38,692 nt of DNA. It comes from an uncultured Prochlorococcus sp. GTDB taxonomy: Bacteria; Cyanobacteriota; Cyanobacteriia; PCC-6307; Cyanobiaceae. A program made the translations under genes and the position numbers. The stretch spans positions 1 through 38,692 of the forward strand of contig CACPKH010000012.1 of the NCBI GenBank assembly GCA_902634515.1, read 5' to 3'. Below are positions 1-38,692 of this stretch, piece by piece. Numbering within the stretch: position 1 is the stretch's first letter; each line of letters begins with the position of its first letter. Below the pieces are notes generated by a model. The model ran no database searches. It was not told the origin of the DNA and saw nothing but the letters and a program-made list of their open reading frames with translations.

Positions 1-374
1 AATTTTGTTGATTGCTCTGCGGTAAAAAAATCTGCTCTGCCAGTTCTTACTTGATCAATTAAATGAGGGAATCCTTGTTGTAATGCCTCTATTGCAGCAT
101 CTTCGTCATAAGACCTCCCTGGACCTTTTAAGAAACGAAGTAACAAAACTCTTGTTGGTCTTTTCTCGCAAATTCCTAAACCAATTGTTCTCAGTACTAC
201 TCCTAATGCTGCTTGGCTTTTCCCTTTACCTTCTCCATCATAAATGTGCAATTGGCCATGACGACGCTCTCGGCTATCAGCTGCGGTAACAATACCAATT
301 GCTTTTGTACGAGAGGATGATCCAGACTTTTTACTAGACTCTTCTTGATTAACACTGACCTGCTTAGAGTCCAT
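1..374 (-). CDS. cobO: Cob(I)yrinic acid a,c-diamide adenosyltransferase (partial, N-terminal part)
   Basis: The reverse strand reads from ATG at 374 to the window edge, so only about 124 N-terminal residues are present. After a Ser/Lys-rich leader the sequence contains RRHGQLHIYDGEGKGKSQAA, the P-loop-like nucleotide-binding segment of the CobO/BtuR family, then LGVVLRTIGLG and a VLLLRFLKG strand. Family knowledge: the enzyme transfers the adenosyl group of ATP to cob(I)alamin or its precursors, making the coenzyme form of B12. This fits picocyanobacteria, which make pseudocobalamin. It is divergent from the LarE-like gene, with 74 bp between the two starts. The C-terminal part lies outside the window. 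Confidence 0.9.
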   Translation of the reverse strand, partial: MDSKQVSVNQEESSKKSGSSSRTKAIGIVTAADSRERRHGQLHIYDGEGKGKSQAALGVVLRTIGLGICEKRPTRVLLLRFLKGPGRSYDEDAAIEALQQGFPHLIDQVRTGRADFFTAEQSTK

Positions 375-448
375 GAAAAGATTTAACTACAAAGAAAGCT
401 TAACTAAATCAAACTATAAAGATAACCTTCAATAGGGATGATCAACAA

Positions 449-1297
449 ATGCTTTTCAAACTCCAAGATCACCTTAATGCATTAGAACTGAAACAGCTTG
501 ATGATTTAAGAACTTCAATTAAAGAACTAGGTAAAACTTGTGTTGCTTATTCTGGAGGTATTGATAGTTCATTAATAGCAGCAATCGCACAAGAACAACT
601 CGGGGAAAATGCAATCGCGATCACCGGTGTTTCGGAATCATTAGCTCCTCATCTTCTTGAAGAAGCTCGTAATCAAGCCTCTTGGATGAGAATTATTCAT
701 CGTGAATGCAAAACTAATGAAATTAAAGATCCAAAGTACTATAAGAACCCTAGAGACAGATGCTTTGCCTGCAAACAAGAATTGCATGCTCACATAAGTC
801 AGATAGCACAATCATTTAAAGCAACCCAAGTCATAGATGGTGTCAATTTAGATGACATTGGTGATCACAGACCAGGCATTACAGCTTCTCGCCTAGCAGG
901 AGTGCGTTCGCCTCTGGTCGAAGTAAAGATCAACAAATCTACGATTCGGAAAATATCTAAAGCACTTGGCTTTCCATGGTGGGACAAACCATCCCAACCA
1001 TGCCTTGCATCCAGATTTCCATATGGTGAGTCAATTACTTCTAGAAGACTCCTGCAGGTAGCGAAAGGGGAAAAATGGTTAATTGAAAATGGTTTCCCAA
1101 AAGTAAGAGTTAGAATTCAAGGTCATGCAGCAAGGATTGAAATTCCTGTAAATCGCATTAATGATTTTATGAAAAACCTAAGCAGAAAAGAGCTTGTAGA
1201 CTATTTCTTATCAATCGGATTCACATCTGTAAGTCTTGACCTTGAAGGATTAGTGAGCGGTAAGCTCAATCGCATTGGTCAAGAAAAAAGTTTATAA
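449..1297 (+). CDS. larE: LarE-like ATP-dependent sacrificial sulfur transferase (PP-loop family)
   Basis: A protein of 282 residues. The PP-loop pyrophosphatase motif SGGIDSS is at residues 35-41. A CFAC pair (Cys105, Cys108) and a PCLASRFPYG segment with Cys185 follow. In LarE of lactobacilli the single equivalent of Cys185 gives up its sulfur to build the nickel-pincer cofactor of lactate racemase. Other LarE proteins hold a [4Fe-4S] cluster on three cysteines, and the CxxC plus one Cys pattern here fits that second class. Length is normal for the family. No larA, larB or larC is seen in the window, so the sulfur acceptor is unknown. It could be another ExsB-like PP-loop sulfur transferase. 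ATG at 449 is the first start; there is no strong ribosome binding site. Confidence 0.85.
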   Translation: MLFKLQDHLNALELKQLDDLRTSIKELGKTCVAYSGGIDSSLIAAIAQEQLGENAIAITGVSESLAPHLLEEARNQASWMRIIHRECKTNEIKDPKYYKNPRDRCFACKQELHAHISQIAQSFKATQVIDGVNLDDIGDHRPGITASRLAGVRSPLVEVKINKSTIRKISKALGFPWWDKPSQPCLASRFPYGESITSRRLLQVAKGEKWLIENGFPKVRVRIQGHAARIEIPVNRINDFMKNLSRKELVDYFLSIGFTSVSLDLEGLVSGKLNRIGQEKSL

Positions 1298-1327
1298 CTT
1301 GATTCTTGACTTCTAATTTAAGGAAAA

Positions 1328-1789
1328 TTAAGACTTATTGGATTTTCGATAATTATTTGTTAATTGAGGAGGAGTTGCTCTTCGAAGGTTTTGCAAAGAA
1401 AATCTTTGAGATTCAAACTCTTTGCATAAAAATTCACACGCTTTTTCTGGAATTGTGTGATAACCACAAGTAAATACATCAACTGCTGCATACCGACTTT
1501 CTGGCCAGGTATGAATCGAGATATGAGACTCAGCCAAAAGAGCTAAACCTGTAACACCTTGAGGCTGAAATCTATGCGTAATCAAATTAAGAAGTTGAGC
1601 ACCAGAGATTTTTGCAGCAAGCATAACTGTTGTTCTTACAAAAGCCTCATCATTAAGCTTAATTGCATCACATTCAAATAATTCAAGAATGCAATGCTTG
1701 CTTACCATCTCGCTAAATTGTCTTTTATCAGGGCTATTCGAATTTGCCCACCGAGAGTTCAGATGCAAAACAGAAGTCATTGGTTCCAT
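1328..1789 (-). CDS. speD: S-adenosylmethionine decarboxylase proenzyme
   Basis: The protein makes decarboxylated S-adenosylmethionine, the aminopropyl donor for spermidine. The diagnostic motif is [14 protein letters not shown]. By alignment to the Thermotoga-type enzyme, the chain should cleave itself between Glu and Ser of AESH, leaving a pyruvoyl group on the new N-terminus. The downstream His of SIHTW and the Cys of VFTCGYH are the conserved catalytic pair. It is the short prokaryotic class 1B form. The longest frame opens with TTG at 1801. The ATG at 1789 or the one at 1780 is more likely, and I chose 1789. It converges on larE across a 30-bp gap with no clear terminator. Confidence 0.9.
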
Positions 1790-1828
1790 ATATTCAATCA
1801 AAAATCATTGCTTAGATTTGGGAATATG

Positions 1829-2902
1829 CTAATTATCTAACTTCAAAATTTGGGAATTGGAATTCCAATCTTTTTCAAAAGCATCGAGATGGGTTGCACT
1901 AATTAAGCACTGATGTTCATTTCCCACTGCATCCAGTAGTAACAACTGTCGATGAGGATCAAGCTCTGCTAGGACATCATCTAATAATAGTAAAGGTGGC
2001 TCTCCGTATAATTGACCTATCAATTCTAATTCAGCCAATTTTAAAGATATAACTATTGTCCTTTGTTGGCCAGATGATCCAAATCTTCTAGCCTGCATGC
2101 CATTTAACAAAAATTCAACTTCGTCTCTATGAGGCCCGATTTTACAAATGCCAAGCTTCTCTTCATTTTCTCTTTGATTTAAAAGTTGATTTTCAATAGA
2201 ATTTTTCCAGCCCACTTCATCTTCATTAGTTTCTAAGAAACTCCCTGGTAGATAATTCAGTACTAAATCCTCATTACCCTGACTAAGTTTTCTTTGCCAT
2301 ACGTTTGCTAATGGTTGCAACCTTGTTAATAATCGTTTTCTTCGACGATGAATACGAGTACTAATCAAAGCCATTTGTGAATCAAATGCATCTAACAAAG
2401 TATCAATCTTCTGAGGAGGTGCACCATTGTTGTACCTCCAAAGTTGAGTCCTCTGACGCAGTAATTTTGTATATCGGCTAATTAAGTCAGAGTAAATTGG
2501 CTCTAGCTGCAAGACAGCTTTATCTAGCCAGCTGCGACGAAGCGATGGTTCTCCTCTAACTAGATCAAGGTCTAAAGCACTAAAGCCAACACACCGCAGT
2601 GGTCCTAGTAAATCTAATTGACGTTCTAAAAGCTTTCCATTACGAGACGCTTTTCTTCCACCGCGTACTCGTAATTCTAATTCAAGCTTTTCATCAGTCT
2701 CAGCAATAGCCCTGAGAATAGCTTTATTTTCATTCCAAAAGATTAAATCTTTATCATGCCCAGCACGATGAGAGCGAAGACTTCCAAGTAATTCAACAGC
2801 CTCTAAAAGATTTGATTTACCTATACCATTAGAGCCAATAATCAATAAACGTTTTTTAGTAACCTCAAGCTGAAGCCGCCTGTAATTTCGGAAACAATTC
2901 AA
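1829..2902 (-). CDS. recF: DNA replication/repair protein RecF (start uncertain)
   Basis: An SMC-like ATPase that loads RecA at single-strand gaps with RecO and RecR. Walker A is GSNGIGKS at about residues 23-30, there is an [12 protein letters not shown] Walker B segment, and a C-terminal SATHLDAF motif follows. Homology starts before the TTG at 2902. The upstream in-frame codons encode IRLQHLEL, which matches the usual RecF N-terminus just before the NFRNY-like segment. No ATG, GTG or TTG precedes that stretch before an in-frame stop near 2943. The real start is therefore either this TTG, with a shortened N-terminus, or a rare codon such as ATT at 2923. Otherwise about 360 residues, normal for the family. 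Confidence 0.9.
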
Positions 2903-3002
2903 TTCTAGATGTTGAAGTCTAATCTTCTTTACAACCTTTAGCTAAGCTAATTCTATTGAGACTTTCGAAATTTAGTCTCATGTAAAGACGAAATGCCAAT
3001 TT

Positions 3003-3076
3003 GGGCATGTAGCTCAGCTGGATAGAGCATCAGATTCCGGTTCTGAGAGTCGGGGGTTCGAGTCCCTCCATGCTCG
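3003..3076 (+). tRNA. tRNA-Arg (anticodon CCG)
   Basis: A 74-nt cloverleaf read directly. The acceptor stem is GGGCATG with CATGCTC (one G-T pair), discriminator G. The D-arm is GCTC...GAGC. The anticodon stem is TCAGA/TCTGA around loop TTCCGGT, giving anticodon CCG. The T-arm is GGGGG-TTCGAGT-CCCTC. CCA is not encoded. It reads CGG arginine codons, which are rare in AT-rich genomes. It lies head to head with recF and tail to tail with the small GNAT-like gene. Confidence 0.97.
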
Positions 3077-3091
3077 TCTTCACTAGTAAAC

Positions 3092-3544
3092 TCATCGAAT
3101 CGTATACCCCATAACGCGAATACCATTTGGGTCAATTAAAAACCCTTGTTGCTGCAAAGCCTTACTAGCTATTAATGGGGCTGCTAAAGAAACACTGCAC
3201 CCAGGCAAATTTCTTCGAATAATGGCCAATGCTCGATTAACAAGCACAGAGAAAAATTGCGTTTGATATTTTCCTGGATCTGCTGCGAGATCCCAAAGAT
3301 TAGCGTTAAGTCCTTTATCAGTTGTTATTCGTACAAATCCAAAAAGAATTCCAGTCTTATCCTCAATAATACTAATGTTGTAAAAACTATTGTCTAATGC
3401 TTTCGATAATTTTCTAACAGGGTGAGTTTCAAGGGAACAACGAGAAAGCAATTTATTCAATCCCTGAGGAGTAGGAGTCTCATTGAACTCCAAATGAAAA
3501 CCTACTGGAAGTTTTGAAAGTTTTGAATCTTGAAAAGGAAGCAA
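3092..3544 (-). CDS. Small GNAT-like acetyltransferase
   Basis: A 150-residue protein. The order of segments FGFVRITTD, ANLWDLAADPGKYQ, a long helix LVNRALAIIRR, then SVSLAAPLIASKALQQQGF resembles strands 4-5 and the C-terminal part of the GCN5-related N-acetyltransferase fold, although the acetyl-CoA loop is not classic. The substrate is unknown. The start at 3544 is TTG and lies in the same reading frame as ppc, with one codon between the ppc stop and this start, so it is probably translated by re-initiation from ppc. A later TTG is the only other early start. The family assignment comes from the pattern only. Confidence 0.6.
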   Translation of the reverse strand: MLPFQDSKLSKLPVGFHLEFNETPTPQGLNKLLSRCSLETHPVRKLSKALDNSFYNISIIEDKTGILFGFVRITTDKGLNANLWDLAADPGKYQTQFFSVLVNRALAIIRRNLPGCSVSLAAPLIASKALQQQGFLIDPNGIRVMGYTIR

Positions 3545-3547
3545 GTT

Positions 3548-6500
3548 TTAACCTGTATTTCTCATTCCCGCAGCAATTCCATTAATAGTAAGTAAAGCTC
3601 CCCTCAATAGTTCACTTCGACTATAAGTTCGCCCAATATTTGCTTGTGTCAATAAGGTCTCACTGATAGGAGGTTGACGCTTCTGATCACGTAATCTACG
3701 CAATAAGGCAACTTGTAAAAAACCAAGTGGAACTATAGTTCGATTACGAAGATCGACAGACAACTGCAATGCAGGATCAGTACTTAATAAGCTAGGTTTG
3801 CCTGTAATTTGTAATACCAATTTCTTAGTAAGACTATATTCTTTGGAAATAATTTCAAAAATTCTGTTGAAAGCATCAATATTTTCCTCACTCCCAAGAC
3901 TAATCATATAATGATTGGCTACCTCTAGGTCAACCTTAGAAAGAGTCATCTCTACTTTAGAGATCAACATTCTAAAGAAGGGCCAACGCTGATGAAGTCT
4001 TGTCAATAAAGCAAGCTGATCAGGATCGTCTTGCAATTCATCTGCCAAGGCAGTGCCAACTCCAAACCAACTTGGCAAAAGAAATCTACTCTGTGTCCAA
4101 CCAAAGACCCAAGGGATAGCTCTTAAGCTCGAAAAATCCTTACTCCCAGTCTTACGACGAGCTGGTCGACTAGATATTTGCAATTTACTTATTTCCTCAA
4201 TGGGAGTCACTTCTTGAAAAAATGGAACTAAATCTGGATTGTCATGAACAAGGGCACGATAATGTTGTCTTGACTTAGCGGCTAATCTTGTCATGAATTC
4301 ATTCCAACTAGGGGTTGCATCCAATTGATTGGTTACAAGACTATTTTGTAAAACTGCTGTTGTAACTGTTTCTAGATTGTATAAAGCAAGTTCAGGCAAA
4401 CTATATTTAGAAGCCAGGACTTCACCTTGCTCAGTTATTTTTATTCGTCCTTTTAATGTCCCACTTGGTTGTGCCAATATTGCTTGATATGCAGGGCCTC
4501 CACCTCTCCCAACAGAACCACCACGACCATGAAATAAACGTAACGCGATACCATGACTACTAGCTAAATTTTCTAATCCAATTTGTGCTTGATGTATTTC
4601 CCAATTGCTTGATAAAAAACCTGAGTCTTTATTGCTATCTGAATAACCCAGCATAAGTTCTTGTAATGGCTGTAATTTCTCACCGACACGAGGTAATAAG
4701 TTCAAATAGAACTCTGACTTAAAAAGATTTTCCATTACTAATGGAGCTTTTTGTAAATCTTCTACTGTTTCAAATAAAGGAACGACAAGTAAGTCGGAAG
4801 AACCTGTGAAAATATCAACTAGTCCAGTTTCTTTTGCCAATAAAACTACTTCAAGGAGATCAGATACAGAATGACTCATAGAGATGACATATGACCTGCA
4901 AATACGACTACCAAACTCGGCTTGCAAACGATGTAACATCTTAAAAACAGAGATTGTTTCTTCTGTCGCCTTTGACCATTTGACTGCCGCTGGAACCAAG
5001 GGTCGACGAGTTTGCAGTTCCTCCTTCAACCAATCAACCTTTTGCTCCTCATTCATCTCTCCATAAGAAATTGACAAATTTAGATATTTGGTAAGTTCAT
5101 CTAACGCATCACTATGTCTTGTGCTTTCTTGCCTAATATCCAAACTAGCCAATGAGAAACCAAAGATATGGACTTGAGTTAAAAGTGTATCTAATGATTC
5201 ACAACTAAGGGCAGTAGCTATAAGACTATTTCTTATTAACTCTAAATCACTGCAAAATTCAACAATTGAACAATAATGAAAATCTTTACTGTGCTGAATA
5301 GGTTCATCAACTGACTGAGCCTTCTCCAGGGATGTGTTCCAGCCAGCTTCAGAAAGTTCTTGATTTCGTTGGTGTGTTAATTTTAATCTCTGTAAAATAT
5401 AGCTCAGTTTTAAGCGGTAAGGTTCTAGTCTATATCTCGCAGCTCTTTCCTCATAAACTTCTGGAAATCTTACTCTATCCATTTCTAAAGACTCTAATAA
5501 TGGAGCTCCAACCTGACTCCATTGCATAGAAATACTTAATTGATCTCTTAATTCCTGAACGGAATGGATATATCGCTCTAACATTAATTGCCTTTGATAA
5601 CAAGCTGTTCTCCAGGTTATCTCTGGTGTAACGGAAGGATTGCCATCCCGATCTGAACCCACCCAAGAGCCAAAGGTACAGAAAGCCTCTTGAGGGAGTT
5701 CAACATCAGGATAACTCTCGTTCAATGCTAGGTTTATACGTCTCCGTAACTGAGGCATTGCATCAAATAAAATATCTTGGAAGTAATGCAGTGCATAATC
5801 AACTTCATCTAAAACAGTTGGTTTAAATTGATGGAGTTCATCAGTTCTCCACCAAAGTCTAATTTCTTCCTCTAATTGCAGTCTAAGGTTATCTTCTTCT
5901 GAAGCAGAGAAAACTGAATCAGACTGAAGACTCTTTAAAAGATGAGCAACTCTACGTTGCTTATGTCGAACTGTATGTCTAACAATCTCAGTAGGATGTG
6001 CCGTAAACACTAACCGAATATCAATCTCTCTTAACAACTCCTCAAGTTGCCCTGGAGGTACATTCAATCCCTTTAATCGTTCAAAAAGTTGTCTAAAAGT
6101 TGCTGGTGCTGTCTGACTAGCCAAGGGGGGAGCAAAGGGATCTAAAGCATTATTCGGATCTTCACCTTGAATATTTGAAATAGTTTCTAAATATGTATCT
6201 TCTTCAATTCTTTGCTCAAGAATATTCACTAATTGAAAGTACAAAGAAAAAGCTCTGGCTGCAGAAATAGCTTCAGCTAAATCCATCTTGCTAATCAAGA
6301 TAACAATTTCATCAACTGGATTGGTTTGTTTCTCCCCTAACAAATCACTAGGGTCGCATAGTTTCTTTAAGCGAAGTACTCTATCGACTTGTTCTATAGG
6401 GCATTCACTACGCAGAACTGTTTGCCAAAGATCTTCAACTAAAGCTAATCGGTTTTGCAAAAGTCTTCCTGAGTTTTTATCTAAAAACGCTTTACTGCTC

Positions 6501-6553
6501 GAACATGAATCATTCATAGATTTGTTTTTAACTTCTTTTTTTGACATGTTCAT
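3548..6553 (-). CDS. ppc: Phosphoenolpyruvate carboxylase
   Basis: The enzyme makes oxaloacetate from PEP and bicarbonate, refilling the C4 pool for amino acids beside RuBisCO. The 1001-residue protein carries the catalytic His in FTAHPTE (His186), the [13 protein letters not shown] active-site segment, the Gly-rich [14 protein letters not shown] loop and the C-terminal [10 protein letters not shown] that ends nearly all PEPCs. Length is typical of cyanobacterial forms, which are longer than the roughly 880-residue E. coli enzyme mainly at the N-terminus and in an insert. Its ATG overlaps the TGA of gshA by 4 nt (6550-6553), which supports this start and suggests translational coupling. MSKK at 6547 is an alternative start. 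Confidence 0.98.
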
Positions 6554-7689
6554 CTAAAACTCTGAGATTTCTTAAGTGATAAAGCTTCTTCATTCTCCAT
6601 TTCATTAATAGTCTCTTTTAAAACAACTTGCAGAGATTTCCCCTCTGAATAAGACTTCAGCCACTTTAGTGACTGATTCCCTCCTTCTAAGACTTCATAA
6701 ATAGGAGACAATAATTTATCCATTTTCATTTCTTTTGCCAAAGGTGAGACTTGATCAAGAAGTTGATTGATCCATTCGCGGCAACCTATTTTTTTCCCAT
6801 CTATCCAATGATGCAAATCTGCATCAAGACTATATTGAGCTGCTGCCTTCTCATTCATATCACTTAAAGCAGGCAAATCTTCTAGAGCGAGTTGACTTGC
6901 GCTAAGAGGATCGAACAGAGTTGGATTATTTAAAAGACTAATCACTCTTAACTCCAACAAAGCAGTTACAGCCAAAAGCAAATCACAATCAGTTATTAAG
7001 TCACAAATACGAAGTTCAAGTCGATTTAATTCATAAGGTCGTTTAGGTCCATTAGGCCTTACAGACGTCCAAAGATGTCGTTCATTATGCATACTTCCTT
7101 TCTTCAATTGTTCTTCGATCCAGCGTACATATTGTTGGTGATTAAAAAAAAGTGGCACATTTTTGGGAGTTGTTGGAAATTGAATCCACCGTTGGGAATG
7201 TGAACCAGTAATACTACCATCTAAAAATGGTGAACTAGCACTAATAGCTAAAAACAAAGCAGCCTCACATCGTACTAATCTCAATGCAGAAAACAAGTGA
7301 GTTAGATCATCAATTCCTAAATTTATATGGACACTTGTAGTAACAACATCAGTCCCATAATTCAATTCAATGAAATCGTGATATTTACTTAAAGGGTCTG
7401 ATCTTTCAAAGATCTTACTATCTCCTAAACTTAATGTACTTCCAGGTAAAATTGTTAGATTTCGATTAGCAAGCCAGGAGCGTAATCTTCTTCTAGGAGC
7501 CAATAAAGATTCTCCTAAAATTGAATATTCTAATGAAGGTTCGGTAATATATTCTAAATTTCTTCTATCAGGTTCTTTAACAAAATCTGGAAATTCTCTT
7601 GTGACATCTTCAGAAACACCAAAATGTTTTCCAGATGTAAATCCTGTAAAAAGTTCAACTTCAAACCCTTTAAGCAGAAAATCTGTCAT
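6550..7689 (-). CDS. gshA: Glutamate-cysteine ligase, cyanobacterial type
   Basis: This catalyses the first step of glutathione synthesis, the ATP-dependent joining of glutamate to cysteine. The 379-residue protein matches the cyanobacterial/plant-like GshA family by length and by segments such as [53 protein letters not shown] and [13 protein letters not shown]. It has no similarity to the E. coli-type enzyme. Both ends overlap neighbours by 4 nt: its ATG with the TGA of trpE, and its TGA with the ATG of ppc. The three are therefore very likely one transcript with coupled translation. Confidence 0.92.
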
Positions 7690-9209
7690 AAGTTAGAAGA
7701 TTCTAAGCAAGCTAAAGCAGTAAGCATGCCTTTTGCTTTATTAATTGTTTCTTGATATTCCTTCTCAGGAATCGAATCTGCTACCACTCCTGCTCCTGCT
7801 TGTACCTCAACATTCCAAAGATTATCCGATTCTGAAGAAACAATCATCGTTCTAATAGTTATTGCAGTATTTAATGCTCCATTCAAATCTATAGACCCAT
7901 ATACACCAGAGTATGGACCCCTGCAATCTGGTTCTAACTGATTAATCAATTGCATTGCTCTTATCTTTGGAGCCCCAGATACGGTTCCTGCAGGAAAAGA
8001 TGCTTTCAACAAATCCCAAACGTCCTTATCCTTTGCAAGCATTCCTTGCACTTGACTCACTATATGCATTACATGTGAATACTTTTCTATAACCATTAAT
8101 TCCCTAACTGAAACACTGCCATGAATACAAACACGTCCTAAATCATTCCTACCTAAATCAACCAACATGACATGTTCAGCTCTCTCCTTTGGATCAGCTA
8201 ATAAATCTTCTTCTAGTAACCGATCCTCTTCATCATTGCTTCCTCTTGGTCTTGTACCTGCTATAGGTCTCAAACTTGCTGAGATCCCATCTTGTGATGG
8301 AGTTGCCTGAACCATAACTTCAGGACTAGAACCAATAAGCTGCCAATTACCAAAATCAAAGAAAGCCATAAAAGGAGATGGATTAACCATCCTTAGACTT
8401 CTATAAATTTGGAAAGGATTGTTATTAACCTTTGTATTAAACTTTTGACTTAAGACTAACTGAAAAATATCCCCCTTTGCGATGTAATCTTTGGCTAAAT
8501 TTACGGCTGATTCAAAATCTTTCTTAGTCCAATTACTCTGAACATTGTTATTAAATTGATCATTAGATTTTTTCCATGGAAGTGGTTTTATAGAAGGGAG
8601 TGATGTTTGCATAAGTTCTTCAAGTTCTTGAATTCTCAAAAGTGCCTTCTCAAATGCTTCCTCTGGAGATTGGTTGCTTACTAAATCTGCATATGCAACT
8701 GCAGTAATTAATCTTTTAACTTGGTCAAAAATTAAAATTCTATCCATAAACATCCAAATACCGTCAGAAAATTGTGTTGAATCTCTTTGATGAATAGGTA
8801 CTTTTGGTTCAATCCAATTGATTAATTCATAACTCCACATGCCATATAACTGGCCTAAACAAGGCAAATCATTAATAGGTTCAGATTTATATGGAACCAA
8901 CCATTGCTTTAAAGCTTGAATTGGATTTCCCGTTAACTCCTCACAACTTCCATCTCTCCAAGTACGAGATAATCTTTCCCCAAAAGCTTTAGCAACCCAT
9001 AAAGGATCTGAGGCAACCACACTCCATCTTCCAAGTGTTTCTCCCCCTTCTACAGACTCTAATAAAACGCCAGGTGGTCTACCCTCCCCTACTTTTAACC
9101 ATGTGGATAAAGGAGTCTCAAGATCTGCAGGCCAACTCTTAACAATTGGAATATATGTTTTACCTTTTGAAACAGCTTTTAGAAATGAATCTCGATCTGA
9201 AATATGCAT
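7686..9209 (-). CDS. trpE: Anthranilate synthase component I
   Basis: The large subunit of anthranilate synthase turns chorismate and ammonia (from TrpG) into anthranilate at the start of tryptophan synthesis. The 507-residue chorismate-binding enzyme shows the C-terminal signature blocks [53 protein letters not shown] and [11 protein letters not shown]. The N-terminal part carries [18 protein letters not shown], the region that binds tryptophan for feedback inhibition. It could be confused with PabB or salicylate synthases, but the feedback-domain match favours TrpE. It is the first gene of the trpE-gshA-ppc run. Confidence 0.95.
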
Positions 9210-9274
9210 GCACTAATCATCTCAGCCAATTGCACCGTTATTCAAATGAATAATGAAAAAGCTAAGTAAATTTA

Positions 9275-9700
9275 TTATGAGTCGTAAGTATTCTTACCAG
9301 AAAATTTTATGCTGGATGGATTTGGATTCTCACCAATTCTTCTAGCATTATGATTGATAATACTTCTACCCTCATTAACTTTTTCGGGGAAAACACCATC
9401 TTTTGGATGTAAAAACTCAGTATCTCCTCCAGGGAAAATCCTATAAATTTTATAATCTTCAATGCGTGGCTTAAAGGTTCTAAGTTGAGTCCCTAATGCC
9501 AAGCATTGCTCTTTACGAGCAAAATACATTAGATTTTCCCCTTCGTTCATTGTTGCCGCTCCTCCAGTGGGCAATTCAAACGCTTGAGACTTTTTGCTAG
9601 TCCAAGTAATTGCATATTTTTCCTCAGTTTCAGCTGAATTGAGTAAACCACCGGTACTACCGATGCTTTGTGGAAGAGTGCCTTTTAAAACTTCTGTCAT
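9275..9700 (-). CDS. psaD: Photosystem I subunit II (PsaD)
   Basis: A stromal-side, extrinsic subunit of photosystem I that helps dock ferredoxin and holds PsaC. The 141-residue protein has the conserved [39 protein letters not shown] and [27 protein letters not shown] blocks of the family. No signal peptide is expected and none is seen. Length matches cyanobacterial PsaD. It stands as its own unit, with 65 bp after it before trpE begins and 99 bp before it after the histidine kinase-like gene. The upstream stretch has an AAAGAG a few bases before the ATG that may act as a ribosome binding site. Confidence 0.98.
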
Positions 9701-9799
9701 TGCTAATCTCTTTACTAGGCCATCATTTACAAGTTGAAAGTAGCACTAACCTTTGTACCTTTTGCTACTTGTAATAAAGAACCTTCACACGTGTCAACA

Positions 9800-11176
9800 T
9801 TAGTGAGGATCAGATATAGGGAAGAAAATTGTTATTCCACTATCCCTACGACGAGTTAATCTACCTCCAAGACTTTCCAACAATCTTTGTGTAGCAGCTT
9901 GAGTGAGCTGTAAACTGCCTGTATTTGGATTCCAACTCAATACAGTTCCTAAATCAGCATTTTCTTCCAAATCTAAATTTTTTCCACTACTAGGTTTAGA
10001 GCTTTGCCCAATTAATTGAAGTTTTAAACGTGGGCCTGCAGGCCTGAGTTTGAGCAATATCCTTCCACCTGGTTTTAAACCTCTAGAGTTCCTATCAATC
10101 AATCCTCCAAGCATTAATTCCAATCTTTGAGGATCACTTAAAACATGAGGTAAATCTGGTGTTATATCTAATTGCAATTTTAAATTTCTTCTCTCCAGTT
10201 GTTTACCCCATATCTCACAGAGTGTTTCGAGCATCTGTCCTAAATCTGTACTCGCGAGACTTGATTTTTGTGATTCATTTCTCTCAAGTTCTACAGCATT
10301 AAATATCAATCCAAAACGATCTATTTGTTCAGTACACTCAGTATCTATTTCTTTAAGCCTTGAAACTACAACATTAGAAAGATCTTCTCTTCTTAAAATT
10401 GACCTTATCAGAGTTCTAATGGTTGATAAAGGAGTTCTTACTTCATGAGTAATTGCTTCCAATAAAGAAATCTCTCCATTAAATTTTTTAGAAGAATTAC
10501 CCAAGCTTTGGGAGTCAGAAAGAGTCTGAATATTTAAACTTGGAGCTATGCCAGCCAATTTTGAAGATAACAAAGGCCAAAAAAGTTTGGAAAGGTCTTC
10601 ATTAGTTTTCAGTTGTCCAAGTCCAGCTAACAACTCTCTTATTTGATTAGCTTGGGATGAATCTTCACTATCAAGTCTTTGATCTAACATAGTCAACAAA
10701 TCAGTTAATGTTTCAGGGTCACTTCTCATAAGCAAATTACGTTCGCCTGGTTTACCTTGCAAAGCTAAGGCGACTTGAACTTCTGGTGTAATTATCATTA
10801 ATAGGGGGTCAAATCCATCATTTTCTCTCAAAGGAAGTCGATTAAAACTACCTTTATTTAATTTCTTTTCATGTTCAATTGACTTGGAATGTGAAGGTAA
10901 TACAAAGGCAGTGCTTGGGTGATGAAGAGTTGCCAATTCATCTGGGGCCCATACCCATCCATTAAGACGATTTAATAACTTTGACTCATAAAGTGCTGGT
11001 AGTGGCGCGGCAAACCATAGGCCCCTGCTTAGATTCATTTTTAACAAAATTTCTTCTTGCAAAGTATCTAAAGCTGCCCACCATAATCTTCTAACTATTT
11101 GTTCATCCACTCGTCCAGCAGGGACTCCTTCTGCCATTCGCAATTGAATAGAATTAATAGTGACAGTTTTATTCAC
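9800..11176 (-). CDS. Degenerate sensor histidine kinase-like protein
   Basis: A protein of about 458 residues. The first 210 residues have no transmembrane segment and no sensor domain I can name with confidence. An H-box, HEVRTPLSTI, has its phospho-acceptor His at about residue 244, followed by a typical dimerisation helix. The ATPase half is poor: an N-box-like LMLGGLIDRNSRG is present, but the G1 and G2 motifs (DxGxG and GxGxG) are not visible. A late LGGRLTRRRDSGITIFFPI resembles the end of a catalytic domain. It may be a dimer partner or a signal scaffold instead of an active kinase. The start is GTG at 11176, overlapping the TGA of rodA as GTGA; TTG at 11179 is possible. Third in the mrp-rodA run. 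Confidence 0.75.
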   Translation of the reverse strand: MNKTVTINSIQLRMAEGVPAGRVDEQIVRRLWWAALDTLQEEILLKMNLSRGLWFAAPLPALYESKLLNRLNGWVWAPDELATLHHPSTAFVLPSHSKSIEHEKKLNKGSFNRLPLRENDGFDPLLMIITPEVQVALALQGKPGERNLLMRSDPETLTDLLTMLDQRLDSEDSSQANQIRELLAGLGQLKTNEDLSKLFWPLLSSKLAGIAPSLNIQTLSDSQSLGNSSKKFNGEISLLEAITHEVRTPLSTIRTLIRSILRREDLSNVVVSRLKEIDTECTEQIDRFGLIFNAVELERNESQKSSLASTDLGQMLETLCEIWGKQLERRNLKLQLDITPDLPHVLSDPQRLELMLGGLIDRNSRGLKPGGRILLKLRPAGPRLKLQLIGQSSKPSSGKNLDLEENADLGTVLSWNPNTGSLQLTQAATQRLLESLGGRLTRRRDSGITIFFPISDPH

Positions 11177-12444
11177 CAATTTTTATGCAATGATCTTCCT
11201 CTTCGAGCAACAGATAAACACAAACCTAAAGAAGCAAAATTCACTAATAAGGCAGTACGTCCATAGCTCATAAATGGAAGTGGAATTCCTGTTATAGGAC
11301 CTAGCCCTATAGTCATAAAAATATTAACAATAACTTGGAACATGAACATAGTTGCAATGCCTATTACAACTAAAGATTCAAAATCACTATTAGCATCACG
11401 AGCAATTATTATCAGTCTAGAAAGAAAAATAAGAAATAATGTTATTACAAATATGCTTCCTAAAAACCCAGTTTCTTCTCCTAAAGCACTAAAAATAAAA
11501 TCTGTATGCTGTTCAGGAATAAACCTTAATTTAGTTAATTCTCCTTGAAAAAGACCAGTACCGAAAAGTCCTCCTGAACCAATACCAATAGTACTTTGAA
11601 TTAAATGATACCCGCCTCCTAATGGATCTTTTGCAGGGTCAAGAAATAGAATTAAGCGGTCTCTTTGATAATCTTTTAAAATATTAATCCATAACCAAGG
11701 GGTGATAAAAGCAATTAATCCATGAAAGAACATAGTTAAAAAAGTCAAGGTTTTTTTTACAGGCAATGAGCGATAAGCAATACATCCCAACAAAGGAATC
11801 CAAATAAAAAGTACCCAAGGTATGGTTCCCGAGAAAATTGCTGTAAATAATGCAGATAATATTAGAAATCCCCATTCAAATGGCATCCCTGCCCAATAAA
11901 GCATTATTAAAAGAACTGCACCAAAAACCAATGAAGTTCCTAGATCAGGTTGAATAAAAACTAATAACCAAGGAATGGAAATAACAAGAACTGGTTTCCA
12001 GAGATTCAATGGATTATTAAACCTTATTCTTTCAAGAAGAGCAGAAAGTGCAATAATTACAGTGATTTTAGCCATCTCAGAAGGTTGAAAATTAAAACCT
12101 GCAAAACTTAACCAGCGTTGTGCACCCAACGCAGATGTTCCTATAAATTTAACTGCAACAAGAGCTGAAACTGATACTAGATAAAAAGGTATGAGAAAAA
12201 ATCTAATTCTGTCTAGTGGTATCTGTGAAAGAAAATAAGCTAACAAAAAACCAACAAATGCCGTTATCCAATGCTGATACCAACTTGCATAATTAAGTTG
12301 CCTTTGTGTGCTTGAAATTAATAAGCCAGATAAAGCAACTAATAACAAAGGCACAAACCAAAGAACGAATTCATAAACTTTCCATCTTTTAGGTAAAATG
12401 AATAACCTTTTAAGAAAATTAATTTTTCGATTTAAATAAAGCAC
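11173..12444 (-). CDS. rodA: Rod-shape peptidoglycan glycosyltransferase RodA
   Basis: A SEDS-family polytopic membrane protein that polymerises lipid II for side-wall growth with a class B PBP. The 423-residue chain is almost all hydrophobic segments, about ten helices. The loops carry family signatures: GAQRWLSFAGFNFQPSEMAK, the IQPDLGTSLVF segment, PEQHTDFIFSALGEETGF and GLGPITGIPLPFMSYGRTALL. FtsW is the main alternative. Absence of an extended FtsW-like tail and the neighbours favour RodA. The start is GTG at 12444, 7 nt after mrp ends. No nearer start exists. Confidence 0.92.
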   Translation of the reverse strand: MLYLNRKINFLKRLFILPKRWKVYEFVLWFVPLLLVALSGLLISSTQRQLNYASWYQHWITAFVGFLLAYFLSQIPLDRIRFFLIPFYLVSVSALVAVKFIGTSALGAQRWLSFAGFNFQPSEMAKITVIIALSALLERIRFNNPLNLWKPVLVISIPWLLVFIQPDLGTSLVFGAVLLIMLYWAGMPFEWGFLILSALFTAIFSGTIPWVLFIWIPLLGCIAYRSLPVKKTLTFLTMFFHGLIAFITPWLWINILKDYQRDRLILFLDPAKDPLGGGYHLIQSTIGIGSGGLFGTGLFQGELTKLRFIPEQHTDFIFSALGEETGFLGSIFVITLFLIFLSRLIIIARDANSDFESLVVIGIATMFMFQVIVNIFMTIGLGPITGIPLPFMSYGRTALLVNFASLGLCLSVARRGRSLHKNW

Positions 12445-12451
12445 TAATTTT

Positions 12452-13528
12452 TTAGAGATTCACAAAATTACTAGACAAAATTGAAGCAGCCAAAGATTCA
12501 AACGCCTTTGCACTTAAAGAGTCAGGGTATTTACTGACAACTGGCCAGCCTTCATTTCCTCCATCAACAATATTTAACTCCATTGGAATTTTTGCAAGAA
12601 GAGGCACAGAGTTTTCATTTGCAAGTTGAATTCCTCCACCTTTACCAAATAATTCATATTTTTTATTAGGTAAGTCAGGGGGAATAAAAGCCGTCATATT
12701 TTCAATAACTCCGAAAATGGGAATATCCATTTGCTTAAACATTGCTAAACCTCTCCGGGAATCTTGAAGTGAAACCTTCTGAGGAGTTGTAACTATCAAA
12801 ACACCAGAAAGAGGAACTGCCTGCGCAAGAGACAATTGAGCATCACCAGTTCCAGGGGGCATATCAACTATTAAAAAATCCTTTTCTCCCCAACAGGCTT
12901 GATATAAGAACTGTCTAATAATTCCATTCAACATGGGTCCTCGCCAAATAACGGGCTGATCATCATCAATCAAAAAGCCCATTGAAACTAAAGATATGCC
13001 ACAAGATTCTATTGGGAGAATTTTTTGATCCTGGCCACTTCCTGATACATCAGGCAATTCGCTTGCCACTCCGAGCATAATAGGGGTATTGGGTCCATAT
13101 ATATCAGCATCTAATAAACCAACTTTAAATCCCTTTTTAGCAAGGGCACATGCGAGATTTACTGCAACAGTACTTTTGCCTACTCCTCCCTTGCCACTAG
13201 TAACAGCAATAATATTTTTCACACCTTTTATTGCTTGAAGGGGCTTTGTCTCTCCATGGCCAGCTTGACCAATCCCTCCAGATTCAGGCTGGTTTCCAAG
13301 TTCAATTTGTACTTTTTCTATATCATTAAGTTTTGCTAGTAATTCTCTTATCTCATTTGCTATTCGGTCTCTTTGATTTTGAGCAAAACCAGGAAGCTGC
13401 AACCTAACCGTGACACGAGGCGGTTCAACTTTTATTAGGCTCAACCAGCCCAAGGCTAATAGTGATTTACCACTTCCTGAATCTTTCACTGAAGATAAAA
13501 CTTCAATTGCTTCGTCAGTCGTGGTCAT
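12452..13528 (-). CDS. mrp: Mrp/ApbC-type iron-sulfur cluster carrier ATPase
   Basis: The N-terminal 80 residues form a MIP18-like domain. A deviant Walker [11 protein letters not shown] follows at about residues 111-120, then the [12 protein letters not shown] switch and [17 protein letters not shown]. This is the ParA/MinD-related Mrp/ApbC/Nbp35 group, which carries Fe-S clusters between scaffold and apoproteins. The C-terminal CxxC that binds the bridging cluster in E. coli ApbC is replaced by [19 protein letters not shown], with no cysteine. ATG at 13528 is a better start than the TTG at 13537. It leaves 78 bp of shared upstream DNA with divergent hemF. First gene of the mrp-rodA-kinase run. 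Confidence 0.93.
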
Positions 13529-13606
13529 AATTTGCAATCTAATATCATTAATCCTAGGAGGGGATTCTGTGACTTAGCCTCAAGAAGAAAATACAGATAT
13601 AAAGCC

Positions 13607-14647
13607 ATGGCATCAACAAACATTGCTAATCCACCGCAAAATTCACGAAAAAGAGCAAAAGATCTTGTGTTAAATCTACAAGATAAGATTTGCCAAGGGC
13701 TCGAAGCTGTTGATAGGAAAGGTGCGTTTGAAGAAGAAAGCTGGAAAAGACCAGAAGGTGGCGGTGGCAGATCAAGAGTTATGCGAGAAGGAAACATATT
13801 TGAACAAGCTGGGGTAAATTTTTCTGAGGTAGAAGGGAAAGAATTACCACCATCAATAATTAACCAAAGGCCTGAAGCAAAAGGACATGAATGGTATGCG
13901 ACAGGCACTTCAATGGTCCTACATCCAAGAAGTCCATATATCCCAACGGTTCATTTGAATTATCGCTACTTTGAAGCAGGGCCAGTTTGGTGGTTTGGAG
14001 GAGGAGCAGATTTAACCCCTTACTATCCATACTTAAGTGATACTAGGCATTTTCATCGGACACTTCAGCAAGCTTGCGATTCAATCAATCCAAGTCTTCA
14101 TAAAATCTTCAAACCATGGTGTGACGAATATTTCTTTCTCAAGCATCGCAATGAAACCAGAGGTGTTGGAGGCATTTTCTTTGATTATCAAGATGGTTCT
14201 GGAAAGGTATACAAAGGTCAAAATCCAAATGGTGAAGCTGCAAATATTGCTGGAAAACTAGGAAATCTAGAAATGAACTGGGAAGAAATCTTCTCTTTAG
14301 CAAAAGCCTGCGGAGAAGCTTTTTTACCTTCATATATTCCAATTATCGAAAAAAGAAAAGATCAGAATTACGGCGACAAAGAAAGACAATTTCAACTTTA
14401 TCGGCGTGGAAGATATGTAGAGTTCAATCTTGTATGGGACAGGGGCACAATATTTGGTTTACAAACCAATGGCAGAACAGAATCAATTTTGATGTCTTTA
14501 CCTCCACTCGCAAGGTGGGAATATGGTTTTCAAGCAAATGATGGGTCAAGAGAAAAACTTTTAACAGATTTATTTACAAAGCCTCAAGATTGGTTTAAAG
14601 ATGAGACTTTGGAAGAAAAATGTCACCCTTTTCACGCTGTGGATTAA
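13607..14647 (+). CDS. hemF: Oxygen-dependent coproporphyrinogen III oxidase
   Basis: The enzyme converts coproporphyrinogen III to protoporphyrinogen IX with O2, on the route to heme, chlorophyll and bilins. It shows the family blocks [64 protein letters not shown] and [20 protein letters not shown]. The frame is open from 13532, but the ATG at 13607 ([11 protein letters not shown]) fits family length (346 residues), and the upstream 25 codons look noncoding. The 3' end overlaps the convergent amidase-like gene by 53 bp. Its product feeds the ho1-pebAB operon elsewhere in this window. Confidence 0.97.
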
Positions 14648-15422
14648 AAGAAGTTTTTTGATTAATGCCATGCAAAATAGAATCTACTATTTCAATTGAT
14701 ATTTGTTGAATAATCTTTTTTCTAGTATTAGTATTTCTTAAGTTTGCTTCAAGATTGCCCTCTAATTTACCAATTTCTAAAATTCTAATCTGTCTTCTAG
14801 GGCCACCTAATCCACCGCGAAAAAAAAGAGGATATCTGCCGAACTTTCTAGCAAGGGATTCATCAATATGATTTAAATTCATAGAAACAGGAGGAATTAA
14901 TCCAGATCCAAAACCATACTCTCCATAAGAATCAAAATGAATTTCTAAAGGATAGCCTCCATTTTTTGCAAAATTAGCACCTACTGACCAATTAGTTCTT
15001 TTATCATTTTCATCAATAATTGTTCTTAACTCAGGATCATAAAAACTAATATTGAGACCTCTTTCTTTTCCTAATTTAACAATTTCTTTGCATACTTTTA
15101 AATTCCAAAAAAGTTCGTCTGTAATGCTTTTATCCATTGGCTTTAAACCTTTTAAAGAAACAGCCTCTCCAGAAGTACCTGAACCTGAAATTCCTTGAGA
15201 GTCTGCATGACCTGCCAAGATAAGTATTGGCAAGTTTTTAGAAACAACTCTATTGCCAAACCAAATACTTTTATTAATATTTCTTGGATTTAAAGTAAAG
15301 ATTTTTTGAGAGATCTGATTAGACTTAACTTTTTCTTGAAATATAACGAAGTAAAAAGAAAAATTGAAACCTAAAATAAAAAGTAAAAGAATATTTTTAA
15401 AAATTAAATATCTATTAAACAT
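14595..15422 (-). CDS. Membrane-anchored amidase-like protein (divergent N-acetylmuramoyl-L-alanine amidase fold)
   Basis: A 275-residue protein that starts with a hydrophobic segment at about residues 9-28, which is an uncleaved anchor or a signal peptide. The rest reads as a distant relative of Zn-dependent Amidase_3 enzymes: [12 protein letters not shown] near residue 70 (His in place of the PGHGG His), [11 protein letters not shown] (matching the SIHxN block) and [17 protein letters not shown] (matching the ExGFLxN block). The predicted action is peptide-stem removal from peptidoglycan outside the membrane. The motif match is by eye and the glycines differ, so substrate and activity are uncertain. 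Its last 53 bp overlap the end of hemF on the other strand. Confidence 0.6.
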
Positions 15423-15430
15423 AAATCAAT

Positions 15431-15985
15431 TTAGATAGGTGATGAAAGTAAAGATCCATCACTTTTTAACTTCAAAGTCTTGCCAAGTTCTATTTCTAGG
15501 GCAATCAATTCATCTCTATGAGCTCTAACTCGCAAAACAGTATTGGATTTCTCCCCTGAACTTAATAACTTAAGCTCAACTGACTCGGTTCTTAAAGCTT
15601 TTCTTCTATAAAAAATACCTGCGAATGGACCAAGATTAATTAATAGCAAAGGCCACCAATCAAGTTTCGGGAACAATTGCACTAGAACTAAACCCAAGCA
15701 GCATCCACCTAGTCCACATAATACCGATAAAAAAAATGCAAGTGGTTTGCTGTATGAAACATTTCCATTGAAACAGAGAATTTTTTGATCTGCATCTCCT
15801 CCTTCCATTTTCCAACCTCGTTCTTCAAGCCAATTACTAATGCCATTAAGGACTTCCAAAGGTGGTAATGGAGAAGCAACATCTACAATAGTTGTTCTAT
15901 CTTTACTTGCTGCACGTAAAAAGAATGCTAAACCTATTGCTAGCAATATTGTCAATACAAAAGTGGATGTGTATGAAGCTTGCAT
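15431..15985 (-). CDS. CCB2/CCB4-like cofactor assembly of complex C subunit B
   Basis: A 184-residue membrane protein: one N-terminal helix (about residues 7-25), a soluble stretch, two closely spaced helices (about residues 83-125, rich in Gly and Cys: LSVLCGLGGCCLGLVLV) and a soluble C-terminal domain. This layout and the text around PPLEVLNGISNWLEERGWKM resemble the cyanobacterial/plastid CCB2/CCB4 family. In algae and plants those proteins help attach heme ci to cytochrome b6 of the b6f complex. The function here is inferred from family resemblance. It lies 8 nt upstream of the amidase-like gene, probably in one transcript. Confidence 0.7.
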   Translation of the reverse strand: MQASYTSTFVLTILLAIGLAFFLRAASKDRTTIVDVASPLPPLEVLNGISNWLEERGWKMEGGDADQKILCFNGNVSYSKPLAFFLSVLCGLGGCCLGLVLVQLFPKLDWWPLLLINLGPFAGIFYRRKALRTESVELKLLSSGEKSNTVLRVRAHRDELIALEIELGKTLKLKSDGSLLSSPI

Positions 15986-16205
15986 CTAAATTATCAAGTC
16001 AGATAACTAAAAAAGATATATATATCAATATTAAAGATTAAAAACAAATAAGTGCCATAAAAATCATAAGTTTTGGCATTCTTAATAAAGAAACTAAATT
16101 TTCATATGATAATTGTAAAAACCATCTCGAATGCACTCATAAAGTAACATTAATTATGAAAAGAAAGAATTCTTTCCTCTAATACGTACAAAACCAAATC
16201 TAATT

Positions 16206-16850
16206 ATGTCCAATACAACTTCATCACCAAAAAGCTTTCACATTTTTGACAAAGACCTTGACGAAGTTACATCCAAAAGATTTGGTGTAAAAAAAATCCT
16301 AGCAGTTGATACTGAAGCAATGGGACTTATTCATGGAAGAGACAGGCTATGCCTTGTGCAAATTTGTGATGAAGAAGATAATGTGGCATGTATAAAAATT
16401 GAACAAGGTCAGAATTTAGCGCCAAGGTTAAAGGAATTAATGGAAAATACTAATATCGAAAAGGTCTTTCATTTTGCTAGATTTGATGTTGCAGCACTAT
16501 CTAGCAATCTCAAAATTAAGGTTAATCCAATCTTTTGTACGAAAATTGCAAGCAAATTAGGAAGAACATATAGCCCTAGGCATGGATTGAAAGAAGTCAT
16601 TTTAGAATTGGTGAAAGTCGAGCTTGATAAGCAAGCTCAAAGTAGTGACTGGGGTAATAGTCAAAATCTTTCAGACCAACAATTATCTTATGCAGCTAAT
16701 GATGTTCGATATCTTATAAAAGCAAAAGAGAAGCTTGAGAATATGCTCAAACGAGAAAGTAGATGGGATTTAGCTAAGAAGTGTTTTCAATGCATACCTG
16801 TTATGTCTGAATTAGATATCCATCGTTTTGGGAATATCTTTGAACATTAG
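16206..16850 (+). CDS. rnd: Ribonuclease D-like 3'-5' exonuclease (no HRDC domain)
   Basis: A DEDDy exonuclease of 214 residues. Exo I is VDTEAMG (Asp35, Glu37), Exo II is HFARFDV (Asp94), and Exo III is SYAANDVRYL with the diagnostic Tyr162 and Asp166. E. coli RNase D is about 375 residues and has two C-terminal HRDC domains; here the protein ends soon after the exonuclease core. It probably trims 3' ends of tRNA precursors or other structured RNAs. It stands alone, facing the small gene at 16863. A 14-bp perfect palindrome, GAAAGAATTCTTTC, lies 30 bp upstream of the ATG. Confidence 0.88.
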   Translation: MSNTTSSPKSFHIFDKDLDEVTSKRFGVKKILAVDTEAMGLIHGRDRLCLVQICDEEDNVACIKIEQGQNLAPRLKELMENTNIEKVFHFARFDVAALSSNLKIKVNPIFCTKIASKLGRTYSPRHGLKEVILELVKVELDKQAQSSDWGNSQNLSDQQLSYAANDVRYLIKAKEKLENMLKRESRWDLAKKCFQCIPVMSELDIHRFGNIFEH

Positions 16851-16862
16851 AAAATATTCAAA

Positions 16863-17132
16863 TTAATCTTCTACTAAGAAATTTTCTTCCTCAGCAAGAG
16901 CTTTTAATAAGTTGTCCAATTGATTACTCATAGTTCCATCATTTTTAGCTTCTATAGACTTTGCCTTCTTCAAGAGAGACTCTGCTATCTGTTTTCTAGA
17001 AGAAACATCTTTAGCACCTTCTTTTGCAGCTGCAATATCAATCTTCTTAGTAGCAGCTGCAATGCTGATGCTTAAACAAGAAGCAAGTTCAGCACATATC
17101 TTTAAATAATCGTGTTCTTTAATGCCTGCCAT
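16863..17132 (-). CDS. Small helical conserved protein, unknown function
   Basis: An 89-residue protein starting at ATG 17132 (MAGIKEHDYLKICAELASCLS); the longer frame opens with TTG at 17141. It is rich in Ala, Lys and Glu and almost fully helical by composition, with SISIAAATKKIDIAAAKEGA followed by an acidic tail (EEENFLVED). No membrane segment. I do not recognise it. It follows the LpxB-like gene with 13 nt between, so it may share its message, and it faces rnd with a 12-bp gap. Confidence 0.7.
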   Translation of the reverse strand: MAGIKEHDYLKICAELASCLSISIAAATKKIDIAAAKEGAKDVSSRKQIAESLLKKAKSIEAKNDGTMSNQLDNLLKALAEEENFLVED

Positions 17133-17145
17133 ATGTAACAAGTGT

Positions 17146-18354
17146 TCAACTATCTATTAATGACTCTAAAACATTAGAGGCTATAGCAATACTTCCTCCG
17201 GATACACCCATACGTCTTGATCCAAGAATAGATAACTTTTTTCGAAATTGATTATTTCGAAAAAGGAATTCAACACGTAAAGCTAGTTGTTTTGGGTTAT
17301 TGCATGGGATCACTGCTCCACCAAGTAATCGACTCTGTCTGATAGCAAAGGACTTTGTAAATTGTGGACCTTTACCGGGCAAGGAAACGCAAGGTACTCC
17401 ACAACCAACTAACTGTTCAGTTGCTGTTCCAGCATTCGCTAATCCAACTTCAGCTAAAGATGTCCATTCATCAAACCTACCAATACCAATAAACAAATGA
17501 TAAATTCCTCTTGTCCAAAATGATTCAGCTTTTATTAGATCATCTATAGATTTCGCAAATCCTAATTCAATTAAAATATCTTCAATATCATTCAAAGTTG
17601 TTTCAGAACCAAGCGCCACAAATACCACTACTGTCCTATTACTTCTAATTTCTAAAACTGCTTTCATTAAACGTCTGAAATTATCAAAAGCTTCAGGAGT
17701 TCGACTTCCACATAGCAATAAAATCCTGCTCTTAGTCTTGTATTCCGTTGGACATGATATTTTCTTAAATCCATCCATCATAGGATTTCCAAAAGCTAAT
17801 GCTTCTACACCTTTTCTTCTCAGACCTCTAGCAGTTAACTTATCTCTTACACCTACTATCTTGCACCTTTTAGATCTCATCAAACACCATTCCCAATATT
17901 CCCACTCAGTTCGTTTTAATCGATGATAATAATCACTCAATAACATTCCATATGAAGTAGTCCAGGTGTAATCGCTCTTAGGTGTCCCAATGAAAGAAAA
18001 TGATGTTCCACTACACCATGCAAAAAACAATGGGAGCAAGTCTCCTATAGCAAGAATGACTCTGCCCTTAGATGATGCTGACCTAACATAAACCCAGTGC
18101 TTCCAAGCAACCTGAAAGACCCCTGCAAAAATATCAGCAATCAATCCCCTAAGACTTTGATTACTAAAACCACCACTAGGTAAGGCTAATGAAGGACCAA
18201 TTTTATTAAGCCATTCTTGAGAAATTAAATTGTTAAAAGCATTCCCTTCTCCTACCAAAGGAAGCACTTCAATCTTTAAATCAGGCCTTTGGTCATGTAA
18301 GGCCTCTATTATGCGCAAAGCAATCAAATCCTCTCCATGACCATTTGAGATCAC
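17146..18354 (-). CDS. LpxB-like glycosyltransferase (lipid-A-disaccharide synthase-related)
   Basis: About 402 residues. It starts ISNGHGEDLIALRIIEAL, the Gly-rich N-terminal loop of the LpxB-related group found across cyanobacteria. It ends with typical GT-B donor-side features: LLLCGSRTPEAF, EVGLANAGTATEQLVGCGVPCVSLPGKGPQF. The acceptor is unknown, and its role in lipid A is not proven in these organisms. The open frame runs to 18543, but that part is the reverse of tRNA-Cys and cannot be coding. No ATG lies between the tRNA and GHGED. GTG at 18354 is the first standard start; a rare ATC or ATT a few codons upstream is possible. Confidence 0.82.
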   Translation of the reverse strand: MISNGHGEDLIALRIIEALHDQRPDLKIEVLPLVGEGNAFNNLISQEWLNKIGPSLALPSGGFSNQSLRGLIADIFAGVFQVAWKHWVYVRSASSKGRVILAIGDLLPLFFAWCSGTSFSFIGTPKSDYTWTTSYGMLLSDYYHRLKRTEWEYWEWCLMRSKRCKIVGVRDKLTARGLRRKGVEALAFGNPMMDGFKKISCPTEYKTKSRILLLCGSRTPEAFDNFRRLMKAVLEIRSNRTVVVFVALGSETTLNDIEDILIELGFAKSIDDLIKAESFWTRGIYHLFIGIGRFDEWTSLAEVGLANAGTATEQLVGCGVPCVSLPGKGPQFTKSFAIRQSRLLGGAVIPCNNPKQLALRVEFLFRNNQFRKKLSILGSRRMGVSGGSIAIASNVLESLIDS

Positions 18355-18414
18355 TAAAAGAGTTTGATTCTCATTGCTGATACTATCGGCAATAGTAAAA
18401 TTTTTACTTAAATC

Positions 18415-18485
18415 GGCGGCATGGCCAAGTGGTAAGGCAGAGGATTGCAAATCCTTTATCCCCAGTTCGAATCTGGGTGCCGCCT
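18415..18485 (+). tRNA. tRNA-Cys (anticodon GCA)
   Basis: A 71-nt cloverleaf: acceptor GGCGGCA/TGCCGCC with discriminator T, D-arm GCC...GGC, anticodon stem GAGGA/TCCTT around TTGCAAA (anticodon GCA), T-arm CCCAG-TTCGAAT-CTGGG. CCA is not encoded. It is followed at once by a T-rich run (TTTTTCTTTTTTCT) that could end transcription. The reverse strand across it is open, which falsely extends the neighbouring glycosyltransferase frame. Confidence 0.97.
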
Positions 18486-18781
18486 TTTTCTTTTTTCTCC
18501 AGATCAACTGTAGAAACTCAATTATAAGATCTCTCTTTCTCATGTAGATTTCCGAGATGTTCTATATAGAAAATAGGATATGACAACGATCTGGTTAATG
18601 AAAGCCAGCTCAAATCTAGGTACCGTTTTTAACAATCTTCTCCAAGGGCTATACCCTAACCTTCACAATTGCTATTGGATGCTAGAGGAATTTCAAACGC
18701 AATTCAGTAAAACACTTTTTATTCCACTCAATATTTTCATATCGTTAAGACAAAACCAAAAAACTTCTATAAAAAAGGAAG
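18486..18781. other. Gene-poor stretch between tRNA-Cys and the small RNA candidate
   Basis: About 300 bp. A 74-codon frame on the plus strand (18580-18804, MTTIWLMKASSNLG...) is the only notable opening. It has no recognisable family, and its stop lies inside the hairpin of the small RNA candidate on the other strand, so I consider it probably noncoding. The region next to the tRNA is T-rich. No other feature seen. Confidence 0.5.
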
Positions 18782-18811
18782 AAAAAGGCGCCCTCAACGA
18801 GTAGCGCCTTT
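18782..18811 (-). terminator. Intrinsic terminator of the small RNA
   Basis: On the reverse strand AAAGGCGC pairs with GCGCCTTT (18804-18811 with 18784-18791) around a 12-nt loop and is followed by TTTTTC. On the forward strand the U-tract is only TTTA, so the reverse orientation is favoured. Confidence 0.7.
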
Positions 18812-18836
18812 ATGGACAAGTGTGTGAGGAGTGTCC
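18782..18836 (-). ncRNA. Candidate Yfr-type cyanobacterial small RNA
   Basis: The reverse strand gives a compact transcript of about 55 nt. Hairpin 1 has stem GGACA/TGTCC (18832-18836 with 18814-18818) and displays the loop CTCCTCACACACT. Hairpin 2 is AAAGGCGC...GCGCCTTT with a 12-nt loop, followed by TTTTTC, a good intrinsic terminator. A TATAGT box 7 nt upstream would start transcription at the first G of hairpin 1. The loop contains the CUCCUCACAC core that is ultraconserved in Yfr1. The Yfr2 family is described as carrying a near-complementary motif. The locus is not next to guaB/trxA, the usual Yfr1 site, so a family name is not assigned. Confidence 0.65.
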
Positions 18837-18842
18837 TTTATT

Positions 18843-18848
18843 ACTATA
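18843..18848 (-). promoter_or_regulatory. -10 box of the small RNA
   Basis: TATAGT on the reverse strand, one base from TATAAT, six bases before the expected first G at 18836. No good -35 box is seen, which is common for picocyanobacterial promoters. Confidence 0.5.
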
Positions 18849-19126
18849 CCAATCTCAAAGAAAATTTTATAAATTTCTTGCAAGACAAAATTTTTTGACT
18901 AATGAAACACTTATGAAGTTAGTTATCCAAAGCTTGCATCAAACATTCATAACAGCCTCTTTTGGAGCAAAAAGTTGATCTATCTTATTAGCTCCTTCAC
19001 TAACCACAGAGAAGTGAATCACTTTCTCAGATATATATTTGAAAAATTTTAAAGCGTAAAAAAAGCAAAAGAAATTGAATTTGCTAGATAAAGGAAAAAT
19101 GAGAACTTGAAAAATATTAAGAGATT
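18849..19126. other. Gene-poor stretch, one doubtful 64-codon frame
   Basis: Very AT-rich. The reverse strand has a 64-codon frame (18939-19133) with a hydrophobic middle and the tail SEGANKIDQLFAPKEAVMNV. I cannot link it to any family, and its start overlaps the likely promoter of the 43-residue gene. It might be a decayed gene or chance. No other feature seen. Confidence 0.4.
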
Positions 19127-19153
19127 TTGTCATTCATGAAATAGTCTTATAGA
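19127..19153 (+). promoter_or_regulatory. Predicted promoter of the 43-residue membrane peptide
   Basis: TTGTCA (19127-19132), a 15-bp spacer and TATAGA (19148-19153). Transcription would start near 19160, leaving a leader of about 18 nt before the ATG at 19178. The spacer is short, so this is tentative. Confidence 0.35.
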
Positions 19154-19177
19154 GTCTTCTTCAAATTAATAAGTCTT

Positions 19178-19309
19178 ATGGCGCCAAGAGTCCAACCACA
19201 AGAGAACCTATATGGGTTTTTTGCTGTTGTTCAAATTTCAGCAATCATCATCGCTTCTCTTGGTGCTCTATTAGGATATGAAAAAGTATTCTTCCCTTTC
19301 TCAGGTTGA
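19178..19309 (+). CDS. Small one-helix membrane protein (43 residues), unknown function
   Basis: ATG at 19178 to TGA at 19309. The N-terminus MAPRVQPQENLYG is followed by a single hydrophobic helix, FFAVVQISAIIIASLGALLG, then YEKVFFPFSG. Size and shape resemble the tiny subunits of photosystems, cytochrome b6f or NDH-1, but I do not recognise it as any named one (it is not PsaM, PsaX, PsbX, PetM or an Hli protein by motif). A TTGTCA/TATAGA pair lies at a suitable distance upstream. It is too short for most gene callers. It faces the four-cysteine gene at 19425. Confidence 0.6.
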   Translation: MAPRVQPQENLYGFFAVVQISAIIIASLGALLGYEKVFFPFSG

Positions 19310-19424
19310 TAAATTTTAATTGAATACTTAAAAATAAAAAGTTCTTTGAAAAATAAGGGTATGACTATTTTTTAGTTGATAATTTAATAATGTTTTGACC
19401 TTCGATAAGAAAAGTAATTATAGT

Positions 19425-19589
19425 CTAATAATCATTTTCGGATACACAAATTCCTAAACATCTTATTCCATTATCTTTTGTTCTTTTGCAATGGACGCAT
19501 AATACCTCTTCAAATTCTAATTCAATGGATAATGGTTTTGAAAAGTTGTCTTTATTGTGACCAGCTTTTCCCTTAAGGTGTTCAACCAT
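19425..19589 (-). CDS. Small four-cysteine protein (54 residues), putative zinc-binding
   Basis: ATG at 19589 to TAG at 19425. A charged N-terminal half (MVEHLKGKAGHNKDN) leads to VLCVHCKRTKDNGIRCLGIC, a CxxC pair and a CxxxC pair 11 residues apart, which suits a small zinc ribbon or a metal/thiol site. It follows the 208-residue gene upstream with only 9 nt between, so the two are probably made from one message. I do not recognise a family. The spaced cysteines and the tight linkage argue that it is real. Confidence 0.6.
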   Translation of the reverse strand: MVEHLKGKAGHNKDNFSKPLSIELEFEEVLCVHCKRTKDNGIRCLGICVSENDY

Positions 19590-19598
19590 CACAGGGAA

Positions 19599-20225
19599 CT
19601 AATCTTCATCTGTAGTCATTACAACAGGCATAACACTCTGCGAAGGTAAATCAACAATCTTTACCTTAGAAGAATCAATAGATGATTCTTTTTCAAGTAC
19701 TTCCTTTGTATCAGGATTTTCTTCCTTAGAACAAGCCTCTAGAGCTTCGCGTAATAAAGAATCAAAAGTTGCTCCAGGCAATCTATGTCTAGCTATCTCA
19801 AGAAATGTTCTTGGTAAAGATTCAGATGCGGCATCCTTAAGAGCAGGGTTATTTTTTCTATGTTGCTGCTCATCATCAATTGCACCAATAAAGCGAAGAG
19901 TGACCTCATGCTTAGTAGAAGCCTTAATCAAAGTGTCAGTATCTTTAGCAGGATTCTCTGGGTCATTTTCCAACTCAGTAATTCTTCTTTGAAGACTTTC
20001 AAGAACCTCTTCAGCTTCTTTGAAAATATGAGAAAGCTGACCATCAGAAAGATTTGGCAAATCTGCAACATAAACCTTCCCATGATCCCTCAATGTTAAA
20101 AAGGTTGGTCTTGGACCTTGTTGGCGATTATCAGCATTTGGATAATTTCCTAATGGACGCCTTGGAGGTGTTGGTCCAGCTGAACTACGTCTGCGCGTTA
20201 AACGCTGTTGCTTTTCAAAAGGCAT
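19599..20225 (-). CDS. Conserved hypothetical protein, 208 residues
   Basis: The N-terminus is basic and Pro/Arg-rich (RRRSSAGPTPPRRPLGNYP), likely disordered. A core follows with FLTLRDHGKVYVADLPNLSDGQLSHIFKEAEEVLESLQRRITELE, helical and coiled-coil-like, then an acidic, Ser-rich tail (to VMTTDED). There is no membrane segment or catalytic motif I can name. The basic head and acidic tail suggest a nucleic-acid or protein contact role, but that is a guess. It lies upstream of the four-cysteine gene. Confidence 0.75.
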   Translation of the reverse strand: MPFEKQQRLTRRRSSAGPTPPRRPLGNYPNADNRQQGPRPTFLTLRDHGKVYVADLPNLSDGQLSHIFKEAEEVLESLQRRITELENDPENPAKDTDTLIKASTKHEVTLRFIGAIDDEQQHRKNNPALKDAASESLPRTFLEIARHRLPGATFDSLLREALEACSKEENPDTKEVLEKESSIDSSKVKIVDLPSQSVMPVVMTTDED

Positions 20226-20383
20226 TGAACTAATTCAAGATCTAGCTACGCAGCTTCCGAAAGAATATTCGGTTTGCATTGGTTAGATATTAGTATCCAA
20301 TATGAACTAATTAAGTGCAACAGTCATTGTTTTTTAATTCCGATGCAAAAAATTTAGATTCTTAATTCAATTCAAATGAATAT

Positions 20384-21421
20384 TTAGGCCATCAGACCAA
20401 CAGTTTTTGAGACTCCTGAAGAATCAGTCTTTTGAATACTTCCAATATTCCAGGCATCAAATCCATGAAGATTAGAAATTTCTAAAGTTTTTTCGAGAGA
20501 TTCAGGAGAAACAATTAAACAAAACCCTATGCCCATATTGAAAGTATTCCATAAATCATCATCTGGGATTTGTCCATGATCTCTTAGCCAAAGGAATATT
20601 TCTGGTATTTCCCAACTTCTTTTATCTAAAAAAGCATCCAATCCATTAGGTAAACATCTTGGTAAATTTTCTGGCAAACCACCTCCCGTGATATGAGCCA
20701 TACCTTTAATTTGAAAATCTTCTTGTAAAAGAGAATTAATGAGTGGGAAATATAATTTTGTTGGTTTCAATAAAACATCAATTAATGGGAGATTCTCTGA
20801 TCCAAAAGATGTTCTTTGATCAACATCATTCATTTGAAGGACCTTGCGAACCAGACTAAATCCATTGCTATGAATACCACTACTACTTAAACCAATAACT
20901 TGATCACCAGGCTTGATTGTATTGCCATCAATGATTTCCATTTCCTCAACTACTCCTACACAAAAACCTGCCATGTCATATTGACCTTTTGCATAAAAGC
21001 CTGGCATTTCAGCAGTTTCTCCACCTAAGAGTGAACAACCACATGTCTTACATGCTTCAGCAACACCTTCTAACACCTCAGTTAACGCGCTAGGCCCTAA
21101 TTGTGCAGTAGCTATATAGTCAAGGAAAAAAAGTGGTTGAGCGCCACTGGTAATAACATCATTCACGCACATGGCAACTAAATCAATACCAACAGCAAAA
21201 TGGGATTTATAAGCCTGTGCTAACTCCAGTTTTGTACCAACACCATCTGTCCCTGCGACCAAAACGGGTTGCTTGATTCCCTCAGGCAAACGCATAAATC
21301 CTCCAAAGCCTCCTATCCCGCCTATGACTTCTGATCTAAAAGTATCTTCAACGCTAGATTTAATTCGATTTACAAAAGCTCTCCCAGCCTGAACATCCAC
21401 ACCCGCTGATTTGTAATCCAT
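20384..21421 (-). CDS. purM: Phosphoribosylformylglycinamidine cyclo-ligase (AIR synthetase)
   Basis: The fifth step of purine synthesis: ATP-driven ring closure of FGAM to aminoimidazole ribotide. The 345-residue protein shows [13 protein letters not shown] at the N-terminus, [55 protein letters not shown] and [18 protein letters not shown] chose ATG at 21421 ([10 protein letters not shown]), the usual PurM start, over the ATG six codons upstream at 21439. It stands alone and is divergent from panC-cmk. Confidence 0.97.
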
Positions 21422-21503
21422 GATTTTGCCCTCAATCATCTTTTCGACATCTTTTGATCTTCCTATGTAGGTACTTTTTAAGCCAGTATGAAATAAATAC
21501 TAT

Positions 21504-21531
21504 TTGACATTCAAAACAAAAGATCTATTAA
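21504..21531 (+). promoter_or_regulatory. Predicted promoter of panC-cmk
   Basis: A consensus TTGACA (21504-21509), a 16-bp spacer and TATTAA (21526-21531). Transcription would begin near 21538, leaving a leader of about 19 nt before the GTG start. Confidence 0.55.
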
Positions 21532-21556
21532 CCAAAAACCTAAATCTTGATGCATA

Positions 21557-23101
21557 GTGACAATTCAGATCATTAAAACAACCAAAGAACTTGATTACTG
21601 GCGCAATCAACACAAGAACCAAGTACATTTTGTTCCGACTATGGGAGGTCTGCATTTAGGACATGGACAACTAATAAAAGAAGCAAAAAGAACTCAATTT
21701 AAAAAGCCTGCTTCAGTCTTATTAAGCATTTTTGTGAATCCACTCCAATTTGCTGATGATGAAGATTTCGCAGAATACCCTCGAAATTTTTCAAAAGACT
21801 TAGAACTAGCCCAATTATCTGGCGCAGATGCTGTTTGGGTTCCTAAATACGAAGATATATATCCTGGCGGCGAAGCAGCAAATTTCAAGATAAAGGCACC
21901 TAAAATGCTTACGAACTATTTATGTGGAGCTCATAGAAAAAATCACTTTGATGGAGTGGCTACAGTAATCATTCGTCTTTTAAGACTTGCAAAACCAAAA
22001 GTCATTTTTCTTGGCGAAAAAGATTGGCAGCAATACATTATTATTCGACAACTTATTAATGATTTTGAAATTCCAGTCAAGATAAAAGGAATTGCAACTG
22101 TTAGAGATCCGAATGGCTTAGCGTTAAGTTCAAGAAATCAATACTTAAATAAATTAGAAAATATAAAAGCATTGGAATTGCCTAAGGCTCTTCAAAAAGC
22201 ACTCAAAGAATTTAAAAAAACTAAAAAGGTAAATCTTCAAGGAATCAAATCTTCTTTAGAAAAAAATGATTTAAAGGTGGAGTATGTAGAAGCAGTAGAC
22301 CCAAACTGTTTAACACCAATTGAGAATGCAAAGTCAATCTGTTTAGTTGCCGCAGCAGTGCGATGTGGCAATACTCGTCTTATAGATCACATCTTTTTAA
22401 TGAATCGCTCTCCAATAGTTGCCATCGATGGCCCTGCTGGAGCAGGTAAAAGTACAGTTACTAAAACTTTTGCTAACAAGCTCGGTCTGCTTTATTTAGA
22501 TACTGGAGCAATGTATAGAGCAATAACATGGTTTGTTTTAAAAGAAAAAATAGATCCTAATGATGATCAACATATTTCAGAAATAATCCAGGATATAGAA
22601 GTTGATCTCAAAACATCTAACAAAGGTCAACTCAAAGTATTACTCAATTCTGAGGACATAACCGAATTGATACGTTCCCCAGAGGTCACTGAATTAGTTT
22701 CTATAATTGCTTCCAAGCATTCTGTTAGGAAAAAATTAACCAATCAGCAAAAGAAACTTGGACATTCAGGAGGTCTTGTTGCTGAGGGAAGAGATATTGG
22801 AACAGCTGTTTTCCCTAATGCAGACTTAAAGATTTTCCTCACAGCAACTCCTAAAGAAAGAGCAAGAAGAAGAGCTTTAGACATGAAGGGTAAAGGTTTC
22901 CAAGTTCCAGATTTATTAGAATTAGAAAATCAAATAGTAAGAAGAGATGCACTTGATAGCAATCGAGATATTGCACCTTTGTTAAAAGCCAAAGATGCAA
23001 AAGAATTAATTACGGATGGAATGAGCATTGAAGAAGTTGTAGAAACTCTAATAGAATTATTTAGACTACAAATTCCCGAAGAGATTTGGCCAAGTCCTTA
23101 A
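21557..23101 (+). CDS. panC-cmk: Bifunctional pantothenate synthetase / cytidylate kinase
   Basis: A fusion of two enzymes in one 514-residue chain. Residues 1 to about 280 are PanC, joining pantoate and beta-alanine with ATP: VPTMGGLHLGHGQLI, FVNPLQF, FLGEKDWQQ and RDPNGLALSSRNQYL. From about residue 285 the chain is CMP kinase, with Walker A GPAGAGKS (292-299), LDTGAMYRAI, EGRDIGTAVFPNADLKIFLTA and the Arg-rich lid. The fusion is known across cyanobacteria. The start is GTG at 21557, supported by the close promoter. The last 4 bp overlap the convergent phosphatase gene. Confidence 0.97.
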   Translation: MTIQIIKTTKELDYWRNQHKNQVHFVPTMGGLHLGHGQLIKEAKRTQFKKPASVLLSIFVNPLQFADDEDFAEYPRNFSKDLELAQLSGADAVWVPKYEDIYPGGEAANFKIKAPKMLTNYLCGAHRKNHFDGVATVIIRLLRLAKPKVIFLGEKDWQQYIIIRQLINDFEIPVKIKGIATVRDPNGLALSSRNQYLNKLENIKALELPKALQKALKEFKKTKKVNLQGIKSSLEKNDLKVEYVEAVDPNCLTPIENAKSICLVAAAVRCGNTRLIDHIFLMNRSPIVAIDGPAGAGKSTVTKTFANKLGLLYLDTGAMYRAITWFVLKEKIDPNDDQHISEIIQDIEVDLKTSNKGQLKVLLNSEDITELIRSPEVTELVSIIASKHSVRKKLTNQQKKLGHSGGLVAEGRDIGTAVFPNADLKIFLTATPKERARRRALDMKGKGFQVPDLLELENQIVRRDALDSNRDIAPLLKAKDAKELITDGMSIEEVVETLIELFRLQIPEEIWPSP

Positions 23102-23571
23102 GATTCCATATTCTGCAATAAACCGTTTATAGCATCTTCTAATAAGTCTAGAACCTCTTCAAAGCCACTATCTCCTCCATAATAAGGATCAGGCACCTCA
23201 GTAAAGTCTTTACGATCTGAATAACTAAGTAAAGGTCTAATTTTAGCCTTAAAAGTTTTTCCTAACTCTTTTGCAAGAGAATTTACATCGGCAAAATTAG
23301 AATTATCCATTGTCAAAATTAAATCAAAATCTTCAAAATCTTTAAGAGAGATTTGTCTTGCCCTACTCTCAATGGATATTCCTCTCTTTAAAGCAGCCTC
23401 ACGCATACGTAAATCGGCTAAGCGTCCTACATGCCAGCCTCCAGTTCCAGCTGAATCAACTTCAAATTGATTATTTAATTTTTCCTTATGAATTCGATTT
23501 AAAAAAACAGCTTCTGCAGCTGGAGATCTACATATATTTCCAAGGCAAACAAATAAGACTTTTTTCTTCAT
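23098..23571 (-). CDS. Low-molecular-weight protein tyrosine phosphatase
   Basis: A 157-residue cytoplasmic phosphatase. The P-loop VCLGNICRSP near the N-terminus is the CX5R catalytic motif, and DPYYGG near the C-terminus provides the general-acid Asp. The SAGTGGWHVGRLADLRM segment is typical of the family. It removes phosphate from tyrosine or from arginine in some bacteria; the targets here are unknown. It lies 33 nt downstream of pebB, probably at the end of the bilin operon, and its 3' end overlaps panC-cmk by 4 bp. Confidence 0.93.
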   Translation of the reverse strand: MKKKVLFVCLGNICRSPAAEAVFLNRIHKEKLNNQFEVDSAGTGGWHVGRLADLRMREAALKRGISIESRARQISLKDFEDFDLILTMDNSNFADVNSLAKELGKTFKAKIRPLLSYSDRKDFTEVPDPYYGGDSGFEEVLDLLEDAINGLLQNMES

Positions 23572-23604
23572 ACTTTAATAAGAAAATTTCTTTCTTCAGT
23601 GGAA

Positions 23605-24381
23605 TTATTTTAAATCAAAAAGGACTGTATTTATATATTCCTCTGTCCAATTCATTCCATAGAAACTTGCGAGCATACCCCTTGCTGGATCTTTCTGAGA
23701 TCTATATTGCATATAAGATCTTTGCCCATCCAAAAGCTTTAAAGAGCGCTCTTGATCCACCTCACTTGCATTATTAATCAAATCAATATAGAGAGATAGG
23801 TAGTCAATAAATGCAGGCTTAAGTATCTTGTCGATAAGTTTTTCTCCCTCTGCTCCTAAAGGAATTCTACTCCAAAGAAATCCTGGGGAAAAAAAAGATT
23901 CTGCCTCTGAAGGTATCGAGCCACCTGCTGGCAATAATAATTGCCACTTTTTATGAATAGGTTTTAGGCGATTCCAAACATTTTTAGTATGTATAGGATC
24001 ATCTTTTAATGCAGGCTGCAAATCTAATGCCAAAAGATGGCCTGAAGAAAGAGTTACAAAGTCTGCGCCAAAAAATGGAAGGTCGTAATTATGAGATGGA
24101 CTAACTACAAAATTTAAAACTGACGCTCTATCTCCTGCATCTATACATGCAGCTCTGGCCTGTCTAATCTTTTCAGTTCTAAATGCCCAAGTAACTGTTG
24201 TCGCTTTTTGTAATTTATTTTTTGGACCAAAAAAATCTTCTTTTTTAAGATAGTCAATATGAATAGGATATGGAAGAGGTTTAAAACTTGAGAATGAACA
24301 GATTATCTCATCAAGAAAACTCATCCATCTCCATTCGGGCATCCCTATGGGATCAAGGCTATTACCACGCGAGATAATCAT
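23605..24381 (-). CDS. pebB: Phycoerythrobilin:ferredoxin oxidoreductase
   Basis: A ferredoxin-dependent bilin reductase taking 15,16-dihydrobiliverdin to phycoerythrobilin. The 258-residue protein shows the family pattern: WRWMSFLDEIICSF near the N-terminus, ARAACIDAGDRASVLNFVVSP, YDLPFFGADFVTL with the likely catalytic Asp, and the C-terminal DPARGMLASFYGMNWTEEYI. It is assigned as PebB because of sequence and its place after pebA. Its ATG overlaps the TGA of pebA by 4 nt, so the two are translationally coupled, which suits channelling of the unstable intermediate. Confidence 0.94.
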   Translation of the reverse strand: MIISRGNSLDPIGMPEWRWMSFLDEIICSFSSFKPLPYPIHIDYLKKEDFFGPKNKLQKATTVTWAFRTEKIRQARAACIDAGDRASVLNFVVSPSHNYDLPFFGADFVTLSSGHLLALDLQPALKDDPIHTKNVWNRLKPIHKKWQLLLPAGGSIPSEAESFFSPGFLWSRIPLGAEGEKLIDKILKPAFIDYLSLYIDLINNASEVDQERSLKLLDGQRSYMQYRSQKDPARGMLASFYGMNWTEEYINTVLFDLK

Positions 24382-25133
24382 GACTTACCAGAATTATCCA
24401 CTTTCTGATCATAAGATTTTAAAGGAAAAAGAAATTCATTGATAAAAGAATTAGCCCATTCTTTACCAAAATAGCTTTTAAACAATCCATGCGCAGGATC
24501 TCTTTCAAAATTGTAAATATCATATGAAATATGAAGCCTACGAATATCATCTGAACTAATTTGAGAATTTAAGGCAAGGGAATGATTGTATAGTTCAAAA
24601 TAAGAATCTAAAAAGCCATTAAAAACTAATGGTAAGTTATCGTTCATATCTCGAAAGTCTCCTTTACAAAAAATGACCCATGGAGAAAAGTATTTATTTA
24701 TATCATATGAATTCATATCTTTCTGATTTGAAAAATCTGGGAATCTACTCTTTAATAATTTAAGTTTATCAAAATATTTATCAAAATAATTCTTATTTTG
24801 TTCTAAAGGCTGAAAGTCTAATATTGCTACTAACTTTCCTTTGACTTCAAACCATAAAAGATCTATACCCATAATTGGCATATCATTTTTAAAATTAGGA
24901 TATGCAACTGAATTGAGAACTTGCATCTTATTACCAGCGTCCATTCTTGTTACTCGCCATCGTCTAAAGCCAGGAACATCCCAAAGCCAATTTCTGATTA
25001 CAGAATTATTCTTATCTGAATGATGTTCCTTAAAATAGTCAGGAATTGTAACTTGATTACCACCCCTAGAAGTAATTTTATTAGTCAGGTTATCTAGCAA
25101 TAAATCAAACATATTAAAAGCTTTAAAACTCAT
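24378..25133 (-). CDS. pebA: 15,16-dihydrobiliverdin:ferredoxin oxidoreductase
   Basis: This performs the first two-electron reduction of biliverdin IX-alpha in phycoerythrobilin synthesis. The 251-residue protein has FRRWRVTRMDAGNKMQVLN, NDMPIMGIDLLWF (putative catalytic Asp) and RDPAHGLFKSYFGKEW, matching the bilin reductase fold. The usual length is nearer 236, so the internal ATG at 25112 (MFDLLLDNL) may be the true start; no ribosome binding site decides this. It sits between ho1 (53 bp upstream) and pebB. Confidence 0.93.
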   Translation of the reverse strand: MSFKAFNMFDLLLDNLTNKITSRGGNQVTIPDYFKEHHSDKNNSVIRNWLWDVPGFRRWRVTRMDAGNKMQVLNSVAYPNFKNDMPIMGIDLLWFEVKGKLVAILDFQPLEQNKNYFDKYFDKLKLLKSRFPDFSNQKDMNSYDINKYFSPWVIFCKGDFRDMNDNLPLVFNGFLDSYFELYNHSLALNSQISSDDIRRLHISYDIYNFERDPAHGLFKSYFGKEWANSFINEFLFPLKSYDQKVDNSGKS

Positions 25134-25186
25134 AAATATGATAATTTATAAGAAGTAATTTCCATGATTTTATCGTTAGAAAAGAT

Positions 25187-25903
25187 TCATTCACCTTCAG
25201 TACTTCCCTTTCGGGATTTCCGGGTTAAAAATCCAAATAAGACTTTACCTATTGCAGCTATAAGATTACCTTCAAGCTCTTTAAACATATCCATATTATA
25301 TTTAAAAGCAGCATTTGCCTCTTCCACAATTCTATCAACCACCTTTTGATCAAGTGATAAAGAGTTGAGGCTTTCAGTATATTTAATCTTAAAATCTCTT
25401 TCATCATCTATAAGATTAAACTCATAAAAATTCAGACCGTTTCCATCTCGAAGACTCATTGCTTTCTGAGCTATATTCTTTAAAATTTGCCCCCCTGAAA
25501 GATCTCCTATATATCTGGTGTAATGATGACCTATTAATAACTCTGGAGAATTTTGGGCAACAAATCTAATACGTTTTGCATAATCTTGAGCAGGTGTGGA
25601 GGCTTTCTCTAAAAAACCTAACCAATTACTACCAAAATAAAAGTTCAAATCTTTCTCCAATGAGTCCACTCTATTAAGTTCTGGGAAAGCAATTGCTTGC
25701 ACTACGGGATGACCAGATTTTGAAAGCTTTTCAATCTCATCTTCCATTGCTGAATAGACAAGGTAAAGATCAACTAATAAATTTCTATAGGTAGCTTTAT
25801 CTACTACACCTTTAAGGAAACAACTCACAAAGCCTGTATTCTCAGCCATTGTGTGAGATTTCTTCGTACCTTCCCTGAGTTGCTCTGCCAAAGCTATAGA
25901 CAT
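25187..25903 (-). CDS. ho1: Heme oxygenase
   Basis: It opens heme to biliverdin IX-alpha, CO and iron using reduced ferredoxin. The 238-residue protein has the proximal-His region LREGTKKSHTMAENTGF and the distal-helix motif RYIGDLSGGQIL with its flexible Gly pair. The longer frame begins with TTG at 25909; ATG at 25903 (MSIALAEQL) is the better start. It heads the ho1-pebA-pebB operon. In Prochlorococcus the end product colours phycoerythrin, or what remains of it. Confidence 0.96.
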   Translation of the reverse strand: MSIALAEQLREGTKKSHTMAENTGFVSCFLKGVVDKATYRNLLVDLYLVYSAMEDEIEKLSKSGHPVVQAIAFPELNRVDSLEKDLNFYFGSNWLGFLEKASTPAQDYAKRIRFVAQNSPELLIGHHYTRYIGDLSGGQILKNIAQKAMSLRDGNGLNFYEFNLIDDERDFKIKYTESLNSLSLDQKVVDRIVEEANAAFKYNMDMFKELEGNLIAAIGKVLFGFLTRKSRKGSTEGE

Positions 25904-25948
25904 TTGCAAGCTTTCTAAAAGAACAAATAATATTCATACTCTAATAAC

Positions 25949-25985
25949 CTTTAGGAAAAAAGATCTAAAAAATAATTTCCTAAAG
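25949..25985. repeat. Inverted repeat between the 26.0-kb gene and ho1
   Basis: Perfect 10-bp arms CTTTAGGAAA (25949-25958) and TTTCCTAAAG (25976-25985) with a 17-bp spacer. A third half-copy, TTTAGGAAAG, lies just to the right at about 25990-25999, inside the end of the neighbouring gene. It could be a weak terminator for that gene or an operator ahead of ho1. Confidence 0.5.
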
Positions 25986-25986
25986 A

Positions 25987-26406
25987 CTATTTAGGAAAGA
26001 GTTCAAACAAATCACGGCAAATTGATTGGAATTGAATCATCTCTAAAGGTTGTGGCAAATGAGACCCAGTTGGAGACCAGTCACCTATTGTTGCAAGGCG
26101 CCATCTTTCACCATCGAAAGTCATACCTCTCATCACAATCCCCAGAAGTCTAGGCAAAGAAGAATGTGTATTTTTTGAAATCTTTAGTTGAATCAATAGG
26201 CTTCTGCATTGAATCTTTGGACTCCAGCCAGGAAAATGAAAAGCTAAATCAAGTGTTTCTTCACCAACCCAAAGTCTTGTTTGTGGGTCATCTCTCCAAG
26301 GACTAAGACTTAAAGACGCTGCTGGAAAATAATTTCTCACTAAAGTTCCAATTGAAGCAAGCGTTTGAGCAGAAGCAACGCTTTGTACGTTTTCAGCTGC
26401 GTTCAC
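25987..26406 (-). CDS. Conserved hypothetical protein, 139 residues
   Basis: A soluble protein with no membrane segment. Segments include IGTLVRNYFPAASLSLSPWRDDPQTRLWVGEETLDLAFHFPGWSP and RLLGIVMRGMTFDGERWRLATIGDWSPTG. The many aromatic and strand-like segments suggest a compact alpha/beta domain. I do not recognise a family and see no catalytic motif. The start is GTG at 26406 (MNAAENVQS), with no ATG before the conserved-looking region. It lies upstream of ho1, separated by the inverted repeat, and is divergent from icd. Confidence 0.7.
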   Translation of the reverse strand: MNAAENVQSVASAQTLASIGTLVRNYFPAASLSLSPWRDDPQTRLWVGEETLDLAFHFPGWSPKIQCRSLLIQLKISKNTHSSLPRLLGIVMRGMTFDGERWRLATIGDWSPTGSHLPQPLEMIQFQSICRDLFELFPK

Positions 26407-26566
26407 CTATCAGTTCCTCAAATCCAAAATGACAGTGTCATATAAATAGTATGAATCCAGATGTTGAAATCAGCCAAAAAAATTGATTCTAAATAGCAGA
26501 TTTATTCAAAGGTTGTCCAAAAAGTCATAGTCTCAAAGAATCTCTAATAAAAGAAATCCAACATTA

Positions 26567-27991
26567 ATGGCTGAATTTGAAAAGCTTGTCCATCCAAGCA
26601 AAGGATCAACAATCACATTTATTGATGGTTTACCTCAAGTCCCAAATGATCCAATTATCCCTTTTATCCGAGGGGATGGAACAGGGGTTGATATTTGGCC
26701 TGCGACTCAAATGGTTATTGATTCAGCTGTAGAAAAAGCATATGGCTCGCAGAAGAAGATTGAATGGTTCAAAATTTATGCAGGGGATGAAGCTTGTGAG
26801 CTATATGGCACTTTTCAATATCTGCCAAATGACACTATTGAAGCAATTAAACAATATGGAATTGCAATTAAAGGACCATTAACAACTCCAGTTGGTGGAG
26901 GGATTAGATCATTAAATGTTGCTCTGCGACAAATCTTTGATCTTTATAGTTGCATCAGACCTTGCCGTTATTACGCAGGAACGCCAAGTCCTCACAAGCA
27001 TCCAGAAGACTTAGATGTAATTGTCTACAGAGAAAATACTGAAGATATATATATGGGTATTGAATGGGAAGCAAATGACCCAGTAGGTACCAAGCTACGC
27101 AAATATCTCAATAATGAAGTAATTCCCGCTAGCAAAGGAATAAAAAATAAACAAATACCTGAAGGATCAGGACTGGGAATCAAGCCTATAAGTAAAAAAG
27201 GTAGTCAAAGACATATTCGTAGGGCAATTCAACATGCATTAAAGCTAACTGGCAAAAAAAGACATGTGACTTTGGTGCATAAAGGAAATATCATGAAGTT
27301 TACTGAAGGAGCATTTCGTGACTGGGGTTATGAGTTGGCCACTAATGAATTCCGAAATGTCTGTATTACTGAAAGAGAAAGTTGGATATTAAATAATATA
27401 GAAACAAATCCTTCCATAACTATTGAAGCAAATGCTGCAATGGTTGAGCCTGGATTTAATTCTCTAACTGATCAAAAGAAAGATCAAATATGTATGGAAG
27501 TTCAATTAGTTATTGAGAGCATTAACTCAACACATGGACAAGGTAAATGGAAAGAAATGGTTTTAATTGATGACCGAATAGCAGACAGTATTTTTCAGCA
27601 AATTCAAACTCGTCCACAAGAATACTCAATCCTGGCAACTCTCAATCTTAATGGAGATTATATTTCAGATGCTGCAGCTGCAATCGTTGGAGGTCTCGGA
27701 ATGGCTCCAGGAGCCAATATTGGAGATCAAGCTGCAATATTTGAGGCTACTCATGGAACAGCACCAAAACATGCTGGTCTAGATCGAATAAACCCTGGTT
27801 CAGTAATACTTAGTGGAGTTATGATGTTGGAATTTCTAGGCTGGAAAGAGGCAGCAAACCTAATAACGCAAGGAATAAGTCAATCAATATCTGATAAGAA
27901 AGTTACATATGACTTAGCTCGTCTGATGGAACCCCCGGTACAAGCATTAAGTTGCAGTGAATTTGCTAGATCTGTTATTGATAGATTCTAA
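26567..27991 (+). CDS. icd: NADP-dependent isocitrate dehydrogenase
   Basis: It turns isocitrate to 2-oxoglutarate, the carbon skeleton for ammonium assimilation and the nitrogen-status signal in cyanobacteria. The 474-residue enzyme shows PFIRGDGTGVDIW, KGPLTTPVGGGIRSLNVALRQ (with the Ser that contacts isocitrate), DVIVYRENTEDIYMGIEW, LVHKGNIMKFTEGAF, NLNGDYISDAAAAIVGG and EATHGTAPKHAG. Size is close to other cyanobacterial ICDs, which carry an insert compared with the 416-residue E. coli enzyme. It converges on the sugar acid kinase gene with a 10-bp gap. Confidence 0.97.
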   Translation: MAEFEKLVHPSKGSTITFIDGLPQVPNDPIIPFIRGDGTGVDIWPATQMVIDSAVEKAYGSQKKIEWFKIYAGDEACELYGTFQYLPNDTIEAIKQYGIAIKGPLTTPVGGGIRSLNVALRQIFDLYSCIRPCRYYAGTPSPHKHPEDLDVIVYRENTEDIYMGIEWEANDPVGTKLRKYLNNEVIPASKGIKNKQIPEGSGLGIKPISKKGSQRHIRRAIQHALKLTGKKRHVTLVHKGNIMKFTEGAFRDWGYELATNEFRNVCITERESWILNNIETNPSITIEANAAMVEPGFNSLTDQKKDQICMEVQLVIESINSTHGQGKWKEMVLIDDRIADSIFQQIQTRPQEYSILATLNLNGDYISDAAAAIVGGLGMAPGANIGDQAAIFEATHGTAPKHAGLDRINPGSVILSGVMMLEFLGWKEAANLITQGISQSISDKKVTYDLARLMEPPVQALSCSEFARSVIDRF

Positions 27992-28001
27992 ATTGATTCG
28001 A

Positions 28002-29366
28002 TTATTTGAGATTAGATTCCATTATTTCCCAAGCATTAATAAGAGAATATTTATCACCTAAATTCCCTGGAAATGTAATAACTGGTAAAGAGAATCCTAA
28101 TAAATCTTCTGGTGTGCACACTAAAGATAAGCCTGGCATAATCTGACCTTTTAAGATAACAAATTCAGCATTTAAACCAGTTTTTAAAAGAATATTTGTA
28201 GTTATCCCACCTTTACTAATTATATATCCTAATCTATTAATAACTCTTGAGGTCAATCTAGCCATGAACTCAGCCAAAGCAATACCAAAGATCATTCTAG
28301 ATAAATCAGATGAGAAATATAATTCACCTCTAGATGTATAAATCACAGCTGTCTTATTTTGATCCAGAGATTCTATTAATCTTCTAATAAAATAGTTCTC
28401 TAACTCAGAAAGAGAAGGAGATGAAGCTGTATTACAATTATCTAATATTTCTGAAATTCTTTTGACTGGCAACTCTATTCCCAAGCATTCTTCGTGTTTA
28501 AGTAGGATATCTAATTGCTGATCGGCAATAGGGATATGTGAGCCAACAAGTACTAAGCCTGGTTTAGATTGAGAATCTTCAGATCCAACTCTTAAATATG
28601 AGAAGTCTTTGAGCTTATTAGAATCAGTATTGATATTAGATAGACTATTAATAAAGCTTGCTGCTGATCGAAATAAGAATCTTTTTTGCTTCTTTAAAAT
28701 TTTGACTGCCTTACACAAGACATCAAGATCACTTGCCACCTTAGCATCAACAATAACAGTTTTATTAGATGCCAAACTTGATAGTAAGCCAATCAAATTA
28801 TTCATGCTATTTTCAGATTTTTTAGCATCATTAAGTTGATCAAGAGTAATCAAAACTACATCACTTTCTTTTATCTTGCCTTTACTTTTTTCTTCAATCC
28901 AAGAAGGTAGGAAACTTGTTGAGTAACCAAAAATCCTATCTTCGGCAAAGATAGTCTTATCAACTGGTATTCCATTTAAAAAATGAGTACCATAAATAGT
29001 TGTTCTCCCTCCTTCAAAAAAAGCAGGAATATGTAAAGTAGCATCAAAAGGACCTAACTCTTCATTAATAACTCTAGGTTCCAAAGTTCCATGACCTCTA
29101 AGAGTTGAATCACCCCTACTAACTATAAAGAAATCTTCGACTGATAGTTCTTTTTCTTTTATAGCTAATAAAAAAGATCTGCAAATTTCTCTTGTTCTTT
29201 CTTCAGCCATATCAGGTGTTAAAGATCTTGTATTTCCCAGAATAAATAATAAGCATGATTTTCCAATTGCTCGGGAAATACTATCTTTATCCCACCTCAA
29301 AACTAAAGGACAATCATATACTGTTTGAGAACCTGTAGGATCATCATCAAATACAATTATATTCAT
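28002..29366 (-). CDS. Four-carbon acid sugar kinase family protein
   Basis: 454 residues in two domains. The N-terminal domain starts IIVFDDDPTGSQTVYDCPLVLRW and has the RGDSTLRGHG motif. The C-terminal domain has RLTSRVINRLGYIISKGGITTNILL and ILKGQIMPGLSLVCTPED, the ATP-binding half. Family members (OtnK, DtnK) phosphorylate 3-oxo-tetronate or threonate at C4. The substrate here is unknown. The start is ATG at 29366 (MNIIVFDDD), one codon after a TTG. It is downstream of the L-hydroxyacid dehydrogenase gene with a 45-bp gap and may share its message. None of the usual partners (OtnI, OtnC, PdxA2) is nearby. Confidence 0.85.
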   Translation of the reverse strand: MNIIVFDDDPTGSQTVYDCPLVLRWDKDSISRAIGKSCLLFILGNTRSLTPDMAEERTREICRSFLLAIKEKELSVEDFFIVSRGDSTLRGHGTLEPRVINEELGPFDATLHIPAFFEGGRTTIYGTHFLNGIPVDKTIFAEDRIFGYSTSFLPSWIEEKSKGKIKESDVVLITLDQLNDAKKSENSMNNLIGLLSSLASNKTVIVDAKVASDLDVLCKAVKILKKQKRFLFRSAASFINSLSNINTDSNKLKDFSYLRVGSEDSQSKPGLVLVGSHIPIADQQLDILLKHEECLGIELPVKRISEILDNCNTASSPSLSELENYFIRRLIESLDQNKTAVIYTSRGELYFSSDLSRMIFGIALAEFMARLTSRVINRLGYIISKGGITTNILLKTGLNAEFVILKGQIMPGLSLVCTPEDLLGFSLPVITFPGNLGDKYSLINAWEIMESNLK

Positions 29367-29411
29367 CAATTTTGAATTAAAATATAAGAAACTGAAAAGA
29401 AATAGTTTTTA

Positions 29412-30584
29412 TTAATCCCAACTTGAGGGAATATTTACATAAGAACGATCTAACTTAGCAACTGAATCGCATCCAAGAAGTTTCATAGTTCTTAAAATAT
29501 CTGTTTTCAGAATATCTATTGTTCTAGCAACACCAACTCCACCAGCTGCAGCCAATCCATAAGCATAAGCTCTTCCAACCAAAACCCCCTTCGCACCTAA
29601 ACACAAAGCCTTAACAACATCTCCTCCTCTACGAATTCCACCATCTAAAAGAACATCTATCTCTCCATTAACTGCTTGAACTATTTCAGGCAGGGCTCTA
29701 ATCGTAGGTGCGACACTATCTAATTGTCTTGCTCCATGATTTGAAACAACAATTGAATCAACTCCTAAATCAATAGCTTTTCTAGCATCATCAGCGATAT
29801 GAACCCCTTTAACAATGATTTTTCCGCCCCAAGCTTCTCGAATCCATTGAAGATCATCCCAAGTAACTACAGACTCTTCTAAAGCTGGTCCTATTTCTGT
29901 ATAACCCATTGGACCATTATCAAGCTCAACATTTGGGAAACTCATTAATCCTCCATCACCTAACCATTGGGATAACCAACATGGTTTAACTAACATTTGG
30001 GCAATATAAGGAAGCATTTTTACAGGATTTTTTGAAAGCAACTCTTTAGTCCCATTTCGTAAATCTCTCTCTCGCAAGCCAGATATTGGAGTATCTATAG
30101 TTACAACTATTGCTGAGAAACCAGCTTTTTTTGCTCTTTCTATAGTCTTTAAAGCAACATCTCTTCCTCCAAGTAAATACAATTGATACCAAGCAGGAAA
30201 ATTTGTAGCAGCCTTAACATCTTCTAACCTGCAACCTGACAATGTAGACAAGGTATATCCAGTTCCAGCGATCCCTGCCTCTTTAGCTGCAACAACTTCA
30301 CCTTTTGGGAAAAACATCCTGCTACTTCCAACTGGTGCTAAAAGAAACGGAAGCTGAAACTTTTCTTTTAGAACTGAAATTGATAGATCACATACAGGAG
30401 TAGCTACCGCACAACGAGGTCGAAAATATATTTCTTGAAAAGCACTACAATTCTGAGATAAAGTTTGCTCTCTATCAGCTCCGCTATCTATATAGTCAAA
30501 TACCATTTGAGGTAAGCGCTTCTTTGCCAATAGACGAAGATCGCTAATATTTACAACATTTGGGGATGATACATTAGCTACCAT
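29412..30584 (-). CDS. lldD: FMN-dependent L-2-hydroxyacid dehydrogenase/oxidase (lactate or glycolate type)
   Basis: A TIM-barrel flavoenzyme of 390 residues. It has MVFDYIDSGADREQTL (substrate Tyr), APVGSSRMFFPKGE (FMN loop), WYQLYLLGGRD, IIVKGVHIADDA (Lys on FMN), SNHGARQLD with the catalytic His near residue 280, and DGGIRRGGDVVKALCLGAKGVLVGRA. These residues are complete, so it should be active. Whether it prefers L-lactate, glycolate or another L-2-hydroxy acid cannot be read from the sequence. It is soluble, with no membrane insert of the LldD membrane class obvious. Downstream is the sugar acid kinase, upstream is the D-lactate dehydrogenase. Confidence 0.9.
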   Translation of the reverse strand: MVANVSSPNVVNISDLRLLAKKRLPQMVFDYIDSGADREQTLSQNCSAFQEIYFRPRCAVATPVCDLSISVLKEKFQLPFLLAPVGSSRMFFPKGEVVAAKEAGIAGTGYTLSTLSGCRLEDVKAATNFPAWYQLYLLGGRDVALKTIERAKKAGFSAIVVTIDTPISGLRERDLRNGTKELLSKNPVKMLPYIAQMLVKPCWLSQWLGDGGLMSFPNVELDNGPMGYTEIGPALEESVVTWDDLQWIREAWGGKIIVKGVHIADDARKAIDLGVDSIVVSNHGARQLDSVAPTIRALPEIVQAVNGEIDVLLDGGIRRGGDVVKALCLGAKGVLVGRAYAYGLAAAGGVGVARTIDILKTDILRTMKLLGCDSVAKLDRSYVNIPSSWD

Positions 30585-30701
30585 ATGAGTGAAGACTAAT
30601 TGATTATTATCTTTTATATTAATATAAAGCGGGAATTAATTTAAGAAAGAATCAAGAATGCGCAATTAGTCGAAATAGATCTTTACTACATAGACATAAT
30701 T

Positions 30702-32399
30702 CTAGCTATAATTTTTCTTCTTAGAAGTTTTACCAATGCCTGGATTAAAACTATTTGTAGGATCAAGATTACGGTAAAAAAGCTGAAGAGACTCTTCAGC
30801 GGAATATAAATGACCTACATTATGTTCTGCTGGATATTTAATATCTTGATTATCTAATATATTCAATATACTAGATTTTATATCCTCTAAATCAACCCCT
30901 TCCTTAACAACAAAGTCTAGATGAAAGACCATACATAAAAAATGTCCCATTTGAAATGATTCTGCCATTTGAGAAAGAATCTCATCTGGCAAGACTTCAT
31001 ACCAAAAAGTACAATTACGAGGTAGAGCTATATCTAAAGGTAAAAGATCTCCTGCCTTAGATGGATTGAGTTTCTTATATCTAGAGGGAGCTGATCCTGC
31101 TACATATCTATGCAATAGTAAGTCTTTGCCTTCATTCTCTGAACATTCTAGGAATTCAAATGAACTACTGGATTTAGCATCATTAAGAGTTTGCCTCATA
31201 TTATCTATAGAGCTATCACTAGATAAGAAGAGCATGTAATGATCAAAACTCTTTCTGAAATTTCTTATCTTTCTTGGGAGATGTTCAGGAAGTATGCTTG
31301 CAAAAAATTGAAGATGTGCATCTGTAATATTATTAGGTAGAAAAGATATATTATTGAAGAAATTATCCAATACTCTTTTTAAAAGAAAGATTCTTTGCAA
31401 TGATTTAGTACCAAAGAATTTTATAAAAAGGAAATTATCCTTACAGTATCTGGATGCTCCTTCAAAATAACTACGATGCATATATTCTCCCATATCAGGT
31501 AAGATAGGATGATCTAAAAGAATTTTTTCACGAAGATAACTAAAATCTTGAGGATCATTTGTACCTATAAAAAAAACTTTCTCTTTCTTGGGAAGTTTAA
31601 AAGTGTCTAATCTAACTGCAAAAACAGCAATTTTACCGGAACATCCACTTGACTCATATAGACGCCTTTCATCAGCATTATATCTAGCAGGTGTATTCGC
31701 GTTTATATCTCTTACTCTATTCTGATATTCTTTATCAGAAGCAAGCTTTTTAGACTCTAAAATATTATCTTGATTAAAATTTATTTCCTCTAAATTATTT
31801 AATATCTCCAAAGGTGAAGAACCTAGTTCAATTCCCAAATGATTTACAAGTTCAAGTTTACCTCTAACATTTAATTGTGCAAATAAAGATAGTTCTGTAT
31901 AAGCTGGTCCGCGATTAACTAAATTACCACCAGAATTATTACATACTCCACCAACTACTGATGCTCCTATACAAGAAGAGCCTATCTTTGAATGAGGAGA
32001 TCTATCTAAAGGTGCAAGCTTCTCTTCTAATTGATATAAAGTAGTGCCTGGAAAAGCTAAAACCTGCAACCCTCTATTAAGTATGATTAATTGATTAATA
32101 GCAACTGTATTTATAATCACAACATCTCTATCATAATCATCTCCATTAGGGGTTGAGCCTCCTGTTAAGCCTGTATTAGCAGCCTGCAATATAATTACTT
32201 TATCCAAGGAAATACATATCTCTAATATTTTCCAAAGTTGTAATAATGTTCTAGGTATTGCAACCATAGATGCTTTTCCTGAACCAACTCTTATTCCTGT
32301 TCTGTAAAATTCTGTTTTTTTCTCACCTACTAAGAGATTTGAAGAACCAACAATATTCTTAAGCTCTACTTCGAGTTCTAGAAGTCTGTCATTCCTCAT
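30702..32399 (-). CDS. dld: Quinone-dependent D-lactate dehydrogenase (FAD)
   Basis: A 565-residue protein close in size to E. coli Dld (571). The N-terminal FAD-binding domain carries VIILQAANTGLTGGSTPNG and SCIGASVVGGVCNNSGGN. A middle cap domain follows with the membrane-contact region (rich in basic and aromatic residues, RKIRNFRKSFDHYMLF). The C-terminal end is KYPAEHNVGHLYSAEESL and LDPTNSFNPGIGK, the family's closing motif. It oxidises D-lactate to pyruvate and passes electrons to quinone at the membrane. The gap to lldD (117 bp) is large enough for its own promoter. Confidence 0.93.
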   Translation of the reverse strand: MRNDRLLELEVELKNIVGSSNLLVGEKKTEFYRTGIRVGSGKASMVAIPRTLLQLWKILEICISLDKVIILQAANTGLTGGSTPNGDDYDRDVVIINTVAINQLIILNRGLQVLAFPGTTLYQLEEKLAPLDRSPHSKIGSSCIGASVVGGVCNNSGGNLVNRGPAYTELSLFAQLNVRGKLELVNHLGIELGSSPLEILNNLEEINFNQDNILESKKLASDKEYQNRVRDINANTPARYNADERRLYESSGCSGKIAVFAVRLDTFKLPKKEKVFFIGTNDPQDFSYLREKILLDHPILPDMGEYMHRSYFEGASRYCKDNFLFIKFFGTKSLQRIFLLKRVLDNFFNNISFLPNNITDAHLQFFASILPEHLPRKIRNFRKSFDHYMLFLSSDSSIDNMRQTLNDAKSSSSFEFLECSENEGKDLLLHRYVAGSAPSRYKKLNPSKAGDLLPLDIALPRNCTFWYEVLPDEILSQMAESFQMGHFLCMVFHLDFVVKEGVDLEDIKSSILNILDNQDIKYPAEHNVGHLYSAEESLQLFYRNLDPTNSFNPGIGKTSKKKNYS

Positions 32400-32513
32400 A
32401 AACTAAAAAATAAGTATTTATATACTCAAGGTAACGCAAAAAATAAATACATGTTAAATAATTTAGGTTTAAGAAATTATTCAAAACATAAAATTGTAAA
32501 TTAAACTATGGCC

Positions 32514-33377
32514 TCAATTTAATGATTTACATAAGAACTGACACTTAATTTCCTTTAAAGATTTAGGCAGAAGAGTCAAGATATTCTGACCAGTAAGCAT
32601 AGAATTTCTAGGACTAGTCCATGGCTCTAAACAAATCATTTCTCGTGGAGGATCTGTCCAGATAACATTAAAGAGAAAAGGGTCTTCAGACTTTAACTCA
32701 AGAGAGAAATTATCAACTTTGTCAATAAGTTTAATTGAATTATTTGTTTCAAATAAAAAATCAACTCCTTGATTCAATTTGCATAATTGCAATACAGTTT
32801 CTTCCCGCAACATATTCTTTTGATCTATAACAGTTTCTGGAAGATTTAGTAGATGAATCTTTGAAAGATCCTTAACCTTAAAATATGGATGCAAACCAAA
32901 ACTAAATGGCATAGAATATTCACTATTATTTCTCACTCTAGAAATGACAGATAATGCTTGATCTGTCATTTTTACATCTATATCCAAATTAAAATGAAAT
33001 GGGTAAGAGGCTAAAGTATTGTTATTCTCTTTCAAAGATAATCTAATACCCATTTCATCTTCCAAAAGGCTTAAATTCCAGCAAGCATCCCTTGCAAATC
33101 CATGTTGACTAAGACAATATTCATTTTTATCTATAAAAAATCGATTGCCAGATAAATCACCACATATAGGGAAAAGAATTGGCATTCCACCCCTAACACT
33201 TTTTGAAGGATCTTTAAAGCGAGATTGATCAAAATAAAAGATTTCTCTTCCACTAGAAACCCAACTAGTTATTAAACCACCTCTATCAGGAACAACTCTT
33301 AATTTATCTCCACTCTCCAGATCTGAAAATTCCCAATGTTTATAAGGAACATCTTTTTCAATAAGAGAGCATTGCAT
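32514..33377 (-). CDS. Aldose 1-epimerase / galactose mutarotase-like protein
   Basis: 287 residues from ATG at 33377 (MQCSLIEKD); the TTG one codon upstream is less likely. The fold markers are LRVVPDRGGLITSWVSSGREIFYFD, the RGGMPILFPICGDL segment, LSQHGFARDACWNL (His), PFSFGLHPYFKV (His) and LEPWTSPRNSMLTGQ. This pattern is closest to the glucose-6-phosphate 1-epimerase-like and galactose mutarotase-like group, which interconvert sugar anomers. The true sugar is not known. It is 4 nt downstream of the alpha/beta hydrolase, so probably in one transcript. Confidence 0.85.
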   Translation of the reverse strand: MQCSLIEKDVPYKHWEFSDLESGDKLRVVPDRGGLITSWVSSGREIFYFDQSRFKDPSKSVRGGMPILFPICGDLSGNRFFIDKNEYCLSQHGFARDACWNLSLLEDEMGIRLSLKENNNTLASYPFHFNLDIDVKMTDQALSVISRVRNNSEYSMPFSFGLHPYFKVKDLSKIHLLNLPETVIDQKNMLREETVLQLCKLNQGVDFLFETNNSIKLIDKVDNFSLELKSEDPFLFNVIWTDPPREMICLEPWTSPRNSMLTGQNILTLLPKSLKEIKCQFLCKSLN

Positions 33378-33381
33378 CAAA

Positions 33382-34332
33382 TTATGCGCCTTTCAACCAA
33401 GTAATAACTTCTTCATTCACGCGTTCTGGTATTTCATCATGAGGACAATGGCCTGCATTTAAAATTACTTCTTTAACTTCTAAAGAAGCCTTTTGAGCAA
33501 ATAATCTAAATTTTTCTTGTTTTGCCTTTGCATCCCTTAGCCAAGGATCACTATCACCCCATAACAACAAAAGAGGCGCTTGTAAATCCATAAACAATTC
33601 ATCTATAGGTTTACCTTTGAGACCACGAGCCTGAAAAACTTTTTGAAAGACTTTAAAGGCACCAGGATCTAAAGAAGGCCGCCTAATAGATTCAATTAAG
33701 TCATCATCTACATTGGTAGAATTAATATAAACTTGATTCAAAGTGCTTCGAATAACGTTAGGTCGGCGTAGATTTTCAAAAATTAAACGTTGTATTAATG
33801 GATAAATAAGTGACTTAAATAAAAAGTCTTTAGAAAGACCAGCCCCAATAAACTTTCTAATTTTTTGACCTAAGTCTTTTGGTTCAGAAGTAATTTTTTC
33901 ATCACTGAAATATCCTGCAGCATTCAACAAAACAACACCAGCAGATTGATTCTCAAGAGCAGCTCCTGCAGCAAGAGCTGCATAACCCCCTAATGAATTA
34001 CCTATTATCACAGTTGGCTTCTGAATGCGTTCTTTGACATATGAAACTATCTGCTCCTTCCATAACTCACCGCCATAATCTAATTCTGAGGGTTTTGCAC
34101 TTCGTCCAAATCCAATTAAATCAATTGCATGAACTTCATGAGTTTGGGCAATTGCTGGAATATTGAATCGCCAATGATCGGTCGAAGCACCAAACCCATG
34201 AACCAGTAATACCACTGGATTATTGTGGGAAATTATCCCTTCTGAGATTGCATTATCCTGACTGCTTACAGAATAGATCTCATGACCTAGATAGCTCCAT
34301 GGGACATTTGGAGTAGCGACTAAATCAGCCAT
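33382..34332 (-). CDS. Alpha/beta hydrolase
   Basis: 316 residues from ATG at 34332. It has the oxyanion-loop motif LLVHGFGASTDHWRFN, the nucleophile elbow GNSLGG, the acid in LLLWGDSDPWL and the catalytic His in NAGHCPHDEIPE, so the triad is intact. There is no signal peptide. Likely an esterase, lipase or C-C hydrolase; substrate unknown. It is one of many chlorophyllase- or epoxide hydrolase-like hydrolases of cyanobacteria. It lies 41 bp downstream of the antiporter and 4 nt before the epimerase-like gene. Confidence 0.88.
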   Translation of the reverse strand: MADLVATPNVPWSYLGHEIYSVSSQDNAISEGIISHNNPVVLLVHGFGASTDHWRFNIPAIAQTHEVHAIDLIGFGRSAKPSELDYGGELWKEQIVSYVKERIQKPTVIIGNSLGGYAALAAGAALENQSAGVVLLNAAGYFSDEKITSEPKDLGQKIRKFIGAGLSKDFLFKSLIYPLIQRLIFENLRRPNVIRSTLNQVYINSTNVDDDLIESIRRPSLDPGAFKVFQKVFQARGLKGKPIDELFMDLQAPLLLLWGDSDPWLRDAKAKQEKFRLFAQKASLEVKEVILNAGHCPHDEIPERVNEEVITWLKGA

Positions 34333-34373
34333 CAAAAGATTGAAACTTTAATTATGAGGATAGTCAAAACTTT

Positions 34374-35747
34374 TTAAACAAGACCTACTGGATCAGCTGC
34401 TACTTCATCAGGTATTGAATTTCCACCACCAGGTTTTTTATCTTTAAGAACTATTCGAAGTAGAACGGGAGCAAGAAAAGTTGTGCCTATTACCATTAAA
34501 AGAATCGCTGCCTCAAGAGATGGGGTCAATAAGCCAGCACTAGTTCCCAAACCTAAAAATATCAACCCGACTTCTCCTCTAGGCATCATTCCTAAACCAA
34601 CTACTAATCTATTAGTTGGTTTATCAATCATGAACGACCATCCAGAAGCAATCTTGCCGATGATTGCAACTACCAAAAGGAAACCTGCGACCACTAATGC
34701 TGATCGGCTGGATGGATCAAGTGGATTTATTACAGATAGATCCATACCAGCTCCAACTAAAACAAAGAAAATAGTTGCAAATAGTGAGACCAATGGAAGT
34801 ACTGACTGCTGAATTGCGTGGTTATTTTTTGAACTACTCAGAATCAATCCTGCGGCGAAAGCCCCTAAAGCAGCTTCTAATCCAATTGCTGTTGCAACGA
34901 AACAACTAAGTACAAGAATTACAAAAGAAGCCACAACGACTGCACCAGGAGCCTTTAAACGATCCAATAACCAGTCAAATCCAGGAGCGGCTGTTCTACT
35001 TAAAGCAATTGCAGCTATTACAAAAACTGTTGCTGCAACAACAAGTTTTACTATTGGAGCAATTTCTAATGAACCGCCAGTTGCCAGTGCAACAACAACA
35101 GCAAGAATAACAATTCCAAGGATGTCATCAAGCACAGCGGCTCCTATAACGATTTGACCTTCTCGTGTTTTTAAATAACCAAGTTCTCCAAATACACTTG
35201 CTGTGATTCCAATACTTGTTGCAGTCATTGATGCTCCTGCGAAAATTGCTGGTATTAAATCAACCTGAAAGAGCAACATCAATCCAAATGTCCCAAAAGC
35301 GAAAGGTAATATCACTCCTGCCATTGCGACAGTAAAAGCTTGTGCACCTACAGCAACCAATTCCTCTAATTCACTCTCTAAACCAGTAAGAAAAAGCAAA
35401 GCATATAGGCCAAGAGTTGCTACCGCCTGCAATGAAGGAAACGTTTCAAAATAAAGATCAGGAACTGCTTCTGGTGGTATAGAAGCCAAGGAACTAATGA
35501 AATTAACAAAACTTTGATTTAAAGATGTATGAGCACTAGGAGGAATTAGAAGATGTAAACCTGATGCTCCTATTAATACACCCGCAAGCAATTCACCAAC
35601 AATTGTTGGCAAGCTCAATCTCACTAGAACCTCAGCAAGAACTCTTGCAGCAACAAATATCAATAAAAACCTCACAACACCTATTAGTGTCTCAGCCACC
35701 TCAACGTCATGAGTACTGAGTATTGAAAAGAAATTGAGGTCCAACAT
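34374..35747 (-). CDS. CPA2-family Na+/H+ antiporter
   Basis: A 457-residue integral membrane protein with about 12 hydrophobic segments. The Asp pair essential for ion binding in the CPA2 family is present in AAVLDDILGIVILAVV. Other family blocks are ARVLAEVLVRLSLPTIVGELLAGVLIG, FLTGLESELEELV and MMPRGEVGLIFLGLGTSAGL. There is no C-terminal TrkA-N or USP domain, so it is the NapA-like short form. It should move Na+ out against H+, as needed in seawater. Other members carry K+. Confidence 0.9.
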   Translation of the reverse strand: MLDLNFFSILSTHDVEVAETLIGVVRFLLIFVAARVLAEVLVRLSLPTIVGELLAGVLIGASGLHLLIPPSAHTSLNQSFVNFISSLASIPPEAVPDLYFETFPSLQAVATLGLYALLFLTGLESELEELVAVGAQAFTVAMAGVILPFAFGTFGLMLLFQVDLIPAIFAGASMTATSIGITASVFGELGYLKTREGQIVIGAAVLDDILGIVILAVVVALATGGSLEIAPIVKLVVAATVFVIAAIALSRTAAPGFDWLLDRLKAPGAVVVASFVILVLSCFVATAIGLEAALGAFAAGLILSSSKNNHAIQQSVLPLVSLFATIFFVLVGAGMDLSVINPLDPSSRSALVVAGFLLVVAIIGKIASGWSFMIDKPTNRLVVGLGMMPRGEVGLIFLGLGTSAGLLTPSLEAAILLMVIGTTFLAPVLLRIVLKDKKPGGGNSIPDEVAADPVGLV

Positions 35748-35898
35748 TTCCTAGATCTTGTAAAGCCTTTTTCAACAGGGAAGATAATAGTGTTTTTTAG
35801 GTATTTATAAAAAAATATAAAGTCAAGTGTTGATCTGAAGTTACTAAGCAGTTCCTTTAACAAACCAAGCTAGCGTCCCACCATATAGAAAGTAATCA

Positions 35899-38424
35899 AT
35901 GAGCAGCTTACAGCCGATAAAACTTCAATTACCCACGCCAGGCTGTTATGCAGATCCCATTAAAGCTGGCATAGATGCTGATGCAGTCTTTGATGGAATG
36001 ACAGAACATTTATTTTTTACCCTTGGAAAACTAGCTACAACAGCGAGTTTAAGAGATCTATATATGGCATTGAGCTATGCAATAAGAGATCGTTTAATGA
36101 CTAGATATCTTGCAACTCAAGAAGCTATAAGAGCAAAGCCTCAAAAAACAGTCGCATATCTTTCTGCTGAATTTTTGATTGGCCCACAATTAAACAATAA
36201 TTTGCTGAATCTTGGAATTACTAAAGAAGCTGAAAATGCTGTAAAGAGATTTGGCATTGAATCTTTAAGTCATATTTTGGAAGTAGAAGAAGAACCAGGC
36301 CTAGGTAATGGAGGACTAGGAAGACTTGCAGCTTGCTATATGGAATCTTTAGCAAGTCTCGAAGTACCAGCAATTGGTTATGGAATTAGATACGAGTTTG
36401 GAATATTCAATCAATTAATTCGAGATGGGTGGCAAGTTGAAGTAACTGATAAATGGCTAAAAGGAGGATGGCCTTGGGAATTACCGCAACCAGATGAATC
36501 TTGTTTTGTTGGATTTGGAGGTCGAACTGAAAGTTATATAGACGACAAAGGTAATTATCGTTCTCGTTGGATTCCCTCTGAGCATGCAATAGGAGTGCCT
36601 CATGATATTCCTATACTTGGATACAGAGTTAATACTTGCGATCGTTTAAGACTATGGAGAGCAGATGCAACAGAAAGTTTTGACTTTTATGCTTTTAATA
36701 TTGGAGATTATTACGGGGCGGTTGAAGAAAAAGTTGCTTCAGAAACAATTTCGAAAGTACTTTATCCAAATGATGGAACTGATGAAGGTAGAAGACTTCG
36801 TTTAAAGCAACAACATTTTTTTGTTAGCTGTTCGCTTCAAGACATGCTTAGAAGTCTTGATAAAAGAGGAATCTCTATTGAAGATTTTCCAAAACATTGG
36901 ACTGTCCAGCTTAATGATACCCATCCAGCAATAGCAGTCGCAGAACTTATGCGTCTGCTAATTGATAATCATCATTTCGAATGGGAAAAAGCTTGGGATA
37001 TTACTACTAAATCAGTTGCATATACAAATCACACATTATTACCTGAAGCTTTAGAGAAATGGGATCTAAACCTATTTAAAAGTCTACTTCCTAGGCATCT
37101 AGAAATTATCTATGAGATCAATAAAAGATTCTTACAACAAGTTCGTCTCCGCAATCCTGGAAATGACTCTATTTTAAGAAAACTTTCCATTATTGATGAA
37201 GAAGGTTCTAAGGCTATTCGCATGGCACATCTAGCTACTATTGGTGCCCATCATGTAAATGGAGTTGCTGCACTTCACTCTGACTTAATTAAAAGACAAC
37301 TTTTCCCAGAATTTGCAGAACTTTGGCCAGAGAAATTCACAAATATTACTAATGGAGTCACGCCTAGAAGATGGATTGCACTATCCAATCCAGAACTTGC
37401 ATCACTTTTAGATAAAGAGATTGGAGAGAGTTGGATTACAAATATGGATATGCTTTCTCAATTAGAAAAAAAAGAGAATGATGCCAATTTCCTAGATTCA
37501 TTTAGAGAAACAAAGTTGCTAGGAAAAAGAAAACTTGCAGGTTATATACATAGACAAACAGGCGTATTAGTTGATCCCTCTAGTTTGTTTGATGTACAAG
37601 TTAAGCGAATACACCAATATAAAAGACAACATCTAAATGCATTGCAAATAATCTCTCAATATCTCCGCATAAAAAATGGTCACTCTAATGATATAGCACC
37701 TAGAACTGTCATCTTTGGAGGCAAGGCGGCACCAGGTTATTTCATGGCAAAATTAATGATTAGATTCATTAATGGAATCGCCGAAGTTGTTAATGCAGAT
37801 CCTGATATGGATGGTCTTTTAAGAGTTGTTTTCTTGCCAGATTATAATGTAAAGCTAGGAGAGCAAGTTTATTCTGCAACTGACTTATCAGAACAAATTT
37901 CTACTGCTGGGAAAGAAGCCTCAGGTACAGGAAATATGAAGTTTGCAATGAACGGTGCCTTAACAATTGGAACACTAGATGGGGCAAATATAGAAATAAG
38001 GGAAAAAGTAGGTGCAGAAAACTTTTTCTTATTTGGTAATACTGAAAGTGAAATAGTCCAGTTGAGAAACAATGGTTATGAACCCAAAAACTATATAGAT
38101 TCTTGTCCAGAGCTATATGAAGCATTGAAATTAATAGAAGTAGGTCACTTCAGCAATGGAGATACAGACTTATTTCGACCATTAATAAATAGTCTTACTG
38201 GATATGATCCTTATTTCGTAATGGCAGATTTCGAAGATTATCTTCATGCGCAGAATAAAGTAAGTATTGCTTGGAAAAATACTAAAGAATGGAATCGTAT
38301 GGCTTTATTAAATACTGCTAGATCCGGTTTCTTCTCATCAGATCGCTCTATTCGTGAATATTGTGAAACAATATGGAATGTAGATCCTCTTAAAGTAGAA
38401 ATTACATGCGATCTAAATGAATAA
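35899..38424 (+). CDS. glgP: Glycogen/alpha-glucan phosphorylase
   Basis: It releases glucose-1-phosphate from stored glycogen. The 841-residue protein carries the PLP-binding motif EASGTGNMKFAMNGA with its Schiff-base Lys at residue 681, the active-site NDTHPAIAVAELMRLL and VKRIHQYKRQ segments, and the N-terminal AYLSAEFLIGPQL. Size is that of typical bacterial and eukaryotic phosphorylases. No phosphorylation site of the muscle type is expected. It is divergent from the antiporter gene across 151 bp of AT-rich DNA. Its end is followed by a small weak hairpin, AGATT-CAAAA-AATCT. Confidence 0.98.
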   Translation: MSSLQPIKLQLPTPGCYADPIKAGIDADAVFDGMTEHLFFTLGKLATTASLRDLYMALSYAIRDRLMTRYLATQEAIRAKPQKTVAYLSAEFLIGPQLNNNLLNLGITKEAENAVKRFGIESLSHILEVEEEPGLGNGGLGRLAACYMESLASLEVPAIGYGIRYEFGIFNQLIRDGWQVEVTDKWLKGGWPWELPQPDESCFVGFGGRTESYIDDKGNYRSRWIPSEHAIGVPHDIPILGYRVNTCDRLRLWRADATESFDFYAFNIGDYYGAVEEKVASETISKVLYPNDGTDEGRRLRLKQQHFFVSCSLQDMLRSLDKRGISIEDFPKHWTVQLNDTHPAIAVAELMRLLIDNHHFEWEKAWDITTKSVAYTNHTLLPEALEKWDLNLFKSLLPRHLEIIYEINKRFLQQVRLRNPGNDSILRKLSIIDEEGSKAIRMAHLATIGAHHVNGVAALHSDLIKRQLFPEFAELWPEKFTNITNGVTPRRWIALSNPELASLLDKEIGESWITNMDMLSQLEKKENDANFLDSFRETKLLGKRKLAGYIHRQTGVLVDPSSLFDVQVKRIHQYKRQHLNALQIISQYLRIKNGHSNDIAPRTVIFGGKAAPGYFMAKLMIRFINGIAEVVNADPDMDGLLRVVFLPDYNVKLGEQVYSATDLSEQISTAGKEASGTGNMKFAMNGALTIGTLDGANIEIREKVGAENFFLFGNTESEIVQLRNNGYEPKNYIDSCPELYEALKLIEVGHFSNGDTDLFRPLINSLTGYDPYFVMADFEDYLHAQNKVSIAWKNTKEWNRMALLNTARSGFFSSDRSIREYCETIWNVDPLKVEITCDLNE

Positions 38425-38442
38425 TAAGATTCAAAAAATCTA

Positions 38443-38692
38443 CTAATTCCTATCTGGTAAATCTGGTGTTTGATGAAGGAGCCGGTTTAATCTAAGACGA
38501 TCTGCATTGAGCGGGTCTGGCGCAAGTTCTCCTGCTAATTCTTTGAATTTATTTTCTACAGTTTCTGGAACTTTGACATCAAAAATTCTTTCCATTAAAA
38601 CTTCAATCGAAAATAGATGAGCATTTATGTTCTCAATTTCTGCAATAGCTTGATAAATCTCATCATGTGAGTTTTCGTGAGAAGTCGTAGAT
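38443..38692 (-). CDS. Conserved hypothetical protein (partial, C-terminal part)
   Basis: Only the last 82 residues are in the window; the start lies beyond the right edge. The sequence includes EIYQAIAEIENINAHLFSIEVL, MERIFDVKVPETVENKFKEL and APDPLNADRLRLNRLLHQTP, ending in LPDRN at a TAG at 38443. It is helical and polar with no membrane segment. I do not recognise the family. It converges on glgP with 18 bp between the stops. Confidence 0.65.
   Translation of the reverse strand, partial: STTSHENSHDEIYQAIAEIENINAHLFSIEVLMERIFDVKVPETVENKFKELAGELAPDPLNADRLRLNRLLHQTPDLPDRN

Follow-up and report, generated by a model that had tools for sequence, protein, structure and literature searches.

The described RNAs closest to the element reported here are Yfr10 and Yfr1. 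In Yfr10 the motif is held in a loop atop a stem (PMC2518516, PMC6778093). High-light strains carry Yfr10 upstream of Yfr2 homologues (PMC6778093), and the published coordinates of MED4 Yfr10 begin at 346661 (PMC2518516). In MED4, Yfr10 pairs through its motif with Yfr2 and with the ppa mRNA, and replacement of UCCU by AAAA abolishes ppa binding. Yfr2 competes, and the pulled-down Yfr10 targets number in the hundreds, many of them in coding regions (PMC6778093). Yfr10 has been detected by Northern blot in strain SS120 (Lambrecht et al., PMC6778093), for which it was proposed that Yfr10 takes over the work of Yfr1 (PMC6778093). SS120 and MIT9211 are the two low-light strains long listed as the only cyanobacteria lacking Yfr1 (PMC2190773). 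Yfr1, an RNA found in nearly all cyanobacteria, has its seat between guaB and trxA and displays the ultraconserved seed ACUCCUCACAC as a single strand between two stem-loops; in the RNA described here the same seed, again followed by a 3' terminator, forms part of a 5' hairpin loop.

The window is 38,692 nucleotides of DNA from an uncultured Prochlorococcus. It forms contig 12 of the G000 genome assembly, which has 41 contigs and is 66% complete. Its minus strand holds, from 18852 to 18778, an extended -10 box, a 5-bp hairpin with the loop CTCCTCACACACT and an intrinsic terminator. We consider it very likely that this element encodes a stand-alone, trans-acting small RNA of the Yfr10 type. Such an RNA is already described in kind; what is new is an orthologous Yfr10-type member in an uncultured Prochlorococcus genus.

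A small RNA gene on the minus strand

A covariance model built without this genus matches the minus strand of the window at 18778-18839 with 69.9 bits (E ~1.5e-15), which gives the approximate extent of a Yfr10-type small RNA gene found in 9 genomes of 3 genera. The model comprises seven sequences from other genera with equal loop length; this set was used because a MAFFT alignment of 11 leave-out sequences placed the 3' arm wrongly at shorter loops. On the Yfr1 loci tested, the same model scores at most 13.8 bits. The extended -10 promoter TTGGTATAGT, recognised from the sequence, lies at 18843-18852 (minus strand) with its hexamer TATAGT at 18848-18843. The approximate 5' end of the RNA is at 18839-18836 and its 3' end falls in the T run at about 18782-18778. 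The 5' hairpin (18814-18836, GGACA-CUCCUCACACACU-UGUCC) presents the Yfr1/Yfr10 motif and is supported by the fold and by covariation. Its loop CUCCUCACACACU, at 18819-18831, is a putative pairing element, as suggested by near-invariance in 14 sequences and by complementarity to GUGAGGAG of the Yfr2 of the same genome. The intrinsic terminator GGCGCUACUCGUUGAGGGCGCC with its T run occupies 18782-18811, where the minus strand (18811-18782) reads AAAGGCGCUACUCGUUGAGGGCGCCUUUUU; it too rests on the fold and on covariation. Folding of the 60-nt RNA yields -20.2 kcal/mol (z = -3.7), a value equalled by 1 of 200 shuffled sequences. The preliminary description had placed a near-consensus -10 box, a hairpin with the motif in its loop and a terminator here on the minus strand; all three were found in the sequence and the fold, and the fold confirms that the motif lies within a hairpin loop rather than between two stems.

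General annotation gives little sign of the gene. A promoter and terminator scan of the window lists neither the promoter nor the terminator of the RNA, since a -35 box is not recognisable and the terminator stem is bulged. At gathering thresholds, Rfam reports two tRNAs in the window and nothing else, and a DNA similarity search of phage records found nothing.

Comparison with congeners sets the element apart from its surroundings. In three genomes of the genus (G000-G002) the promoter and RNA form a near-identical island, laid out as TTGGTATAGT, a few variable bases, AAGGACACTCCTCACACACTTGTCC and the terminator, within spacer DNA that is barely alignable. The stretch TTGGTATA is present in all nine copies (9 genomes, 3 genera), upstream of which the DNA has diverged. 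The retention of TTGGTATA and of the terminator in the nine genomes suggests a short free-standing RNA with a promoter and terminator of its own. An alignment of 14 sequences from several genera shows paired stems and a nearly invariant loop. Compensatory changes occur in 7 of 15 pairs and 99% of cells are paired; none of 500 shuffles reached as high, and no slid register of the alignment approaches the observed covariation. The 5' hairpin contributes G-C/C-G compensatory changes in two of its five pairs and the terminator changes on both sides in 5 of 10. The sequence comparisons thus point to a real, well conserved, functional RNA unit. The model match, the covariation and the conserved island likewise support the earlier proposal of a small RNA with the Yfr1 seed on this strand.

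The tRNA-Cys locus and the absence of Yfr1

The RNA lies next to tRNA-Cys (GCA; 18415-18485, plus strand; ARAGORN and Rfam), a conserved neighbour outside the RNA itself. The same tRNA and a conserved 43-codon frame flank the RNA in this genome and in G001, G002, G012, G089, G116, G063 and G101. Beyond the small frame follow a 208-aa protein and then purM, and behind tRNA-Cys a lipid-A-disaccharide-synthase-like gene. For G001 this covers the near neighbours, and for G126 the RNA and its promoter. The neighbour tRNA-Cys is seen at loci L073, L074, L092 and L174-L178. The place had been called unexpected; in fact the tRNA-Cys neighbourhood recurs across three genera. The tRNA-Cys locus is the conserved site of this RNA in the lineage of SS120- and MIT9211-like genomes. 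Among Yfr1-bearing genera nearly all examined copies lie elsewhere, the exception being L156 with tRNA-Cys some 700 bases off. The neighbouring lipid-A-disaccharide-synthase-like protein is 70% identical to that of Prochlorococcus sp. AG-363-N16, and G002 and AG-363-N16 are identical in sequence at the RNA locus.

The 43-codon frame (19178-19306, plus strand; MAPRVQPQENLYGFFAVVQISAIIIASLGALLGYEKVFFPFSG) is 72-91% identical across the three genera and has no match in Pfam or NCBIfam; its product has the look of a small, conserved membrane protein.

As the preliminary description had it, guaB and trxA are absent from the immediate surroundings of the RNA. It had also considered a Yfr1 paralogue and suggested looking for a second copy near guaB. 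Both genes are on contig 1 of G000 with an intact spacer of 203 nt, in which the motif ACTCCTCACAC can be matched no better than with four mismatches. The spacer of G001 resembles it, and the control spacers of G018 and G060 contain the motif. An Rfam Yfr1 search of the whole 66% complete G000 assembly returned no match. With this empty spacer and no Yfr1 found anywhere in the genome, there is nothing for the RNA to be a paralogue of.

This absence extends across a lineage. Yfr1 scores above its cut-off in 157 of 201 genomes of the family. In the 16 sampled genomes of genera g1 (that of the window), g11 and g62 it is found in none, and this RNA type is found in every one, with a best model E-value of 5.4e-16 or lower throughout. 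G012 probably corresponds to SS120 and G101 to MIT9211. In most genomes of this lineage the hairpin-loop RNA exists once, beside tRNA-Cys.

The Yfr1-less guaB-trxA spacers keep, before trxA, a stretch resembling ATGGCArGAATC.TTTTTT.AGGCAAAATAAATA (L106, on contig 1 of G000 at ~143 kb; L113, L105, L107, L108, L111 and L112). It translates as the mini-frame M-A-R-I-I-F-x-G-K-I-N, possibly a candidate leader peptide or RNA element, and cannot readily be seen in the two inspected spacers that contain Yfr1. In another genus, g9 (G010, G087 and G114; 95-99% complete), there is no Rfam Yfr1 match, yet ACTCCTCACAC is present. In G010 the Yfr10-type model finds nothing; g9 may have a diverged Yfr1 or a different carrier.

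Assignment to the Yfr10 type

The best Rfam match at the locus is Yfr10 (RF02362) with 22.9 bits; as the gathering cut-off is 43, the RNA is classed as Yfr10-type, outside the strict Rfam family. Conversely, the model made from this RNA's group finds MED4 Yfr10 from 346661 onwards with 28.6 bits. Both cross-scores are partly due to the shared motif. What the RNA shares with Yfr10 (RF02362; MED4 Yfr10/Yfr18; SS120 Yfr10) is the architecture known from the literature, seen here in fold and covariation: a 5' hairpin whose loop contains ACUCCUCACACAC, followed by a terminator. It also shares a length of 55-80 nt, a free-standing intergenic gene and relatives upstream of Yfr2. Independent support for kinship comes from that position: across 8 genomes from other genera there are 12 cases in which a relative precedes a co-directional Yfr2/Cyano-1 by 32-35 nt. 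It differs from MED4 Yfr10 in the sequences of stem, linker and terminator, and from Yfr10 generally in standing beside tRNA-Cys instead of Yfr2 and in scoring below the Rfam cut-off. No Cyano-1 match was found on the minus strand near 18778-18839, so Yfr2 is not adjacent here. The low mutual scores and the scant sequence shared with MED4 Yfr10 outside the motif could instead mean a separate family with the same seed, in which display in a hairpin loop arose by convergence. In favour of convergence, the motif is also the only part reported as conserved in Yfr10 (PMC6778093). Since the architectures are alike and relatives stand in tandem upstream of Yfr2, as high-light Yfr10 does, we regard an origin independent of MED4 Yfr10 as unlikely. 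The earlier suggestion of a new family using the seed was too strong, as a motif loop atop a stem is the Yfr10 of the literature (PMC2518516, PMC6778093).

Other readings are less probable. A true Yfr1, relocated from guaB-trxA to the side of tRNA-Cys and altered in shape, would explain why the ultraconserved motif precedes a terminator hairpin and why the RNA occurs where Yfr1 is missing. We nevertheless consider it very unlikely, because Rfam Yfr1 (RF01116) reaches 12 bits here, well short of its cut-off of 38, the motif occupies a loop instead of the stretch between two stems, and RNAs matching the same model occur alongside genuine Yfr1 in many genomes (such as G003, G005, G008 and G060). 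Nor does the plus strand offer a better candidate. It carries the Yfr2 signature GUGUGUGAGGAG, and Cyano-1 (RF01701), which we take to be Rfam's Prochlorococcus Yfr2 model, matches it with 13.7 bits, as might be expected had a Yfr2 RNA been read on the wrong strand, a possibility that the preliminary description raised. That score is far below the cut-off of 41, a proper match of 55.3 bits is located on another contig (contig 17:8757-8822 of G000), and promoter and T run suit the minus strand alone, so that a functional plus-strand RNA is extremely improbable. The Yfr2-like look of the plus strand follows from sequence complementarity; Yfr2/Cyano-1 differs from the RNA in strand and structure and is a separate gene. 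Finally, there might be no small RNA at all, the motif having arisen by chance in a hairpin (attenuator or terminator) that belongs to a neighbouring transcript. By itself the 10-mer CTCCTCACAC is within chance expectation, about one per genome; it has one copy in the 1.19 Mb assembly, and so does a reversed control pattern. The arrangement as a whole exceeds chance because it combines a conserved island of promoter and RNA, a 69.9-bit model match and covarying pairs. Against diverged spacers, an island with its own promoter, together with the Northern signal of the SS120 relative (PMC6778093), makes a fortuitous motif highly improbable.

The ncRNA Yfr103 is multi-copy and has homologues across many marine Synechococcus (PMC5069720); it was set aside because most large Synechococcus-like genomes gave our model nothing to match.

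Predicted pairing and the replacement of Yfr1

Expression in the window's organism is suggested by analogy with the Northern signal of SS120. In the SS120-like G012, where the RNA is at 1596003-1596064 on the minus strand, ACTCCTCACAC occurs at one other place, within an open frame exceeding 900 codons, and by this exclusion the SS120 transcript is very probably, on sequence grounds, the orthologue of the present locus. RNA polymerase would start at about 18839-18836 on the minus strand from TTGGTATAGT and stop near 18780, giving an RNA of ~55-60 nt. At the top of the 5' hairpin, CUCCUCACACAC would remain unpaired. This loop could then pair in trans with GUGAGGAG-like mRNA stretches, in ribosome-binding sites or coding parts, and also with its complement in Yfr2, an RNA that would compete for it. 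By analogy with MED4 Yfr10, binding of Yfr2 and of mRNAs by the loop is the most likely mode of action.

Pairing with Yfr2 is in keeping with calculation. The sequence CGUGAGGAG of the contig 17 Yfr2 and the RNA loop form a duplex of -15.1 kcal/mol, an energy that 4 of 4974 random 66-nt segments from the window attain. We tested the loop by itself because the full-length duplex is uninformative, the terminator arms dominating it: full-length RNA and Yfr2 give -21.4 against a mean of -21.1 for shuffled Yfr2, which is no difference. Perfect GTGAGGAG(2-11)ATG sites are no more frequent than reversed ones in G000-G002 (2, 4 and 3 versus 3, 4 and 3); the count speaks neither for nor against targets, because the sites reported so far mostly lie away from start codons. 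We infer what the RNA targets, how it acts and that it stands in for Yfr1.

It is quite possible, though we hold this tentatively, that the low-light lineage made up of the window's genus and the SS120- and MIT9211-like genera dropped Yfr1, leaving the hairpin-loop RNA as the sole source of CUCCUCACAC and in charge of the essential Yfr1 targets. In this lineage, which lacks Yfr1, this RNA is the sole intergenic carrier of the motif found and so probably covers part of the work of Yfr1. The near-complete genomes G012, G101, G063 and G116 contain no second intergenic copy of the motif; a second one does occur in G089, again of this type, and a further motif RNA could sit in the missing parts of the 66% complete G000. 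The co-distribution of the RNA with loss of Yfr1 agrees with replacement and is no proof of it, as one inherited loss could account for the pattern in all three genera.

The present data add a probable locus for SS120 Yfr10 and place the same RNA at the same site in a MIT9211-like genome and in a third, uncultured genus, with synteny across Yfr1-less genera and support from covariation. Because the RNA is present wherever this lineage lost Yfr1 (all 16 sampled genomes), the proposal that Yfr10 replaces Yfr1 becomes testable with a defined gene. The new covariance model covers low-light Yfr10-type RNAs that mostly fall below the Rfam Yfr10 cut-off. Rfam Yfr10 scores above cut-off in 10 of the 201 family genomes and the group model has a match at E <=0.01 in 72; the Rfam family looks too narrow.

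Some genera have amplified the Yfr10-type RNA; the window's genus, which lacks Yfr1, has one copy. The uncultured low-light genomes G021, G102, G065, G151, G009 and G022 have four to seven model matches each, several of them 32-35 nt upstream of Yfr2.
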